The notes beneath the pieces were generated by a model. That model was given only the letters and a program-made list of their open reading frames with translations. It ran no database searches and was not told where the DNA came from. From a bacterium (GTDB taxonomy: Bacteria > Planctomycetota > Planctomycetia > Planctomycetales > Planctomycetaceae), in NCBI GenBank assembly GCA_016124895.1, contig WGMU01000036.1, positions 1-64,000 of the forward strand: DNA of 64,000 nucleotides, in the 5' to 3' direction. Position numbers and translations under genes: made by a program. Below are positions 1 to 64,000 of this stretch, in pieces. Position 1 is the first letter of the stretch; every line of letters starts with the position of its first letter.

Positions 1-51
1 CTGCCATACGAATCTGGCCAGCCGGCTATTCAGTAACCGCATCCCATATTC

Positions 52-480
52 ATGTTCGACCTGCGCCTGCATCACGTCGGCTGTGCCGTTGCTTCGATCG
101 AAACGGGACTGAAACCGTATCGCGACGCGCTGGGCTTCTCGCGCATTTCGGAAATCATTACGGTCGCCAGCCAGAACGTGCGGGTCTGCTTCGTCGAGAC
201 GGCGCCGGGCGTCTTCATGGAACTCGTCGAGCCAATCTCCGAGGACGCACCTGTCAGCGGCTTTCTGAAACGGCGACAGTACTTCTACCACGTCTGCTAC
301 AGCACGCCCGACGTCGTGGCCACGGTCGAGCATCTCGAAACGAAGGGCTTCCGCCGGCTGTCGATCTTTGACTCCGAAGCCTTCAACGGAACCCCGTGCG
401 CCTTTCTGCTGAGCCCCGAACTGGCCCTCGTCGAACTCTGCACCGCCGGCGCGTTCACTCTGCTCGGCGAAGGAACGTAG
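52..480 (+). CDS. VOC-family protein (glyoxalase / methylmalonyl-CoA epimerase-like)
   Basis: A 142-residue cytoplasmic protein with the vicinal-oxygen-chelate pattern. It opens with LHHVGCAV and continues with a Y-x-x-x-L-G-F stretch near residues 23-29; a second half-module starts at YHVCYSTPD (about residue 80) and ends in a metal-ligand-like E in ALVELCT. The two beta-alpha-beta-beta-beta halves, His near the N terminus and Glu near the C terminus fit single-domain VOC enzymes such as methylmalonyl-CoA epimerase, glyoxalase I or dioxygenase-like proteins. The substrate is not readable. The gene stands alone: the next gene converges on it from the other strand. No clear ribosome binding site precedes the ATG, and the window edge is only 51 bases upstream, so a longer reading frame or an upstream operon partner cannot be excluded. 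Confidence 0.8.
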   Translation: MFDLRLHHVGCAVASIETGLKPYRDALGFSRISEIITVASQNVRVCFVETAPGVFMELVEPISEDAPVSGFLKRRQYFYHVCYSTPDVVATVEHLETKGFRRLSIFDSEAFNGTPCAFLLSPELALVELCTAGAFTLLGEGT

Positions 481-509
481 AACGGAGTTGCTTCCGTTCG
501 ACGGTCTGG

Positions 510-1391
510 TCAGTCCGTCACCCAGATGGATTCGTCGTCGCTGTCGATTTCAGCTTCTGGCCAGGCTTCAAAGGGCGATATCGCAGCAAGCGACTTCAAT
601 GCTCGCTCGCGGAGGACCAGTGTCAGGGCAGCCGCGACGAACATCCCGCCAATCATCGACACGACTAACCACGTTCCCGGTGCGTTCGCCTTGTTTGCTG
701 CAGAAGCCATCGCAACGATGCAGAAAACGATGCTGCCGACCCCCAGAAAGATCATCGACGACGTGATGACGCGACTGAGCTGATTATTTCCTTCTGGTCT
801 TGGTGGCCACAGTTTGTACAGACGATCGAGTCGTACATCCGTGTGCAGCCAGACTTTGTGCCGCCGTCGCCAGGCAAGCAGCATCGCGATCCACGACGTC
901 AGCGACGACAGGACGAAACACACGCAGACAATGAACATCGTCATGCCCGTGATATGCCAGCCTGCCGGATTGTTCGGCGGCTGCTGACCCCGCAGGCCGG
1001 CGATCAATCCCGTGATGACCAGCCCTGCGACCACGATCACAAACGTCGTCACGGTGATCCGCCAGAACGCCGCCGCACAATAAAAGATGAAATGCGTGTG
1101 TCCGCGTTTGCGGTCCGGATCGCGACTCCGCAGCCAGAGGCCGTTCACAAAATCGTTCCAGCCGAACTTGAACGACGCGATCGCAACGGCCAGAACGGGC
1201 TCGGTAAAGATGTCGAAGAGGACCCACGCCGCGGTGACCACAAGCAGCCAGTCCCAGCGGAAACCGACTCGCGGATCGGACCGGTCGTGCGTCGGATCAA
1301 TTTCAAAGACTTCAGACCTGCGCACGGATGACAGTCCTGTGTGAAAACGGCCGGGGTTTGCCACTGTGTGGGTGATCGGCGGCGCGGCCAT
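510..1391 (-). CDS. Multi-pass membrane protein of unknown function
   Basis: About 293 residues. Hydrophobic segments lie near residues 45-70 (WLLVVTAAWVLFDIF), 105-135 (ITVTTFVIVVAGLVITGLIAG), 145-170 (MTMFIVCVCFVLSSL), 210-230 (SSMIFLGVGSIVFCIVAMAS) and 235-260 (WLVVSMIGGMFVAAALTLVL), so about five membrane spans. A charged loop between the third and fourth spans reads AWRRRHKVW. The C terminus is acidic (DSDDES). I recognise no family. The reading frame extends to a TTG at 1418, but the ATG at 1391 is preceded by GGGAGAG and is preferred. It is convergent with the VOC gene and divergent from the lactonase/VCBS gene at 1600. Confidence 0.6.
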   Translation of the reverse strand: MAAPPITHTVANPGRFHTGLSSVRRSEVFEIDPTHDRSDPRVGFRWDWLLVVTAAWVLFDIFTEPVLAVAIASFKFGWNDFVNGLWLRSRDPDRKRGHTHFIFYCAAAFWRITVTTFVIVVAGLVITGLIAGLRGQQPPNNPAGWHITGMTMFIVCVCFVLSSLTSWIAMLLAWRRRHKVWLHTDVRLDRLYKLWPPRPEGNNQLSRVITSSMIFLGVGSIVFCIVAMASAANKANAPGTWLVVSMIGGMFVAAALTLVLRERALKSLAAISPFEAWPEAEIDSDDESIWVTD

Positions 1392-1599
1392 TGTTCTGTC
1401 GCGCTCTCCCGACGGCAACGTCGTTCTGCCGGGTTTTGACGAGACCCGTTGGTTCCGGCTTCGGATCAGCGACCGTCAATCGCTGGAACTTCGTCGTCGG
1501 GGTTGCGACGATCCCTGCCGCCGCATCCAGCGACTGCTGCGTTTTTGATTTGCAACTGCCTGAGCGTTACCTCGTCGAAATCAGCCAGAGGAGTTCTTC

Positions 1600-3807
1600 A
1601 TGTTAAGTCACCGTTGTCGCCATTTGAGCCTGGCAATCGTCGCCGTTCTGGCAGCTCAGTCGATCGTCCTGGCTGCGGACAACCCGATCGTTCCGGAAGG
1701 CGCGAAGCTCGAAAAAGTTTTCACGCGGACCGACAACGTGGCTGGCGGACTTACGGAAGGCCCGACAGTCGCACCGGATGGCACGATCTACTTCACGGAT
1801 ATCCGTCGCGGCTCGGACAAGGGCAGGATCATGCACTTCGATCCGCAGACCGGAAAAACGACCGTGTTTGCAGAAGACAGCCACAAGGCAAACGGGCTGT
1901 TCATCGACCCGTACGGTGGTCTCTACGCGTGTGAAGGTGCGGACGTCGGTGGTCGCTCGGTTGTGCGATACGACCTGAAAACCGGCAAGCGGACCGTTCT
2001 GGCGGATTCGATCGGCGGCAAAAAGCTGAACTCGCCGAACGATCTGGTGCTCGACGCCGACGGCCGCGTCTACTTCACCGACCCGCGGTACCTTGCGCAG
2101 GACAATGAGCCTCGGGAACTCGAACATCGGGCCGTCTACCGGATTGATACCGACGGGACGATCGTCGAAGTGACGCACGACATTGAAAAGCCGAACGGCA
2201 TCGCGCTGAGCCGCGATCAGAAAACGCTGTACGTTGCCGATCACAACAACGGGACGGACTCGATCGGCAGCAGCGATGAGAAGCCGCAGCACGGTGCGAT
2301 GAAGATTTACGCGTATCCGCTTGGGGCTGACGGTCTGGTCAACGGCCCGAAGAAAGTGCTGTACGATTTCGGCGAGGAAGCTGGCTGCGACGGCATGTGC
2401 ATCGACTCGAATGGCAACCTGTTTCTGACCGCTCGCAGCCCGAATCGTCCCGGCGTGCTGGTGCTCAATCCGGAAGGCAAGGAACTTGCTCATATCCCGA
2501 CTGGACCTGCTAATCAGGGTGATCCGGAATCGCCGGTCGGGCTGCCGAGCAATGTCACATTCGGGATCGGCAGCGAAGCGAACACGCTGTACGTGACCGT
2601 CGATACGAGCCTCTATCGCATCAGGCTGAAGTCGCAGGGCTATCAGTTGCCGTTCTTCGACGACGAGACCGATTACGGCTGGACGCGGATCGAGATCGAT
2701 CCTGAGTTCCGGTCCGAAGGCGTCGCGGTCGCAGACTTCAACGGCGATGGCCGTAACGATGTGCTGGCTGGCGACCTTTACTACGAGTCTCCGGAGAAGC
2801 TTGGCCCGACCGGCTGGAAGCAGCACCCGATCCGCGAAGTCGGCTCGTTCGTCGCCGGAGTCGGCTACAGCAACAGCTTCTGCAATTATGCCTGGGACGT
2901 TGATGGCGACGGACTGCAGGACGCAATTGTCGTTGGCTTTCCTGGTGACCCGTTCCACTGGTACCGAAATCCAGGCAGCAAGGACGGGACGTGGGATAAG
3001 CACGAAATCTGGTCGAGCATCTGCAACGAGTCGCCCGACTTTGCGGACATCACCGGCGACGGCAAACCGGACTTCGTTTTCGGGTCACAGCCGGAAGCTC
3101 AGATGGGCTATTCGCCGCTACCGTCTTCTGCATCAGCGAACAAACAGTTCATTGCGATCAGCGAAAAAGGCGACCCGAACAAGAACGGAACGTTCAAGTA
3201 TTACCACGGTCTGGGTTACGGGGATCTCAACAACGATGGTCTGACCGACGTTCTGATCGCTCACGGCTGGTGGCAGCAGCCGGCGAAACTCGACGGCGGC
3301 CTGTGGAAGTTTCATTCGTATGCGCTCGCTCGAGATGGTGTCAATCCCGAGCGGATGGGGGATATCTTCGTTGAAGATCTCGATCTCGACGGTGACAACG
3401 ATCTGATTGCCAGTTCGGCACACGCTCACGGTGTCTGGTGGTTTGAGAACACCGGCGATAAAGACTCGCCTCAGTTCAAGTATCACCTGATCGACGATTC
3501 GCACTCGCAGACGCACGCAATGGAATACGTCGATATCAACGGCGACGGCCAGAGGGACATGGTCACCGGCAAACGGTTCTTCGCACACAACGGCAACGAT
3601 CCCGGCGGACGCGATCCCGTCCGCATGTTCTGGTACGAAGTCCGCCGCATAAAAGGGCAGCCGCCGCAGTTCATCCGCCACGAAATCGCCGCCGGCCGCG
3701 ACACTGGTATCGGCACGCAGTTTCAGGCGATCGACTTCAACGGCGACGGCAAGATGGACATCGCCCTGTCGAACAAGAAGGGCGTCAATCTGCTGCTGCA
3801 GAAGTGA
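1600..3807 (+). CDS. Exported SMP-30/gluconolactonase-like beta-propeller fused to VCBS/FG-GAP repeats
   Basis: 735 residues with a signal peptide (hydrophobic to about residue 24, LAADNP cleavage region). Residues about 30-350 resemble SMP-30/gluconolactonase/LRE proteins: GLTEGPTVAPDGTIYFTD, KANGLFIDP, NSPNDLVLDADGRVYFTDPRY and KPNGIALSRDQKTLYVADH are the blade motifs with the expected Asn and Asp metal ligands. Residues about 365-735 contain calcium-binding VCBS/FG-GAP repeats: DFNGDGRNDVLAGD, DVDGDGLQDAIVVG, DITGDGKPDFVFG, DLNNDGLTDVLIA, DLDLDGDNDLIA, DINGDGQRDMVTG and DFNGDGKMDIALSN. It is probably a periplasmic or surface sugar-lactone hydrolase or sugar-binding protein. A GAGGAG sequence lies 8-13 bases before the ATG. 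It appears monocistronic, with REP hairpins downstream. Confidence 0.88.
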   Translation: MLSHRCRHLSLAIVAVLAAQSIVLAADNPIVPEGAKLEKVFTRTDNVAGGLTEGPTVAPDGTIYFTDIRRGSDKGRIMHFDPQTGKTTVFAEDSHKANGLFIDPYGGLYACEGADVGGRSVVRYDLKTGKRTVLADSIGGKKLNSPNDLVLDADGRVYFTDPRYLAQDNEPRELEHRAVYRIDTDGTIVEVTHDIEKPNGIALSRDQKTLYVADHNNGTDSIGSSDEKPQHGAMKIYAYPLGADGLVNGPKKVLYDFGEEAGCDGMCIDSNGNLFLTARSPNRPGVLVLNPEGKELAHIPTGPANQGDPESPVGLPSNVTFGIGSEANTLYVTVDTSLYRIRLKSQGYQLPFFDDETDYGWTRIEIDPEFRSEGVAVADFNGDGRNDVLAGDLYYESPEKLGPTGWKQHPIREVGSFVAGVGYSNSFCNYAWDVDGDGLQDAIVVGFPGDPFHWYRNPGSKDGTWDKHEIWSSICNESPDFADITGDGKPDFVFGSQPEAQMGYSPLPSSASANKQFIAISEKGDPNKNGTFKYYHGLGYGDLNNDGLTDVLIAHGWWQQPAKLDGGLWKFHSYALARDGVNPERMGDIFVEDLDLDGDNDLIASSAHAHGVWWFENTGDKDSPQFKYHLIDDSHSQTHAMEYVDINGDGQRDMVTGKRFFAHNGNDPGGRDPVRMFWYEVRRIKGQPPQFIRHEIAAGRDTGIGTQFQAIDFNGDGKMDIALSNKKGVNLLLQK

Positions 3808-3827
3808 GTTCGGCTGGAAATCGTTCT

Positions 3828-3931
3828 CGTGCCCACGGTCCCCGTGAGCACGCAACCCTTGACGCTCCGCGTCGATTCGAGTGGACACGGAGCGTCCGAA
3901 TGAGACGCTCACACGCAGAGCGTGGGAGCGT
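3828..3931. repeat. Cluster of REP-like hairpins between the lactonase gene and rnpA
   Basis: Three hairpins in about 105 bases. At 3828-3852 the arms CGTGCCCACGG and CCGTGAGCACG pair at 10 of 11 positions around a TCC loop. At 3861-3873 GACGC and GCGTC flank TCC. At 3905-3931 ACGCTCACACGC and GCGTGGGAGCGT pair at 11 of 12 positions around AGA (TCT on the other strand). The layout, two orientations with trinucleotide loops, matches the pairs near 23.1, 24.6, 41.7 and 53.2 kb. The first hairpin begins 21 bases past a stop codon and could also act on the lactonase transcript end, but no T-run follows. Confidence 0.6.
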
Positions 3932-4039
3932 TGGTGAGGTAGCGGAGCGGCGTGAGTCGCGCAGTGTCGTTTCAGGAAGGACCGGGCGGCTTGCGCCGTT
4001 CCGCTATTTGTCGTCAGCTCACGGGAACGCAGTCAGCCA

Positions 4040-4453
4040 GTGAACAGTGAACTTCACAGTCCCGGCAACTTCCGCTTTCCGAAGTCCGCGAAGCTGCGAC
4101 GGCCTGTGGACTACGCGGCTGTGTACGACGGCCAGTGCCGCGCGGGAGACGAGCATCTGCTTGTCTTCGCACGGACGAATGGTCAGGCGGAAACCCGCTG
4201 CGGGCTGAGCATTTCCAGGAAGCACGGCAACTCTGTCAGGCGGGGGCGGCTGAAACGACTGCTGCGCGAAGTCTTCCGTCTGACACGCCATGAACTCCCA
4301 GGCGGCCTCGACCTGATTCTGATCCCACGTCAGAACTCGGGAGCGACGCTCGGAGATTATCAGGCTTCGCTGCAAAGGCTCGTCCGCAAACTCGAACGAC
4401 GTCTTGCTCACAAGGCTGCCGCTCAAAGTAGCCATCTCGCTCCGCCGAGATGA
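4040..4453 (+). CDS. rnpA: Ribonuclease P protein component
   Basis: 137 residues, usual size for the small basic protein that helps the RNase P RNA remove tRNA 5' leaders. The diagnostic basic helix is present as VRRGRLKRLLREVFR (about residues 74-88), matching the R-N-x-x-K-R-x-x-R-E-x-F-R signature with the Asn replaced by Gly. The N-terminal part has the usual KLRRPVDYAAVY substrate-cleft strand and FARTNGQAETRCGLSISRKHGNSV. The start is GTG at 4040; no ATG lies in frame before the conserved region. There is no rpmH upstream and no yidD or yidC downstream, so the usual rpmH-rnpA operon is broken up here. The C-terminal tail (AHKAAAQSSHLAPPR) goes beyond the conserved fold. Confidence 0.9.
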   Translation: MNSELHSPGNFRFPKSAKLRRPVDYAAVYDGQCRAGDEHLLVFARTNGQAETRCGLSISRKHGNSVRRGRLKRLLREVFRLTRHELPGGLDLILIPRQNSGATLGDYQASLQRLVRKLERRLAHKAAAQSSHLAPPR

Positions 4454-4618
4454 GCCGTCGTGACGCAGACGGTGCCTTCGTGAAACGGCAGAATGAGCGG
4501 TCAATTCTCTCGCCTGAGCCGCAGCGACGATATCCAGGCGTGCGAAGATCGCAACTTCCTGTGACCGGCCAATTTCGCGGAGCGAAATGGCTACTTTGCA
4601 GACACGACTTTGCAGCGA

Positions 4619-6046
4619 TCACTTCACCAGGAACGTGTCGAACTGCCAGAGGTCGTCCCATTCCTTGACCGAATCTTCCGGCAGCGGACGCCAGTCGGTG
4701 GGTTCGGAAACGAACGGGCCGAGATAGGGCATGGCGACTTCCAGAATCTCCTGGTGCGGCAGGTCGTCAGGCAGGCAGAAGCCTTCGTTCGGGTTGCGAA
4801 TCATCCAGAAGACGCAGCCCAGTACCGAGCAAGCGACCTGCAGCGTCGTCGGGTTCTGGCCGCCGACCAGCCGCCGCGTTTCCTCGATGTCCAACAGACT
4901 GCCGACCCACCAGGCGCCGAAATCGTGCCCCATCAGCAGGCAGCCGAGTTCGTCGCGGCCAGAGACGATTTCGTCGCTCATGATTCGCTGCTCGGCCTGC
5001 AGATTGAGTCCCCGCATCTTCAGTTCGTGCAGCGACGCGATCGCAGCGTCGGTCGGGCAGTACGCGTAATGCACCGTCGGGCGGTACACGACCTCGCCGT
5101 CTTCGTCGCGCACGGTCAGGTACTTCGAGATGCTGTAAGCTTCGCCGTGCCGGATCACCATGCCGATGATCGGGCCGCAGGGCACCCAGCTTCGCACCCA
5201 CGTATCCATGCCGCGACTTTCGAGGAAGATCTGATTCTGCGGCCCTTTCGGATGCACGTAAGCGTGTTCCGGCAGCAGCCGTTCGTGCGTCCCCCAGCCC
5301 AGTTCGGCGTGAGCGATTCCCTCTTCGTAAAAGCCCTCGACGCTCCAGGTGTTGACGAACTCGTTGATCTCACGTGGCGCCGAGGCAACCTGAGTGTCGC
5401 GCTCGCTGATATGAATGGTGCGGACGCCGGTCAGCATCGCAAGCTGGTCGTATTCGCCGTTGGCGAGTGCCTGTTCGAGCCGCGGAACGCGCGCGTCGTC
5501 GGGCTTTTCGTAGATCACCTTCTGCGCGATCTGCTCCAGAGCCAGCGTGGTGAAGTGCGAAACAAGGCCTGGATTGGCACCGTGGTCGACGACGGCCGTC
5601 GGGCCATTCTGTGTTTCCCAGTGAGCGGTCAGGTGCCGAATATTCATCTGCCGCGCGTAAAGCGTCGAGGCGTGCAGCTTCTTCGAGTACGGGTCCCACT
5701 CTTCGACCGACGTGTTGACATACAGTACGCCGCGATGGTGGCACCAGTCGAGAATCGTGACGGTGTCGATGTTCCAGCTCAGATCGATGAACAGGTCACC
5801 GTTGTCGAGCAGTTCGCTGAGCACTGCGTGATAGTTTTCCGGCGTGATTTCCCCCTGTCGGTAGTTGACGCCGGCCGCGATGGCGTCGGCAATCCGGTCG
5901 CGGTTATCGACCATATCCATCACCGTAATCCGCTCGGACGGGCACTGAATATGGCGAAGGATCAGCGGGATCGTACACTGCGAAACGCTGCCGCAGCCAA
6001 GGACAAGAATGCGTCCGTCGAAGGCGATCTTGAAGTCGGTCGTCAT
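4619..6046 (-). CDS. hss: Homospermidine synthase
   Basis: 475 residues, the usual length of bacterial homospermidine synthase, which condenses two putrescines (or putrescine with spermidine) to sym-homospermidine using NAD. An N-terminal Rossmann motif reads GRILVLGCGSVSQ (about residues 12-24), followed by VMDMVDNRDRI and the family-typical GDLFIDLSWNIDT, YVNTSVEEWDPY and VVDHGANPGLVSHF. The reading frame runs up to 6124, but the ATG at 6046 has AGGAG 8 bases upstream and starts directly at the conserved N terminus. It lies 272 bases downstream of the ornithine-decarboxylase-like gene on the same strand, so enzyme and substrate supply are paired. A large palindromic repeat sits in the gap between them. 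Confidence 0.9.
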   Translation of the reverse strand: MTTDFKIAFDGRILVLGCGSVSQCTIPLILRHIQCPSERITVMDMVDNRDRIADAIAAGVNYRQGEITPENYHAVLSELLDNGDLFIDLSWNIDTVTILDWCHHRGVLYVNTSVEEWDPYSKKLHASTLYARQMNIRHLTAHWETQNGPTAVVDHGANPGLVSHFTTLALEQIAQKVIYEKPDDARVPRLEQALANGEYDQLAMLTGVRTIHISERDTQVASAPREINEFVNTWSVEGFYEEGIAHAELGWGTHERLLPEHAYVHPKGPQNQIFLESRGMDTWVRSWVPCGPIIGMVIRHGEAYSISKYLTVRDEDGEVVYRPTVHYAYCPTDAAIASLHELKMRGLNLQAEQRIMSDEIVSGRDELGCLLMGHDFGAWWVGSLLDIEETRRLVGGQNPTTLQVACSVLGCVFWMIRNPNEGFCLPDDLPHQEILEVAMPYLGPFVSEPTDWRPLPEDSVKEWDDLWQFDTFLVK

Positions 6047-6215
6047 GGCGGGGGCTCCTGTTCTGGCGAAAACTGCCGTCGAGCTGGACTCCGTGTAACA
6101 GAGTGTGGTGTGACTATCTGACAAAACAGAAATGCCCGCCAGGGATGACCGCGGCGGGCCGCAACTGGTTGGGATTCAAGCTGGAAACAACCGGCACATC
6201 AGGTCTGTGGATCGA

Positions 6216-6288
6216 GTGGCCGGGGCTGGAGCGAGGTACGAAGGAAGCCCCGGAGCTTCCTTCGCCAGCTCAGTCCAGCCCCGGCCAC
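6216..6288. repeat. Nested palindromic repeat between the two polyamine genes
   Basis: The outer arms are GTGGCCGGGGCTGGA (6216-6230) and its perfect reverse complement (6274-6288). An inner hairpin has 9-bp arms GAAGGAAGC (6240-6248) and GCTTCCTTC (6255-6263). Read on the minus strand, the inner loop starts TCC. It lies between the decarboxylase stop and the homospermidine synthase start, where it could fold in the mRNA and uncouple expression of the two genes. It could equally be an inert REP-type insertion; no T-run follows on either strand. Confidence 0.65.
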
Positions 6289-6318
6289 CCACTCTGAAAG
6301 CCAGAACCTGAGATGAAA

Positions 6319-7566
6319 CTACTCGACTTCGACGATGCGGGCGATGTCCAGGCCGTTGAAGCCGGACGCGCTGGCGTTGCTGTAGGCGCCCATCGTTGGG
6401 ACCAGCAGCAGTTCGCCGACTTCCAGGTCCGGCAGCTCCTGATCGGTCGACACGACGTCGTGCGAGTCGCAGGTCGGGCCGGCCACCACGCAGCGGCTGC
6501 GGGGACGGAGCTCGGCATTTTCGGTGACGAGTTCAAAGTCCGCATGGTCGAACAGCTTGCCTGAGAACGAACCATAAACGCCATCGTCGATGAAGTACCA
6601 GGGCAGGCCGCCGCGAACTGACCTCCCGAGGACCCTGGTGATGAGCGTCATGCACTCAGCCACCATGCCGCGGCCAGGTTCGGCGATGATCCGGATCGAC
6701 AGGTCACCGAAATGCTCTTCCAGAGCGGCGGCCAGGGCCGAGCAGTACTCATGAATCGTCATCACGGACGCACGGTACGGAGCCGGGAAACCACCGCCGA
6801 TATCCAGCACTTCAAGCTGAGCCCCCGCCGCCACACAGCCGTCCCACGCGACACGAGCCTTCTTCAACATCCGGCTGAAGTCGCTCGGATCGAGGCATTG
6901 CGAACCAACATGGAACGACAGGCAGCGAACCGACATGCCGCGGCTGACGGCATCGGCGGCCAGCTTCGGAGCGTCCAGCGGATCGCAGCCAAACTTCGCC
7001 GACAGGTTGATCAGACTCGACGACGAAGACGCGGCCAGTCGCAGAATCAGGTTCACATCCGGTGTGTGAGCGGCGATCTTTTCGAGTTCGCCAACGCAGT
7101 CGTAGGTGAACCACCGCAGCCCCTCGTTGTAGCAGTCCAGCAGATTCTGCACTGTCTTGCACGGGTGAGTGTGAATCATCTGGTGCGGCTTGAAACCAGC
7201 CAGCAGAGCTGACTGCATTTCGCGGTACGAGCAGACATCGACGGACGAACCTTCGAGACACAGCGTGCGAAGGATCGCGACGTCCGAGTTTGCTTTGGCG
7301 GCGTAGAACATCTCGACATTCGGCAGCGCAGCCTTCATCGAGCGATACGTGCTGGCCAGTACCGAGCGGGAAATCACAAGCGTCGGCGTGCCGTACTGAG
7401 CGGCAAGTTCGCGAGCCTGGTCGAAGGTGACCACCGGCCGGGCAACGCGTTCAACGGCCGTTGCGACCTGAGCCCCTCGGTCGGCGACAGTTTCGGTCGT
7501 CCGGGAATCCTGACGGCGATCAACGAGAACGCTGGTGGAATCAGAAGCGGAAGCGAATGAAATCAT
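6319..7566 (-). CDS. Ornithine decarboxylase-like PLP enzyme (alanine-racemase fold)
   Basis: About 415 residues of the fold-III PLP decarboxylase family (eukaryotic-type ODC, diaminopimelate and carboxynorspermidine decarboxylases). The Schiff-base Lys is K91 in MFYAAKANSD. Other landmarks are FHVGSQC, the phosphate-binding VLDIGGGFP, EPGRGMVAE, and the active-site Cys366 in GPTCDSHDVV, which with the following Asp is the ODC signature contributed across the dimer. MGAYSNASASGFNG closes the site. The CDSHD form and the neighbouring homospermidine synthase favour ornithine (to putrescine) over lysine or diaminopimelate; lysine/ornithine dual specificity is possible. The ATG at 7566 has AAAGGG upstream and is preferred to the TTG/ATG-like starts upstream. 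The first 45 residues are poorly conserved. Confidence 0.85.
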   Translation of the reverse strand: MISFASASDSTSVLVDRRQDSRTTETVADRGAQVATAVERVARPVVTFDQARELAAQYGTPTLVISRSVLASTYRSMKAALPNVEMFYAAKANSDVAILRTLCLEGSSVDVCSYREMQSALLAGFKPHQMIHTHPCKTVQNLLDCYNEGLRWFTYDCVGELEKIAAHTPDVNLILRLAASSSSSLINLSAKFGCDPLDAPKLAADAVSRGMSVRCLSFHVGSQCLDPSDFSRMLKKARVAWDGCVAAGAQLEVLDIGGGFPAPYRASVMTIHEYCSALAAALEEHFGDLSIRIIAEPGRGMVAECMTLITRVLGRSVRGGLPWYFIDDGVYGSFSGKLFDHADFELVTENAELRPRSRCVVAGPTCDSHDVVSTDQELPDLEVGELLLVPTMGAYSNASASGFNGLDIARIVEVE

Positions 7567-8721
7567 GATTCGACCCTTTCTGGCAGGCCGGAGTTGGACA
7601 GGAACTTTGTCACCGCAGCGAAACTGCTGCGTGACACATCTGGACACTCAGCGCTGCAACAGCAGCGGCTGCAGGTATGGCGCGGACGGAACACCCGTCA
7701 GAGCAGAATCCGAGAACTTCAGCGAGATTGAGGAGCCCGCAGGTTGCCGAGAGAGGACGCACGGGGAGCGCGTCACGGTCAGTCAGACGGTTCGGCGAAG
7801 CGGACAAGCGAGCCGGATGGTCCTGCCGGCTCAGGAGAGCGGTATCATCGCTGGATAATCGCGCTGCGACTGCAGTTCAAAGCAGTGCGACGCGACAGTT
7901 TCCTGTCATTTGGTCTCGAGCGAAGCAGCAACTGACGGAGTGGCAGACTCAGCTTCAAAGAGCTGAGCAGCGATCGACTCAACGTCGAGAGGCGAGACGC
8001 AACAGCAAGTCGGGAAAGCAGCTTGCGGACCGGAATTCGGCGTCCGGCCAGCGGTTCCAGAGGCAACGCGGGACTGCTCAGCGCAACAGTCTGAGCCGCG
8101 AGCCAGTCAGCTCGAAAATCACGAACAGAACGGTGGGGGCAAATGCAGTCAGCCATCGCGTAACATAAACCCTCCAGAGGTTAAGTCCGGCGTCTCCATA
8201 CTCCGCCCCGCAACGGTGAAGACGAGTCAGCTTTTCAGCGGGAAAGGCGGCGGAGTCTACGTTTCACTTCAGACTCCGTAAATTGGAAAGTCATCGGAAT
8301 CGTCCAGGATTTTCAGGAAGGCAAACGACGATTGAACTGGCCTGGCAGCGAGTCTGATTTCGATGGATTGTCGGCAACCCAACTCCTGGCGGCTGAGGCG
8401 AAGTTCCGGTCAGGCAAAGATTTCCACAATCCGAGTCTGTTGCCTGGAACCAAAAACCTTTCCGTTGCCTTCACGATTCCGGCCAGGCTGTCAGACTCTG
8501 ATCGACAAACTGGAATCGGTTTCCGAAGTCGAGTCGTCACGGAGGCGGCACCGCCAGTTGCCGGCCACCTTTACTTTAAGAATGATGGCCGACTGCTCGC
8601 TGCCATGCTCGCGCCGAGTTTCGGCCATTGGCAACCCGCCGAAACTCTGCGCGAGTTTCGCTGCCCCGATCTCCAGTCCGTCTGAATATGCAACCTCGTT
8701 TTTACCAGGTGGAATCGAACC
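7567..8721. other. 1.15-kb gap without a convincing gene
   Basis: This stretch separates the divergent decarboxylase and sulfatase genes, so it must hold both promoters. Open frames exist at 7845-8156 (minus, 103 codons) and 8332-8685 (plus, 117 codons from TTG), but their proteins show no domain or signal peptide, and the first is rich in Leu, Ser and Arg as expected of random GC-rich sequence. An imperfect inverted pair, tactccgcc near 8199 and ggcggagtcta near 8249, is visible. I see no clear promoter hexamers. It could hold a decayed gene or a non-coding RNA. Confidence 0.4.
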
Positions 8722-10914
8722 ATGCGCAGTTTCCTCACAGTGTTGATCCTGCTGTTCGCCAGCCTGGCCTCGTCCGTCCGGGCCGAGCGGCCGAACATCG
8801 TCTTCTTCTTCGCCGACGATCAGACCATCAGCACGCTGGGCTGCTACGGGAACCCGATCATCCAGACGCCGAATATCGACGCCCTGGCCGGACGCGGCAC
8901 GAGGTTCAACAACGCGTTCGTCAGTCATTCGATCTGCTGGGTCAGCCGGACAACAATCCTGACTGGCCTGACCGGACGCAGCTACGGCACGGCAGCTACC
9001 CCTGAACTGGCTCGCGCCGACGCCGTCGCGACGCTGTACTCCGACCTGCTCCGCGAGGCTGGCTACCGCACCGGCTATTTCGGCAAGTGGCACGCGCAAC
9101 TGCCGAACGGCTACCGGCGGGAGGATCACTTCGATGAGTTCGAAGCGATCGGACGCAACCCGTATTACAAGCCGCAGGTCGACGGCAGCCTCCGGCACGA
9201 GACCGACCTGGTCGTTGACCGCGGCATCGAGTTTCTGAAGTCCCAGCCGAAGGACAAGCCGTTTGCACTCAACATGTGGTTCAACGCGGGGCACGCGGAA
9301 GACAGCGACCGCCGGCCGGGCATCGGTCACTTTCCCTGGCCGCAGGCCGTCGACGGGATGTACGACGACGTCGAGATCGGTCCGCCGCGACTGAACGCCC
9401 CGCAGATCTTCGACGCTCTGCCCGAGTTCCTGAAGACGACCATCAACCGGGAACGCTACTTCTGGCGGTGGAACACGGACGAGAAGTACCGTATCAACAT
9501 TCGCGCTTACTACCGGATGATCAGCGGCATTGATCACGCGATCGGTCGGTTCATGGCGGAACTCGAAAAGGCGGGCCTGGCGGACAACACCATCATCGTT
9601 TACTCGGCCGACAACGGTTACTACATGGGTAACCGCGGCCTGGCCGGCAAATGGACGCACTACGAAGAGTCGTTGCGCGTCCCGCTGATTGTTGCCGATC
9701 CGCGCGTGCCTGCCGATCAGAAGGGCAAAGTCACCGATGCGATCGCACTGAATCTTGACCTGCCGGCGACGTTCCTCGACTGGGCCGGAGTCGACGTGCC
9801 GCAGCGTTACCAGGGCCGCAGTCTGCATCCAGTCGTCTCGTCCGCTCATCCGAAAGACTGGCGGACAGAGACGTTTCACGAACACTTTGCCGTGCGAAAC
9901 CGCATCCCGGCCTTCGAAGGGCTGCGGAACGAGCGGTTCAAGTACGTCCGCTACTTCGATCACGGCGGCTACGAGTTTCTGCACGACCTGAAGAACGACC
10001 CCGACGAACTGGTCAACCTGGCGAGCAATCCGAAACACACCGACACGCTGCAGGCGATGCGCGAACGCACGACGAAACGAGTTGCCGAACTCGGCGGCCC
10101 GCTCGACCCGCTCAAAGGCAGCTTCAACGCCTCGACCGTTCCTCATCCGGAAGCGTCGGCGCTGGTCAGCTCGGGCGCCGGGCCGGACGGGTTTGTCCGT
10201 GTCTTTGACGGCAAGTCGCTGCGAGGCTGGGAGGGAGACCGCAAATACTGGTCTGTCAAAGACGGCGCTCTGACGGGCGTGACCGACGGCTCACTGAAGA
10301 TGAACCGTTTCATCACCTGGACCCACTCGACGATCCGCAACTTCGACCTGCGCGTCAAAGTCAAAGTGACCGCAGGTGGCAACAGCGGCATCCAGTACCG
10401 AGGCCTCTCGCGCCCCGACCTGGGCCTCGACATCGTCACCGGTTACCAGTGCGACGTCGTCGCGAATGTCCCGCAGTACAACGGGATGCTCTACGAGGAG
10501 CGCGGCCGCCGCATCCTCTCGCACACCGGTGAGAAGGTGATTGTCGACACTGACGGTCAACCGTGGGTTGTCGGCCAGATGCCGCTCAAGGAGTTCGCTT
10601 CGGACGAGTGGCACGATTTCCGCGTTCTGGTCGAGGGCAACCACCACCAGCACTGGATCGACGGCCATCAGACGGCGGACCTGATCGACTTCGACGAGCA
10701 AGGCCGCTCGCTGGAAGGCGTGCTCGCCGTGCAGGTTCACGTCGGCCCGGCCATGACGATCCAATACAAGGACTTCCGCATCAAACACCTGCCGGACAAT
10801 TTGCCGCTGCTGAAACCGGAAGACTACCCGATCGCTGGCGACGCCTATGGAGTCCGACCGCAAGGCAAGCTCCCCAAAGACTGGAAGGCCCCGATCTACG
10901 GCGAACGAAAGTAG
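8722..10914 (+). CDS. Exported sulfatase fused to a C-terminal DUF1080 (3-keto-disaccharide hydrolase-like) domain
   Basis: 730 residues. The signal peptide spans about residues 1-23 (cleavage near SVRA-ER). The sulfatase domain, about 24-460, begins RPNIVFFFADDQ with the metal-binding Asp pair and has YSADNGYYMG for the second metal-binding DN. The formylglycine site is C72 in ICWVSRTTILTG: Cys and Arg are in place, but the usual Pro (C-x-P-S-R) is Val. A DUF1080 jelly-roll domain follows from about residue 487 (FVRVFDGKSLRGWEG, GNSGIQYRG, VLVEGNHHQHWIDG), a family of laminarinase-like or 3-keto-glycoside-acting domains. The fusion suggests an enzyme acting on sulfated glycans. A planctomycete cytochrome gene follows about 100 bases later on the same strand. 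Confidence 0.9.
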   Translation: MRSFLTVLILLFASLASSVRAERPNIVFFFADDQTISTLGCYGNPIIQTPNIDALAGRGTRFNNAFVSHSICWVSRTTILTGLTGRSYGTAATPELARADAVATLYSDLLREAGYRTGYFGKWHAQLPNGYRREDHFDEFEAIGRNPYYKPQVDGSLRHETDLVVDRGIEFLKSQPKDKPFALNMWFNAGHAEDSDRRPGIGHFPWPQAVDGMYDDVEIGPPRLNAPQIFDALPEFLKTTINRERYFWRWNTDEKYRINIRAYYRMISGIDHAIGRFMAELEKAGLADNTIIVYSADNGYYMGNRGLAGKWTHYEESLRVPLIVADPRVPADQKGKVTDAIALNLDLPATFLDWAGVDVPQRYQGRSLHPVVSSAHPKDWRTETFHEHFAVRNRIPAFEGLRNERFKYVRYFDHGGYEFLHDLKNDPDELVNLASNPKHTDTLQAMRERTTKRVAELGGPLDPLKGSFNASTVPHPEASALVSSGAGPDGFVRVFDGKSLRGWEGDRKYWSVKDGALTGVTDGSLKMNRFITWTHSTIRNFDLRVKVKVTAGGNSGIQYRGLSRPDLGLDIVTGYQCDVVANVPQYNGMLYEERGRRILSHTGEKVIVDTDGQPWVVGQMPLKEFASDEWHDFRVLVEGNHHQHWIDGHQTADLIDFDEQGRSLEGVLAVQVHVGPAMTIQYKDFRIKHLPDNLPLLKPEDYPIAGDAYGVRPQGKLPKDWKAPIYGERK

Positions 10915-10922
10915 CAGGCCAG

Positions 10923-10954
10923 GCAGGCCGGACCGAGCGCTGCGAGTTCCGGCA
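10923..10954. repeat. Intergenic repeat, copy 1 (shared with 32217)
   Basis: A 32-base unit beginning GCAGGCCGGACCGAG and ending GCGAGTTCCGGCA. The ends GCCGGA and TTCCGGC can pair, giving a hairpin. A copy identical at all but two central positions lies at 32217-32248. It begins 9 bases after the sulfatase stop codon, before the cytochrome gene. Confidence 0.65.
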
Positions 10955-11018
10955 CGGTCGCCTGTCGAGTCGCAGTTTGCCGGGGCATTGCCACGAATCA
11001 CAGAAAGCTCACGCAGAA

Positions 11019-13715
11019 ATGATCAGCGTCCGAAAAGCCCGCTGTCTCGTATCGCTTGCGATCCTGCTGTGCTCCCTGAGCAGCGTCGCTCTGGGACAGA
11101 ACAGCGAAAACGAGACGGCATCACTCTCACTTGAAGAACTGAAAGCCGCCGGGGCCGCTCGATCGAGTTACCGGAAGCTGCAGCGTCGATCCGTCAATAC
11201 TGACACGCCCGAGCCGCAACTCGCGACGTTTCGGCAGGATATCGAGCCGATCCTCAAGGCGGTCTGCGTCGCCTGCCACGGTCCGGATCTGCAGGAAGGT
11301 AATATCCGGATCGATACGCTCAATCCCGATCTGCTGCATGGAGACGACATCGCCTGGTGGCTCGAAATCATGGCCGTGCTGAGCAAAGGCGAAATGCCGC
11401 CGGTCGACGCAGACGAACTGGCCGATGCCGACCGCAGCAAACTGGTCGACTGGCTCTCATCCGAGATTCTGGTCGCTTCGCAAGTCCGTCGGGCCAGACA
11501 GGGGCACTCGTCCTTTCGTCGGATGACGCGGTATGAGTACCGCTACGCGCTGCAGGATCTGCTTGGACTGACATACGACTTTGCTCGCGACCTGCCGCCG
11601 GAAGCCGCTTCGGAAGACGGCTTCCAGAACAGTTCCGAAATGCTGCACATGACGGCAGCTCAGTTTGGCTATTACCGCGAACTCGCCCGTGACGCCCTGC
11701 TGGCAGCGACGGTGCGCGGCGAACAGCCGGCGCTGCTCGAATGGGGCATCTCGATGGAAGAGGCTTCCGCCGATTCGTGGGCAGAGTACGGACAGGAGCA
11801 GGAGAAAATTCGTCAGCAGCACAAAGACGATCCCGAGAAGCTGAAACAGGAACTCGAACAGCTCGCCGAGAAACACCAGGGCCGCCTCGGCGCCGCGCAT
11901 TACAAGGACCTGACAACCGGTCTCGTGATGCGGGCCGAGTGGCGCTACAACGGAGCGAAATTTGCCTTCCTGCCGCAGAGCGGGCATCCGGAGACGCCAG
12001 CCGTTGCTGGCCGCGTCGCCATTATTCCGCGCGGGCAGAAGCTGATTGTCGAGCTGGGGGATCAGATTCCCGAAACCGGCACATTGCGGGTCCGTGTGCG
12101 CGCCTGCCGGGCGTCCCCTGATGATGCCGGCATTCCCAGCCTGCAACTGGAGTTCGGCTGGCAGGCCAGTAACGACTCGCAGGCGTCTGTCCGGATCAGC
12201 GACCACGATCTGGCGATTGACGCGGCACAGGGCGAGCCGCAGTTCTATCAATGGGAGATCCCGCTGAGGGAAGTCTATCCGCGCAATTCGGTGCGGAAGA
12301 TCTCGAAGATGGGTGACCTGCCCAGTCCGTCTGAGTACCTGAAGTTCGTCAACAGCTCGGTCTCGCAGGGCGATATTCAGATCGATTATGTCGAGGTCAC
12401 CGCCCCGGTTTACGCGCAGTGGCCTCCTGCATCGCACCGTCGAATTTTTATCGACAGCCCGAACAGGGCCGACGAAGACGAAGCGGTTTACGCCCGAGAA
12501 GTTCTGACGAACCTGATGACGCGCGCCTGGCGGCGGCGAGTGACGGTCGCTGAAGTTGACCAGAAGCTGGCTCTGTTCACGAAGATTCGCCCTGAATGCG
12601 AAGACTTCCAGGCAGCGATGATTGAAGTCCTGTCAACCGTGCTTTCGTCGCCGAAATTCCTCTACCTCGTGCAGGCTGACCCCGGTCAGTCGCCGACGGA
12701 CAAACTGAGTTCCGACGAACTCGCAACGCGACTGTCGATGTTTCTGTGGTGCAGCATCCCGGATTCTGAGTTGCTCGACCTGGCTGCCAGTGGTCGGCTG
12801 AGTGACCACGATGTTCTGACCAGCCAGGTCGATCGAATGCTGGCTGATCCGCGAGCCCGACGGTTCTCGGAGCAATTCGTCCGCCAGTGGCTCGGAATGC
12901 AGTTACTCGATTTCCTGCAGGTTGATCGGAAGGCGTATCCGCAGTTCGATCCGTCACTCAAGGACGCGATGCTGGCAGAACCCGTCGCGTTCTTTCACGA
13001 AGCCCTGTCCGGCAACCATAGCGTGCTGGACTTTTTGCACGCGGACTACACGCTGGTGAACGAGCGGCTGGCCCGGCATTACGGAATCAATGGCGTCTTT
13101 GGTAACGAGTTTCGTCGTGTCAGTCTCGAACCGCAGCAGCGCCGCGGCGGTCTGCTGACTCAGGCTGGCCTGCTGGCGATGAATTCCGACGGCAAGGATT
13201 CGCATCCGCTTAAACGCGGCATCTGGATGCTCGAACGTCTGCTCAACGACCCGCCACCGCCACCGCCGCCCGCCGTGCCGCGGATCGACCTTGCCGATCC
13301 GGAAATCGCAAAACTTACACTGAAGCAGCGCATCGAGAATCATCGTAATCAGGCGGCGTGCCGGTCTTGTCACGAGAAGATTGATCCGTGGGGCATCGCT
13401 CTCGAAAACTTCGATGCCGCCGGAAGCTGGCGCAGCGAAATCGCCGGCAAACCCGTTGACGCAGCCAGCCAGTTGTTCAACGGCCAGAGGCTCGACGGCA
13501 TCGATGGCTTGAAGCGGTTTCTGTTGACGAACCGCCAGGACCAGTTTGCCCGCGCACTGACACACAAACTGACGACCTACGCCCTCGGTCGCCCCCTGAC
13601 GTTCGGGGATCGCTCCGGCGTCGACCAGATCACTGCCGATCTGCGTCAACGGAGCGACGGTCTCGCGACGCTGGTCACGTTGATCGTCACCAGTGACCTG
13701 TTTCAGTCGAAGTAA
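11019..13715 (+). CDS. Planctomycete cytochrome C protein (DUF1587/1595/1592/1588/1585 type)
   Basis: 898 residues counted from the ATG at 11019, which starts a clean signal peptide (SLAILLCSLSSVALGQ); the frame is open further upstream only because the sequence is GC-rich. A first c-haem motif CVACH sits at residues 83-87 (PSCyt1 domain). It is followed by RRMTRYEYRYALQDLLGL (DUF1587), a coiled Glu/Lys/Gln-rich insert near 255-300, a central beta-rich region, TRAWRRRVT (DUF1595), RLSMFLWCSIPDSELL (DUF1592), RRGGLLTQAGLLAMNSDG and a proline run (DUF1588), a second haem motif CRSCH at 781-785, and a DUF1585 end (TYALGRPLTFGD). It is predicted to be exported; the redox role is inferred from the haem motifs. 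This type is often paired with DUF1552, but none is adjacent here. Confidence 0.9.
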   Translation: MISVRKARCLVSLAILLCSLSSVALGQNSENETASLSLEELKAAGAARSSYRKLQRRSVNTDTPEPQLATFRQDIEPILKAVCVACHGPDLQEGNIRIDTLNPDLLHGDDIAWWLEIMAVLSKGEMPPVDADELADADRSKLVDWLSSEILVASQVRRARQGHSSFRRMTRYEYRYALQDLLGLTYDFARDLPPEAASEDGFQNSSEMLHMTAAQFGYYRELARDALLAATVRGEQPALLEWGISMEEASADSWAEYGQEQEKIRQQHKDDPEKLKQELEQLAEKHQGRLGAAHYKDLTTGLVMRAEWRYNGAKFAFLPQSGHPETPAVAGRVAIIPRGQKLIVELGDQIPETGTLRVRVRACRASPDDAGIPSLQLEFGWQASNDSQASVRISDHDLAIDAAQGEPQFYQWEIPLREVYPRNSVRKISKMGDLPSPSEYLKFVNSSVSQGDIQIDYVEVTAPVYAQWPPASHRRIFIDSPNRADEDEAVYAREVLTNLMTRAWRRRVTVAEVDQKLALFTKIRPECEDFQAAMIEVLSTVLSSPKFLYLVQADPGQSPTDKLSSDELATRLSMFLWCSIPDSELLDLAASGRLSDHDVLTSQVDRMLADPRARRFSEQFVRQWLGMQLLDFLQVDRKAYPQFDPSLKDAMLAEPVAFFHEALSGNHSVLDFLHADYTLVNERLARHYGINGVFGNEFRRVSLEPQQRRGGLLTQAGLLAMNSDGKDSHPLKRGIWMLERLLNDPPPPPPPAVPRIDLADPEIAKLTLKQRIENHRNQAACRSCHEKIDPWGIALENFDAAGSWRSEIAGKPVDAASQLFNGQRLDGIDGLKRFLLTNRQDQFARALTHKLTTYALGRPLTFGDRSGVDQITADLRQRSDGLATLVTLIVTSDLFQSK

Positions 13716-14003
13716 CATCACAGCCCCGCTGAGCGACAGGCATTCGCTGGACGGAGCGACGCCGGTGGACTTCTCAGGCCGCGTTGGAATGAGTCACGGA
13801 TTCCGGATTGAGGGTCGGCGACGAGACCGGTTTCAAAGCCAGGCAGGACCACTCGCTCGTTGCCTGTCCGTGGAAGTCAGGCTCATTTCCAGGCTAACGT
13901 TCCGCTCGTTCAACCGAATCCCTGCGGCGGAGAGTCAGAACCAGAACTGGCTCAACCGCCAGCCATTCCTGACGACAACGACACCCCTCACTGGATCCGT
14001 TCC

Positions 14004-14885
14004 ATGACCGACCGCGCACGCACCGAGTACCGCTACGAGAAACTGACCTGGCCGGAAATCAATGACGCCGTCGATCTGGGTAAGGTCTGCATCGTGCCCT
14101 GCGGAGCCGTCGAGCAACACGGGCCTCATCTGCCGCTTGACGTCGATCTGGTCTGCCCGCTGGGCGTCGCGAATCTTGCGGGTCAGACGGCTCCGGAAGA
14201 CATCCTCGTCCTGCCGATTATCAGCTATGGCTACACCGGCCACGTCATGGACTTTCCTGGCACGATCAACTGCCACTTCGAGCACTTCATGCGGATGGTG
14301 CTCGACGTCGCGAAGTCGTTGGCCTATCACGGCTTCAAGAAGATCATTCTGCTGAACGGGCACGGCTCGAACATGCCGAACCTGAACCTGGTCGCGCGGC
14401 GAGCGAATCTGGAGACCGACGCCGAATGCGTGCTCACCGGCTGGTGGGAACTGCTGTCTGTCGATCCGGAATTCATGCCGCGGTGGCGTGAGAGCAAGTT
14501 CCCTGGCGGCATCGCTCACGCCTGTGAACTTGAGACCTCAATGTACCTGTACCTCGACGGCGACAACGTGCGGAAAGACAAAATCAAGAACGGCGTCATC
14601 AGCTTCAACGAGGACAACAGCCCGTTCAATTACGTCGATCTGTACGCGCAGGGACCGGGCACGGTCGTCTCATGGACCAGCAGCTACAGCGACACAGGTG
14701 TACTCGGCGAGGCGGAACTGGCCACCGCCGAGAAAGGCAAAGAGGCCTGCGAGGAAGCCGCGAAGCAACTCGTCGATTACGTGCGGTACTTCAAGAATCG
14801 TCCAAAGGACCAGCGCAAAGATCTGCATCGCACGCCGCCGACCATGCCGATTCCCTGGGGACAGAGGGACATTTCCGAGCTGTGA
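14004..14885 (+). CDS. Creatininase-family amidohydrolase
   Basis: 293 residues from the ATG at 14004; the frame continues upstream to 13860 but the conserved region starts shortly after this Met. Metal ligands are recognisable in GAVEQHGPHLPLDVD (E37, H39, D46/D48), in NGHGSN (about residues 116-121) and in HACELETS (about 172-179). The family comprises zinc or manganese amidohydrolases such as creatininase and the pterin-related ArfB and MftE enzymes; the substrate here is unknown. The protein has no signal peptide and is probably cytoplasmic. The SSS-family transporter gene starts 87 bases downstream on the same strand, so uptake and hydrolysis of one compound is plausible. A REP-like pair occupies most of that 87-base gap. 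Confidence 0.85.
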   Translation: MTDRARTEYRYEKLTWPEINDAVDLGKVCIVPCGAVEQHGPHLPLDVDLVCPLGVANLAGQTAPEDILVLPIISYGYTGHVMDFPGTINCHFEHFMRMVLDVAKSLAYHGFKKIILLNGHGSNMPNLNLVARRANLETDAECVLTGWWELLSVDPEFMPRWRESKFPGGIAHACELETSMYLYLDGDNVRKDKIKNGVISFNEDNSPFNYVDLYAQGPGTVVSWTSSYSDTGVLGEAELATAEKGKEACEEAAKQLVDYVRYFKNRPKDQRKDLHRTPPTMPIPWGQRDISEL

Positions 14886-14893
14886 CACCGCGC

Positions 14894-14953
14894 GTAGGGC
14901 CGGTTCCCACCGGCCGAAATCGCTCACGTTCCATCGGCCGGCAGGAACCGGCC
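14894..14953. repeat. Inverted pair of GTAG-tagged REP-like hairpins
   Basis: GTAG (14894-14897) is directly followed by the hairpin GGCCGGT-TCCC-ACCGGCC (14898-14915). Twenty bases later GGCCGGCAGGAACCGGCC (14936-14953) is an inverted, slightly diverged copy: its reverse complement reads GGCCGGTTCCTGCCGGCC. This is the layout of a bacterial interspersed mosaic element. It lies between the creatininase stop and the transporter start, about 20 bases upstream of the latter. Confidence 0.7.
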
Positions 14954-14972
14954 TTGCCTTCGCGGAACATTG

Positions 14973-16616
14973 ATGACGACTCTCGACTGGCTCATTGTTC
15001 TGATCGTCAACGGGTCGATTATCGCCTACGGGCTGTATCTGGCTCGGGGGACTCACAGCAGCAGCGAATGGTTTCTCGCCAGCCGCACGCTGCCGTGGTG
15101 GGCGGTCGGGCTCTCGATGTTCGCCACGAATGTTGACAACGCAGATCTGGTCGGGGTGACCGGCAAGACGTTTACCGAAGGCATTCACGTCATCACGGTG
15201 TACGCGCTGGGCAGCGCCGTCGGCGGGATCCTGGCCGCGTATTTTCTGGTGCCGGAGATCAGCCGGCTCGGACTTTACACGAACGCAGAGTACCTCGAAG
15301 TCCGTTATGGTCCTTCGGCCCGAATCCTCAGTGCGCTGATTCAGATTCAGTACCGCACCAGTATGCTCGGGATGATGATCTGGTCGACGTTTCTGGTCCT
15401 GACGAAGCTGGTCGACATTCCTGAACCGCTGGCCTGGGGGCTGATTCTGCTGCTGGTGGCTCTGGCCGGCCTTTACACCGCCTGGGGTGGATTAAAGTCA
15501 GTCGTCTGGACGGACTCCGCCCAGGGGATCGTGATGATGGCTGCGGCGATCGTCGTGTTCGTTTCGATCTGGAACGCTGTCGGTGGCTGGTCCGCGCTCG
15601 AAGAGAAACTGCTGGCTGCGGACCAGCGGGACGGTTCGCACCTGGCGGACAAGCTGCACATCGGCGGCTTTCGTGGTGACCACGATGCAGTGTCCCCTTA
15701 CATGGTGGCGCTCGGCTGGACGATTGTCGGAGCCGGTTACTGGACGGTGAACCACACGCAGACGATGCGGCTGATGGGATCGCGGTCGCTCGCGGACATG
15801 AAGTACGCCGCGGTCTTTGGAGTGATCCTCAGTCTCCCGGTGATGATGATCTCGGCCTGTCTGGGAGTGTTCGCGCACGGCATCGACGGTCTGCCTCCGC
15901 ATGAAACTGCCGACGACCTGTACCCGATTCTCGCCAACCAGTTTCTTGGTCCTGGCCTGAAAGGACTGGTCGTCGCCGGCATGGTGGCCGCGGTTGTCAG
16001 CACGTTTGATTCGATGGGCTCGGCGCTGTCGGCGATCTTCACCCGCGATGTCTATGCGCGTCTGATCGCTCCGAACAAATCCGACGAACACTACGTTTTT
16101 GTCGGACGGATCGCGACGGTTGCCGTGCTGCTGATCGGTTTCGCCTATCTGCCCTTCATCTGGAAGCAGGATCACATGCTGAAGGCGTTTACGACGCTGA
16201 TTCCCGTCTTCGTCACGCCGCTGTTCACGATCTATCTGGCCGGAGTGTTTACTCGTCTGCACCGCGGCAGCGGCACGTTTGGTCTGCTCTGTGGCAGCTC
16301 GTACGGTCTGGTCGCTCTGTATGATCGCCAGTTCGCGACGCCACAGATTCTTCCGCACTGGTTCACGGAACTGTGGGTTGCGTACTCGTGGTCAATCGGA
16401 TTCACACTGGTGCCGATGGTCCTCGCCAGCCTCGTCCTGACCCGCTGGAAAGGCGAGGGTGCCGAGCCACGCACGGAAACCGGCTGGCTGCAGCGGTCCC
16501 GCGAAGAGCTGACCGCCTTTCCCGATGCCGAATCAAAAGGTTCTCTCTGGACCTGGCTTTCCGCGATCCTCGTCACCGTCGCGAGCTGCTGGATCGTCTT
16601 TGTCTGGCTCTGGTAG
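14973..16616 (+). CDS. Sodium:solute symporter family (SSS/SLC5) transporter
   Basis: 547 residues from the ATG at 14973 (a TTG sits one codon earlier). About 13 hydrophobic segments are visible, beginning with WLIVLIVNGSIIAYGLYL. Family landmarks are SSSEWFLASRTLPWWAVGLSMFATN at the start of the unwound first core helix, YTAWGGLKSVVWTDSAQG (about residues 168-185), the GLKGLVVAGMVAAVVSTFDS stretch (about 327-346) and the usual TRDVYARLI after it. The family moves sugars, amino acids, nucleosides or vitamins with sodium; the substrate cannot be read. It probably forms a transcription unit with the preceding amidohydrolase. Confidence 0.9.
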   Translation: MTTLDWLIVLIVNGSIIAYGLYLARGTHSSSEWFLASRTLPWWAVGLSMFATNVDNADLVGVTGKTFTEGIHVITVYALGSAVGGILAAYFLVPEISRLGLYTNAEYLEVRYGPSARILSALIQIQYRTSMLGMMIWSTFLVLTKLVDIPEPLAWGLILLLVALAGLYTAWGGLKSVVWTDSAQGIVMMAAAIVVFVSIWNAVGGWSALEEKLLAADQRDGSHLADKLHIGGFRGDHDAVSPYMVALGWTIVGAGYWTVNHTQTMRLMGSRSLADMKYAAVFGVILSLPVMMISACLGVFAHGIDGLPPHETADDLYPILANQFLGPGLKGLVVAGMVAAVVSTFDSMGSALSAIFTRDVYARLIAPNKSDEHYVFVGRIATVAVLLIGFAYLPFIWKQDHMLKAFTTLIPVFVTPLFTIYLAGVFTRLHRGSGTFGLLCGSSYGLVALYDRQFATPQILPHWFTELWVAYSWSIGFTLVPMVLASLVLTRWKGEGAEPRTETGWLQRSREELTAFPDAESKGSLWTWLSAILVTVASCWIVFVWLW

Positions 16617-16739
16617 TGAACCGTCGCAGCATATATTGAACCATCGCAGCGCCCGGAGCCGTGACGCGATCTGCTCAGGCGTCGCAGGCAGTATTGCCGC
16701 CACGCGTCAAGCCAGACACGTTGTCCTGTCAAAGCGAGG

Positions 16740-18074
16740 CTACAGCAGTTCGCGAATGGGCTGGCCGTCGCCGGTGATGCTGGTGGGGCGACCGGTGGAG
16801 TCCTCGTAGTGCGTGCTGAGCGAGATGCCGAGCTGGTGGTAGATTGTTGCACAGAGGTCGAGCGGTGTGGTCAGCCGCTCGTGGACGCCGCCGCCCCACT
16901 TCTCGCTGGCGCCGACGATCTGTCCGCCCTTGACGCCGCCGCCGGCGAGCATCGTCGTGAAACAGTTTGACCAGTGGTCGCGGCCGGCGTGGCCGTTGAT
17001 CAGCGGCGTGCGTCCGAATTCGCCAGCGCAGTAGATCAAAACTTTGTCGAGCATCCCGCGGTCGACAAGGTCTTCAACCAGTGACGCGATTCCGGCATCC
17101 AGCGGCGGCAGGTGTGTTTCCAGGCCGGGCTTGATGTCGTTGTGATGGTCCCAGTAGCCGGTGTTGATCGTCACGCACGAACTGCCGGCCTCGACCAGCC
17201 GCCGTGCCAGCAGAGCACTCTGACCATACTGATGCCGGCCGTAGCGGTCGCGGAGTGCGTCGTCCTCACGACTGAGATCAAACGCTTCACGCACGGCATC
17301 GCCAGCGACCATTTCGAGTGCCTGGGCTTTAAACGCGTCGAGACCTTCGAGCACTCCCGATGAATCGATGTCACGACGGAGCGTGTCGAACTGCTGCAGC
17401 AGGCGCCGTCGATTCTCGACGCTTTTCAACTCCAGCCCCTTCGGCATGGCCAGGTTGGCGACTTTGAAATCCTTCGAGTTCGGATCAGTACCGACCTCAA
17501 ACGGGTTGTACGCTTTGCCCAGATAGACGGCTCCCTGGTAACCGAACGCTTCGGCCTTCGGGATCGCCACATACGGCGGCATGTTGGGCTTCATCGCACC
17601 GACGGTCCGTGCGATGACGGACCCGAATGACGGATGCTGCGCCGCATTGCGGGCGAGTGTCGGACCGAACCGGCCCGTCGCCATCCAGTGGGCCGACGGT
17701 GCGTGAATGCCGTTTTCATGATGCACCGAGCGGACCTGCGAGAGGTGGTGCATCACTTTCGCCTGACGCGGAAATTTCTCCGTCACGGTGACACCGGGCG
17801 CCGACGTCGCGATCGGCTGGTACATCCCGCGGTATTCGGGCGGAGCATCCGGCTTCATGTCGTACGTGTCCTGCTGACTCATGCCTCCGTGCGTCCAGAA
17901 CACGATCAGCGAGCGTCCATTGTCGCGCTGCGAAGAACGGGAATCGTCGGCTGACGCCCGTCCGCGCAGAACATCGGCGAGTCCCAGCCCGAGCAGCGGC
18001 GCACCGAGCTGCAGGAAGTTGCGGCGGCTGAGGCCATCGCAGCAGGAGAATGAACTTCCGGTGAGTTTCAACAT
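16740..18074 (-). CDS. DUF1501 protein with twin-arginine signal
   Basis: 444 residues. The N terminus contains a Tat motif, SRRNFLQLGAPLLGLGL (about residues 16-32). DUF1501 landmarks follow: VFWTHGGMSQQDTYDMKPDAP, VRSVHHENGIHAPSAHWMATG, AGEFGRTPLINGHAGRDHWSN and the C-terminal DLCATIYHQLGIS. DUF1501 proteins have an alkaline-phosphatase/sulfatase-like fold and in planctomycetes are almost always co-encoded with DUF1549/DUF1553 cytochromes; their activity is not established. Here the start is 36 bases after the stop of such a cytochrome gene, forming the last gene of a three-gene unit (PPC protein, cytochrome, DUF1501). Export in folded form is implied by the Tat signal. Confidence 0.9.
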   Translation of the reverse strand: MLKLTGSSFSCCDGLSRRNFLQLGAPLLGLGLADVLRGRASADDSRSSQRDNGRSLIVFWTHGGMSQQDTYDMKPDAPPEYRGMYQPIATSAPGVTVTEKFPRQAKVMHHLSQVRSVHHENGIHAPSAHWMATGRFGPTLARNAAQHPSFGSVIARTVGAMKPNMPPYVAIPKAEAFGYQGAVYLGKAYNPFEVGTDPNSKDFKVANLAMPKGLELKSVENRRRLLQQFDTLRRDIDSSGVLEGLDAFKAQALEMVAGDAVREAFDLSREDDALRDRYGRHQYGQSALLARRLVEAGSSCVTINTGYWDHHNDIKPGLETHLPPLDAGIASLVEDLVDRGMLDKVLIYCAGEFGRTPLINGHAGRDHWSNCFTTMLAGGGVKGGQIVGASEKWGGGVHERLTTPLDLCATIYHQLGISLSTHYEDSTGRPTSITGDGQPIRELL

Positions 18075-18110
18075 GGGAACGCTCTCTTCGAGAACGATGG
18101 TCGGCAGAGT

Positions 18111-20390
18111 TCAATGATTGAACATGAACTCGTGCGTTGCCAGCAGAGACCAGATCAGTGAACGGTAGGCTTCGCCACGGTCAGGTTCGGCGTTCAGAAA
18201 CTCGATGGCCACCGATCGCTCCTTCGACGACGGCGGTCGGGCCAGGACGCGCAGGAAGATCCTGTCGACGTTGCTGGCGTGCGCGTCTGATGACGCGACG
18301 AGTTCCGCGACGTAGCCGTTGGTCGCGGTCAACTTGCGCTGGATCTCGTCCGAGTTGACCAGTTCGAGTGCCTGAGCGAGCGCCGGTTCATCCGAGCGTT
18401 CACACTCGCAGGCGGACGTCCGAGCCGGGCGGCCGAACACATCAAGGAAGTTGCTCACAACGTTCTCGTCGGGAAGATCGATCGCCCGCATGTCCGGAGG
18501 AAACGTACCAGGACCGCCAGGAAACTGCGTCGGCACTTCCAGTACCTGGCTGATTCCGTCGAGTAGAACTTCGGCAGGAAGTCGTCGCGGATAGAAGCGA
18601 GCGAAGCTCTGCAGATCGTCGCGGTTTGATTCTGAGAGGAGGGAACTCAGGCCATACGCCTGCGAGTTCGTGATCACTCGAATGAGATGCCGGACGTTGT
18701 AGCCGCTGCGGGCGAAGTCGCGAGCCAGCGTGTCAAGCAGTTCCGGATGGCTGGGCGGATTCGTGCTGCGCGCATCGTCGATCGGGTGAATGATGCCGCG
18801 CTGAAAGAAATGGCCCCACAGGCGGTTGGCCATCGTCCGTGCGAAGAAGGGATTGTCAGCATCAGTCATCCAGCGGGCAAAAGCCCGACGCGGATCGGCG
18901 TAAGGTTCAAGGTCGAGGTCCGGCCCGCCGGGTGGTCTCGGAGTCATGACTTCACCCGTTCGTGGGTGAGTGACCGTTCCGGAATTCTTCACGAAGATGA
19001 TTTCACTGGTGGGCACTTCGGCGTCAGCAAAGCCCCCTTTGCGGCCGACTCGGGCGAAGACGGCTGCGAGGCTGTAATAGTCGGCCTGAGTCCAGCGTTC
19101 GGCCGGGTGTCGGTGACACTGAGCACATTGAATGCGGATGCCGAGGAACGCCTGCGCGACGGATTCGACATAGTCCTGTGTCGTTCGCACCGAGCGATAC
19201 CAGAGAGTCGGCGGGACTTCATTCTGGCTGCCCGTCGCCGTCAGGATCTCCGTGACAAACTGGTCGTACGGTTTGTTGGCCGCGATCGAATCGCGAATCC
19301 ACGCTGTGAAGAGAGCCGTCCCCGCTCGCTGTTTGCTCGTTGAGTAGCCGCGACCGCGGTTCTGCAGAATGGCAGCCCACTTCAGTGCGAAGTAACTCGC
19401 GTGCTCGGGCCGTTCGAGTAAGTCATCGATCAATCGAGCCCGTTTGTCGGGGCGTTTGTCGGCCACGTAACGCTGCACTTCGTCGACAGTGGGCAGAACT
19501 CCGCACACGTCGAGTGTCACTCGCCGAATGAACTCGTAGTCGTCGGCCGGAGCAGACGGAACGACACCCAGGTTCTGCCACTGTTTGGCCAGCAGACGAT
19601 TGACCTGCTGACTCGTCTCACGCACAAACTCGTCGTTCGTCTTCGGGACTTCGACGGTCAGTTGGCCAGGCGGCGACCCACTGAATGGCACCGTCCCTCG
19701 AAACGTCCCGACGCTACCGCCGAAACGGACCATGACGGCGAACAGGCCGCCACGATCGAACGTTTTGACCTGACCGACGTCGCTGACTTCTGCCACGGTC
19801 GGCAGATTCGTTTCGTACAGGGCTCGTCGTGTGACGTCTCGTGAGCGACCATTGGAAAAGTGCGCGGTGACTTTCAGATTGATCGTTGAGTTCCTTGCGA
19901 CAACTCGACTGTCTGGCGAAACCGTGACACGTTCGAGCGTCGGCTCGCCGGGCTGCGGCCCCGGTGCTCCGGCGAGGATCCACTGTTTGAGAACGCGGTA
20001 GTCCTCCGAGTCTGCTGAAATCCGCGAGCCGCCTCCGTGAGGAACTCGACCGGTTGCTTTGGCGAGCAGCAGGCTGCGATCAGGAGCCCCCGGAAAGACG
20101 CGACGACCACGACTTTCCCGCAGCAGCGCGACGTAATCGAAAGCCGGTTCAAACCCCAGCAGTGACAGGCGGAAGCCATTCTGCCCCGTCGCCTTGCCGT
20201 GGCAGCCGCCGCTGTTGCAGCCGTATCGAGTCAGAATCGGGACGACATCGCTCAGGAAGCTGACTGGCGGTTCGTCTGTCGATGAACTCGATGACTCAGG
20301 ATCGGCTGCCGCTACCTGGCTGCCGGGAATCAACGTCAGCAGAGCAGTTGTCAGTAGCGCGGTTAGTAATGGATGAGAACGGACAGGCAT
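18111..20390 (-). CDS. Planctomycete cytochrome C protein with DUF1549 and DUF1553
   Basis: 759 residues from the ATG at 20390, which begins the signal peptide (LLTALLTTALLTLIPGSQVAAA); the frame opens 13 codons earlier. A haem-like motif CNSGGCH (residues 58-64) has four residues between the cysteines rather than two, as is common in this subfamily. An Ig-like (Big_2-type) segment follows at about 145-245 (VTVSPDSRVVARNST). DUF1549 starts with DDYEFIRRVTLDVCGVLPT and carries a canonical CAQCH at 422-426. DUF1553 ends the protein (FARTMANRLWGHFFQRGI, LPDENVVSNFLDVFGRP, LATHEFMFNH). It lies second in the PPC-cytochrome-DUF1501 unit and is predicted periplasmic. Confidence 0.9.
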   Translation of the reverse strand: MPVRSHPLLTALLTTALLTLIPGSQVAAADPESSSSSTDEPPVSFLSDVVPILTRYGCNSGGCHGKATGQNGFRLSLLGFEPAFDYVALLRESRGRRVFPGAPDRSLLLAKATGRVPHGGGSRISADSEDYRVLKQWILAGAPGPQPGEPTLERVTVSPDSRVVARNSTINLKVTAHFSNGRSRDVTRRALYETNLPTVAEVSDVGQVKTFDRGGLFAVMVRFGGSVGTFRGTVPFSGSPPGQLTVEVPKTNDEFVRETSQQVNRLLAKQWQNLGVVPSAPADDYEFIRRVTLDVCGVLPTVDEVQRYVADKRPDKRARLIDDLLERPEHASYFALKWAAILQNRGRGYSTSKQRAGTALFTAWIRDSIAANKPYDQFVTEILTATGSQNEVPPTLWYRSVRTTQDYVESVAQAFLGIRIQCAQCHRHPAERWTQADYYSLAAVFARVGRKGGFADAEVPTSEIIFVKNSGTVTHPRTGEVMTPRPPGGPDLDLEPYADPRRAFARWMTDADNPFFARTMANRLWGHFFQRGIIHPIDDARSTNPPSHPELLDTLARDFARSGYNVRHLIRVITNSQAYGLSSLLSESNRDDLQSFARFYPRRLPAEVLLDGISQVLEVPTQFPGGPGTFPPDMRAIDLPDENVVSNFLDVFGRPARTSACECERSDEPALAQALELVNSDEIQRKLTATNGYVAELVASSDAHASNVDRIFLRVLARPPSSKERSVAIEFLNAEPDRGEAYRSLIWSLLATHEFMFNH

Positions 20391-20516
20391 TGGTTGCCCT
20401 GCGGGGAAGGAGACGGCGGCGGGGGACACTGAGCGAGTAGAAGGACAGGCAGGCGACGAAGAAGGCGATTGGAGTGACTGAGGCGGGGCGAGTTGGCGTC
20501 TCTGGATTTTTGCGGC

Positions 20517-23006
20517 TTATTGATCTGCGGCGCCGGGCACACTCGATTCAACCACTTCGAGGTCCAGAAAACAGCTTCCGTGATAGATCGCCTGGTCCTC
20601 GACAACGCCGACGGCGTACAGCCGCAGCGCGGGTTGATGTCCGAGCGGCGCGTTGTCGTTGGCGATGATCTGAATTGTACCGGTGTCAGTCTGTCCGACG
20701 AACGTCACTCCGCGGCCGCGCAGGCCGTCGACCGCTTCAGACGTCGTGTACAGCTCTGTGTGAATTTTGCTGATAAAGCCGTTGATGCGGCGAGCGGAAT
20801 ACTTCACCTGAATAATCTCACCGCGGCGAATCTGTCGTGGATTGTGGGGATCGGCGGAAACCACAAACGCCGCAGGGTGAACCTCAAACGTGACCGGGTT
20901 GCTGAAGATGACGACCGCTTCAGTCTTTCGTTCGCCCTGCGCATTGGGTGGCCCGACTGGAACGGTTGTCTGACCCTGAACCGCCAGCGTGTACTTTCCT
21001 GGCGGCAACGTCGGAGGGAGATAGAAGCTGACGTAGCCCTTGTTCTGGCCGGCCGGAATCTCTGCCATCTGATTCGGAATCTGATCAGGAACCCCGACGC
21101 CGATCAGTGTCACGGCCGCCTGATGATCGAGATCCTGCCGCTCGACCTGAACCGCAACATCAAGAATGCCGCCGGGCGAGTGGCGGACCTGCAGGTCTCC
21201 GAAGAGATGATGATGCCGCGGCTCGTGGCCGTTCGCAGTGATGCGGACCGGCGCTTCCTCTGCGATCGCGACCGGAATGGAATCGGTGACTCGGCCCCAG
21301 CCGGTGGGACGGCCAGTGCGAACGGACACTCCGCCTCGAACAGCGGTCGCAACTGTCTGCCTCGAGTGCGCTGAAAATGACAGCGCGCCGACAAGTGGCT
21401 GGGCGTCGTCAGTGGCCGAGATCACCAGTGGAGCGCGATCGACTCCGGGGCCGAGCCACACATCCGGGCAATCGATCCCGGAGGGCAGATCATCCGCCGT
21501 CACTCGAATTGAACCTGTCAGACCGCGCTGGCGAAACGCGACAACGTCCAGCAGCGTACGGCCCTGCCTGTTCAGCGTGATCCCTTGCGGTCCGTCCGCG
21601 TGAGGCAGGACGACGAGTCGCGCGGCCGCTTCTTCACGCCGCAGGCTCAGGCGATAAACGCGACGAGGATCAGCAGTCAGTCCGCCCGTCACACTGCGGA
21701 CGAGGATGAGATAGCGACCATTGCCCGGTACGACAAAGCGTCCCGAGGGATCGGAATGGCTGGTGGGAAACGGGGTACTGCCGAGGTCCTGGACCACATC
21801 CGTGAACCTCGCCAGTTCGAGTTTGCCGGATTCGTCGAGCACCGTGATGTCGAGGTCGACCGGCGAGCCGATGCGTTCGCCGAAGCCTTCGAGCCACAGC
21901 ACTTCGCCACGCCGAGCGGTCACGGCAAGCCAGTCGCGTTCGTCACTCTCAATTAACTGGCCACTGACTTCGCAGGGAATCTCCAGTGTCTGCGGAGACC
22001 GGCGCGATGAAGGACTTGGAGCCTCAACCACGACCGGGACGTCCGTAACACCGATGAGGACCGGCGCGTGGCCGCCGGGAAGACGCCAGGCCAGTGCGTC
22101 GACGGCGATCTGCTGCGAGCCGAGTCGAAGCCCGGCCGGAGATGCTTCGGCCAGCGACGGAGCTGTGACGTCGACAGCGATTTCGTCAAATGGCTCTGCT
22201 GCGGAAGTCACCCTGTCCGGCCGCAGATTCCAGCCGAAGACGGTAACACGCGTTGTTTCGCCAGCCGGGATGACGCTGGGAATCGTGAACGCGGCACGCG
22301 GGCCGGTATCGAGATCGAGCCGATAGAAGTGATCGTCGCTGCCAGAGAAGACGAGATCGTAAAGTCGAACGACGTACTCGCCATCGGCCGGCACCGTAAA
22401 GTCGATCAGTGGGTCGACGCCGAAGAAACCGCGGCTGACAGCAATGCGCCGACCGCTGGCATCGAACAGTTCGAGCATGGCTCGCAGATTCGAGTCGATT
22501 CGTTCGGCAAAGCATTCGATGATGACCCGCTGTCCCTGCCTGGCGGAAAACGCAAAACGGTCGACGTCGCCCTTCTGAATGCGCCCGTTGATCGTTGCAT
22601 CGAGAGGCACCTGCTGCGGTGAATCAGCATCGTTGTTCGGTTCGGCTTCGAGGCTTTCCCGGCGGTTGCCGACCACAAACACGCGCGGAGAACTCAGGCC
22701 ATCCGGAGTGCTGGCCGCCAGATCGTACTGACCGACGAAGGTGTCTTCCGGAATCGACAGCGCGAACACACCGGGCTTGTCGGCGACCTTGCGGCAGACG
22801 ATCCCGGACTGGCTGCAGAGCAGGCTGGAAGCGTTGCCGAGCCCGCTTCCCGCAATCGTCACTTCGACCGTGGTGCCGGCCTGGCCGCCAGCCGGAAAGA
22901 CCGAATTCAAAACGGGCGCAGCGAACGCTCGGCCCGACGGCAGCAGAACAATCGCGGCGAACAGCGGGAAGAATCCGTTGAAGTGTCGTCGCGGCAGCCG
23001 GCACAT
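20517..23006 (-). CDS. Exported PPC-domain (pre-peptidase C-terminal) multidomain protein
   Basis: 829 residues with a signal peptide (FFPLFAAIVLLPSGRAFAAP). It begins with an IPT/TIG-like Ig fold (PVLNSVFPAGGQAGTTVEVTIAGSGL). Two pre-peptidase C-terminal beta-sandwich domains follow: EAEPNNDADSPQQVPLDATINGRI with DVDRFAFSARQGQRVIIE (about residues 118-230), and GQLIESDERDWLAVTARRGEVLWLEGFG (about 345-480). The remainder is beta-rich and repetitive. This is the standard third member of planctomycete DUF1549/DUF1553-DUF1501 units; a binding or scaffold role on the exported complex is inferred. It is probably the first gene of the unit, preceded by a REP pair. No catalytic residues are recognisable. 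Confidence 0.85.
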   Translation of the reverse strand: MCRLPRRHFNGFFPLFAAIVLLPSGRAFAAPVLNSVFPAGGQAGTTVEVTIAGSGLGNASSLLCSQSGIVCRKVADKPGVFALSIPEDTFVGQYDLAASTPDGLSSPRVFVVGNRRESLEAEPNNDADSPQQVPLDATINGRIQKGDVDRFAFSARQGQRVIIECFAERIDSNLRAMLELFDASGRRIAVSRGFFGVDPLIDFTVPADGEYVVRLYDLVFSGSDDHFYRLDLDTGPRAAFTIPSVIPAGETTRVTVFGWNLRPDRVTSAAEPFDEIAVDVTAPSLAEASPAGLRLGSQQIAVDALAWRLPGGHAPVLIGVTDVPVVVEAPSPSSRRSPQTLEIPCEVSGQLIESDERDWLAVTARRGEVLWLEGFGERIGSPVDLDITVLDESGKLELARFTDVVQDLGSTPFPTSHSDPSGRFVVPGNGRYLILVRSVTGGLTADPRRVYRLSLRREEAAARLVVLPHADGPQGITLNRQGRTLLDVVAFRQRGLTGSIRVTADDLPSGIDCPDVWLGPGVDRAPLVISATDDAQPLVGALSFSAHSRQTVATAVRGGVSVRTGRPTGWGRVTDSIPVAIAEEAPVRITANGHEPRHHHLFGDLQVRHSPGGILDVAVQVERQDLDHQAAVTLIGVGVPDQIPNQMAEIPAGQNKGYVSFYLPPTLPPGKYTLAVQGQTTVPVGPPNAQGERKTEAVVIFSNPVTFEVHPAAFVVSADPHNPRQIRRGEIIQVKYSARRINGFISKIHTELYTTSEAVDGLRGRGVTFVGQTDTGTIQIIANDNAPLGHQPALRLYAVGVVEDQAIYHGSCFLDLEVVESSVPGAADQ

Positions 23007-23054
23007 ACGCGGTCGCTTTCTGCTTTAACGCAAGAATTCATCAGGCTGAAAACT

Positions 23055-23176
23055 GTAGCCAGGTTTCTCCGAAACCAGGACGAACTCGCGAGCGGCGGTC
23101 GAGCTTAGTGGATCGGCTTGCTGAACAGTTCGGCGTTGTTTCTGACGACGTGCGAGTTTTGGAAAAACTCGCCTAC
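23055..23176. repeat. BIME-like pair 1, downstream of the DUF1552 gene
   Basis: Left unit: GTAG (23055-23058) then CCAGGTTTC-TCC-GAAACCAGG (23059-23079; 8 of 9 pairs). Right unit: GCGAGTTTT-GGA-AAAACTCGC (23152-23172) followed by CTAC (23173-23176). Read on the minus strand, the right unit is GTAG, a spacer base, a stem, a TCC loop and a stem, so the two are inverted copies. The right unit ends just before the DUF1552 stop codon region. The pair fills the gap between the DUF1552 and PPC genes. Confidence 0.75.
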
Positions 23177-23191
23177 GGCTGGCAACGCGGA

Positions 23192-24490
23192 TCAGATTCC
23201 GGCCAGTTGTTCGGTCGCGTTGCCGAAGTTCGGCAGGGTGACGCCCATGCGATCCATGATCGTCAGGTACAGGCCGGACATGGAACGCTCACGGGCGGAT
23301 TCAAAGTCGAGGCTGCGGCCGGTCTTCCATTTTCCGCCGAGGCCACCCGCCATCAGTAGCGGGACTTTCGGCGCGTTGTGCGCCGTCCATTGCTCGTTGG
23401 CCAGCATGATGCAGCAGTTGTCGAGCACGGTGCCATCACCTTCCTGAATCGAATCGAGCTTCCTGACCAGGTACGCGTACTGCTCGACCCAGAACCGCGT
23501 GATTGACGCGAACTCGGGATTGTTCCAACTGTGTGAGAAGCTGTGGTGGTCGTCCCGCAAACCGAGGAACGGGTAAATCTGACCGGAGAGATTGTTTGTC
23601 AGCAGCAGCGTGGCAATGCGTGTCCGATCCGTCTGAAACGCCAGAGCCACAATGTCGCACATCAGCCGTGACTGCTCATCGAGTTGTCCGGTCAGGCCGT
23701 CTGCGGGTCGCAGTTTCCTGACGTCGACCCCGGAATCCGCCTGCTCGCGCTGAGTGGTCTGCATTTTCTGCATCCGCTGCTCGACCTCGCGCACGCTCGT
23801 CGTGTACTCGTCGATTTTCGAGCGATCGGACTTCGAGACCTTACGTGAGACATCGTTCAACTGACTCAGCACGTGATCAAGCACGCTGATCTGCGTACGA
23901 CTGCCGCGACTCTCAAACAGGCTGTCGAAGGCCAGTGACGGGTACTGTTCTGCGGGCACGGGCGAGACTGGCGAACTCCACGAAACGTGCGACGAATACA
24001 TCATCGAGTAGCCGGATTCGTGAAATCCGCTGACTGGCCGCTCGCACGCCAGCACCAGACTTGGCAGCGCCGTCCGATCACCGAGTCGCTGCGCAAAGAT
24101 CTGGTCCATACTCGTCGCCGCCCGAATCTCACGGCCTCCCTGCGGCTGCACACCGGTCAGAATGCCGGCCGCTCCGCGCGCGTGCCCGCCAACCACGCTC
24201 GAAGGATGCTGCAGGCCGTTGATGACATTCAACTTCGACTTGACCGGCTCCAGCGGTTTGAACACCGGCCCGAGTTCCATCGCGTCGCCGTCGCCCTTCG
24301 ACCACCATTCCGGCGGATGAATCCCGTCGCCGAAGAACAGAAACGCAAACCGCCGAGGCGGTGTGTCGTCATTCGCTCCGACGTTGCTTTCTGCCGCGAG
24401 CAGCCGGGCCGATTCCAGCCACGGCAATGCAAGGCTGGCACCGAGCCCCTTGAGAACAACGCGGCGGGAAAGTCGATGATTCGGGTGCAT
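23192..24490 (-). CDS. DUF1552 protein with twin-arginine signal
   Basis: 432 residues. The N terminus LSRRVVLKGLGASLALPWLE is the standard DUF1552 opening and a Tat-type signal. Conserved blocks include RFAFLFFGDGIHPPEWW, LNVINGLQHPSSVVGGHARG, SMDQIFAQRLGDRTALPSLVLACE, DEYTTSVREVEQRMQKM and CDIVALAFQTDRTRIATLLL. DUF1552 proteins are relatives of DUF1501 and in planctomycetes are the regular partner of DUF1587/1592/1588/1585 cytochromes. Such a cytochrome is the gene immediately upstream (24659-28036), 168 bases away. Function is unknown. The gene is bracketed by two near-identical REP pairs filling the gaps on both sides. Confidence 0.88.
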   Translation of the reverse strand: MHPNHRLSRRVVLKGLGASLALPWLESARLLAAESNVGANDDTPPRRFAFLFFGDGIHPPEWWSKGDGDAMELGPVFKPLEPVKSKLNVINGLQHPSSVVGGHARGAAGILTGVQPQGGREIRAATSMDQIFAQRLGDRTALPSLVLACERPVSGFHESGYSMMYSSHVSWSSPVSPVPAEQYPSLAFDSLFESRGSRTQISVLDHVLSQLNDVSRKVSKSDRSKIDEYTTSVREVEQRMQKMQTTQREQADSGVDVRKLRPADGLTGQLDEQSRLMCDIVALAFQTDRTRIATLLLTNNLSGQIYPFLGLRDDHHSFSHSWNNPEFASITRFWVEQYAYLVRKLDSIQEGDGTVLDNCCIMLANEQWTAHNAPKVPLLMAGGLGGKWKTGRSLDFESARERSMSGLYLTIMDRMGVTLPNFGNATEQLAGI

Positions 24491-24525
24491 TGTGAGAAAT
24501 CCCTGAAACGATCTGCTCGAAAGCT

Positions 24526-24645
24526 GTGGTCGAGTTTCTCCGAAACTCGAACGAACTTGTGAGCGACTGATTTATTCGTTGACGGTCAATTGGCTGGTTA
24601 GGCGGTGCCTCTGTCGCTCTGCGAGTTTTGGAAAAACTCGCCTAC
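24526..24645. repeat. BIME-like pair 2, upstream of the DUF1552 gene
   Basis: Left unit: GTGG (24526-24529) then TCGAGTTTC-TCC-GAAACTCGA (24530-24550), a perfect 9-bp stem. Right unit: GCGAGTTTT-GGA-AAAACTCGC (24621-24641) followed after one overlapping base by CTAC (24642-24645). The right unit and its flank are identical to the right unit of pair 1 over more than 30 bases. The left units differ between pairs but keep base pairing. It fills the gap between the cytochrome stop (24659) and the DUF1552 start. Confidence 0.75.
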
Positions 24646-24658
24646 GGCTGACAACTCC

Positions 24659-27600
24659 CTATGGCTGGCCGCGTTGATTCCGGAACTGAGGACTCTTCAC
24701 GACGGTTTCAAACAGTGCCGAGAACCGATACTCGTTCTGTTCGAGGGACATTGCCATCTCATCCAGTAAGGGTTGATCGGACAGAATGACCGATCGCCCC
24801 AGCGCGTATCCAAGAAACTTCCGGCACAGCGTGCGAATAAATTCCTGACGACGCTGACTTTCAACATAATCAATCAGGCCGGAAATTCCGCGAGCAGATT
24901 CTCCGTTCGGAAGATCGCCGAGGTCGTCCACAGGTCGACCAGCCAGGTCTTTCGTACGTGCCCGGCCGATCGCGTCGAAGCCTTCGAGGGCCAGGCCGAG
25001 TCCGTCGAAATGGACGTGGCACATCGCGCACCGCGGATTCCCGACATGCTCCGCGAGCAGCTCGCGCAGCGGCTTTGCGGCGGTGGCTTCGCTTTTCGGG
25101 AGTTCCGGAACGTCGGCCGGTGGTGGCGGGAAGTGCTGGCCGAGCAGGTGATGCACGGTCCAGAAACCGCGTTTGACCGGACTGGTCCGTTCGCCCGCCG
25201 AGTTCGCTGTCAGAACAATGCCCATGCCGAACAGCCCGCCGCGGCCGGACTTTCGCAGCCCGTCGACGCGACGCCAGAGTGAGTCGGGCGAGACTGCCGA
25301 ATGCCGACGATGCGACGCATTCCAGCGAGCGGCTTCGGTGCGGTAGCGATCAGCGATCTCGCCGCCGTAATGCTTCGCCAGGACGCCGTTAACGAATGTC
25401 GTGTCTGAGGTCAGCAGTTCCGTGACTGGCCGGTCTTCCTGGATGAGGAATGTCGCCAATCGCTGCGGCTCTTCAAACATCGCCTCGCGAAGTTCGTCGG
25501 TGTAGCCGGGAAACGTGTCCGGGTTGATCGGGTCCTTCGACAGATAATCGCGATACCGCAGCCACTGCCCGAGAAACTCGCGGGCGAATGCCGAGACGCG
25601 ATCGTCCTTCAGCATTCGGCGAGTCTGAGCAAGCAGCGTTGTTTCGTCCTGCAGACTGTCGTTCTGAGTGGTGGCCAGCAGCTCGTCGTCCGGCAGCGAC
25701 GACCACAGGAAGTAACTCAGCCGCGACGCCAGCGCATTGCTCGACAGCGGCTGAATGCCAGGTTCGGACGCGACTTCGGCATACCGGTAACAGAAATCCG
25801 GCGACATCAGGGTTCCTGCCAGCACGCCACGCAACGAGTCCTCGACGCTCTGCCCCTGCTTCCGCAGCTTCTGATACAGCACCTGCAGCGACTCGGTGTC
25901 GTGCGCTGTCAGCTCGCGATGAAACGCACGGCGGGCGAGTTGTTCGAGGTCGCGCAGACCGTGCTGCTCGGCAACCAGCGTCAGCTCCTGCTGAGTCTGC
26001 AGCCCCGCGCGAATCTGCTCGAAGAATCCGTGAATCAGGTCGAAGCGGTCGTTCGGCGTTTCCGGCGTCAGCGAGTCCTCGACGAGCTTCACGCCCATCT
26101 TGTCGAGGTAGACCTTCTCAAACCGAGTCAGTAACTCGTCGTCGACCAGCTTCGGATCTTCCGACTGCAGGAAGTCGAACCGCTTGTCGTGCAGCACGTG
26201 CCGCTCGGCACGCTCGAACCAGACAAAACCACGGAGCAGCGTTTCGGTGTGTCTGGTGACGAACTCGAGTTCCTGCCAGAGACGGTCGAGTTCCGCGTTC
26301 TGCTGCCCGTCGAGCACTTTCTGCACGAGCGGCTGATCGTCCCGGAAGAAGCCTTCGACCAGATGAAACCCGGCTGCCAGCCCGCGCGACGGATCGACGT
26401 AACAGAACCGGTTGGGAAACGTCTCGCAGAATCGTTCGGACGATTCCGTCATGCTGCGAGCCAGCTCGCTGTCGCGGTTGATCAGCAGTTCGACGCTGCT
26501 GCTGAGCGGATCATCGAGCACGCGATCGGTCGCTGACTGAACCAGCACTGCTCCATCGCGGCCGTGCTCGGGATCGAGTTCGCAATCGATGAGCAGATGC
26601 TTGCCGTCGACCGCTGCGAGCAACTCCGCCGGCAGTCGCAGTTCGATCAGCGCGGGAGCCTCGACAGCGAACGAGTCGGCATCGATCCCGTGGCCGAGCG
26701 GGTGCCGGCCGAAACCGAGTTGCTCGGCGAGCTGCGGTGCGTGTGTTTCGAGGATCGACTTCAGTGAGACGGTTTCGTGCTCGGCCGCCTGCCTGTCGTT
26801 GCCGGGAAAACGGTCGGCCTTGCTGAACAGAGCCCGCTTCAGCAGCACGAAGTTGTCGCGAGCGTTTTCAAACGCGGGATCGATCCGCAGCGTCAGCGTT
26901 ACGTGCTGCTTTGCGTCATTCTCGCGCGGCTTTCTCAGCCGATCAAAACGAATGAGCGTCTGAGTTTGAAACCGCGCAAGGCTGAACCGGTCGCGTGCCG
27001 CTGCCACGTCGGCTCGAAACTTCAGATGCTGAATCGGCCAGTTGCCGGCGTTTGAGCGAATGACCTGTTCGTCCACCGGGCCAAGCTGCCGCCGCGCGAA
27101 TTCGACCAGGTGTTCCAGCGCAGTGAGTTCTGCCGGCACTACATCGTCACTCGCCGGCGCGGGCAAAGCGTTCCACCGTTCTCCGATCTGTCGCACGTAC
27201 CCGGTTCCGGCCGCCGCCTCGTTCAGAAACGCGACGACTCGCGAGAGATACTTCGGGCTCAGTTCGTTCTGACGGGCCAGGTGATCGAGCGCTGCATCAC
27301 GGTCCGCGTCTCCGCGATGCCGGTATCGCCAGGCGGCTTCGAGGTAATCGCGAATCTGCACATCGTGCTGCTGATAGAAGTCAATAATCGCCTGCTCAGT
27401 CAGCTTCTTCCGCTCGTTGTAAGACGTCACTGGAAACGGAGCAAAGTCGATTCCGTGAGGCTCCAGCACAAGATGGCTCGCGACGTCGTGAGCCGCTCCG
27501 AGATACTTCCGCAGCAGGCTCGGCGACATGCTGAGCGCTTCGCCGGTATTGTCGAATCCTTCTCCCCCGGCGGGGTCCGCGGGAAAGTCCCGCGTCGGCT

Positions 27601-28036
27601 GGATGTCGACACCGGTGAGATCACGCACTGACAGATCGTATTCCGTATTTGACAGTCGCCGCGGCAAGACGACGCCCGGATCACCGGCGTTCTGCAGCGC
27701 TTCGTCAAGCAGAAGCTTTCTGACCGTTTCCACGACGGCGGTACGTTCATCAATTGTCGGCTGCAGTTTCTCGTCTTCCGGCGGCATCGCGCCGTCACGG
27801 ATGAATTCGGCGATGCTCGTCCAGCGACGGAAGTGCGCGGTGACGTCCGCTGTTTTCTGATAGCGAGTCAGGTCGAGTTCGCCGCGAGCCTCTTTGCTGT
27901 TGTGACACTTCACGCAGTACTTCTGCGAGAACGGAACAACGCGGTCGACGTAGTCATCCGCAGAAACACGACCAGCGGCGGGGATCGCAGGAAAGAAAGA
28001 CAGCAACAACAGCATTCGGGCGGGGGTAACAGCCAT
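24659..28036 (-). CDS. Planctomycete cytochrome C protein (DUF1587/1592/1588/1585 type), long form
   Basis: 1125 residues from the ATG at 28036, which gives a signal peptide (MLLLLSFFPAIPAAGRVSA); the open frame upstream runs through an intergenic palindrome and is not coding. The first haem motif CVKCH is at residues 41-45 (PSCyt1, with NSKEARGELDLTRYQ). DUF1587 follows (RRLSNTEYDLSVRDLTGVD). A long middle region of about 450 residues, partly helical and charged, separates it from DUF1592 (ALASRLSYFLWSSLPDDELL), DUF1588 (GRGGLFGMGIVLTANSAGERTSPVKRG), a second haem motif CAMCH at 1003-1007 with DGLGLALEGFDAIG, and DUF1585 (CRKFLGYALGRSVILSD). It pairs with the DUF1552 gene downstream. It is longer than the 898-residue relative at 11019. 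Confidence 0.9.
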   Translation of the reverse strand: MAVTPARMLLLLSFFPAIPAAGRVSADDYVDRVVPFSQKYCVKCHNSKEARGELDLTRYQKTADVTAHFRRWTSIAEFIRDGAMPPEDEKLQPTIDERTAVVETVRKLLLDEALQNAGDPGVVLPRRLSNTEYDLSVRDLTGVDIQPTRDFPADPAGGEGFDNTGEALSMSPSLLRKYLGAAHDVASHLVLEPHGIDFAPFPVTSYNERKKLTEQAIIDFYQQHDVQIRDYLEAAWRYRHRGDADRDAALDHLARQNELSPKYLSRVVAFLNEAAAGTGYVRQIGERWNALPAPASDDVVPAELTALEHLVEFARRQLGPVDEQVIRSNAGNWPIQHLKFRADVAAARDRFSLARFQTQTLIRFDRLRKPRENDAKQHVTLTLRIDPAFENARDNFVLLKRALFSKADRFPGNDRQAAEHETVSLKSILETHAPQLAEQLGFGRHPLGHGIDADSFAVEAPALIELRLPAELLAAVDGKHLLIDCELDPEHGRDGAVLVQSATDRVLDDPLSSSVELLINRDSELARSMTESSERFCETFPNRFCYVDPSRGLAAGFHLVEGFFRDDQPLVQKVLDGQQNAELDRLWQELEFVTRHTETLLRGFVWFERAERHVLHDKRFDFLQSEDPKLVDDELLTRFEKVYLDKMGVKLVEDSLTPETPNDRFDLIHGFFEQIRAGLQTQQELTLVAEQHGLRDLEQLARRAFHRELTAHDTESLQVLYQKLRKQGQSVEDSLRGVLAGTLMSPDFCYRYAEVASEPGIQPLSSNALASRLSYFLWSSLPDDELLATTQNDSLQDETTLLAQTRRMLKDDRVSAFAREFLGQWLRYRDYLSKDPINPDTFPGYTDELREAMFEEPQRLATFLIQEDRPVTELLTSDTTFVNGVLAKHYGGEIADRYRTEAARWNASHRRHSAVSPDSLWRRVDGLRKSGRGGLFGMGIVLTANSAGERTSPVKRGFWTVHHLLGQHFPPPPADVPELPKSEATAAKPLRELLAEHVGNPRCAMCHVHFDGLGLALEGFDAIGRARTKDLAGRPVDDLGDLPNGESARGISGLIDYVESQRRQEFIRTLCRKFLGYALGRSVILSDQPLLDEMAMSLEQNEYRFSALFETVVKSPQFRNQRGQP

Positions 28037-28350
28037 CAACCGAGGCCTCGAAGGCGGGAAGGACGGAGGGCAGCGAACGGCGCGGGGCCTGACAGTGTTG
28101 CAGAAATCCCACTTCGAGGGCGAGTCAGACAAGGAAAAGGGATGCCTTGCCGGCAGTTGATGAAGTGGGGCAGGGATCCTGTTTGTCGTCAACTCACAAG
28201 TCGAACTGTCAGACCGCCGGTGTGAATCTGGAACAGAAGGAAACGAAGAATGTCGATCGTTTCGCTTCGTTGCCTTCGTTCCCTTCTGTTCGGCAACGAT
28301 TTTCGCGACTCGCGGGAAGTCGAGAGGCATTCAGACCGTTTCAGGGACGG
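28037..28350. other. Gap between the long cytochrome gene and the DUF1501 gene, containing a long inverted repeat
   Basis: This 314-base gap lies upstream of the long cytochrome and downstream of the DUF1501 gene, both on the minus strand. At 28231-28248 GAACAGAAGGAAACGAAG faces its reverse complement at 28274-28291 with one mismatch in 18. The palindrome reads through as open frame but has no gene-like features. The remainder should contain the promoter of the cytochrome gene if it is not read from the upstream genes; no clear hexamers stand out. Confidence 0.6.
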
Positions 28351-29652
28351 TCATCCCCAGAGTCCCTGCAGTTGTTCTTCGGCTTTGATGCCCAGCGGAA
28401 AACTCCTGCTGTGAGAATGCTCGCCGATCCCGGCGAACTGGCGCAGGGCTTCGTGAAGATGCTCCGGCCGAATGCGGATTCCGTGCTCCGTGTCGGAGGC
28501 CAGCGTCTGCGGATTGAACGGCACGGCGAACTGTTTTTCGTCGGTCGCTCCGATGACGCGGTTCCCTTTGATGCCGGGGCCGAGAAACATGATCGAGCCG
28601 ATCGACCAGTGGTCTTTGCCGTCGCCTTTGTTGTAGTCTGGCGTGCGACCCATTTCGCTCTGAGCGATCACAACCAGCTTCTCGCGAATCTGCAGCTCCT
28701 CGGCCCGGTGCAGCACGTACGCGATGCCTTCGAGCAGTTCCGGAATCAGTTTCATCTGATCCCGGTCGTTGTTGGCGTGACTGTCGAACTGGCCAATCGT
28801 CAGGTTCGCCGAGACGCAGACGCCAGCCTTGAACGACGCCAGCGCGATCTCGGCCTGTTGCGCGAGCCGCTGTTTCGGAATGTCTTTCGGGATGTGCGGC
28901 GTCACTCGCTGCAGCGCTTTGGAGTTGACCTGCGCCGCGTACAGCATGTTCTCAGCGCGTTCCTTCCGCGGTAGCAGTGGCTGTGTCGAGTGATCTTCCC
29001 GCTGCTCGCGCAGAGCCTGTTCGATCCGGGCCAGAGCAAAGTCATCGTGATACGGCGAGCGTTCGTTGCCTTCGATCGAGTCAGCATTCGCGATTCGCTT
29101 CAGCGACGGCAGATACGGTACGCGTGACATCGCGACCAGGTTCCCCGTTGCCGAGTAATTCCCGAACGTCAGAAACGACAGCGGACATGCCGGTCCCTGA
29201 CAGGCCGCAACGAGAGCCGCAAACGTCGGGTACGCCAGGCTGTCGAGCTTCCCGGTCGCCATGTACCGCGCACCCGGCGAGTGGTTATTCACCGAGTAGT
29301 CCAGCCCGTTGAGCACCAGCAGTTCGTCCCCGAACTCCGAGTAAAAATCCTCGTTGCTCAGTCCGCCATCTTTGTGCTTCGCTGTCGGAGCAAACCGGTG
29401 GTGACCGTGCGTGAGGATGTCACCTTCTTCGTAAAGCCGGTTGATCCCACCGACTCCCTTCGGGTCCATCAGGTACGTCGTGTCCCAGCCGCCAGCCGCG
29501 TTGAACACGAGGTAGAACGGCCCGTCATAAGGCGGCAGTTCCTGCTCGTCAGCCCGCGCCGCCTCACGACCACGCAACGGAGCCGCCAGGCCGAGTCCGG
29601 CACACGCGCACCACTTCAGAAAGTCACGCCGCATTGGGAAGTCCTTACTCAT
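28351..29652 (-). CDS. DUF1501 protein with twin-arginine signal
   Basis: 433 residues. The N terminus MRRDFLKWCACAGLGLAAPL (from residue 7) is a Tat-type signal; the Cys residues make a lipoprotein reading possible but the context is not a standard lipobox. DUF1501 landmarks: NAAGGWDTTYLMDP, VLNGLDYSVNNHSPGARYMATG, VVIAQSEMGRTPDYNKGDGKDHWSIGS and a C-terminal ALRQFAGIG. The ATG lies inside the end of the upstream cytochrome gene (8-base overlap, T-ATG-AG-TAA), so translation is probably coupled. This is the second copy of a DUF1501 partner in the window and is quite divergent from the one at 16740. It may have a different redox partner specificity. Confidence 0.85.
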   Translation of the reverse strand: MSKDFPMRRDFLKWCACAGLGLAAPLRGREAARADEQELPPYDGPFYLVFNAAGGWDTTYLMDPKGVGGINRLYEEGDILTHGHHRFAPTAKHKDGGLSNEDFYSEFGDELLVLNGLDYSVNNHSPGARYMATGKLDSLAYPTFAALVAACQGPACPLSFLTFGNYSATGNLVAMSRVPYLPSLKRIANADSIEGNERSPYHDDFALARIEQALREQREDHSTQPLLPRKERAENMLYAAQVNSKALQRVTPHIPKDIPKQRLAQQAEIALASFKAGVCVSANLTIGQFDSHANNDRDQMKLIPELLEGIAYVLHRAEELQIREKLVVIAQSEMGRTPDYNKGDGKDHWSIGSIMFLGPGIKGNRVIGATDEKQFAVPFNPQTLASDTEHGIRIRPEHLHEALRQFAGIGEHSHSRSFPLGIKAEEQLQGLWG

Positions 29653-32011
29653 ACAGAAACTCGTGCTGCCGCAGCAGGTAGGTCAGGACGGCTCGCCAGG
29701 CACGGACAGTGTAGTGCGGATCGGAGACCGGGGCTTCGAGACCCTGGCGGCAGCTCCAGATCTCCTGCTGCTCGAATCGGCCACGAGCCTGCGCATCGGC
29801 GACGACTCCGGCAAACAGCTCAAACGTTCGATTGACTTCCGGCGACTGAACATCGTCGTGGCGGCCCAGCACGCGTTCGTGCAGACGGACGATTGTCTGG
29901 CGAATACGAGCGTCGGACTCGGGAGACGCTCCCGGCAGAACGTCGGGCTCAATGGCGGGAAACAGGATTCGTCGCTCGGGTGGCCGACTGAAATCGAGGG
30001 CCACGTTGCGGCACGCGACATCGTTCGCCAGCGTGCGCTGAATGGCACCCATCGCGCCGCTGGGGTCGGTTGCCCGCTCGGTGACTTCTTTGGAATCGAT
30101 CCCCCCGTAAAGCATCGCGGTCTGTTCGGTAAGGCGGCCCCAGCGCTGCTCGAACACCGCGGCGACTTTTCGCTCAAGCTGTTCAGGCGACAGCAGCCGC
30201 ACGATGCCGATGTCGTCGAGTTCGGCACGGCGCTCGGGAGTGCTCGCCACTGTGGCCAGACCATCCGCTCGGTAAAAGTCAGACAGCACCCAGTCTTTGA
30301 TCGCCGTCTTGAAGTTGAAGCCGGTCTCCGCGAAGTGCGACGCGATCGCCTGGATCTGTCGCTGCTGTTCCTGATACGCGCGGTGCTTTGCAGCGAACAG
30401 TGGGTCGTCGAGATCCTTCGGTGGTAGAAGCGGACGGCGGCCGGTCAGCAGGTAATACGCGTGCCCGACCATTGTCGCGGCGAAGCGCGGATCCTTTGTC
30501 GTCCGCTCGCCCAGCCACTGCAGCGCCCGCCAGCGTTCTTCCGCGGGCAGGTCCTCGCCTTCAAATCCAGCGTTGAACATGTCAGTAAACCAGCCGTCCT
30601 TTCGCCGTCCGTAAATGGCGAAGTTCGTATCGAACCGGAAGTAGTCCTGAAACAACCCTGCGACCGGGTCGAGCGTCCGGTGGCAGACGACGCACTCGGA
30701 CGCCTGCATCGTCGGGATCTTGAACTTCGCGGTGACGGCTGCTGCATCCGAAACCCGCGCCGCCAGTTCGAGCACGTCGACGCCCAGAAAGTGCTGATAG
30801 TACATTCGGGCGCGCAGGCGGTTGCGGTTCGTCTCAGTCGTCGGGTAGCGACTCAGATACTGGAATGTGCTGAGCAGCCCTGCGTGCGGATAGAAGCCGG
30901 TCGCCGACTCCTGATCTTCTTTCGAGTTGCGTCCCTTGAGCGCCTTCAGCCGGACCGGCACATACTCAAACGGGTCGTCAGAACGGGCGAACTGGTCCTT
31001 CACTTCGTCGAAGATGCCGTAACCGCGAGCCGTGTACGGTGAGACCATGATATAGTCCGCCGTGACGATCTCGGTGAACGGCCGGTCGTTGCGCACGATG
31101 TGCTCGATCAGCTTCAGCGGTTCGCCGAGCAGTGCTTCACGGTACTCCCTGGCCAGTTTGTAGCCGGCCTGTCGCCGCTCCTTTTCGTCGGCGATGTGGC
31201 TCAGGTCGTACTTCTGATACCAGAGCCGCGTCTTCTCGAAGTGCTCATACGAGAGCACCGTCGCGTCGGCATTTCCATCGATGCCCAGAGTCAGGAAGAT
31301 GTCGTTAAAGCCTTCGCGCAGCCGGTCGAGGAAAGCCTCCTCTGTCAGCACGTCGTCGAGGATTTCAGAGACGGTCGGCAATCCGCCCCGAGTGACCGCG
31401 GCCAGTTCCGCGTCTGTCGGCAGCCGACCCGCCAGTGACAGTGTGGCGCGTCGCAGCAGTCGCCGATCGTCGAGCATGACCACGCCGTCGAAGAACGGTG
31501 GTTCGTCTGGATCGGCGATTGGCTGATGACTCGGCACGGTTTGAGGTTCACTTACACGCCGGACGAACTCGGCCAGAATGCGATACCCGGTCGAATCCGG
31601 TTTCAGCACCTGTTTGCCGCCGTGATCAAGCCCGCCCGCAACTTTGATCAGCAGTAGCGGCCGACCGTCTGCCTTGTCCGACTGCAACCGCGCGAGTCGC
31701 ACAAACGCATCCCGGTTCTGCTGCAGCAGTTTGTCCCGATCGGTTTCCGAAGCCCGACTCAGGTCCTGCAGGACGAGCCGCGAGGCTTCCGCGTCGCCGC
31801 CCGTCTTGTGGCACTTGACGCATTCCAGTGCCGCGACTTTGGGCCAGACTTCGCCGGCAAACCACGAAACAACGGCGGCGCTGCAGCCGGTTCCGGGGCA
31901 GGGCGAGTCGTCTGCCACCGACAACTCGGCGGACGAAAACAAAACGGCCAGACTCATCAGCGTCACAACGCCGAACGCCAACCGGTTGAATAACTGACCC
32001 CGCATGCTCAT
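29645..32011 (-). CDS. Planctomycete cytochrome C-like protein (DUF1549-like N-terminal part, DUF1588-like centre)
   Basis: 789 residues from the ATG at 32011, which gives a signal segment (FGVVTLMSLAVLFSSAELSVA); the open frame extends 39 codons upstream. Haem motifs CVKCH at residues 64-68 and CVVCH at 440-444 are visible. LLRRATLSLAGRLPTDAEL resembles the start of DUF1549. The segment around GFYPHAGLLSTFQYLSRYPTTETNRNRLRARMY and ECVVCHRTLDPVAGLFQDY resembles DUF1588. The C-terminal 300 residues are not recognised but end in LTYLLRQHEFLYE, similar to the DUF1553 terminus. It is therefore a mixed or divergent member of the group. It is overlapped by the DUF1501 gene, its likely partner. Confidence 0.75.
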   Translation of the reverse strand: MSMRGQLFNRLAFGVVTLMSLAVLFSSAELSVADDSPCPGTGCSAAVVSWFAGEVWPKVAALECVKCHKTGGDAEASRLVLQDLSRASETDRDKLLQQNRDAFVRLARLQSDKADGRPLLLIKVAGGLDHGGKQVLKPDSTGYRILAEFVRRVSEPQTVPSHQPIADPDEPPFFDGVVMLDDRRLLRRATLSLAGRLPTDAELAAVTRGGLPTVSEILDDVLTEEAFLDRLREGFNDIFLTLGIDGNADATVLSYEHFEKTRLWYQKYDLSHIADEKERRQAGYKLAREYREALLGEPLKLIEHIVRNDRPFTEIVTADYIMVSPYTARGYGIFDEVKDQFARSDDPFEYVPVRLKALKGRNSKEDQESATGFYPHAGLLSTFQYLSRYPTTETNRNRLRARMYYQHFLGVDVLELAARVSDAAAVTAKFKIPTMQASECVVCHRTLDPVAGLFQDYFRFDTNFAIYGRRKDGWFTDMFNAGFEGEDLPAEERWRALQWLGERTTKDPRFAATMVGHAYYLLTGRRPLLPPKDLDDPLFAAKHRAYQEQQRQIQAIASHFAETGFNFKTAIKDWVLSDFYRADGLATVASTPERRAELDDIGIVRLLSPEQLERKVAAVFEQRWGRLTEQTAMLYGGIDSKEVTERATDPSGAMGAIQRTLANDVACRNVALDFSRPPERRILFPAIEPDVLPGASPESDARIRQTIVRLHERVLGRHDDVQSPEVNRTFELFAGVVADAQARGRFEQQEIWSCRQGLEAPVSDPHYTVRAWRAVLTYLLRQHEFLYE

Positions 32012-32216
32012 GGAGGCGGACTTCTGTTCGAGGCCACTCAGCGGACGCGGCAACCATTGGCCGCGGTCCCGATAACGGCGGCTGGCAATCTCAAGTGACC
32101 GACAGTTCGGTCGTCCCGGAATTATCACATCCTGCCCTCGCTTCCGGCTATGTCACCCGAGTCGGTTTCCCGGTTGATCATGCGGAATCGCAGATTCGCG
32201 GGCCGGACCGGGAATC

Positions 32217-32248
32217 GCAGGCCGGACCGAGTGCAGCGAGTTCCGGCA
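32217..32248. repeat. Intergenic repeat, copy 2 (shared with 10923)
   Basis: A 32-base unit nearly identical to that at 10923-10954 (difference only at the central GCGCT/GTGCA bases). A partial copy, GGGCCGGACCGG, lies just upstream near 32200. It occupies the gap between the sugar isomerase stop (32312) and the cytochrome start (32011), both genes on the minus strand. The rest of that 300-base gap shows no gene. Confidence 0.65.
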
Positions 32249-32311
32249 GATTGTCGACCTCGATCTTTCATGCTCCGGAACTTACTGCGCTCGGTCGGCC
32301 TACGGAATTAT

Positions 32312-33232
32312 TTATCCGACGATGAAGTTCCGCAGAAACGTGTGACTCTGGAACAGCGAGGCCTTGCGGTTGTCGAGCGAGCTTTCGTACGCACGGTCTT
32401 CGACCTCGACACAGACCGGTCCGCTGTAGCCGCTGTCGGTCAGGACCGAGCAGAACTGACCCCAGTCGATGTCGCCCATGCCGGGCAGCTTCGGCGTGTG
32501 GTACTCGGCGGGGTGAGCCATGATGCCCACCTGGTCGAGCCTGTGCCGGTCGATGCGGACATCTTTCGCGTGAACGTGGAACAGCTTGTCGGCGAAGTCC
32601 CGCATCGGCGCCAGGTAGTCCATGTGCTGCCACACCATGTGCGACGGATCGTAATTCAGTCCGAAGTGGTCGCTGGGAATGTCGTTGAACATGCGGGTCC
32701 AGATCGCTGGCGTTGTTGCTAGATTCTTTCCACCCGGCCACTCGTCCGCCGTAAAGCTCATCGGGCAGTTTTCGATGCCGACGCGCACGCCGTGATCTTC
32801 CGCGTGTTTGATCAACGGCTTCCAGACTTCCAGGAACCGCGACCAGTTATCGTCGACGGAAAGCTTCCAGTCGCGACCGACAAACGTATTCATCTGGTTG
32901 ATGCCCAGCAGCGCCGCCGCTTCGATCACTTTGCGGATATGAGCGATCGCCGTTTCCGACTCTTCTGCATTCGGCGCGAGTGGATTGGGATAATACCCCA
33001 GCCCGCTGATCGCAACGCCCGAGTCTTCGACAACTGCTCGAACGTCATCCGCCTGAGCTGCCGAGAAATCCGAGACGTCAATATGTGTCACCCCCGCATA
33101 TCGCCGCTCAGCCTTGCTGACCGGCCAGCAGCAGACCTCAACGCACGAGTACCCGGTCTGCCCGGCGAACTTCATCACGTCTGCAAAACCAACTTCCGGC
33201 AGTATCGCACTCACAAACCCAAGCCGCATCAT
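32312..33232 (-). CDS. Sugar phosphate isomerase/epimerase (AP endonuclease 2-type TIM barrel)
   Basis: 306 residues of the xylose isomerase-like TIM-barrel superfamily. It begins [32 protein letters not shown] in the usual style. Metal-site residues are suggested by IENCP (about residue 153), [13 protein letters not shown] (Asp and His, about 194-206), HVHAKD (about 221-226) and [11 protein letters not shown] at the end. Such enzymes isomerise or epimerise sugars, inosose or hydroxypyruvate and use a divalent metal. There is no signal peptide, so it is cytoplasmic. Two Met codons start the frame (33232, 33229). It is divergent from the HEAT lipoprotein. Confidence 0.85.
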
Positions 33233-33483
33233 CGCAGAGTCTCCATTGACCAGTGTCCGGCATCGTTTCCGCGTTGCAGTTCAGCTTTTCGCCGCAACCT
33301 CCGCAAGTCGATCCCGGTTTGACGTGGAGTGACCCGCCACTTGCGGCTGATTCCCCTCTGCGTGACCCTGATCTGGAATGGTGCGCTTATGATGCGAATG
33401 AAGGCGCTGAGTCTGTTAATCTGCCGAGCCACTCTCTGACGATGCATGCAAGTGTCGAGCAATCCGGCATGCTGACTCTGGCC

Positions 33484-34485
33484 ATGGATAATGCGATGAT
33501 CAAAGACCTGCTTCTGACGATGCTGGCGGTCGCGCTCGCTGGCTGCTCAAGTCAGTCGGTGCCGGAACCGTCCGCGGCCTCGACCGAATCAGAATCGTAT
33601 TCTGCAACGGACACGCAACGTCCTGACGCTCAGCAATTCGCCTCGACTGAACCGCCGGTTGCGGAACCGGAAGCGCCAGATGTTTCTGAAACAGTTGTCG
33701 AACACCGCGACAACAAAACGGAGTCGCCCGCATCAGACGTCACGGAAAAACAGCCACAACTCACCGAAGTGCAAAAGCGAGAGGCTTCCATGAAACGTCT
33801 CGACGAGCTGTACCGGACGATTCAGGACGTCGATGACATCGGGGCCTCGGTCGAAGCCATTTCTCAACTCACAGAGGAGGCAACCGTGGAATGGTTGCCG
33901 ACTCTGCACGAATGGCTGGCACATCCGGACGATTTTTATCTGCGTGAGGCGGCAGCGTCGGCCGTCATCCGGCTGGAGAGTTTCAAATGCCTGCCGAGGC
34001 TGCTGCACGCTGCGCATCTCGGGAGAAGTGAGGGGCACGACAACGACGGTTTGCAGACAGAGATCGTCGGCGTTGTCGAGTCGGCTCCTGAGGAGGCCCG
34101 GACTTATCTGCTCAAACTGGCTGATTCAAAGAACGCTGAGGACCGCAGGGATGCCGCCTGGCTGCTGGGTTTTATTCACGAGCGGATTGAGCCCGATGCC
34201 CTGATCCGCCTGTCGTCCGACAGTTCGCCCAGAGTCCGCAGTGCCGCCTGTGGCTCACTGTCATCTTTCAAGGGACAGGCCGGCGTCTTCGAGGCACTCA
34301 GCCAGCGAGTCTCGGACCCTGATGAACAGGTCCGCGTTTCGTCAGTGAGTGCTCTTGGATACCTGGGTGACAAGCAAGCCTTGCCGCTCCTGCGGCCACT
34401 CCTGGAAAATGCCACGCCCCGGGTGAAGTCCTTTCTGCAGTCGGCGATCAAAAAGCTTGAGAACCCGGAAGGCAAATCGTCCTGA
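33484..34485 (+). CDS. HEAT-repeat lipoprotein
   Basis: About 333 residues. The N terminus from the second Met (33496), MIKDLLLTMLAVALAGCSS, is a lipoprotein signal with lipobox LAGC; either Met is possible and the upstream open frame to 33253 lacks signal features. A low-complexity Ser/Glu/Pro/Thr linker covers about residues 25-100. The rest consists of HEAT/PBS-lyase-like helical repeats: YLREAAASAVIRLESFKCLPRLLHA, EDRRDAAWLLGFIHER, SPRVRSAACGSLSSFKGQAGVFEALSQ and DEQVRVSSVSALGYLGDKQALPLLRPLL. It is probably a membrane-anchored scaffold on the periplasmic side; partner unknown. Confidence 0.75.
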   Translation: MDNAMIKDLLLTMLAVALAGCSSQSVPEPSAASTESESYSATDTQRPDAQQFASTEPPVAEPEAPDVSETVVEHRDNKTESPASDVTEKQPQLTEVQKREASMKRLDELYRTIQDVDDIGASVEAISQLTEEATVEWLPTLHEWLAHPDDFYLREAAASAVIRLESFKCLPRLLHAAHLGRSEGHDNDGLQTEIVGVVESAPEEARTYLLKLADSKNAEDRRDAAWLLGFIHERIEPDALIRLSSDSSPRVRSAACGSLSSFKGQAGVFEALSQRVSDPDEQVRVSSVSALGYLGDKQALPLLRPLLENATPRVKSFLQSAIKKLENPEGKSS

Positions 34486-34956
34486 CGAGGCTGCGAGTTC
34501 GGCTGGATCACTTGATAAGTCGCCCCGCACACAGAAAGCGCCTTACGCCTTCGGCGTATGGCAGCAGCACCGAGGGGCATCGAACGCTGAGCATCGTGCC
34601 GCATCCGAGCGGCAGGTGAACTGCGGCTTCCCGGTCCTCATGCCGCGACGCTGACGTTCCGCTGACCGGAAGTCACAAACGCAGTCCCGCACGCGGCTGG
34701 CCCGGCGACGCAGCGGTCCATATTGAGGTGGATCCGCGAAGAACCTAGATTCAGGCAGCTCTGTGCCCGGTGCTCTGAGTGAGCTTTTCGAGATGGTTTC
34801 CGTGGTCGTCCTGACGGACCAGGTTCCGGCCGTGGAATTCGCAAGCCTTGGTCAACAGAGCAGTCCGGAGCCCGAACTGTCAGGCACATGTCGGGCTTCG
34901 CTGTGCAGGCCTGTCCACTCCGGCTGTTCCGTGATTTGCGCGAAAAGGAAGTCGCC
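34486..34956. other. 470-base gap without a recognisable gene
   Basis: Between the HEAT lipoprotein and the small membrane protein. A short hairpin TACGC-CTTCG-GCGTA (34544-34558) lies about 60 bases past the lipoprotein stop and could act as a transcript end, although no T-run follows. Short frames in the gap show no domains. The promoter of the 34957 gene is presumably near the 3' end of the gap, but I cannot point to it. Confidence 0.4.
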
Positions 34957-35265
34957 ATGCGTCTGTCGAGACTGATTCATTCGATGTCATTTGCTTTGGG
35001 CACAGTTCTCGTGCTGAGCGGCGTGCTGTTTCTGCTCACCGACAAGATCGTCATCTATCCGAGCAAGTTGTCTCTGCCACTGCTGAGCCTTAACAGCGTC
35101 GAGCAGCAAGGCTTCAACGCTTTGCACCAGATTCGTGGACTGGAGCCACGCCAGGCTGTCAGCCCGCCGGCCTGGGCGAGCTGGACGCTGGGAGCCACCG
35201 GCCTGCTGATCTGCTTTCTCTCCGGCTCCGGCATCTGGACTCAGACTCAGTCACGCCAGAAATGA
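34957..35265 (+). CDS. Small two-span membrane protein of unknown function
   Basis: 102 residues from the ATG at 34957, which has AAGGAA upstream. Two hydrophobic segments are visible, SMSFALGTVLVLSGVLFLLT (about residues 9-28) and WTLGATGLLICFLSGSGIW (about 76-94), separated by a loop of about 45 residues with VEQQGFNALHQIRGLEP. I recognise no family. The gene is followed after 76 bases by another small exported protein gene on the same strand, with which it may be cotranscribed. Confidence 0.55.
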   Translation: MRLSRLIHSMSFALGTVLVLSGVLFLLTDKIVIYPSKLSLPLLSLNSVEQQGFNALHQIRGLEPRQAVSPPAWASWTLGATGLLICFLSGSGIWTQTQSRQK

Positions 35266-35341
35266 ACTCTGTGTTGGGAGTCCGGTTGTTGATGACATTA
35301 ACGCCAGGCCACTCGGCCGAGTTACACGTCAGGAGTCACGG

Positions 35342-36091
35342 ATGAATCGCAACCGCCGTTTGATCGGGCTGGCAGTTGCCGCACTGACTGTTGTCAGTTC
35401 TGCCGTCGTGATAATGACGGGCTCTTCCGGCGGGAAGGCCGCTTCGGCTCCTGTCGTCCGTTTCTGGAAAGCTCCGCCAGGCAAGCCGTACTGGCGGGAC
35501 GACGGGTTCGGTCCCTACGCCGCTTCCTGGCCGGTTTATGCTGTGATCGTCAGGTACGCGCCGGACGCTTCCGGAGTTGAGCACGTTGCTGCGATGACAG
35601 ACTCGACACTGTTTCTGATGTCCGGTCCCCGCCTGACGGAATCGAATCTGCTGGAATCGCTGCCATCGACGGCTCGGTTTGCAACAGACTGCCACAGCGA
35701 TGCTCGACTGCGCTGGGTCTGTTTTGGAACGGACCCAGCGTACGCTCGGCTTGTACTCGTGGAAGCGACCGGGGGGAGCTGTGGCGATCGCGTTCGCATC
35801 TTCGATCACGCTGTCGCGTACGACTCGCCGCACGTTGACGATTCGGCATTTCAGCACCACACGTTTTCGGAAGAATTCACGCGTGGATGCATTAATTCGC
35901 CGCTGATTGCTGATGTGGACGGTGATGGCCTGCCCGAACTGCTTGTCAATGAACTGCTGCGCTGGGGCGATTCACATGCGACGTCGGAATACGGATACCG
36001 CATCATCAAACTGACGGAGAACGGCTTCGCTGTTGCGGGAGACCTTGACGAAGCCCGGCTCAAAAGCATCGGTCACGTTGAAAAGCTCTGA
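35342..36091 (+). CDS. Exported or membrane-anchored protein with a single FG-GAP-like motif
   Basis: 249 residues. An N-terminal hydrophobic segment (LIGLAVAALTVVSSAVVIMTG) acts as signal peptide or anchor. The middle shows no known domain; residues about 178-190 read PLIADVDGDGLPELLVN, a VCBS/FG-GAP calcium-binding loop like those in the lactonase gene at 1600, and the region before it has several Cys (TDCHSD, WVCFG, GSCGD, RGCINS) that could form disulfides. The ATG has GGAG 8 bases upstream. Function unknown; a one-repeat remnant of a VCBS propeller is one reading. Confidence 0.6.
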   Translation: MNRNRRLIGLAVAALTVVSSAVVIMTGSSGGKAASAPVVRFWKAPPGKPYWRDDGFGPYAASWPVYAVIVRYAPDASGVEHVAAMTDSTLFLMSGPRLTESNLLESLPSTARFATDCHSDARLRWVCFGTDPAYARLVLVEATGGSCGDRVRIFDHAVAYDSPHVDDSAFQHHTFSEEFTRGCINSPLIADVDGDGLPELLVNELLRWGDSHATSEYGYRIIKLTENGFAVAGDLDEARLKSIGHVEKL

Positions 36092-36169
36092 GTCTTCGGC
36101 GCGGCACAGAGTGGGCCGTTCGTCGAAACAAAAGCTGCGGCACCTCAACGCGAGAGGGATCGGTAGCGC

Positions 36170-38149
36170 ATGTGCGGAATTGTGGGAGTCGTGGCGAAGT
36201 TCGGGCAGCGGCCGTCGGTGTCGTCGGAGCAACTGATTGCGATGCGTGATGTGATGGTCGCTCGTGGGCCGGATGACTGTGGCAGTTTCGAGCGGGACAA
36301 CGTGGCATTCGGGCATCGGCGGCTGGCGATTCGCGATCGGCAGGGCGGCGAACAGCCGTGGGTTTCTGACGACGGCAACTGCGTGCTTGTCTACAACGGC
36401 GAGCTGTACAACGACGCTGAGCTGCGCCGCGAGCTGGAGAAGTTCGGGCATCGCTTCCGGACGCACTGCGACACGGAAACGCTGATGGCCGCCTGGCGGC
36501 AGTGGGGTGTTGATTCGCTGCTGCGGCTGGCCGGCATGTTTGCGTTTGCGGTTTACGATTTTACTCGGCAGCGACTGACGCTGGTCCGGGACCGGTTCGG
36601 CATCAAGCCACTGTTTATTGCGTCGCTGGGTGAAGAACTTGCGTTCGCCAGTTCTGCCGCGGCTCTGCTGAAGCATCCGCGGATCAGTCGCGAGCCAAAC
36701 TGGCGGGCGGTTAATCACTACCTGACGACGTTCCGCATCACGCTCGGTCACGAGACGATGTTTCGCGACATCCAGCAGTTGCGACCGGCAGAACTGCTGA
36801 CGTGGGACCTGCGGAGCGATCAGGTGTCGGTTGATCGCTACTGGGAGTTTCCGCGTCGCCGATCGACGTGCGTCGGGTCGACCGCGCGCAGCCCATCGTT
36901 CGAGACGGCGTCGGAGCGGTTCGCCGAACTGCTGAGCGACGTCACGGAGCAGCATCTTGTCAGTGACGTCCCAGTCGGGATGTTTCTCAGCGGCGGTGTT
37001 GACTCGAACACGCTGGCGACAATCGTTGCAGAACGGCACTCGGCGGGGATGCTCGGAGCATGTGGCGGTGGCGCGTCCGAAGTCGGAACATCGGACGTGC
37101 TTCGCGAACTGGACGATTTCGACTTTGCCGCCGAGTGCGCGCGTCATGCGGGCTTCGAGTTCGACGAAGTTCGTGTCACGGCGGACGACTACTTCGAGTC
37201 GTGGGGCGTTCTGCTGTCAGAAAGTGGACTGCCGTTACCGACTCCCAGCGACGGGATCATCCATCGGCTGGCTCAGCGGATGAAGCAGGCCGTCGGAGTG
37301 GTGCTCGGCGGGGAGGGCGCGGACGAACTGCTGTGTGGCTACACGCGTCCGCACTGGTCGATCGAGGACTTTCGACTGGCACAGCTCGCGGCGAATGGAA
37401 ACTGGCCGGGCACGGACGAGCAGCAGCAGTCGTTTCTACAGATTCTTCAGGCGACGTATGGCCGGACGCAGTTTGCCGGTCCGGTCGATCACTACTTCGC
37501 GGCGAACAGTCTCATCCCGGCGGCGGCACGTCAGGCTCTGCTGACGTCGGACGTCTGGGCCGCATCAGAAGGTGATGAATCGATCGCGGCGTTCTACACT
37601 GCCGAGTTTGCCGACGCGGCAGCGATCGTCGGCGAATCGAATTCGGTTTCGACGCTCGCGCAGCAGGCCGTGCTGCTGCACCGGCTGAATCTCGAAAGCC
37701 TGCTCGGCCGGCTGGATACGGCGACGATGGCCGCCTCGCTTGAAGCCCGAGTTCCATACGCCGATCATCGGCTCGTCGAATTCGTGTTTCAGCTTCCGGT
37801 CGAGTTCTCGATCGACGTCCGACCGGAAGCGACAACGTCTCTGCTGCCGGCCGCGGAACTCGATATTCGCGGCGACCTGCGTTCCAAACGCCTGCTCCGC
37901 GAGATCGCCGCACGCCGCCTGCCGCACGACCTTGCCTGGCGACCGAAAGCGAGCTTCCCGACACCAGTCGCCAACTGGCTCGCCGGCCCGTGGCAGCAGT
38001 GGGCCGCCGAAACGCTCCACACCAGCCCGTTTGCCCGTGAGGTCTTTCGTCCGGAGGCTCTCGACGAACTCGCCGGCAACGTTCCCGCCGTCGGCATGTG
38101 GCTCTGGCCAATCCTCAACCTGATTCGCTGGAGCGACGAGTTTGCCTGA
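36170..38149 (+). CDS. asnB: Asparagine synthase (glutamine-hydrolysing)
   Basis: 659 residues. The N-terminal glutaminase has its nucleophile at Cys2 (MCGIVGVVA) and the usual RGPDD, FGHRRLAI, YNGELYN and DTETL landmarks. The C-terminal synthetase domain carries the pyrophosphate-binding FLSGGVDSN (about residue 275) and GEGADELLCGY, then RLDTATMAASLEARVPYADHRLVEF. It makes asparagine from aspartate, glutamine and ATP; related enzymes modify peptides or cell-wall material, so a specialised role cannot be excluded. An insertion around residues 300-320 (CGGGASEVGTSDVLRELDD) separates the ATP-binding loop from the next conserved block. It appears monocistronic. Confidence 0.9.
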   Translation: MCGIVGVVAKFGQRPSVSSEQLIAMRDVMVARGPDDCGSFERDNVAFGHRRLAIRDRQGGEQPWVSDDGNCVLVYNGELYNDAELRRELEKFGHRFRTHCDTETLMAAWRQWGVDSLLRLAGMFAFAVYDFTRQRLTLVRDRFGIKPLFIASLGEELAFASSAAALLKHPRISREPNWRAVNHYLTTFRITLGHETMFRDIQQLRPAELLTWDLRSDQVSVDRYWEFPRRRSTCVGSTARSPSFETASERFAELLSDVTEQHLVSDVPVGMFLSGGVDSNTLATIVAERHSAGMLGACGGGASEVGTSDVLRELDDFDFAAECARHAGFEFDEVRVTADDYFESWGVLLSESGLPLPTPSDGIIHRLAQRMKQAVGVVLGGEGADELLCGYTRPHWSIEDFRLAQLAANGNWPGTDEQQQSFLQILQATYGRTQFAGPVDHYFAANSLIPAAARQALLTSDVWAASEGDESIAAFYTAEFADAAAIVGESNSVSTLAQQAVLLHRLNLESLLGRLDTATMAASLEARVPYADHRLVEFVFQLPVEFSIDVRPEATTSLLPAAELDIRGDLRSKRLLREIAARRLPHDLAWRPKASFPTPVANWLAGPWQQWAAETLHTSPFAREVFRPEALDELAGNVPAVGMWLWPILNLIRWSDEFA

Positions 38150-38323
38150 CTGCCGCGTAGAAGGCTGCTTGTTGGTCTGAGCCCTGACTCCTAGAATTTC
38201 GTGGCTTTTGAGCAGTCATGGCTCTGTGGCGAACGGATTTCCCGCAGGCCGGCTTCGCACTCGTCCGAGTGGCGACTGCGGCGACTTTGGCAGCAACGCA
38301 ACTCAATGCTCAGGTTTGACGGA

Positions 38324-39472
38324 ATGAACCGGATTGCTGTCCTCGGCTCGACCGGCTCGATCGGCACCAGTACGCTCGATGTGCTCGCCGGACAGCGCGA
38401 CGCAATGCAGCTTGTCGCGGTCACGGCTCACAGTCGCTGGCAGCAGCTCGCCGAGCAGACGCGTCAGTTCGACGTCCCGGCCGCTATTGTCTCCGACAGC
38501 TCGCTCGTGGACTCGGTTGACCGATCGGCGTTCGCCACCGGCTGTGAAGTCCGTTTCGGAGCGGACGCACTGGTTGAACTTGCCGCGTCCGACGCCGTCG
38601 ACACTGTCGTCGCCGCAATCGTCGGAGCTGCGGGACTGCGAAGTTCCTGGGCGGCGGTCGACACGGGCAAGCGAGTCGCTCTCGCGAACAAAGAGACGAT
38701 GATCGTCGCAGGCCCGCAGATCGTTGCTCGCGCGGCGGAAACCGGAGCCGAACTGCTGCCGGTCGACAGTGAGCACAGTGCGATCTTTCAGTGTCTGGCC
38801 GCCGGACGGCGCGAAGACGTGCGGCGCGTGATCCTCACAGCCAGTGGCGGCCCGTTTCGCGGCTGGTCCCGGCAGCAGCTCGAAGCCGTGACGCCCGACG
38901 ATGCCAGAAAACACCCGACCTGGAACATGGGCGAGCGAATCACGATCGATTCGGCGACGCTGATGAACAAGGCCCTCGAAGTGATCGAGGCCAAATGGCT
39001 GTTCGGGCTGGAAGCCGACCAGATTGAGGTCGTCGTGCATCCGCAATCGGTCGTACACTCGCTCGTCGAATTCGTTGATGGCTCGTGCGTCGCCCAGCTT
39101 TCGCCGCCGGACATGAAACTGCCGATCCAGTATGCTTTGACGTGGCCGGAACGGCGGGACTGCCCGAGCCCCAAGATGGACTGGTCAGCCAACTGGTCGC
39201 TCGATTTCGAGCCGCCGGACCGCGACCTGTTCCCGGCGCTCGATCTGGGCTTCGAGGTGGCTGATCGGGGCGGCACCTGCGGAGCGGTCCTCAACGCATC
39301 GAAAGAGGCTGCTGTCGACCGCTTCCTTGCCGGCGAAGTTCGATTCACCGACATTCCGCAAATCTGTCGAGCGGTGCTCGACGCTCACCATTTTGACCCG
39401 GCCCCGTCGCTGTCCGAGCTGCTGCAGCTCGACGCGTGGGCTCGCAGGGAGACCATAAAGTGGACACGTTGA
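38324..39472 (+). CDS. dxr: 1-Deoxy-D-xylulose 5-phosphate reductoisomerase
   Basis: 382 residues from the ATG at 38324; an alternative ATG at 38306 would add six residues. NADPH is bound by [18 protein letters not shown]. Catalytic blocks are [11 protein letters not shown] (metal ligands), [13 protein letters not shown], the signature [27 protein letters not shown] and [16 protein letters not shown]. The enzyme rearranges and reduces DXP to methylerythritol phosphate, the committed step of the non-mevalonate isoprenoid pathway. Its stop codon overlaps the start of the rseP gene by 13 bases. This dxr-rseP adjacency is common in bacteria and suggests coupled translation. Confidence 0.95.
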
Positions 39473-41478
39473 CTGACGGACTGTTTGCGGCCGGGCTGCT
39501 GGCCTTCGATGCCGCCGCCCTTGCCGACAAAGTCGTGCATATTCTGTACGCCGCTCTGGGACTGGGCCTGGTCATCTTCTTTCACGAACTCGGGCACTTC
39601 GCGGTTGCGAAATGGTGCGGCGTTTTCGTCGAGCGCTTCAGTATCGGCTTCGGTCCGATTCTGTGGAGCTTCAAACGCGGTGACACCGAGTATGCCCTCT
39701 CGCTCGTTCCGTTCGGTGGTTATGTCAAGATGCTGGGGCAGGACGATATGGACCCCAGCCAGCTCAGCAGTGACGAGATCGCTCAGGACCCGCGATCCTA
39801 CTCAGCGAAGTCCGTCGGCCAGCGCATGGCAATTATTTCGGCCGGTGTGATCATGAATATCGGGACCGGCATCCTGTTCTTCGCGTTTGCGTTCCGCGGC
39901 GGTGTTGAAGCGTCGCCTCCGACAGTCGGGCACGTCGTCGTCGGCAAACCTGGCTGGCAGATGGGCATCGAGAGCGGTGATACGATCACGCGGATCAACG
40001 GTCACAATGTTCGCTCGTTCCGGGACATCCTGAGATTCACGACGCTGTCCCGTGGTGAGCTGCACCTGGAAGGCACGCATCCGGATCAGACGACGTTCGA
40101 CATCCGGCTCGAACCGAACCGCGAGAAGCTGCGGCGAATGATCGGCATCGGCCCGGCCGCGGGCGTTGAAGTCGCTCCGATCGATGAGAAGTCCGGCGAT
40201 CCGGCGACCATCCCTGGCTCACCGGCCGACGGTCAGTTCAAGACCGGCGACGAAGTGGTCAAGTTCAACGAGACCGCGATTACGTCACACGCTCAACTGC
40301 AGGAGCTGCTCTCGAAGCACCGTTCGGAAGCAATCGACCTGACGCTGAAACGCAGCGGCAAAGACGAGGCGCTGAAGCTCGCCCCGTGGAAGTTCAGCGA
40401 CCTGGGCATCTGGATGGACATCGAGCAGATTGCCGCCCTGCAGAAGAATTCACCTGGTGAGAAAGCCGGTCTGAAGATCGGCGACAAGATGATCAAGATC
40501 AACGGCCAGGACGTCGGCCGTGAGATCAACCCGCTGCACCTGGCAGATGTGTTCGAAGGGCTGGCCGGTCAGGAAGTCACGGTGACTGTACTGAGAATTG
40601 CGGCAGACTCACCGGAGCCGACTCAGGTTGACATCGTTGTCACGCCGACGCCCGCTCCGGCCTGGATCAACCCGCCCGAGAGCCCCGATACGCCGCTGTC
40701 GATTCCTGGCATCGGCGTCGCGTATCACCTGACGTCGGCCATTGTCAAAGTCGTCGCTGGCAGCCCCGCTGCACAGGCCGGCGTTTCCGAGAAGTCCAGT
40801 CTGAAATCCATCATGCTGGCAACCGAAAACGAAACCTGGCACCGCCTGACGGGCGACGTGAAGCCGGTCACCATCAGGCTCGATGACCCGAAGCAGCGCA
40901 ACATGGCGTACGCACTGTGGTCGTTTCAGGACATCCCCGATGTCACCGTTACGCTGGCATTTCAGAGTGAAGAACTCAAACCCGCCGAACTGCAGCCGGT
41001 CGCTGATCCAGAAGGCTACTGTCTGCCGAAACGCGGATTCATGCCGGTGTCCGCCAGCATCGAAGTCAAAGCAGATGCGATGCCGGAAGCGCTCACGATG
41101 GCCGTCGCCGAAACACGCAATAACGCGATCGACATTTATCTGACGATCCGCAACCTGATCACCGGCGATCTGTCCGCCATGAACCTGCAGGGGCCGGTCG
41201 GTATCGCGAAGGTCGCCTACGCCGTCTCGCAGCAGGGCATCGAACGGCTGCTGATGTTCCTGGGCTTTCTGAGCATCAACCTGGCGGTGCTGAATTTCCT
41301 GCCGATCCCAGTGCTGGACGGCGGCCACATGGTCTTCCTGATCTGGGAAGCGGTCACCAGAAAACGCCCGAGCGAACGCGTTCTCGTCGCGGCGACTTAC
41401 TGCGGCATGGCTTTCGTTTTGGGCCTGATGCTGTTCGTCATCTACCTCGACATCTTCTTCCACCCCGGCGTGCAGTAG
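39460..41478 (+). CDS. rseP: Site-2 membrane protease RseP with multiple PDZ domains
   Basis: About 672 residues from the GTG at 39460, preceded by GGGAG at suitable spacing and overlapping the dxr stop. The zinc site is HELGH at residues 42-46 in [15 protein letters not shown], and the second conserved membrane motif is [15 protein letters not shown] near the C terminus. Between them lie several PDZ-like modules: [63 protein letters not shown] and a more decayed [16 protein letters not shown]. Typical RseP has two PDZ domains and about 450 residues, so this one is expanded. The family cleaves anti-sigma factors and signal-peptide remnants in the membrane. Confidence 0.92.
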
Positions 41479-41890
41479 ACGACTGTCCTGAAACTGAGGG
41501 TTTCCGCGTTTGTGAGAACACGCAAGGGCGATGAGGCTCCGCGTTTCACCGAATGCGGCGAACCTTTGCGACAACTTGTCCTGGTCACCTCGATGGCGAC
41601 GCATTCCGCGCACGCACGAAGTGTCCCGTGCAATGTGTCTGATTCAGTTTCCTTAAAGTGGCTCCGCACTCCGTGCGGAAAGCCCCGCGACGGAGTCGCG
41701 TGCCACTCTGATTTCGGAACCTCTCCTTGACGCGTTCCTCAGCACGACGCAGACGCCGTCCTGCTTCGCCCGAATCGGCAGGACTGTCGCAGCGACTGCG
41801 GTCGATCGAGGCTGGTGACTCAACGCCAGTTCGAGACTGGAGCGACATGCTGTGCGGGGGAGAATCGATCGTGATCGTTGGTCGATATAA
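41479..41890. other. 412-base gap between convergent genes
   Basis: Downstream of both rseP (plus) and the 157-residue membrane gene (minus), so no promoter is required here. It holds the REP pair at 41657-41707 and otherwise nothing recognisable; short open frames have no gene-like features. No T-rich terminator was identified. Confidence 0.5.
41657..41707. repeat. REP-like pair inside an outer stem
   Basis: AGTGGC (41657-41662) and GCCACT (41702-41707) enclose two hairpins: TCCGCAC-TCC-GTGCGGA (41663-41679) and CGCGAC-GGA-GTCGCG (41686-41700). Loops TCC and GGA show they are oppositely oriented. GTGG directly precedes the first stem. This is the same design as the pairs at 23.1 and 24.6 kb with different stem sequence. 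Confidence 0.7.
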
Positions 41891-42364
41891 TCAGGTCGGG
41901 CTCAGCATGAAGATGAAACAGGCCACCGCAATGACGGCGATTGTCAGAATGCCGATCGTGCCGGGACGGCGAACCGGGAGCCTCAGCGTCATCCGGTGAA
42001 TCAGCAGCGGCACCAGCACAGCCATCAGTAACGTGAGTGGGTAGAGGAGCGGTTCGAAAGAACGGTCGACAACGCCGTCGGCCAGCAGAGTGAAGAACTG
42101 CAGCGGCACATACAGGTCCGCGAGTGGCGACAGCCAGTGACGCTGGTCCGGGAATGACGCCAGCAGCCATTGATAGCCGGTGTGACTGCCGGCGTAGGTG
42201 ACGGGGACCGCGATCAGTCCGAGCAGAAGCAGCAGACGACGTGGCCAGGAAAGTCGTTTCCACAGCGGCCCATGCTGCTGTCGGGACCGAAAATACCAGA
42301 AACCGATTCCCCAGGCTGCAAACCAGATGAACGCGCAGATGGCGTAGTACGGAATCCAGTTCAT
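41891..42364 (-). CDS. Four-span membrane protein of unknown function
   Basis: 157 residues. Hydrophobic segments lie at about 7-24 (YAICAFIWFAAWGIGFWYF), 42-60 (RRLLLLLGLIAVPVTYAG), 106-122 (LLYPLTLLMAVLVPLLI) and 136-154 (GTIGILTIAVIAVACFIFML). A strong ribosome site, AGGAGG, sits 8 bases before the ATG and fixes the start. The gap upstream contains an AT-rich patch with the palindrome ATGTATACAT at 42471-42480. No family recognised; no neighbour shares its strand closely. Confidence 0.6.
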   Translation of the reverse strand: MNWIPYYAICAFIWFAAWGIGFWYFRSRQQHGPLWKRLSWPRRLLLLLGLIAVPVTYAGSHTGYQWLLASFPDQRHWLSPLADLYVPLQFFTLLADGVVDRSFEPLLYPLTLLMAVLVPLLIHRMTLRLPVRRPGTIGILTIAVIAVACFIFMLSPT

Positions 42365-42704
42365 GGAACGCTGCCTCCTGTCTGAATGCAGATGTGTCGA
42401 TTCGCCGTTGATGCCGTCAAGGCGGCAGACAACGTGGGAATCAGTCCGACTCTAACAATGATAGTTGCAGATGTATACATTCAGTTGAGGCGGTTGTACT
42501 TGATTATCCAGCCTTTGCATTCAAGTCGGCCGAACGCATTGGCTCCACGCGAGCGCCCACTGGGGTGAGTTCTCCGTCAGCCAGTCGGCGAGAGCGGCAG
42601 ACCGGCACCGAGCAGGGTTTCGGAAAGAATTTCAAACATGAGAGAGAACCCAGACTCCGTTGCCTCTGCTTTCTCCTGTTCAATGACCGTCTGGTCCAGG
42701 CTGG
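42365..42704. promoter_or_regulatory. Upstream region of the 41891-42364 gene with an AT-rich palindrome
   Basis: A 340-base gap between two minus-strand genes. It contains a markedly AT-richer patch (about 42450-42520) in which ATGTATACAT (42471-42480) is a perfect 10-base palindrome. Such a site could bind a dimeric regulator or form part of a promoter for the membrane protein downstream. No confident -35/-10 pair is visible. A 60-codon plus-strand frame at 42386 has no supporting features. Confidence 0.35.
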
Positions 42705-44780
42705 TTACTCGACCGCTTCTTTGGCTTCTGGTTTCGGCAGACCGTGGTCGATGGTGAACGGTGGAGCGGCTCCGCCTTCGCCCTGCAGGTAGTGGTTCAT
42801 CCAGCGCATCAGACGCAGGCAGTAGTCGTAACGCGCCGCCGACGCTCGGTTGCCGTGGCCTTCGCCGGGGTAGAAGACCAGGCGGACGGGCGTCTGGTTA
42901 AGGATCTTCAGGTTGCGGTACAGCTCCATGGACTGCGAAGGATGCACCCGCGTGTCTTCCTTGCCGTGCAGGATCAGGATCGGCGTCTTCGCCTGCTGCA
43001 CGTAGTAAATCGGACTGCGTTTGAGGAAGAACTCCCAGGCGTCCCAGATGCGCTTGCGCGCGTGAACGAGAAACATCTCGTTGGCAATGTCCGTCGTTCC
43101 GGACTTCGAGATCTGGTCGCTGATGCCGACAAACATGACCGCCGCGGCGAAGTGTTCGCTGTGACGCGTCGCGCACCAGGCACTCGCAAAGCCGCCGTAG
43201 GAACCACCGGTGACGCCGACCTTCGAGCGTTCCACCAGGCCGCTTTCGACCAGATGATCGACGCCGTCAAGCAGGTCGTTGAATTCCTTGCCGCCGTAGT
43301 CTGCCTGATGATCCTTCGCGAAGGCGACGCCGCGTCCGGTGCTGCCTCGATAGTTGGGGAAGAAGACGGCGTACCCGGCCGCCGCAGCGATCTGGGCTGG
43401 TCGACTGTAGCTGGTGACCCAGCCGTTTGAGACGTGAGACTCGGGCCCGCCATGTACGATCAACATCAGCGGGTAACGCTTGCCGGGTTCCTCGTTGAGC
43501 GGCCGGGCGAGCACGCCTTCGACCCACTGGCCATCGCGAGCCGTGTACCGGACGACTTCCTGCTTCGCGAACTTCCTCTCGGCCAGCCACGGGTTGAGAT
43601 TCGTCAGCCGCTTGCCGGACTTTTCAGCAACGTTGTACGTGAAGACCTCATCCGGGTGAGATGCCGCATGTCCCAGCATCGCGGACTGCTGGTTGTCATC
43701 ACTGACTGTGAACGCTTCGAAGACCACGTTCTTCGGCTGCTCGGGAATCGTGATCATTGGCGTGTCGCCATCGAGACTCACGTATCCGAACTCGGACAGG
43801 CAACTGTTGTGACCGAGGAACCAGATACGGTCATCCGCCGTCCAGTGAATGTCGATCACGTTCGGCGGATAGCCTTCGGTCAGGTCGCGGAACTCGCCGG
43901 TCGCCACATCCGCAAGCATCAGCCGGCCTTCCGACGGATCGTGAATGTCCTCGCCGGACAGAAACGCGAGCTGTTTGCCGTTCGGGCTCCAGGCGATTTC
44001 GCCGAGCTTGCCGGGGTTGTCAATCTTCTGCACGACCTCGCCGGACGCCACATCGAGAATCCGGATCCGGCGGTACATGTAGTGATCGTCAATCAGCGGT
44101 GTCGGTGCAAACGCAGCGGCGAGCTGCGAACCGTCCGGGCTCCAGTGCAGTTCGGACGCCGAACCGTCGACATCCAGCATCCGCGGCTTGTCTTCTGACT
44201 CGCGTTCCGCTGAGGCAATCCAGACACGCACCGGATGCAGGTCTTCCTCGTACGCTTCCGCATTGAAGCCTTTGTCGCTGAGCTTCTTCTTCTCCGGGTC
44301 GTCTTTTTCTTTGGCCAGAAACGCGACGCGCTGGCCGTCCGGGCACCAGTCATAAGACGAGATCGACGCTTCGTGCGCGACCGTCTTCTGAGCTTCGCCG
44401 CCGTCAATCGGGATGACGTAGATCGCCGTCTCTTTGTCATCGCCACGCTTCGTCAGAAACGAGATGCCGCGACCGTCCGGCGTCCAGTCAATGCTGCTCA
44501 CCGAGACTTTGCCCGTCACAAACGGACGGCTGTTGCCGGTGGCGGTCTCGACCACGTGCAGCTCGCTGTAAGCCGACCCGCTGTCGCCCTTGAGCGGATC
44601 ACGCGGCACCGAGACGACGTACGCAATCCAGTTTCCGTCGGGCGAGATGGCCTGGGCCGTCACGGACTTCAATCGCGCCACATCGAGTGGTGTCAGCCCG
44701 CCATCCTGAGCAGTCGCCGGCTGCAGGTTGCTCGAAGAAAAGAAGACAGCAACAGCCAGAATCCACGCGGCACGTTTCAC
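42705..44780 (-). CDS. S9-family serine peptidase (prolyl oligopeptidase / dipeptidyl aminopeptidase type)
   Basis: 691 residues from the GTG at 44780, chosen because GGAGG lies 8 bases upstream and a signal peptide begins at once (KRAAWILAVAVFFSSS, cleavage near ATAQ-DGG). The N-terminal half is a WD40-like beta-propeller (SPDGNWIAYVV, TPDGRGISFLT, CPDGQRVAFLA, SPDGSQLAAAF, SPNGKQLAFLS). The C-terminal alpha/beta hydrolase domain has nucleophile Ser527 in GVTGGSYGGFA, an Asp in LHGKEDTRVHP and a His in YPGEGHGN. It is an exported peptidase that trims peptides, typically after proline or small residues. It appears to be a single-gene unit. Confidence 0.92.
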   Translation of the reverse strand: MKRAAWILAVAVFFSSSNLQPATAQDGGLTPLDVARLKSVTAQAISPDGNWIAYVVSVPRDPLKGDSGSAYSELHVVETATGNSRPFVTGKVSVSSIDWTPDGRGISFLTKRGDDKETAIYVIPIDGGEAQKTVAHEASISSYDWCPDGQRVAFLAKEKDDPEKKKLSDKGFNAEAYEEDLHPVRVWIASAERESEDKPRMLDVDGSASELHWSPDGSQLAAAFAPTPLIDDHYMYRRIRILDVASGEVVQKIDNPGKLGEIAWSPNGKQLAFLSGEDIHDPSEGRLMLADVATGEFRDLTEGYPPNVIDIHWTADDRIWFLGHNSCLSEFGYVSLDGDTPMITIPEQPKNVVFEAFTVSDDNQQSAMLGHAASHPDEVFTYNVAEKSGKRLTNLNPWLAERKFAKQEVVRYTARDGQWVEGVLARPLNEEPGKRYPLMLIVHGGPESHVSNGWVTSYSRPAQIAAAAGYAVFFPNYRGSTGRGVAFAKDHQADYGGKEFNDLLDGVDHLVESGLVERSKVGVTGGSYGGFASAWCATRHSEHFAAAVMFVGISDQISKSGTTDIANEMFLVHARKRIWDAWEFFLKRSPIYYVQQAKTPILILHGKEDTRVHPSQSMELYRNLKILNQTPVRLVFYPGEGHGNRASAARYDYCLRLMRWMNHYLQGEGGAAPPFTIDHGLPKPEAKEAVE

Positions 44781-44886
44781 GGTCAGAGCCTCCGGTTCAT
44801 CAGAGCGGGAACGCAAACTGCTTCTCAGCAGCCACCGCGTCGCACTGTGGCGAGTCCCGCCCAGCGATGCCAGAGTCGAGATCTTC

Positions 44887-44905
44887 GTAGCCGGTAGCTA
44901 CCGGC
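44887..44905. repeat. GTAG-tagged palindrome overlapping a stop codon
   Basis: GTAG (44887-44890) followed by GCCGGTAGCTACCGGC (44890-44905), a perfect 16-base palindrome. The downstream flank CCGGCCGA matches the flank of the unit at 14894. The minus-strand gene 44898-46469 terminates inside it: its TAG is the centre of the palindrome. There is no T-run, so a terminator role is uncertain. Confidence 0.6.
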
Positions 44906-46469
44906 CGATGAAACTGCGTCCCGAAGACGGTGCCGAGCGGGAGAATCCGCTTGATGAACCACTTTTGCGCATTTCGAGATAAGTCTGCACAAAGTACTGG
45001 CGCGTCACTGGAAACTCGGAGAACTTGATCCGGTGCGAGCGTTGCGATTCGTTGGCTTCAGTTTCAGAAAGTTCACCGTTGCCGTCCTTGTCCGATCGCA
45101 GAAAGGTCATTGTCCCGAAGGCAACCTGACTGGCTGACTCGCCGGGATAATCGTCCGGGGACAGTCCCGCGATCACTTCTTTGACCAGATTGTCGGGGAT
45201 GGACACCTTCCAGTCGGGATTGTCGATCGAGAATGTCTGACCTGTCGGTTCAGGTTCGCGCTGACGCGGCCCAGAGAGCTGCGAGAGCTGCTGCCAGTAA
45301 GCCGACGAGTACAGCGGCGAGGGCGACAAGAGCGGCAGTGTGCCGCGCGCCGTCGGCAATTCGTTCTGCGGAGACAGCTTGACAAGTTGCAGCAACGCCA
45401 CCTCGGCCGACTTTCCACGCCAGGGCAGCTCACCCTCAAGGGAAGTTGGGTCCGTGTAGAACGTCAGCGGGATGGTGACGAGCCGATCTGCCGCTTCGCC
45501 GAAGCCGTTGGCACGATAGTTCTCGGAGTGGACGCTCCCATATTCCGCCATGGTCCCGTCCTGACGGATCAGCAGGTAGCGGGCATGACCATCGGCCCAC
45601 GCTCGTTCGTTGATCAGCGTGGTATCGGTCCGCTGCAACCGGCAGACGACTGCCACGTCGAGGCCCTTTAACGCGTCCGGCCACTCAACGGAGGGTCGAA
45701 CGCTGGTTGGGGATGGTGCCTGTCGCGGCGCGACCACCTCGACCACTGGCTCGGTGCCCGGTCGCACGACCGAGTAGAGGGTCTCTGATTCACCCCAGGG
45801 AGCCATCACAGTGACACGGTACTGGCCCGGTCGGACGACGCCAAAGTTCGCGACTCCATCGGTCGCCGTTTTTTCTCTCAGACCAATTTCCTCGGACTCG
45901 GAAAGAGCCTTGCCGTTGACCTCAACGTCGAAACCAGCCGCCGGTGTCTGCTCCTCGCCGTCGAGGAGCACGCGGACTTTCAGCGGGTTCCACCCGGGCG
46001 ACTGTGCCGGCGGCTGTTGTTGCAGTTCGTTCAGCTTCGCGAGCAGTTCACGGTTCTGAGCCAGCAGTGCCTGACTGGCGGCTTCGCGCTGGTGCAGGAG
46101 TCGTTGAGTTTCATCCCGTGCCTGCAGAGCCATCTCCTGCAGAAGTTTTGACTGCGTCCAGATCATGCCGCACGCTGTCAGACAGACGGCAGCCAGAACG
46201 ACGACGATTGTCAGCATCAGGCGGTTGGACATCAGCGTTTCCTTCATGGCGTCGAGCCACAGTTGACGGGCGAGTTTCTGCGGTGAGGAACCGAACCGGG
46301 CCAGCACGCGCGAGCGAGGATCGGGTTCGTCGGGATGGTTGAGCAGCTCACGGTTCAGCGCGCACTGCAGGTGATCGCTGAGTTCGTCAACGATGTCCCG
46401 CCGCAGCGCCGGCGGTTCGTTCTGCTCGGGAGCCGGCAGGCCGGCTTCGATGTCGTCAGGCCATGACAT
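44898..46469 (-). CDS. Single-span membrane protein partnered with PadR
   Basis: 523 residues. The N-terminal 80 residues (LRRDIVDELSDHLQCALNREL and RVLARFGSSPQKLARQLWLDAM) resemble the cytoplasmic permease-prefix segment found on PadR-linked membrane proteins. One membrane span follows (LMLTIVVVLAAVCLTACGMIW, about residues 84-104) and then a coiled coil (LLQEMALQARDETQRLLHQREAASQALLAQ). The exported part has a carboxypeptidase-regulatory-like beta fold (GVANFGVVRPGQYRVTV) and an EF-hand-like loop DKDGNGELSE near residue 475. The gene starts 14 bases inside the padR end, so the two are translationally coupled. The last codons lie in a palindrome. Function unknown. Confidence 0.65.
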   Translation of the reverse strand: MSWPDDIEAGLPAPEQNEPPALRRDIVDELSDHLQCALNRELLNHPDEPDPRSRVLARFGSSPQKLARQLWLDAMKETLMSNRLMLTIVVVLAAVCLTACGMIWTQSKLLQEMALQARDETQRLLHQREAASQALLAQNRELLAKLNELQQQPPAQSPGWNPLKVRVLLDGEEQTPAAGFDVEVNGKALSESEEIGLREKTATDGVANFGVVRPGQYRVTVMAPWGESETLYSVVRPGTEPVVEVVAPRQAPSPTSVRPSVEWPDALKGLDVAVVCRLQRTDTTLINERAWADGHARYLLIRQDGTMAEYGSVHSENYRANGFGEAADRLVTIPLTFYTDPTSLEGELPWRGKSAEVALLQLVKLSPQNELPTARGTLPLLSPSPLYSSAYWQQLSQLSGPRQREPEPTGQTFSIDNPDWKVSIPDNLVKEVIAGLSPDDYPGESASQVAFGTMTFLRSDKDGNGELSETEANESQRSHRIKFSEFPVTRQYFVQTYLEMRKSGSSSGFSRSAPSSGRSFIGR

Positions 46470-46788
46470 AAGGCAGCCCCAGCACTCCGTGGACTCCGCG
46501 TGCGAACTGCTGCCACTCCTGCTTCTTCTGTTCGAGCACTTTCTTCCCGGCGGCCGTCAGGCGGTAATACTTCCGTCGCCGCCCGTCGGCTTCGCGCCAG
46601 TCGGCCGAGAGAAACTTCTGCCGCTCCAGCCGATGCAGCGCCGGATACAGGCTGCCCTCGGTCAGCTCGAAATAGCCATTTGATCGAGCGATCACGTCCT
46701 GCGTGATCTGATACCCGTACGTCGGTCCGGCCGCGATGACTTCGAGAATCAGCATCTCGACCGCCCCAGACAACAGCTTTGAGTCCAT
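46456..46788 (-). CDS. PadR-family transcriptional regulator
   Basis: 110 residues, the size of the short PadR subgroup. The winged-helix domain reads LLSGAVEMLILEVIAAGPTYGYQI, then ELTEGSLYPALHRLERQKFLSADW with the wing RRRKYYRLTAAGKKVLEQ; these are the family signature positions. PadR proteins repress, usually their own operon, and release DNA on binding small molecules or in response to membrane stress. The next gene overlaps by 14 bases and encodes a membrane protein, the common PadR-target arrangement. A 9-bp inverted repeat immediately upstream is a likely operator. AAGGAG precedes the ATG. Confidence 0.92.
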   Translation of the reverse strand: MDSKLLSGAVEMLILEVIAAGPTYGYQITQDVIARSNGYFELTEGSLYPALHRLERQKFLSADWREADGRRRKYYRLTAAGKKVLEQKKQEWQQFARGVHGVLGLPYVMA

Positions 46789-47118
46789 GCCTCAGCTCCT
46801 TAGGTATTGTTGCAGGAGCGAATACCTAACCGACTTAGGCTGAGGCGTCAAGCAGTATTTCAGAAAACAGCAGCAGGTGACCTCATCGGGTTCCACTTCT
46901 GGCTTGCCCGGCAGTGCATCTGGAACCGAGTGAAGCACTGGCGGACAAGCCGGCAGAGGCACCTGTGCTGCAGTGTTCTCGGGGACGGTGCCGGATAGCC
47001 ATCTGCAGCATGGCGCATCATTTGCGGTCATTGTCGCAGTCAGCGTGAAAGGACTTCGTTCGGTATTCAGAGTGCGAAGCCGCTCACTTTTCCTGCGTCT
47101 CGTTCAAAGGACGTACCC
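46789..47118. other. Divergent promoter region between padR and a lipoprotein gene
   Basis: 330 bases containing the promoters of both genes. The padR-proximal end holds the inverted repeat described separately. In the remainder, no gene, repeat or clear hexamer pair was found; a CTTAGG half-site resembling one operator arm lies at about 46834. Confidence 0.5.
46796..46829 (-). promoter_or_regulatory. Candidate PadR operator overlapping the padR ribosome site
   Basis: TTAGGTATT (46800-46808) and AATACCTAA (46821-46829) form a perfect 9-bp inverted repeat with a 12-base spacer. The minus-strand ribosome site TAAGGAG (46796-46802) overlaps the proximal arm by three bases, and the ATG follows at 46788. 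An autorepressor bound here could block transcription of padR and its membrane partner. Confidence 0.55.
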
Positions 47119-47796
47119 ATGCGACACACCACCATCTATTCTACAGTGCTTGCGACGCTGCTTCTGGCCGCAGGCTGTCTCATCAGCGACGAGCTGACCA
47201 CGATCACCATTCAGCCGGATGGAGCCGCCGACTGGGTCCGGTTTCAATCGGACATTCACTCGACCGAGAAAGGGATGAAAGGCGAACTGGAACTGCAGAA
47301 GTTCGTGAGCGACTTTGACTCGCAGCAGGATGCCGATCTGGTCCGAATCGTCGAGGCCGGTGGAGCGATTCTCGATGCCCGCTGGGTGCGCCGCGAGAAG
47401 CCGTATGCGACGCTGGTTTCTGCCGAGTTTCCGTGTGCCGAGGTCCTGGAGAAATTCTTTACGGTCAAAGATGAAAAAGGCGAAGTGCTGGCTCGGCCGA
47501 CGCTCACGATCGAAGGCAAACGGCGACGGTTCTCGATCAGTATCCCGATTGCTCCGGACGAAAAGGCCGAGACAACGGCAGCGCCGACCGCCGAGGAAAT
47601 CCTGGCCCGCCAGGCAGACAGCATTTCCGGAACCCGGATCGTCGTCGCCAACGGCCACATCGTGAAATCACAGGGCTTCGCCGTGGCCCGCGACGGACAT
47701 TCCTGCGTGCTCAATTCCCGGCAGATCGACAAACTCCTGCACGACCGCCCGGCACGCGTCGAGATCTTCCTCGAGTGGGAAGTCAACGGCGACTAA
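47119..47796 (+). CDS. Lipoprotein of unknown function
   Basis: 225 residues. The signal peptide ends in a lipobox, LLLAAGC (Cys about residue 20), so membrane attachment is likely. AAGGA lies 9 bases before the ATG. The mature part contains TIQPDGAADWVRFQSDIHS, RIVEAGGAILDARWVRREKPYATLVSAEFP and a C-terminal DGHSCVLNSRQIDKLLHDRPARVEIFLEWEVNGD. The pattern of alternating strands is suggestive of a beta-rich fold, but I recognise no family. It is divergent from padR and could be under the same control. Confidence 0.6.
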   Translation: MRHTTIYSTVLATLLLAAGCLISDELTTITIQPDGAADWVRFQSDIHSTEKGMKGELELQKFVSDFDSQQDADLVRIVEAGGAILDARWVRREKPYATLVSAEFPCAEVLEKFFTVKDEKGEVLARPTLTIEGKRRRFSISIPIAPDEKAETTAAPTAEEILARQADSISGTRIVVANGHIVKSQGFAVARDGHSCVLNSRQIDKLLHDRPARVEIFLEWEVNGD

Positions 47797-47800
47797 CGGG

Positions 47801-47929
47801 CTCACACCAGAATCAACTGCGCCAGCGACGTAGGGTGCGTGAAGCGCAGCGGAACGCACCTGCCGTCTCGATGTGGTGCGTTCCGCTGCGCAACACGCAC
47901 CCGACCCAGCTCACACTCGAATCAGCTGC
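47801..47929. repeat. Inverted repeat pair flanked by a 20-base direct repeat
   Basis: GTAG (47830-47833) leads into a 27-base arm at 47834-47860 whose reverse complement recurs at 47875-47901 with two mismatches. Each arm can itself form a hairpin (GGTGCGT with ACGCACC). The element is flanked by related sequences, ctcacaccagaatcaactgc (47801-47820) and ctcacactcgaatcagctgc (47910-47929), 17 of 20 identical. The right-hand copy encodes the end of the 47911-48258 gene (minus strand). Confidence 0.65.
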
Positions 47930-48258
47930 ACGAGAACGCCCATCGCTGTCAGCAACAGCAGCGGAACGCCCTGCAGTCCGCCTTCTTTGCGCGACAGCGA
48001 GAAGCCCCACGCGCCAACACCGCAGATGAAGATTCCCGCCGCAAGCACGCTGAGTCGCCCCGACGCTTGAGCGTGTAAGCGTGTCTCAAGACGCAGAGCG
48101 GATAGCTCTGTTTCATTCAGCGTTCCTGACGCCCGAGCAGCCGAGGCTCGAGCGGCCGTCGTCGCCGTCCGGGCTGCCCGCGTCTGCGACGCAATCGAGA
48201 TCGGCAGAACCGCCGTCAGCAGCATAAGAGCGAGCAGGTAAAACGGACGACGCTTCAT
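47911..48258 (-). CDS. Small exported protein with a C-terminal membrane region
   Basis: 115 residues from the ATG at 48258 (the frame opens at 48393). A signal peptide or anchor is visible (FYLLALMLLTAVLPISIASQ), then an Ala/Arg/Thr-rich stretch (TRAARTATTAARASAARAS), and two short hydrophobic segments (LSVLAAGIFICGVGAWGFSL, VPLLLLTAMGVLVQLI). Positive charge follows each. No family recognised. The stop codon coincides with the right-hand direct repeat of the adjacent inverted-repeat element, and the protein end QLIRV could be read as QLILV in the left-hand copy. Confidence 0.5.
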   Translation of the reverse strand: MKRRPFYLLALMLLTAVLPISIASQTRAARTATTAARASAARASGTLNETELSALRLETRLHAQASGRLSVLAAGIFICGVGAWGFSLSRKEGGLQGVPLLLLTAMGVLVQLIRV

Positions 48259-48384
48259 TTGCACAACCTGCAGATCGATGGCACGCGGCGAGCGGCAGTC
48301 GATGGGGGTGGATGACCGTGACGTCGTTTCGCCTCTGGATTCACTGAATCGCCATGCTGTTGCCCACGCCCTTCGTGCCTCAGG

Positions 48385-48408
48385 GCGTGCCACCCGACCG
48401 TGGCACGC
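48385..48408. terminator. Strong hairpin just past the 48415-49002 stop
   Basis: GCGTGCCAC (48385-48393) and GTGGCACGC (48400-48408) form a perfect 9-bp stem with loop CCGACC. It lies 6 bases beyond the stop codon of the minus-strand gene, the expected place for a transcript end, but no T-run follows, so it could also be a REP-type unit. Confidence 0.45.
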
Positions 48409-48414
48409 TGTGGC

Positions 48415-49002
48415 TTATCGGCTGTCATCAGACGGTGTTGTTTGATCCTGAGTCGGGACGTTGTTCTTCAGCTTTTGACTGACTGCCTTCCGGCGTTGCT
48501 CCGTTTCATGCATGGCCGAAATCCCTGTGTAGATCGCAACAGATACCGCAAGCCAGATGACAGAAAGAGATCCTGTCTCAAGCCACATTCTGGACCGGCG
48601 TGCCGGTGAAGCGAGGTTGTACAGAATGCGTGCCGGAGCGTAGAAGCAAACGAAGAATGCGACGGTGGACGGCAGGAGAGATGCCAGGAGACTCATCCCG
48701 ATTCTCTCGACGTCAATTGCCGTTGAGCGTACGAGCAACACCGAGAAGAAAGTGGCCCACGTCGCGACCCAGACACAGCCGCCAGCAATCTGTATGGGTT
48801 TCGTCCTGTCAACGAATCGGATCGCAAGACCAGTCAGCACACAGGCAACTCCAGGGATGATGAGTCGCCAGCTTGTCTGCTGCATAGAAGTTTCAGCGAC
48901 GACAGATTGGCTCGGCCCGTAGATGTACCAGGCAAGAAAGGCAACGCCGCCAGTTAGAGAGACGGTGCCGACCACAAGTAATGACGTGCCGAAGAGTCGC
49001 AT
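48415..49002 (-). CDS. Four-span membrane protein of unknown function
   Basis: 195 residues. Membrane spans: LLVVGTVSLTGGVAFLAWYI (about 8-27), WRLIIPGVACVLTGLAI (about 45-61), GGCVWVATWATFFSVLLV (about 74-91), and MSLLASLLPSTVAFFVCFYA with SVIWLAVSVAIYTGIS towards the C terminus, so four or five in total. The last 30 residues are polar (RKAVSQKLKNNVPTQDQ). No family recognised. Base composition is lower in GC than most of the window, a property shared with the gene upstream (49129-50544). Confidence 0.55.
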   Translation of the reverse strand: MRLFGTSLLVVGTVSLTGGVAFLAWYIYGPSQSVVAETSMQQTSWRLIIPGVACVLTGLAIRFVDRTKPIQIAGGCVWVATWATFFSVLLVRSTAIDVERIGMSLLASLLPSTVAFFVCFYAPARILYNLASPARRSRMWLETGSLSVIWLAVSVAIYTGISAMHETEQRRKAVSQKLKNNVPTQDQTTPSDDSR

Positions 49003-49128
49003 CGGACATAGTCCTGTGGATCAGGATTTCGACCAGTACCGTAGGATGGTTCGCCGCCGGCTGGAAAAGATTCGCGCGGTCGGATTCGGCAATGCCTCAG
49101 TCGCTGGCTGTTCGACGTTGGTAACCGT

Positions 49129-50544
49129 TCATTGGGCCGCAAGAGCCTTACGGACGCTATATCGATATTCAGCCCACGCTTCGGGCTTCCAGTCAGCATT
49201 GGGTTTCATGCTTATTTCAGCCTTGAAAAACGACGCAAGTTTCCTGGCAGCCAGATTGCGAACTTCGAGAACTGGAAACATGAATCCAGCACAGGGACCG
49301 CTGAATTTGGGGTTGTCCCTGGCATCGCGGACAGATTGATCATCCAGGAAGCTGGCCAGGAATTCGATTCGCTGCTTGCGATTACGATCGCCGATGTAGC
49401 GATAGTTCATAGGATTCATCAATTGCATTCGGAGCCCAACGTCCGTGCGGTCGGCAACTTCTTTTAATGTTTGCCACGCTTCAGGAGCATCTGTTTCCAT
49501 GACCAGATTAGCGAAGGATGCTTCACGGCAGTTCCAGTATTCGCCATCGGGCGTCGTTGGCAGTTCATTGAGTGTCCGGATGAGTAATTTCACGAATTGA
49601 GCATGGTCTATGTCCTTCATAAGCCAGAAGGCAGCTCGCCGGTGTTCCAGGTTTTCTCGCTCGGCCGCATGGACCAGCAGGGTGAGTTTCTCCTGTCGTG
49701 TCAGTGAACTCTCTCGCAGGGCTACAACAACCGGCCAACTCTGCATGTGTGGCCGATTATCGAGTAGCTTCCGATAGATTTGCGGCAAGTGTTTTGGATA
49801 CCGTTTTGCTATGAGCCATAGATGAAGTGAATTCGGCCATTCGGAATCTTCGTCGAGTGGGATCACGTGGTTGACCAGGTAAGACTCTTCACCTTCCTTG
49901 CTAGCCTTTTTCCACCATGCTGCAGCGTCCATCTTTGCTACCGCATAGCTGGCGCAAATCTGGAGTTCATTCTCCCGCAGTTCACTTCCTGCCAATTCCT
50001 GAAGATATGCACCGACAACGTCCTGGACACGCATAATGAACGGATGGCAGTTGTTAAATCGCGGAACCTTGACTCGGGTTAGTCGCTCGTCGTCCAAATG
50101 TTTGATGAGCGTCGGTACGGCCTCGAATCCGTAGCGAGCAAGTTCTGCGTAGCGTGGATCAATCTGCCCTGACTCGTCCAGGAGACACGAACACCCGTAT
50201 TGTTTCAGCTCCACGAGCCCGTTAGCTGCAGCTTTGACAGTTCCCGGCTGGACGTTGCGCGGCGTTAACGTCTGATCGAGACATTGCAGCAGATATCGAT
50301 TCTCTTCAGTCCCAAGTGTCGGATGCTCATTGAGAAGGTTTCTGAGTTGAACAGCGATCTCGCTTCGGTCGGTGTGTGGTTGAACGAGTTGCTGAAGGCT
50401 TTTCTGCCAGGCTCGTTCGCCAGGTGAATCAGTGGAAAGCATGACGGGATCGAACAACGTGTCGTCGCCGTATGCCGTAGCGAACGATGATGCCATGAAT
50501 ACGAATACAAGTGTGGACAGAACACGATGGAATGCACTTGTCAT
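49129..50544 (-). CDS. Exported protein with HEAT-like helical repeats, lower GC
   Basis: 471 residues with a signal peptide (VLSTLVFVFMASSFATAYG). AGGAG sits 7 bases before the ATG. The mature protein is mainly helical; segments such as RYGFEAVPTLIKHLDDERLTRVKV, LEHRRAAFWLMKDIDHAQFVKLLIRTL and VLEVRNLAARKLASFF look like degenerate HEAT repeats. CSCLLDESG and FNNCHPF contain scattered Cys. Parts of the gene are only about 48% GC by hand count over one 60-base line, well below the flanking genes. That suggests different ancestry or relaxed composition. The role is unknown; a periplasmic scaffold is the simplest guess. Confidence 0.6.
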   Translation of the reverse strand: MTSAFHRVLSTLVFVFMASSFATAYGDDTLFDPVMLSTDSPGERAWQKSLQQLVQPHTDRSEIAVQLRNLLNEHPTLGTEENRYLLQCLDQTLTPRNVQPGTVKAAANGLVELKQYGCSCLLDESGQIDPRYAELARYGFEAVPTLIKHLDDERLTRVKVPRFNNCHPFIMRVQDVVGAYLQELAGSELRENELQICASYAVAKMDAAAWWKKASKEGEESYLVNHVIPLDEDSEWPNSLHLWLIAKRYPKHLPQIYRKLLDNRPHMQSWPVVVALRESSLTRQEKLTLLVHAAERENLEHRRAAFWLMKDIDHAQFVKLLIRTLNELPTTPDGEYWNCREASFANLVMETDAPEAWQTLKEVADRTDVGLRMQLMNPMNYRYIGDRNRKQRIEFLASFLDDQSVRDARDNPKFSGPCAGFMFPVLEVRNLAARKLASFFKAEISMKPNADWKPEAWAEYRYSVRKALAAQ

Positions 50545-50775
50545 TTCGTTCTCCTGAACCCCGTCGACGAATCTCTTGGGGGACCGCCCTGTCGTTTATG
50601 CAGCGATGTGGCTGGTTTACCGGCGACGTTCGGTGATCGCAAGGACAGAATCAGGGCGAGGCATTCTGTCGTTGACGCGTGGCTGCGTCGGGTTCGTTGC
50701 GAGCTGCGGTGGCGGGCTCTCATAATCCCTGCCGCTTGGGACCTGTCGACGAACTCTCCGCGGAAAGAATCACTG

Positions 50776-52131
50776 ATGAGATATCCTGCTGTTGCGCTGC
50801 TGCTGGCTCTGGTTGTTGCGTCTCCGCTGCTGGGGGCTGATGCGCCGCCGAATGTGGTGATGATTATCTCGGACGATCAGGCGTGGACCGATTACGGGTT
50901 CATGGGGCATCCGGATATTCGGACGCCGCGGCTGGATCGACTGGCGTCTGAGAGTGTCGTGTTTCCTCGCGGCTATGTGCCGACGGCGCTGTGCCGGCCG
51001 TCGCTGGTGACGCTGATTACCGGGCAGTACGCGCATACGCATGGTGTGACCGGGAACGATCCCTCGCCAAAGTATGCGAAACCGAACTCCGAGCTGTACA
51101 ACCAGCGGCGGCAGCACCTGATTGACTATCTGGACCGGTTTCAGACGGTGCCGAAGATCCTCGGGAAGCGCGGGTATCTGAGCCATCAGAGCGGTAAGTG
51201 GTGGGAAGGCAGCTATCAGCACGGCGGGTTCACTCACGGCATGACGCGCGGCTTTCCCAAACCCGGCGGGCGGCACGGAGATGACGGGCTGAAGATTGGC
51301 CGCGAGGGCATCGAGCCGGTGGCTGAGTTCGTCGCCGAAGTGACCTCGCAGCACAAGCCGTTCTTTCTGTGGTACGCCCCGTTCCTGCCGCACTCGCCAC
51401 ACACGCCGCCCGAACGCATCCTGAAGAAGTACGAGAAAGAAGGCCGGCCGGAGTCGATCGCGAAGTACTACGCGATGTGTGAATGGTTCGACGAAACCTG
51501 CGGACAGGTCATCGACGTTCTGGAGAAGAATCACCAGCGCGAGAACACGCTGATCGTTTACGTCTGCGACAACGGCTGGATTCAGAGCCCGACGTCGAAA
51601 GGTTACGCGCCGCGGTCGAAGCAGACGCCGTATGAAGGCGGCATCCGCACGCCGATCATGTTCTCCTGGCCGGGACATCTGAAGCCGCAGAAACGTGACG
51701 ATCTGGTCAGCAGCATCGACATCGTCCCGACAATGCTCGCCGCCGCTGGAGCCCCGATCCCGGACGGCCTGCCAGGACTCAACCTGCTGCCCGAGATGAC
51801 GGAACAGAAGCCGATCCCACGCGACACGATCTTCGGCGAAGGCTTCGCGCACGACATTGCCGACGTCGAAAAGCCGGAAGCCTCGCTGCTGTATCGCTGG
51901 ACGATCGAGGGCCGCTGGAAGCTGTTGCTGACGTACGACGGCGAGGTCAACCGCTACCAGTCGACGCACCCGCGTGACGAAAAACGCCCGCAGCTTTTCG
52001 ACTTGATTGCCGATCCGCACGAAACGAAAAATCTCGCCGGCGAGCATCCTGAGATTGTCGCCCGACTGGCAAAGAAGATCGGTGACTGGTATCCCGTCAC
52101 CGAACGCAAGGCGCTGACGACGTTCGAGTAG
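50776..52131 (+). CDS. Exported sulfatase
   Basis: 451 residues from the ATG at 50776, which starts a signal peptide (ALLLALVVASPLLGADA); the frame is open back to 50527 without features. The sulfatase fold is shown by PPNVVMIISDDQAWTDYGFMGHPDIRTPRLDRLA (metal Asp pair), the C73-R-P-S-L77 site, YVCDNGWIQ for the second metal pair, and KQTPYEGGIRTPIMFSWPG. The formylglycine Cys and Pro are present, but the Arg of C-x-P-x-R is Leu, a variant frequent in planctomycete sulfatases. The C-terminal part (PQLFDLIADPHETKNLAGEHPEIVARL) is standard. Substrate unknown; the protein has no extra domain, unlike the sulfatase at 8722. Confidence 0.9.
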   Translation: MRYPAVALLLALVVASPLLGADAPPNVVMIISDDQAWTDYGFMGHPDIRTPRLDRLASESVVFPRGYVPTALCRPSLVTLITGQYAHTHGVTGNDPSPKYAKPNSELYNQRRQHLIDYLDRFQTVPKILGKRGYLSHQSGKWWEGSYQHGGFTHGMTRGFPKPGGRHGDDGLKIGREGIEPVAEFVAEVTSQHKPFFLWYAPFLPHSPHTPPERILKKYEKEGRPESIAKYYAMCEWFDETCGQVIDVLEKNHQRENTLIVYVCDNGWIQSPTSKGYAPRSKQTPYEGGIRTPIMFSWPGHLKPQKRDDLVSSIDIVPTMLAAAGAPIPDGLPGLNLLPEMTEQKPIPRDTIFGEGFAHDIADVEKPEASLLYRWTIEGRWKLLLTYDGEVNRYQSTHPRDEKRPQLFDLIADPHETKNLAGEHPEIVARLAKKIGDWYPVTERKALTTFE

Positions 52132-52145
52132 AGTCAGGGCGATGC

Positions 52146-52253
52146 CTGACGCAAAGCCGCGAAGACGCAGAGACTCGCAAAGTGGCGAAGAGTGTCTGGG
52201 ACATGGGCTGAGATTTCTTTGCGAACCTTCGCACCTCTGCGCCTTTGCGTCAG
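52146..52253. repeat. Long inverted repeat between sulfatase and dapB
   Basis: CTGACGCAAAG (52146-52156) faces its exact reverse complement CTTTGCGTCAG (52243-52253). Inside, CGAAGACGCAGAG-like and CCTCTGCGCC-like stretches add further partial pairing. It could act as a bidirectional transcript end for the sulfatase gene or be an old palindromic insertion; no T-run is visible. Confidence 0.55.
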
Positions 52254-52294
52254 ATGATTTTTGAGAATCCCGAGACAGAGTCACGGAACACAGA

Positions 52295-53092
52295 ATGACC
52301 AATCCGCTGAAAGTTGTTGTGCATGGGGCTGCTGGCCGGATGGGGCAACGTGTGACCGCCTTGGTTGATGCCGATCCGGAGCTGACCGTCTTCGGAGCCG
52401 TCGACGCGATCCGCACAGGCGAAGATGCGGGTGAAGCGGCCGGGATTGGAAACATCGGCGTCGCGATCAGCCCTGATCTGCCGGCTGAACAGCCGGACGT
52501 TGTCGTCGACTTTTCAGTCCCCGCCGGAATGATGGCGATCGTTGAAAAGTGCGTGGCCCGCGGGATTCCGCTGGTCGCGGCGACGACGGGGCTCAGCGAC
52601 GAACAGAAGGCCGAGGTCGCGAAATCCGCCGAGTCGATTCCGCTGCTGTGGGCTCCCAGCATGAGCGTCGCGGTGAACCTGACAATGAAACTGGTTCGAG
52701 ACGCGGCGCGAGCGCTGAAGGACAACCCTGGCGGCGTCGACGTCGAAATCATCGAGCGGCATCATCGCTACAAGGAGGACGCTCCCAGCGGAACAGCGTT
52801 GAAGTTCGGTGAGATCGTTGCCGAAGAGATGGGGCAGACGGAGCACGTTCACGGACGCGAAGGTCGTCCCGGTCAGCGTCCGCGTAACGAGATCGGTTAT
52901 CACGCGCTGCGGACCGGCGACAACGTCGGCGAGCACACGATCGTGTTCGGTATGCTCGGCGAAACCATCGACCTGACCGTCCGCGGTCAGTCGCGTGACA
53001 GCTACGCCTACGGTGCCCTCGCTGCTGCGAAGTTCCTCGTCGGAAAACCCGCCGGCCGGCTGTATTCAATGAACGACGTGCTGGGGTTCTGA
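52295..53092 (+). CDS. dapB: 4-Hydroxy-tetrahydrodipicolinate reductase
   Basis: 265 residues. The NAD(P)H-binding motif is VVVHGAAGRMGQR (about residues 8-20), the domain link reads VVDFSVPAGM, and the substrate site is IERHHRYKEDAPSGTALKFGE (about 149-170) with the catalytic His pair and Lys. GDNVGEHTIVFGMLGETIDL and the ASKLFSLVDVL-like end are standard DapB. It reduces the dihydrodipicolinate precursor in the lysine and diaminopimelate pathway, which feeds peptidoglycan synthesis. It stands alone, without dapA. The ATG is preceded by ACGGAA. Confidence 0.93.
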   Translation: MTNPLKVVVHGAAGRMGQRVTALVDADPELTVFGAVDAIRTGEDAGEAAGIGNIGVAISPDLPAEQPDVVVDFSVPAGMMAIVEKCVARGIPLVAATTGLSDEQKAEVAKSAESIPLLWAPSMSVAVNLTMKLVRDAARALKDNPGGVDVEIIERHHRYKEDAPSGTALKFGEIVAEEMGQTEHVHGREGRPGQRPRNEIGYHALRTGDNVGEHTIVFGMLGETIDLTVRGQSRDSYAYGALAAAKFLVGKPAGRLYSMNDVLGF

Positions 53093-53110
53093 CGGTGTCA
53101 TCTCGTGTGC

Positions 53111-53127
53111 CACTGGCTTCGCCAGTG
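53111..53127. terminator. Hairpin downstream of dapB
   Basis: CACTGGC (53111-53117) and GCCAGTG (53121-53127) form a perfect 7-bp stem with a TTC loop, 18 bases after the dapB stop. It lacks a T-run, so it is either a weak terminator or part of the repeat cluster that follows. Confidence 0.4.
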
Positions 53128-53136
53128 CAATCCTCT

Positions 53137-53249
53137 CGTTCCGATGCTCCGCGTCGGAACGCAGCCTCGGACGCTCTGCTTCCACTCAAGCGGCAACGGA
53201 ATCGACGCTGAGCGTCGGAAGCGACGTTCCCATGCGGAGCGTAGGAACG
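53137..53249. repeat. BIME-like inverted pair between dapB and the 551-residue gene
   Basis: The left unit CGTTCCGATGC-TCC-GCGTCGGAACG (53137-53161) pairs over 11 positions with one G-T wobble. The right unit CGTTCCCATGC-GGA-GCGTAGGAACG (53225-53249) is an inverted copy with one mismatch and one wobble. A smaller stem, GACGC-TGA-GCGTC (53204-53216), lies between. Same trinucleotide-loop design as the pairs near 3.9, 23.1, 24.6 and 41.7 kb. Confidence 0.7.
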
Positions 53250-53302
53250 AGATTTGACTCGTCGGATTTGACGGGACATCTCAACACTGATATCGAACCT
53301 GC

Positions 53303-54958
53303 ATGACCGGGCCGGTTTCTTCATGCCACGACGACAATCTCGCGCTGCTGTCCGGGCTGGGGCTGCTTCCGCCAGACAGTGATGCGAACGCGAAGGCTTC
53401 CGCTGCGCTCGCCGAACTCGCGGCTGCAGCGATCGGGATCTCGATTGAGCACTTGCTGCTGGCACTCTGGTGTGAGTGGCGCCGTGTCGCTCCGAAACGC
53501 CAGCGATCCCGAGCGACGAAGACGGCGGCGTGGCTGCAGAGCGTTGTCGACTCGGGAGGCTGCTTCACAATCGGCCTTGCCGCTGCTGCGGGGCAGCGTT
53601 TTGCCGATCTGTGCGGCCGGAGAGTCCTGTTCTGGCCGGACGGAATGCCGGACGCTCGACTGGCCTCGGTTGTCTCGTCGCGCATTGGTCGCGGTGAGTT
53701 CGCGCGGGCTGCGTTCGTCGCGAAACTGAACCACGTCATGCAGCGCGTCGCCGAGGTCGGTCAGACGATCGTTTTGGCTGACGGAACAACCGGTTCAGAC
53801 TTCGTTGCCCGAGCGGCGCAGCGTGCTGAGCTTCCTCTGCTGCGCGTTTCCTGCGAAGAACGCCCACGTGCTGCGGACTGGTTGTCACGACTGATGTCGG
53901 CCGATTTTGCCACCCATCCGAACGAAGTCCTCCTGTTCGTCTCACCGTCGATTGCCGAGCTGTCTTCGGACTGCGCCGGACGGAGAGAGAAACAGTCTGC
54001 GGACCGGTCGACGGATCGTCCGCTGCGCGACCGACTGGCGATCGCTCTCGCAGATTCCATCTGGTGCCTGTCGGTGCGCAAGAACGGCAATCAGCACCAG
54101 TTGCTGCAGCAGCGACTCACGAGGCCGAATTGCGAACCGACGGCGATTCGGTTTGTTCTGACAGCCGAAGAAACGGTGACGGACGCTGTCGCAGAGCTGG
54201 CCGATCAGGGAGCCGTTGTCTGGCGATTGATGCTGCCGGGCGCTGCGAAGACCGATCTCGGTGTCTCTTTGTCACAGCCGGAGCGTCAGAAACTGAGTCA
54301 CGTTACGGAAGCTCACGCAGCCGCGCTCGATCTCCTGCGCGCCGACCTGCTCCGTGATGACGAGTGGCTGATTCACTGGACGCGAGCGATGACTCGCTCC
54401 CTCAGAGATCTGCCCACCGACGAATGGCTCGACCGTCAACTGCGGTCTTCGCCGGACGAACCGACCGGGCCATTGGCGACGCTGCAGCAGATCCTGCGGG
54501 AGGGCATCATCCGGGCCAGCAGCGACGGACTGCGAGGCTCAAAGCCGATGACATGCTTTTCCGCCGTGCCCCTGCGGGAACTTGTCGCGCGGCGGCGGTT
54601 TCAGACGCATCGAGCCCGCTGGGACTTCGAGCCGTACGGTCTGTGCCTGCGCCGCCGAACGCTGGAGACACTCGGAGCTCGCCCGGTGATTTACGGCGAC
54701 GATTCGCTGTGGAAAGCTCTGCCGGAACCCGAACGTCCCTGGTTCCAGCAGCGATTCTCCGGACGCGGCAAGCGGCGGATCGACTGGTCCGAGGAACTCG
54801 AATGGCGAATTGCCGGAGATGTCCGACTCGCTGACTTCAGTCGCGACGACCTGATTGTCTTCTGTCGAGAACGGAGCGAGGTGGCCACTCTGGAATCGCT
54901 GACTGACCGGCCAATCGTCGCAGTTCTGGGTCTGCTCAGTGACGACGTGCATCACTGA
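53303..54958 (+). CDS. Unrecognised two-part protein; Rossmann-like N-terminal half, DarT/AbiGi-like C-terminal pattern
   Basis: 551 residues, no signal peptide or membrane span, so cytoplasmic. The first half contains beta-alpha units: GRRVLFWPDG, then TIVLADGTTGSDFVARAA (about residues 156-173) and ALADSIWCLSVRKNGNQHQL (about 248-270), which recall SLOG-type nucleotide-binding proteins. In the C-terminal part the order LATLQQILREGI (residues 391-402), CFSAVPL (418-424), WDFEPYGLCL, GARPVIYG (458-465) and EWRI (500-503) matches the pattern I know from AbiGi/DUF2971 and DarT-like proteins. Both assignments are inference from pattern memory. The neighbours are ordinary chromosomal genes. No ribosome site is obvious before the ATG, and the protein may start earlier or later. 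Confidence 0.55.
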   Translation: MTGPVSSCHDDNLALLSGLGLLPPDSDANAKASAALAELAAAAIGISIEHLLLALWCEWRRVAPKRQRSRATKTAAWLQSVVDSGGCFTIGLAAAAGQRFADLCGRRVLFWPDGMPDARLASVVSSRIGRGEFARAAFVAKLNHVMQRVAEVGQTIVLADGTTGSDFVARAAQRAELPLLRVSCEERPRAADWLSRLMSADFATHPNEVLLFVSPSIAELSSDCAGRREKQSADRSTDRPLRDRLAIALADSIWCLSVRKNGNQHQLLQQRLTRPNCEPTAIRFVLTAEETVTDAVAELADQGAVVWRLMLPGAAKTDLGVSLSQPERQKLSHVTEAHAAALDLLRADLLRDDEWLIHWTRAMTRSLRDLPTDEWLDRQLRSSPDEPTGPLATLQQILREGIIRASSDGLRGSKPMTCFSAVPLRELVARRRFQTHRARWDFEPYGLCLRRRTLETLGARPVIYGDDSLWKALPEPERPWFQQRFSGRGKRRIDWSEELEWRIAGDVRLADFSRDDLIVFCRERSEVATLESLTDRPIVAVLGLLSDDVHH

Positions 54959-55045
54959 ACCGCGGCCGCGGATTTCCCAAGTACGCCGCAGGAACTTCGG
55001 CAGACACAGTCGCAGACAGAGTCAGCTGCCCTGCGGACCTCGCCA

Positions 55046-55459
55046 TCAGACTCCCATCATCCCGACAAAATGAGCTGGCCACTTGAGTCCAAAGATGACT
55101 GCCGCCACCGCACACAGCCAGTAGCCCCAACGGCTTTTTGCGCCGATGCTCGTGAACACGCCAGTCCAGTACAGCCAGCCCCAGGGCATCAGTGAATGCA
55201 CAAGGAAGCCCAGCGGCATGAAGGCCAGAATCGGCGCCAGATCGTCGATCGGTGTCCAGTGATACTTCTCGACGCTGCCGGCCGATCGCTTCTCGGCATC
55301 CCAGATCAGCGTCTGAATCATGCAGACGACCACAGCAACGAGCGTGCTCACAAGAAGTGCTTCGAGGAATATCCGCCGAGGCGTGAGCTTTTCCGGAGGT
55401 GCGTCGAGATAGACCTCAATGTCGACAATCGAGTCGTCATCGGGCAACGGATTTTCCAT
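55046..55459 (-). CDS. Membrane protein of unknown function
   Basis: 137 residues from the ATG at 55459 (the frame is open to 55549). The first 25 residues are polar and acidic (NPLPDDDSIVDIEVYLDAPP). Membrane segments follow at about 36-55 (EALLVSTLVAVVVCMIQTLI), 77-95 (LAPILAFMPLGFLVHSLM), and 99-130 (GWLYWTGVFTSIGA, YWLCAVAAVIFGLKWPAHFVG). I recognise no family. It is convergent with the 551-residue gene and divergent from the large fusion gene. Confidence 0.55.
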   Translation of the reverse strand: MENPLPDDDSIVDIEVYLDAPPEKLTPRRIFLEALLVSTLVAVVVCMIQTLIWDAEKRSAGSVEKYHWTPIDDLAPILAFMPLGFLVHSLMPWGWLYWTGVFTSIGAKSRWGYWLCAVAAVIFGLKWPAHFVGMMGV

Positions 55460-55607
55460 GACTCGGTCCAGGACGCAGCAGAAGGTAGAGCCAATCGGAA
55501 CCAGGCGAACGCACACGATGCTGCCAATCGCCGATCGACTTCGCAACAATCCGACCCAGTGATTGTCTCCATATCCCCTCGTGCGAACTCACCCACCGAG
55601 GATTGCC

Positions 55608-58600
55608 ATGCGACGTCCCTGCCTGCTCGGTCTGTGTCTGATCAGTCTGGCCTGTTTCTTCTCACCCACCGTCGCCGCCGATGGCAACCGGCTGGCGTAT
55701 CTCGATGAGAACAATCCGTGGTATCCGCACACGGACTTTCCGAAGCTGACGACTCCGCAATGGGTTGGTGAGGAAGGCGTCGAGGCGGTCGTGGTGCTGG
55801 CGATTGACGATATGCGCGATCCGGCGAAGTACGAGGCTTACCTGCGGCCGATTCTGCAGCGGCTCAAGCAGATCGACGGACGGGCTCCGGTCAGCATCAT
55901 GACCTGCAACGTCAAACCGGACGATCCACAACTGCAGAGCTGGCTGGCTGAAGGCCTGAGCATCGAAGTTCACACCGTCGATCACCCGTGCCCGCTGCTG
56001 CAGGGCGGGGACTTTGCCAAAGCGAAGAGCACGTACGATCGCTGCATCGACCTGCTGCATCAGATTCCTGGCAACAAGCCGGTCGCGTTCCGGATGCCGT
56101 GCTGCGACTCGCTGAATACCGTCAGCCCGCGGTTCTTCTCGGAGATCTTCAACTCGACAACGCCCGAGGGAAATCACCTGAGCATTTCGTCGAGCGTTTT
56201 CACTCTGTTCACGTCAGCGGACAAGTCGATCCCGCGTGAGCTGGTCCTCAACGAGGATGGCTCCGAACGTTTCCGCCGCTACCTGCCCAAGGGCCTGAAG
56301 CGCGGCGGCGTCGAGCACAATCACTTTTTGAACTGGATCGAGAACTATCCCTATCCGTACGTGATCAACGGCAAATGCTGGGAGTTCCCCTGCGTCGTGC
56401 CGAGCGACTGGTCCGCTCAGTTCCTGCAGCAGCCGAACAACTCAAAGACGGTCGAGGACTGGAAGGCGGTGCTCGACATCACCGTCCACAAGCAGGGCGT
56501 CTTCAACCTGGTGTTCCATCCACACGGCTGGATCAAGGCCGAGCAGGTCGTCGAACTGATCGACCACGCCGTCGCGACGCACGGAAAGAAGGTCAAGTTC
56601 CTGACATTCCGCGAGGCGCTTAACCGGTTGAATCGAAACCTGCTGGCTGAGCATCCGCTGCGTAATCCAGACGGACGTGACAATGGCGTGCGCGTTGTTG
56701 ATGTCGACCGCGACGGATTTCAGGACGTTGTGATTGGTAACGCGGAACATCGCGTCACACGGCTTTGGCATCATCGCGATCGCTCGTGGCACGAGGTCGG
56801 CTTTCCAACGCGGATCGGCAGCGGAGTCCGCTTCACACAGGTGCGCGAGGACGGACACATCAGCGTGCTGGCGCCGTCGCTCGAAGGCCCGACCGCGAAG
56901 CCAATCGTCGTCACAGAAAACGTTCCCGAGCGTGCCTGGTATTTCGATGGCCGCGAGTGGGTTGACGACGACTATCTGCAGCATCTCGTCACGTTTTCTC
57001 AGACGGTACGTGACATGCCCGTTGAGCGGAACGACAAGGCGGTCCCGGTCGTCCATCCGCCGGAGACGCGCACGTGGCGTTTTCGGGATATCGATCACGA
57101 CGGCCGATGCGAAGCGATTGTGACCTGGCGAGCGGTCGCGAAGGACGGATCGTTGAGTGCTCCGAAGAAGTCCGACGTGCAGCTCTTTCAGCCACTGACG
57201 CCTGTCGTGCAGGTTCGCCCTGGCAGTCCGCAGAAGAAGTCGGCTGGCCCGGCGACCTGGCGACAGATGTCGTTTCCGTGGCCGGACGGGTCGGATGTCC
57301 CCGCGGCCGGAATTGATCCTTCGCTTTATCGCTTCGTCGATCTGGACGGGAACGGCAGCGATGATCTGATCGCGTCAACGCAGGTCGGTTCGTTTGTCGC
57401 ATTGTTCGAGGATCTGGAGTCCGGCTGGAGCACTCGGATCCTCAACATGGATTCGTCAAGCCCGCAGTCGCTGCTGCCGATCGTTCGGGAGGACGGCAGC
57501 GACAACGGCTCCTTCGTTCATTCGGGATACCTCGCCTGGCAGAACGAGTGGACGGCGGACCTGCCGGACATGGTGCAGAAGGTGTCGATCGACGAACTGC
57601 TGGGCGGACACCGCCGTCGACAGGCGCGGCTGAAGTTGCCGCCGGTGCCGGTCGGAGCGGCGAAGATCGACATCACACCGGACTATCCGGTCCGGCTGAG
57701 CGGCTACGGCAATCGGCTGACCGAGTCCGAAGGCGTCGCACATCGGATTCATGCGCGGGCGCTGGCGATTGGAGGAAGCGAAACGACTCCACTGACCGTC
57801 CTGCTGACCGTGGATACGTGCGGCGTTCCGACGGAAGTCACTGAGCGCGTCTTCGGCAAGATCGCCAAGACGACTCCGCTGCGGCGCGAGCACTTTGCGA
57901 TCAATTCAACGCATTCGCATTCGGCCCCGTGGCTGATGGGCTTCGCGCCGAACATCTTCGCGGAAGTTCCCGACGATCACCGCGCTCGGCTGCAGCGGTA
58001 CGAAAACGAACTCGTCGAGAAACTGGTGAGCGTGGTGCAGCAGGCGATCGAGAAGCGGCGGCCAGGGCGGCTGTCCATATCGCACGGCGAAGTCGGTTTC
58101 GCCCGCAATCGACGAGTGCTGCAGAACGGGCAGTGGAAAGGTTTCGGCGTTCAGGAAGACGGGCCAGTCGATCATCGGCTGCCGGTGCTGGCCGCTCACG
58201 ATACAGACGGAAAGCTGATTGCCGTGCTGGCGACATACGCCTGCCACTGCACGACCGAGACTGGATCGTTCAACCAGATCAGTGGGGACTGGGCCGGCTT
58301 TGCGGCGGAAGAGATCGAGTCGGACTTTCCAGGAGCCGTCGGGCTGATCTCGATTGGGGCTGGAGCGGATGCGAACCCCGAGCCGCGCGGCACGCACGAA
58401 CTCTCGAAGCAGCACGGCAAGGAACTGGCTCACGAAGTCAAGCGGTTGCTGTTCGAGTCGACAGAACTGGAACTCATTGATCCACGGATCGTGGGGCGGA
58501 TGGCTCGGGTGGATCTGCCGCTGGGGCCGTTACCGACTCGGGAGGAGTGGGAGCAGCGGGCGAAGGAACCGGGGACGCGTGGGTCTCATGCGCGACGATT

Positions 58601-61600
58601 CCTCGCAATGCTCGACCGGGGCGAAGCGGTGCCGACGACGGTGCCGGACTATCCCGTGCAGACATGGTGTTTCGGTGACGATCTGGCGATGGTGTTTCTC
58701 GGCGGCGAGGTCGTTGTCGATTACTCGCTGCGGATGAATGACGCGTTTGACGGCGAGCGGTTGTGGATCAATGCGTACTCGAACGATGTGCCGTGTTACA
58801 TCGCGTCGAAACGAGTGCTCCAGGAAGGCGGGTACGAAGCGGACTTCTCGATGATCTACTACGCCCGCCCGACGCGGCTCGCGCCCGAGACCGAAGACAT
58901 CATCGTCGATACCGTCCAGAAGCTGCTGCCGCCTGAGTTCTACTCGGAAGAGACTCAGCAGGATTTCCCGGCTCCGAAGTCGCCCGAAGATTCGGCCGCC
59001 TGCATTCAGGTGAAGCCGGGCCTGAAAGTCGAACTGGTCGCCGCCGAGCCGCTGATCACCGACCCGGTCGCGTTCGACTGGGATATTCAGGGCCGGTTGT
59101 GGGTCGTCGAGATGGGGGACTATCCGGGGGGAGAAGAGTCCAGAGTTGAGAGTCCAGAGTCCAGAGCCAGACACGCCGGAACCACTGGACTCTCGTCACT
59201 AGACTCTGGACTTCGCAAGGGGCGCATTCGCGTGCTGACTGATGTGGATGGTGACGGGCGGTATGACGAGGCGACGACGTTTCTTGCTGACGTTGCTTTT
59301 CCGTCGGGGATCTGTCGCTGGCGGAATGGTGTGATTGTGACGGCGGCTCCGGAGATCTTTTATGCGGAAGACACCGACGGCGATGGACGGGCCGACGTGC
59401 GGACGACGCTGTTTCGCGGCTTCGGCGAGGGCAATCAGCAGCACCGGGTGAATGGCCTGCGATGGGGCCTCGATGGCTGGCTGCATGTCGGGAATGGCGA
59501 CAGTGGCGGAAGCATTGAGTCAGTGGGCAGGGTTGAAGGGGTGAGGCATGAGGGTCGAGGGCCGAGTCAGAGCAGCGACCTTGAGCCGCATGCCTCGGCC
59601 CTCGGCCATGCGATCAATGTCAGTGGTCGGGATTTGCGGATCAATCCCGATACCGGCGAGATGGAAGCGACGTCCGGGCAGACGCAGTTCGGGCGGGCTC
59701 GCGACGACTGGGGCAACTGGTTTGGGAATAACAACTCGAACCCGATCTGGCATTACGTGCTCGACGAGCATGACCTGCGACGGAATCCGCATGCTCCGGT
59801 GAGCACGACGAAGGCGATGATCGCCGTTGTGCCCGGTGCCGCTCCGGTGTTTCCCGTCAGTCGCACGCTGTCCCGCTTCAATGACTTCGATAAGACAAAC
59901 CGGTTCACCTCGGCCTGCAGCACGACGATTTATCGTGACAATCTGCTGGGCGAAGAGTTCTACGGCGACGCGTTTGTCTGCGAGCCGGTGCATAACCTGG
60001 TTTCGCGACTGGTGCTGACACCTGATGGTGTGACGTTCAAAGCGGAACGCTCGCCGAATGAACGCGACTCGGAGTTTTTCGCGTCGAGCGACAACTGGAC
60101 GCGTCCGGTCATGGTCCGCACCGGTCCGGACGGAGCACTCTGGGTCGCCGATATGTACCGTTTTGTGATCGAGCATCCGAAATGGATTCCGGCCGAGCAG
60201 CAGCGGAAGCTCGACGTCTATGCTGGCTCGGACCGCGGGCGCATTTATCGCATCGTGCGGGAGTCGAACTCGGCGTGTTGCGGCGCCGCGGAGGACATAT
60301 CTTCGCAGCCCGAGTCGTCAGGACCGAGAAGCTGGCTGACAGAGAAGTGGGACGAAGTCGCCGTCGAACAGCTTTGCGATCGGCTGGCCAGTCCCAATGG
60401 ATGGTGGCGAGATGCTGCACATCGAATTCTGCTGCAACGAGCCACAGACGACTCGTCAAGAGATTTCAATGCTCCGGCCGATCTTCCGAAGATTGCCGGA
60501 ACAAACCCGTTGCCACAAATTCGAGTTCAGGCGATGTGCGCGGCGGTCGGACTTGGTGTCGATGTCGACTTCCTGAAGTTGCTTTCCGATCCGAGCCCGA
60601 TGGTCCGTGGTCAGGCCGTGCGGCTGGCAACTCCGCTGGCCTGGCCCGAGGGCGTTGTCCCCAGCAGCGATTCCGGGCCGCAGCGACAACTGCAGGCCGC
60701 GATACTCCAGCGAGTGAACGATTCCGAGCCGACTGTTCAGTTTCAGCTCGCGATTGCTCTGGGGAATGTGGCAACCACTCTCGGATACAGGCTTCCCGCG
60801 ATGACACTTGGCAAGCTGCTGATCAACAACGCGGACGATCCGTGGATCACAGCAGCCGCCATCAGTTCGTTGAACGAGTCGAATGTTGAGGACGTTCTCT
60901 CAACCGTCCTGCGAGAGCTGCCGAGCGCTCACGTGGGCAGCGATCTGACGGCCAGAGTTGTTGCTCAGGCGGTGGCCTTTGGAAAGGTTGAAGCTGTCAG
61001 ACAGCACGTGGTGTCACTGATTCCTGACGATCAGGCGACGAGCGGTGCCATTTGGGGTCTTGCGGCTTCAATCATCCGGCAGATCAAAGGACAGGATTCT
61101 GGATGGAAAGCCTTGACGGCTGACGCGGCATTCGGAGAGCGACTGGACAGAGCCGTTGCGACTGCGATCGCAGTCGCCGTCGATCGAACGCAGAATGACG
61201 TTCAACGATTTGCGGCGATGCAACTGGCGGGTGACTCCGGCCTGCTTGATGCCGATCAGATCGAACGGCTGGCAACCGTTATCGCGCCGCAGTCGAGTCT
61301 GGAATTGCAGTCAGCAGCCGTTGCCGCCATCGCCGACAGCGGAAGCGACGGATCGGTCAAGACACTACTCTCGCGGTGGAAGCAGAGTTCACCTGCAATC
61401 CGCACCTCGATCGCTGATGCACTGCTGGGCCGCCGGTCGTGGACGGAGTTGCTTCTTAAGGCCATCGAAGATGGAGTTGTCTCGCCGGCCGATCTTGATG
61501 CGGCGCGGCGGGAGCGGTTGCTGACTCATCGCGATGCGGCGATTCGCGAGCGAGCCGGAAAGCTGCTGGGCGGTTCGGCGACGACGGATCGGCAGGCAGT

Positions 61601-62486
61601 CGTTGAGGCGAATCGGTCGGTGCTCGAACTGCCAGCCGATGCGACGCGCGGGCGGGTGGTGTTTGAGAAGCGGTGTTCGGCGTGTCACAAGGTCGGGGAA
61701 CTCGGCAAGTCGATCGGAGCGGACCTGTCGGCACTGCGGGATCGTTCGGGAGAGGCTTTGTTGACGGCGATTCTCGATCCCAACCGGGCGGTCGAGGCGA
61801 AGTTTCTGAGTTACATCGCGGTGACAAAGGACGGACGGTCGTTCTCGGGGATGCTGCTGTCCGAGACCGGCAACAACCTGACGCTGATCGGCACCGACGG
61901 AAAAGAACAGACGCTGCTGCGGAGCGATCTCGAGGAACTCGTCGCGACGAACCGGTCGCTGATGCCCGAAGGTCTGGAGAAGGATCTCGCGCCGCAGAAT
62001 CTGGCGGACGTGATTGCTTTCGTGCAGTCGGCTGGCGGGACGTGGAAGTCGCTGCCCGGCAATCAGCCGCGCGTGGTTGCGGCTGGCGATGATGGCTCGC
62101 TGCTGCTGCCGGCTGACGCCGCGGAGATTTACGGGCCGTCGCTGATCCTCGAACAGAAGTACGGCAACCTGGGCTGGTGGTCGAGTATCGACGACTACGC
62201 GGTCTGGACGATCGAAACGAAGTCGTCCGGCTTCTACCGCGTCGAGCTGGAGTACGCCTGCCACGACTCGACGTCCGGCAGCCCGATCCGGTTCTCGACG
62301 GGGACGCGTCTCCTGACTGCTCGCGTTCCGGGAACAGGAACCTGGGACAACTACCGCACCTGGTCCGCCGGAGAAATCGACCTGCGGCGTGGTCGGCAAC
62401 AGTTGACGGTGTCCGCGCCCGTGAAGCCAGCGCAGGCGCTGATCGATCTGAAGGCGATTCGGCTGTTTCCCATTGAGGCTCGTTGA
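55608..62486 (+). CDS. Giant exported fusion: deacetylase-like, VCBS, ceramidase-like, PVC dehydrogenase, HEAT, cytochrome c, CBM-like
   Basis: 2292 residues from the ATG at 55608 (GAGG upstream; signal peptide to about residue 24). In order: a polysaccharide-deacetylase-like domain (about 27-350; VLAIDDMRDP, EVHTVDHPCPL, FRMPCCDS); a VCBS-type stretch (VDVDRDGFQDVVIGN, about 361); a neutral-ceramidase-like domain (about 681-1111; VGAAKIDITPDYPVRLSGYG, INSTHSHSAP, TYACHCTTETG); a PVC membrane-bound dehydrogenase propeller (about 1131-1548; KVELVAAEPLITDPVAFDWD); HEAT repeats (about 1585-1985); a TIGR02603-type haem segment with CSACH at 2023-2027; and a C-terminal carbohydrate-binding-like sandwich (about 2161-2292). 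Two in-frame repeat segments interrupt the dehydrogenase part. Such parts normally occur in separate proteins. Predicted periplasmic and redox-active. Confidence 0.85.
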   Translation: MRRPCLLGLCLISLACFFSPTVAADGNRLAYLDENNPWYPHTDFPKLTTPQWVGEEGVEAVVVLAIDDMRDPAKYEAYLRPILQRLKQIDGRAPVSIMTCNVKPDDPQLQSWLAEGLSIEVHTVDHPCPLLQGGDFAKAKSTYDRCIDLLHQIPGNKPVAFRMPCCDSLNTVSPRFFSEIFNSTTPEGNHLSISSSVFTLFTSADKSIPRELVLNEDGSERFRRYLPKGLKRGGVEHNHFLNWIENYPYPYVINGKCWEFPCVVPSDWSAQFLQQPNNSKTVEDWKAVLDITVHKQGVFNLVFHPHGWIKAEQVVELIDHAVATHGKKVKFLTFREALNRLNRNLLAEHPLRNPDGRDNGVRVVDVDRDGFQDVVIGNAEHRVTRLWHHRDRSWHEVGFPTRIGSGVRFTQVREDGHISVLAPSLEGPTAKPIVVTENVPERAWYFDGREWVDDDYLQHLVTFSQTVRDMPVERNDKAVPVVHPPETRTWRFRDIDHDGRCEAIVTWRAVAKDGSLSAPKKSDVQLFQPLTPVVQVRPGSPQKKSAGPATWRQMSFPWPDGSDVPAAGIDPSLYRFVDLDGNGSDDLIASTQVGSFVALFEDLESGWSTRILNMDSSSPQSLLPIVREDGSDNGSFVHSGYLAWQNEWTADLPDMVQKVSIDELLGGHRRRQARLKLPPVPVGAAKIDITPDYPVRLSGYGNRLTESEGVAHRIHARALAIGGSETTPLTVLLTVDTCGVPTEVTERVFGKIAKTTPLRREHFAINSTHSHSAPWLMGFAPNIFAEVPDDHRARLQRYENELVEKLVSVVQQAIEKRRPGRLSISHGEVGFARNRRVLQNGQWKGFGVQEDGPVDHRLPVLAAHDTDGKLIAVLATYACHCTTETGSFNQISGDWAGFAAEEIESDFPGAVGLISIGAGADANPEPRGTHELSKQHGKELAHEVKRLLFESTELELIDPRIVGRMARVDLPLGPLPTREEWEQRAKEPGTRGSHARRFLAMLDRGEAVPTTVPDYPVQTWCFGDDLAMVFLGGEVVVDYSLRMNDAFDGERLWINAYSNDVPCYIASKRVLQEGGYEADFSMIYYARPTRLAPETEDIIVDTVQKLLPPEFYSEETQQDFPAPKSPEDSAACIQVKPGLKVELVAAEPLITDPVAFDWDIQGRLWVVEMGDYPGGEESRVESPESRARHAGTTGLSSLDSGLRKGRIRVLTDVDGDGRYDEATTFLADVAFPSGICRWRNGVIVTAAPEIFYAEDTDGDGRADVRTTLFRGFGEGNQQHRVNGLRWGLDGWLHVGNGDSGGSIESVGRVEGVRHEGRGPSQSSDLEPHASALGHAINVSGRDLRINPDTGEMEATSGQTQFGRARDDWGNWFGNNNSNPIWHYVLDEHDLRRNPHAPVSTTKAMIAVVPGAAPVFPVSRTLSRFNDFDKTNRFTSACSTTIYRDNLLGEEFYGDAFVCEPVHNLVSRLVLTPDGVTFKAERSPNERDSEFFASSDNWTRPVMVRTGPDGALWVADMYRFVIEHPKWIPAEQQRKLDVYAGSDRGRIYRIVRESNSACCGAAEDISSQPESSGPRSWLTEKWDEVAVEQLCDRLASPNGWWRDAAHRILLQRATDDSSRDFNAPADLPKIAGTNPLPQIRVQAMCAAVGLGVDVDFLKLLSDPSPMVRGQAVRLATPLAWPEGVVPSSDSGPQRQLQAAILQRVNDSEPTVQFQLAIALGNVATTLGYRLPAMTLGKLLINNADDPWITAAAISSLNESNVEDVLSTVLRELPSAHVGSDLTARVVAQAVAFGKVEAVRQHVVSLIPDDQATSGAIWGLAASIIRQIKGQDSGWKALTADAAFGERLDRAVATAIAVAVDRTQNDVQRFAAMQLAGDSGLLDADQIERLATVIAPQSSLELQSAAVAAIADSGSDGSVKTLLSRWKQSSPAIRTSIADALLGRRSWTELLLKAIEDGVVSPADLDAARRERLLTHRDAAIRERAGKLLGGSATTDRQAVVEANRSVLELPADATRGRVVFEKRCSACHKVGELGKSIGADLSALRDRSGEALLTAILDPNRAVEAKFLSYIAVTKDGRSFSGMLLSETGNNLTLIGTDGKEQTLLRSDLEELVATNRSLMPEGLEKDLAPQNLADVIAFVQSAGGTWKSLPGNQPRVVAAGDDGSLLLPADAAEIYGPSLILEQKYGNLGWWSSIDDYAVWTIETKSSGFYRVELEYACHDSTSGSPIRFSTGTRLLTARVPGTGTWDNYRTWSAGEIDLRRGRQQLTVSAPVKPAQALIDLKAIRLFPIEAR
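59137..59212 (+). repeat. In-frame palindromic repeat inside the giant fusion gene, site 1
   Basis: AGTCCAGAGT occurs at 59137-59146 and 59151-59160; its reverse complement ACTCTGGACT is at 59203-59212, and GAGAGTCCAG (59148-59157) faces CTGGACTCTC (59185-59194). The encoded stretch, rich in Ser, Glu and Arg, sits between GDYPGG and GRIRVLTD, which are adjacent or separated by a few residues in normal PVC dehydrogenases. The insertion keeps the reading frame. Confidence 0.7.
59521..59615 (+). repeat. In-frame palindromic repeat inside the giant fusion gene, site 2
   Basis: CGAGGGCCGAG (59556-59566) faces its exact reverse complement CTCGGCCCTCG (59594-59604), with further pairing near GGCATG and GCATGCC. 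The translated stretch, starting VGRVEGVRHEGRG, separates GNGDSGGSIES from SGRDLRINPDTGEMEATSG, which are close together in the usual family. The frame is kept. Confidence 0.65.
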
Positions 62487-62516
62487 GCTGAGACATGATG
62501 CTGAACGGGTTTCGTC

Positions 62517-63413
62517 ATGACTGACGCACCAGCGACCGGCACTCCGACTGCAGAGTGGGACATTGATGCTGACCTCGTCCGCCGGTTGCTGCGCGAACAG
62601 CATCCCGACCTGGTGACTGCTGATTTGCGGTTACTCGATACCGGCTGGGATAACGTGTTCTTTCGGCTGGGTGACCGGCATGTTGTGCGTTTGCCGCGGC
62701 GGCAACTCGCTGTCCCGCTGATCGTTCACGAGCAGACCTGGCTGCCGCAACTCGCTTCGCTACTGCCGGTCTCGATACCTGCTCCGGTGAGACTCGGGCA
62801 GTCGACGGACGAATTTCTGCACCCGTGGAGCATTCTTCCGTGGCTGCCAGGCGAGCCTGCGGACGTCGCGCCGCCTGCGTCCGATCAGGCACGGCTGCTG
62901 GCGGATTTCCTGCGGGCACTCCACCAGATCGCTCCTGCGGACGCGCCGCACAATCCGTATCGGGGAGTCCCGTTGCAGCAGCGGGCGACGTCTGTTGATG
63001 AGCGTCTGCAGCGACTTTGTCGAACAACCGACGCGGTTACGCCCGAGATCGACCGCTTATGGAAGCAGGCGCTGGATGTACCGACGAGTGCCGAGCGGTG
63101 CTGGCTGCATGGCGATCTTCACGCGCGAAATGTTCTGGTTCAGAACGGCTCGATCAGCGGCATCATTGACTGGGGCGATCTCACGGCGGGCGATGTCGCC
63201 ACGGATCTCGCCGGCATCTGGTCACTGCTGGCCGCTCCAGAATCACGGGCAAACTGTCTCGACCTCTACGGTGCGACGGATACTGAAATCGGCCGCGCCA
63301 GAGGCTGGGCGATCGTTTTCGGTTCTGCGCTGCTGGATTCCGGCTCGATCGATCATCCGCGGCACGCAGCGATGGGGCGGGTCATTCTGCAACGTTTGAT
63401 CGAGGATGTTTGA
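62517..63413 (+). CDS. APH/choline-kinase family phosphotransferase
   Basis: 298 residues of the aminoglycoside phosphotransferase superfamily. The N-terminal lobe has LLDTGWDNVFFRLGDRHVVRLPRR, the usual G-x-x-N-x-x-F-x-L phosphate loop with the VVRLPR strand. The catalytic loop is HGDLHARNVL with His198, Asp200 and His202, and the metal-binding Asp218 lies in IIDWGDL. These kinases phosphorylate small molecules (aminoglycosides, homoserine, methylthioribose, sugars). Antibiotic resistance cannot be inferred from sequence alone. The gene begins 31 bases after the giant fusion gene on the same strand and may be cotranscribed. Confidence 0.88.
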   Translation: MTDAPATGTPTAEWDIDADLVRRLLREQHPDLVTADLRLLDTGWDNVFFRLGDRHVVRLPRRQLAVPLIVHEQTWLPQLASLLPVSIPAPVRLGQSTDEFLHPWSILPWLPGEPADVAPPASDQARLLADFLRALHQIAPADAPHNPYRGVPLQQRATSVDERLQRLCRTTDAVTPEIDRLWKQALDVPTSAERCWLHGDLHARNVLVQNGSISGIIDWGDLTAGDVATDLAGIWSLLAAPESRANCLDLYGATDTEIGRARGWAIVFGSALLDSGSIDHPRHAAMGRVILQRLIEDV

Positions 63414-63518
63414 ATTGCCTGTGAACGGGCACGTGTTTGTACTCGTGGCGAGAGGCTTGCGAGGTGGCTTAGAATTCCGAGCCGCCTCCAACGTCAACGC
63501 TCTGGAAAGCCGTCCCTG

Positions 63519-64000
63519 ATGTCTGTGTCTGATCGTGCCGCTGCCGTACACCGTTATTGCCTGCGTGCCGTCGCGATTGGCTGCGTCTGGTTGACGGGAT
63601 CCGTCGCGGCGTTTGCTCAGTCCGGCGCCGCGAGTGACTCATCTGCGTCTGCTCCGCCGATGCCGTCGTTGTGGGAGCTGGCGGTGCAGGGCGGGATCTT
63701 CATGATTCCGATTGCGCTGGCGTCGATCGTTGCCATCGCATTCTCGATCGAGCGGATGATCGGGTTGAAGACGGAGCGCATTTTGCCCGCCGAGCTGATC
63801 CTGAAGCTGCGGAAGCTGATCTCGGAACGTGGGATCGATCCTCGAAAAGCGTGGGCGGTCTGTCAGGAGCATCCGTCGCCGCTGGCCAATGCACTGCAGG
63901 CGGCGATTCTGAAAGCCGGGCGGCCTCATGCTGAGGTCGAAAAGGCGGTCGAAGACGCGGTCGGACGCGAGACGTCAGACATGCTCCGGAATCTGCGGCC
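63519..64000 (+). CDS. MotA/TolQ/ExbB-type proton channel protein, N-terminal part
   Basis: Partial gene cut by the window end; 160 complete codons are present from the ATG at 63519. An N-terminal hydrophobic segment (VAIGCVWLTGSVAAFAQ) acts as signal or first span, as in planctomycete ExbB relatives with extended N termini. After a Ser/Ala linker comes the characteristic WELAVQGGIFMIPIALASIVAIAFSIER span, then the cytoplasmic EHPSPLANALQAAILKAGR and VEKAVEDAVGRE segments typical of ExbB/TolQ. Such channels drive outer-membrane transport or tolerance complexes using the proton gradient. Partners should lie beyond the window. Confidence 0.8.
   Translation, partial: MSVSDRAAAVHRYCLRAVAIGCVWLTGSVAAFAQSGAASDSSASAPPMPSLWELAVQGGIFMIPIALASIVAIAFSIERMIGLKTERILPAELILKLRKLISERGIDPRKAWAVCQEHPSPLANALQAAILKAGRPHAEVEKAVEDAVGRETSDMLRNLR

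Follow-up and report, generated by a model that had tools for sequence, protein, structure and literature searches.

The gene at positions 55608 to 62486 (forward strand) of the window, the whole stretch of 64,000 nucleotides analysed here, is a single, genuine gene without interruption and encodes a very large protein. It starts with an ATG at 55608, ends with a stop codon at 62484-62486 and has no internal stops in its 2292 codons. The product is a real, conserved and unusually long PVC-type haem protein, and through it an orphan redox family becomes linked to deacylation and to the binding of carbohydrates. In order, the chain consists of a signal peptide, a CE4-type deacetylase, an FG-GAP/VCBS region, a hydrolase with the neutral ceramidase fold, a PVC-type DUF7133 propeller, HEAT repeats, a haem c domain and a CBM6/35-like tail. 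There is about an even chance that this is one secreted, modular carbohydrate-processing enzyme, working by a scheme of deacylation, oxidation and haem transfer. The best reading of sequence and models is a secreted core resembling a quinohaemoprotein sugar oxidase, which would carry accessory deacylases on the same chain. Its chemistry, substrate and cofactor are things that we infer.

GC content per codon position was computed in 11 blocks of 600 bases along the gene. The second position is lowest in GC in all 11 blocks and the third is richest in 8; in the remaining three (58008-58607, 60408-61007 and 61008-61607), the first position is level with the third or slightly above it. This pattern is consistent with a single continuous coding frame. 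Alone it is no proof, and comparison is decisive.

The comparison set consisted of 101 genomes of the family plus GTDB contigs. The full-length order is free of stops in 8 further distinct proteins (loci L009/L078, L010/L080, L011, L012, L038, L079, L081 and L083). Of these, L012 is a 2423-codon frame in its own genome, and L038 comes from a single-contig genome of 8.9 Mb. A further full-length case is divided over two contig ends, with residues 24-725 on one and 727-2289 on the other. In a same-genus genome, a contig edge cuts the gene: a nearly identical sequence starts in frame at the last ceramidase-like residues (KLLPPEFYSEETQQDF) and runs on into DUF7133. The N-terminus is missing from this fragmented assembly, in which no deacetylase was found at E 1e-60. 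An earlier note on this DNA had described a 2292-residue single-chain fusion; its coordinates and length are exact, and the stop-free fusion recurs in at least eight other species, spread over several genera. The domains it named are likewise borne out by Pfam and NCBIfam models and by fold matches, with FG-GAP and CBM_6 scoring under cut-off.

For a wider view, the protein was cut into seven segments and searched against 157 loci. Four architectures emerge. These are A, deacetylase-FG-GAP-ceramidase-core; B, ceramidase-core; C, deacetylase-FG-GAP-core; and E, core only. The shared core consists of DUF7133 propeller-HEAT-haem c-CBM, with the deacetylase-FG-GAP module and the ceramidase-fold cassette added on its N-terminal side. 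A script labelled the 149 core-containing frames as 13 A, 68 B, 48 C and 20 E, counts in which a gene present in two collections can appear twice and genes cut off at contig ends are included. B also occurs in Verrucomicrobia, as the taxon is stated in the sequence record. The full-length form is the longest of these architectures, which together span Planctomycetota and Verrucomicrobia. The earlier note had these domains normally belonging to several proteins, which does not hold here: fusion is the usual state in the PVC-core family, B- and C-type fusions occur widely, and adding them together gives the seven-domain form. Its suggestion to look at the distribution in planctomycete genomes paid off, with the same architecture in at least eight further species and shorter versions widespread. 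Relatives of the same design in this number, together with the many shorter versions, make this a real modular enzyme family. A search of plasmids gave no full-length match to the window protein. In the literature search DUF7133 went unmentioned and no combination of ceramidase and planctomycete turned up, which does not prove that none exists.

Two AlphaFold models cover residues 1-1120 (pLDDT 85.9) and 1115-2292 (pLDDT 86.2). A signal peptide is predicted at residues 1-24 (MRRPCLLGLCLISLACFFSPTVAA; 55608..55679) as read from the sequence, and residues 1-27 have low model confidence. The 2292-residue protein is probably secreted.

The CE4/NodB-type deacetylase domain spans residues 30-350 (55695..56657). 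PF01522 (Polysacc_deac_1) scores 25.8 bits against a cut-off of 23.1, and the AlphaFold model matches the solved structures 3rxz (Z 19.5) and PuuE 3cl6 (Z 18.6). The CE4 motif set is present, namely DD, H(S/T)xxH (here HTxxH), RxP and the His of an LxH-type motif. D67, D68, H122, H126, R162 and H304 are kept in 55-56 of 56 rows, as is P164. The domain has the NodB-like barrel and the DD, HTxxH, RxP and H motifs in common with polysaccharide deacetylases of the CE4 and PuuE type. It differs from them in its setting: in a phylum sample, 15 of the 17 placed homologues lie in long fused frames of over 1100 codons, and the two shortest of the 15 contain DUF7133. The FG-GAP/VCBS region that follows (residues 355-670; 56670..57617) is recognised from alignment and from scores of 21.7 (FG-GAP_3) and 14.8 bits, both under the Pfam cut-off. 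It is optional, being largely missing from L010, L011 and L038.

Residues 678-1112 (57639..58943) form a metallohydrolase domain with the fold of neutral ceramidase. PF04734 (Ceramidase_alk) scores 74.3 bits, where 32.1 is the cut-off. The AlphaFold model matches the Pseudomonas enzyme 2zws at Z 39.0 (3.4 A, 396 residues) and the human one, 4wgk, at Z 36.0. The presumed zinc ligands H769, H880, E1034 and Y1064 are invariant in all 72 rows (9/9 A and 63/63 B); H769 and H771 sit in a THSHSAP motif. H97 and H204 of 2zws are the aligned counterparts of H769 and H880; we take the 2zws ligands to be two His, a Glu and a Tyr, and E1034 was placed among the ligands by eye.

The fold and the aligned zinc ligands are what the domain has in common with neutral ceramidases. 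It differs in being without their C-terminal part, and in having GxGADxNP (GAGADANP in the window protein) in the presumed nucleophile region. The catalytic nucleophile of neutral ceramidase is a serine, Ser274 in PaCD. The local alignment here is ambiguous, the yardstick L167 having GDVTGN; read through it, position 922 is mostly Ala, Gln or Ser, with Ser in 1 of 9 A rows and 10 of 63 B rows. The curated neutral ceramidase equivalog NF041649 gives 29.4 bits where 1200 are needed, which rules out a true neutral ceramidase. From the earlier label of neutral-ceramidase-like with an HSHSAP motif, the fold and the zinc ligands survive and the ceramidase function does not.

The six-bladed, PVC-type DUF7133 propeller occupies residues 1121-1556 (58968..60275). 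It scores 519.8 bits with PF23500/DUF7133 (cut-off 27) and 279.7 bits with TIGR02604 (cut-off 122.2). In the AlphaFold model, residues ~1136-1554 match the PQQ sugar dehydrogenase 3a9g at Z 24.8 (3.1 A over 285), followed by 2ism and 7cgz at Z 24.2 and by 7cdy, 3das and 2g8s at Z 22-23. In alignments, among them a profile alignment of low probability, His1279 (59442..59444) stands opposite the catalytic His of GSDH-family proteins (HNGG motif; His144 in sGDH). We infer sugar oxidation from the fold match and this one catalytic-type His.

It is somewhat unlikely that the propeller is instead non-redox, with DUF7133 binding or acting like a lactonase, the haem c docking or sensing, and the two hydrolases being the active parts. 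Propellers of the SMP30/lactonase type do appear at Z 21 in the same match list, but only after the six best matches, all of them PQQ-type sugar dehydrogenases. His1279 is replaced by Ala in 35 of 64 B rows, with His in 25 of them; it is however invariant in the full-length (9/9 A) and deacetylase-type (42/42 C) proteins. The PQQ synthesis genes went undetected in the genome, while the invariant haem ligands described below suggest electron flow. Given Ala in over half of the B rows, not every such core has to be an oxidase, and some of the B lineage may have given up redox function. A large B lineage (for example L030, L064-L073 and L102) has Ala for the presumed catalytic His and retains the haem ligands.

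For a sugar oxidase core, the cofactor and the substrate are the weak points. PF07995, the model of the PQQ sugar dehydrogenase family, has no match up to E 1 in the window protein. The GSDH profile alignment is weak (probability about 4%) and places TQ opposite the PQQ-binding RN, with no Arg at the usual PQQ position. In the window genome, which is rated 99.8% complete, PqqE had no match above cut-off and PqqC had none, the PqqC control being silent as well. PQQ or a comparable cofactor would probably be taken up from outside.

Within the DUF7133 domain, and in frame, lies a dispersed palindromic repeat (59135..59225, forward strand; hairpin z -3.94). It has 56 matching segments in its own genome, itself included, at E up to 1, and is absent from the same-genus relative. 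It is a mobile-like hairpin repeat that is tolerated inside the gene. DUF7133 also holds a second strong hairpin (59536-59617), located in a variable loop and with only weak matches elsewhere in the genome. There is also a repeat-like intergenic hairpin at 52145-52290, in the gap between the sulfatase gene and dapB.

The HEAT-type alpha-alpha repeat spacer (residues 1580-2005; 60345..61622) shows as helical pairs in the model, and HEAT_2 (PF13646) scores 28.3 bits against a cut-off of 27.7. It evolves fast: here the full-length and C-type relatives of the crown are 27-35% identical, and the same-genus protein 44%. It is followed by a His/Met-ligated haem c domain (residues 2008-2145; 61629..62042), with TIGR02603 at 115.3 bits (cut-off 68.15) and PF00034 at 22.8 bits (cut-off 21.3). 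This domain resembles Kustd1711 (7zs0, matched by sequence at E 1e-7), a cytochrome with His/Met ligation and a potential of about +350 mV (PMC11791136). The CSACH haem-binding motif that had been pointed out earlier is at residues 2023-2027 (61674..61688), and the ligands C2023, C2026, H2027 and M2119 are present in 139 of 139 rows. The C-terminal carbohydrate-binding-like domain was also seen correctly. Residues 2150-2292 (62055..62483) form a beta-sandwich like CBM6/CBM35, which Foldseek matches to CBM35 2w1w (target TM 0.78) and CBM6 2cdp (0.62-0.69); Pfam CBM_6 reaches 14.3 bits, under its cut-off.

Parts of this design are known from elsewhere. PVC-type haem-binding CxxCH proteins (TIGR02604 plus TIGR02603; DUF7133) combine propeller, HEAT and a haem c at the C-terminus in a single chain, like the window protein. 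Its nearest paralogues in the window genome, where 62 segments match it, are about 1010-1070 residues long and lack the deacetylase, FG-GAP, ceramidase-fold and CBM parts. The characterised fungal pyranose dehydrogenase CcPDH, a quinohaemoprotein and the nearest working model, joins an AA12 PQQ propeller, an AA8 cytochrome b and a CBM1 in a single chain (PMC4332668, PMC6881789). CcPDH is secreted and unites the sugar-dehydrogenase propeller with a cytochrome and a carbohydrate-binding module, as by prediction does the window protein, whose propeller fold matches CcPDH 6jt5 at Z 19.8 and AA12 6i1q at Z 20.6. CcPDH differs in its haem b of another fold and its lack of hydrolase domains, and no sequence match to the window protein was found.

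Another parallel is WP_013368537 (L218:982-3732) on plasmid pKvSKV1 of Ketogulonicigenium vulgare. This is a DUF7133-HEAT protein, 28% identical and with the equivalent His (EHNPNG), and its gene adjoins a separate gene for a small cytochrome c. The pair, which the window protein has fused, is by its sequence apparently a two-gene version of the core, without hydrolase domains. K. vulgare lies outside the PVC phyla. It makes PQQ (PMC5960096), and the gene pair is a tractable test case. The activity of WP_013368537 was sought in PMC6293013 and PMC5960096 and not found there, and neither paper established it as a sorbosone dehydrogenase.

Gene-neighbourhood clustering of 72 loci gave no conserved operon partners that hint at a substrate. 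Only DUF1501-like, sulfatase-like and PSCyt-like families recur, in 6-11 of the 72 loci, and from their sequences are judged to be common planctomycete background. The window has a sulfatase gene at 50527-52131. Some PVC cytochrome proteins bear CBMs and sit near sulfatases (PMC5615132).

Another, improbable possibility is a polyprotein-like chain that is cleaved after secretion into hydrolase and cytochrome proteins, so that the fusion couples only their expression. The components are indeed also found as separate genes: a deacetylase-FG-GAP protein of 623-673 residues, a DUF7133-HEAT-haem protein of 1000 residues, and a ceramidase-like domain alone. Against cleavage, C-type relatives align without gaps from the deacetylase through FG-GAP, and the junctions are conserved. 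The alignment with L106, for example, is gap-free over residues 20-665 at 73% identity, and resumes at residue 1119. It skips the ceramidase-like block, which is thus a discrete cassette of about 450 residues that is missing from co-linear relatives. Separate genes in relatives had been named earlier as evidence against the fusion, and some exist. L082, for one, has a B fusion and also, some 4 kb off on the opposite strand, a deacetylase-FG-GAP gene that stands by itself. This makes the parts separable; it leaves the fusion unharmed, with full-length frames in at least eight species.

A tree of the core places nine A proteins, two without deacetylase, one with deacetylase fragments and the same-genus protein in one group (support 100/99), with C-type proteins as neighbours. 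Since the group has only isolated losses of the deacetylase, the arrangement persists. In the ceramidase-domain tree, as in that of the core, the B-type L082, L090 and L016-18 fall close to the A group. As to whether the full order is ancestral to the deacetylase-only type, the AU test does not reject one clade that holds all full-length proteins (p-AU 0.166). Among otherwise full-length relatives, the deacetylase has decayed to fragments in L039/L084 and is lost in L040.

Domain-shuffling noise, with the extra N-terminal domains as passengers without joint function, is very unlikely. Architectures do switch repeatedly on the tree, and the deacetylase is fragmentary in L039/L084 and absent from L040 and L015. 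Nonetheless, the ligands of every catalytic domain are unchanged even as identity in the HEAT spacer falls to about 30%, a sign that each domain is under selection. An assembly or frameshift artefact that fused adjacent genes has practically no chance: the window genome is a 195-contig draft, but independent, equally continuous frames are found in no fewer than eight other species, including one whose genome is a single contig, and rule this out.

Within the reading of a secreted oxidase core with accessory deacylases, the steps would be as follows. The CBM-like tail would hold a glycan or glycolipid, from which the metal-dependent deacetylase would strip acetyl groups and the ceramidase-fold domain would take off a second group, acyl or amide-linked. 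The propeller would then oxidise the exposed sugar like a soluble aldose dehydrogenase, with PQQ or a comparable cofactor. The chain's own His/Met haem c would receive the electrons and hand them to an acceptor in the periplasm, and the HEAT stretch would act as a variable spacer, giving the haem domain access to the propeller. The earlier note had imagined a chain that deacylates, oxidises and passes on electrons. The single chain stands, and conserved ligands and catalytic-type residues in the full-length type make such a chain plausible. The undetected PQQ genes count against the oxidation step, for which the PQQ ligands could not be mapped reliably.

A stronger, coupled version is rather unlikely. 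In it, the two deacylases expose the sugar, the same chain oxidises it, its own haem c takes the electrons, and the N-terminal modules are swapped from species to species to suit the substrate. If true, deprotection and oxidation of an acylated glycan or glycolipid would be physically coupled, by way of two metal-dependent deacylases of different folds.

Planctomycetes and Verrucomicrobia have many PVC-type haem proteins per genome that are orphans in function. That the PVC core is joined repeatedly and interchangeably to two deacylase-type domains and a sugar-binding tail leads to the hypothesis of oxidative processing of acylated carbohydrates. The domain combination in this way offers candidate substrates for a large orphan redox family.
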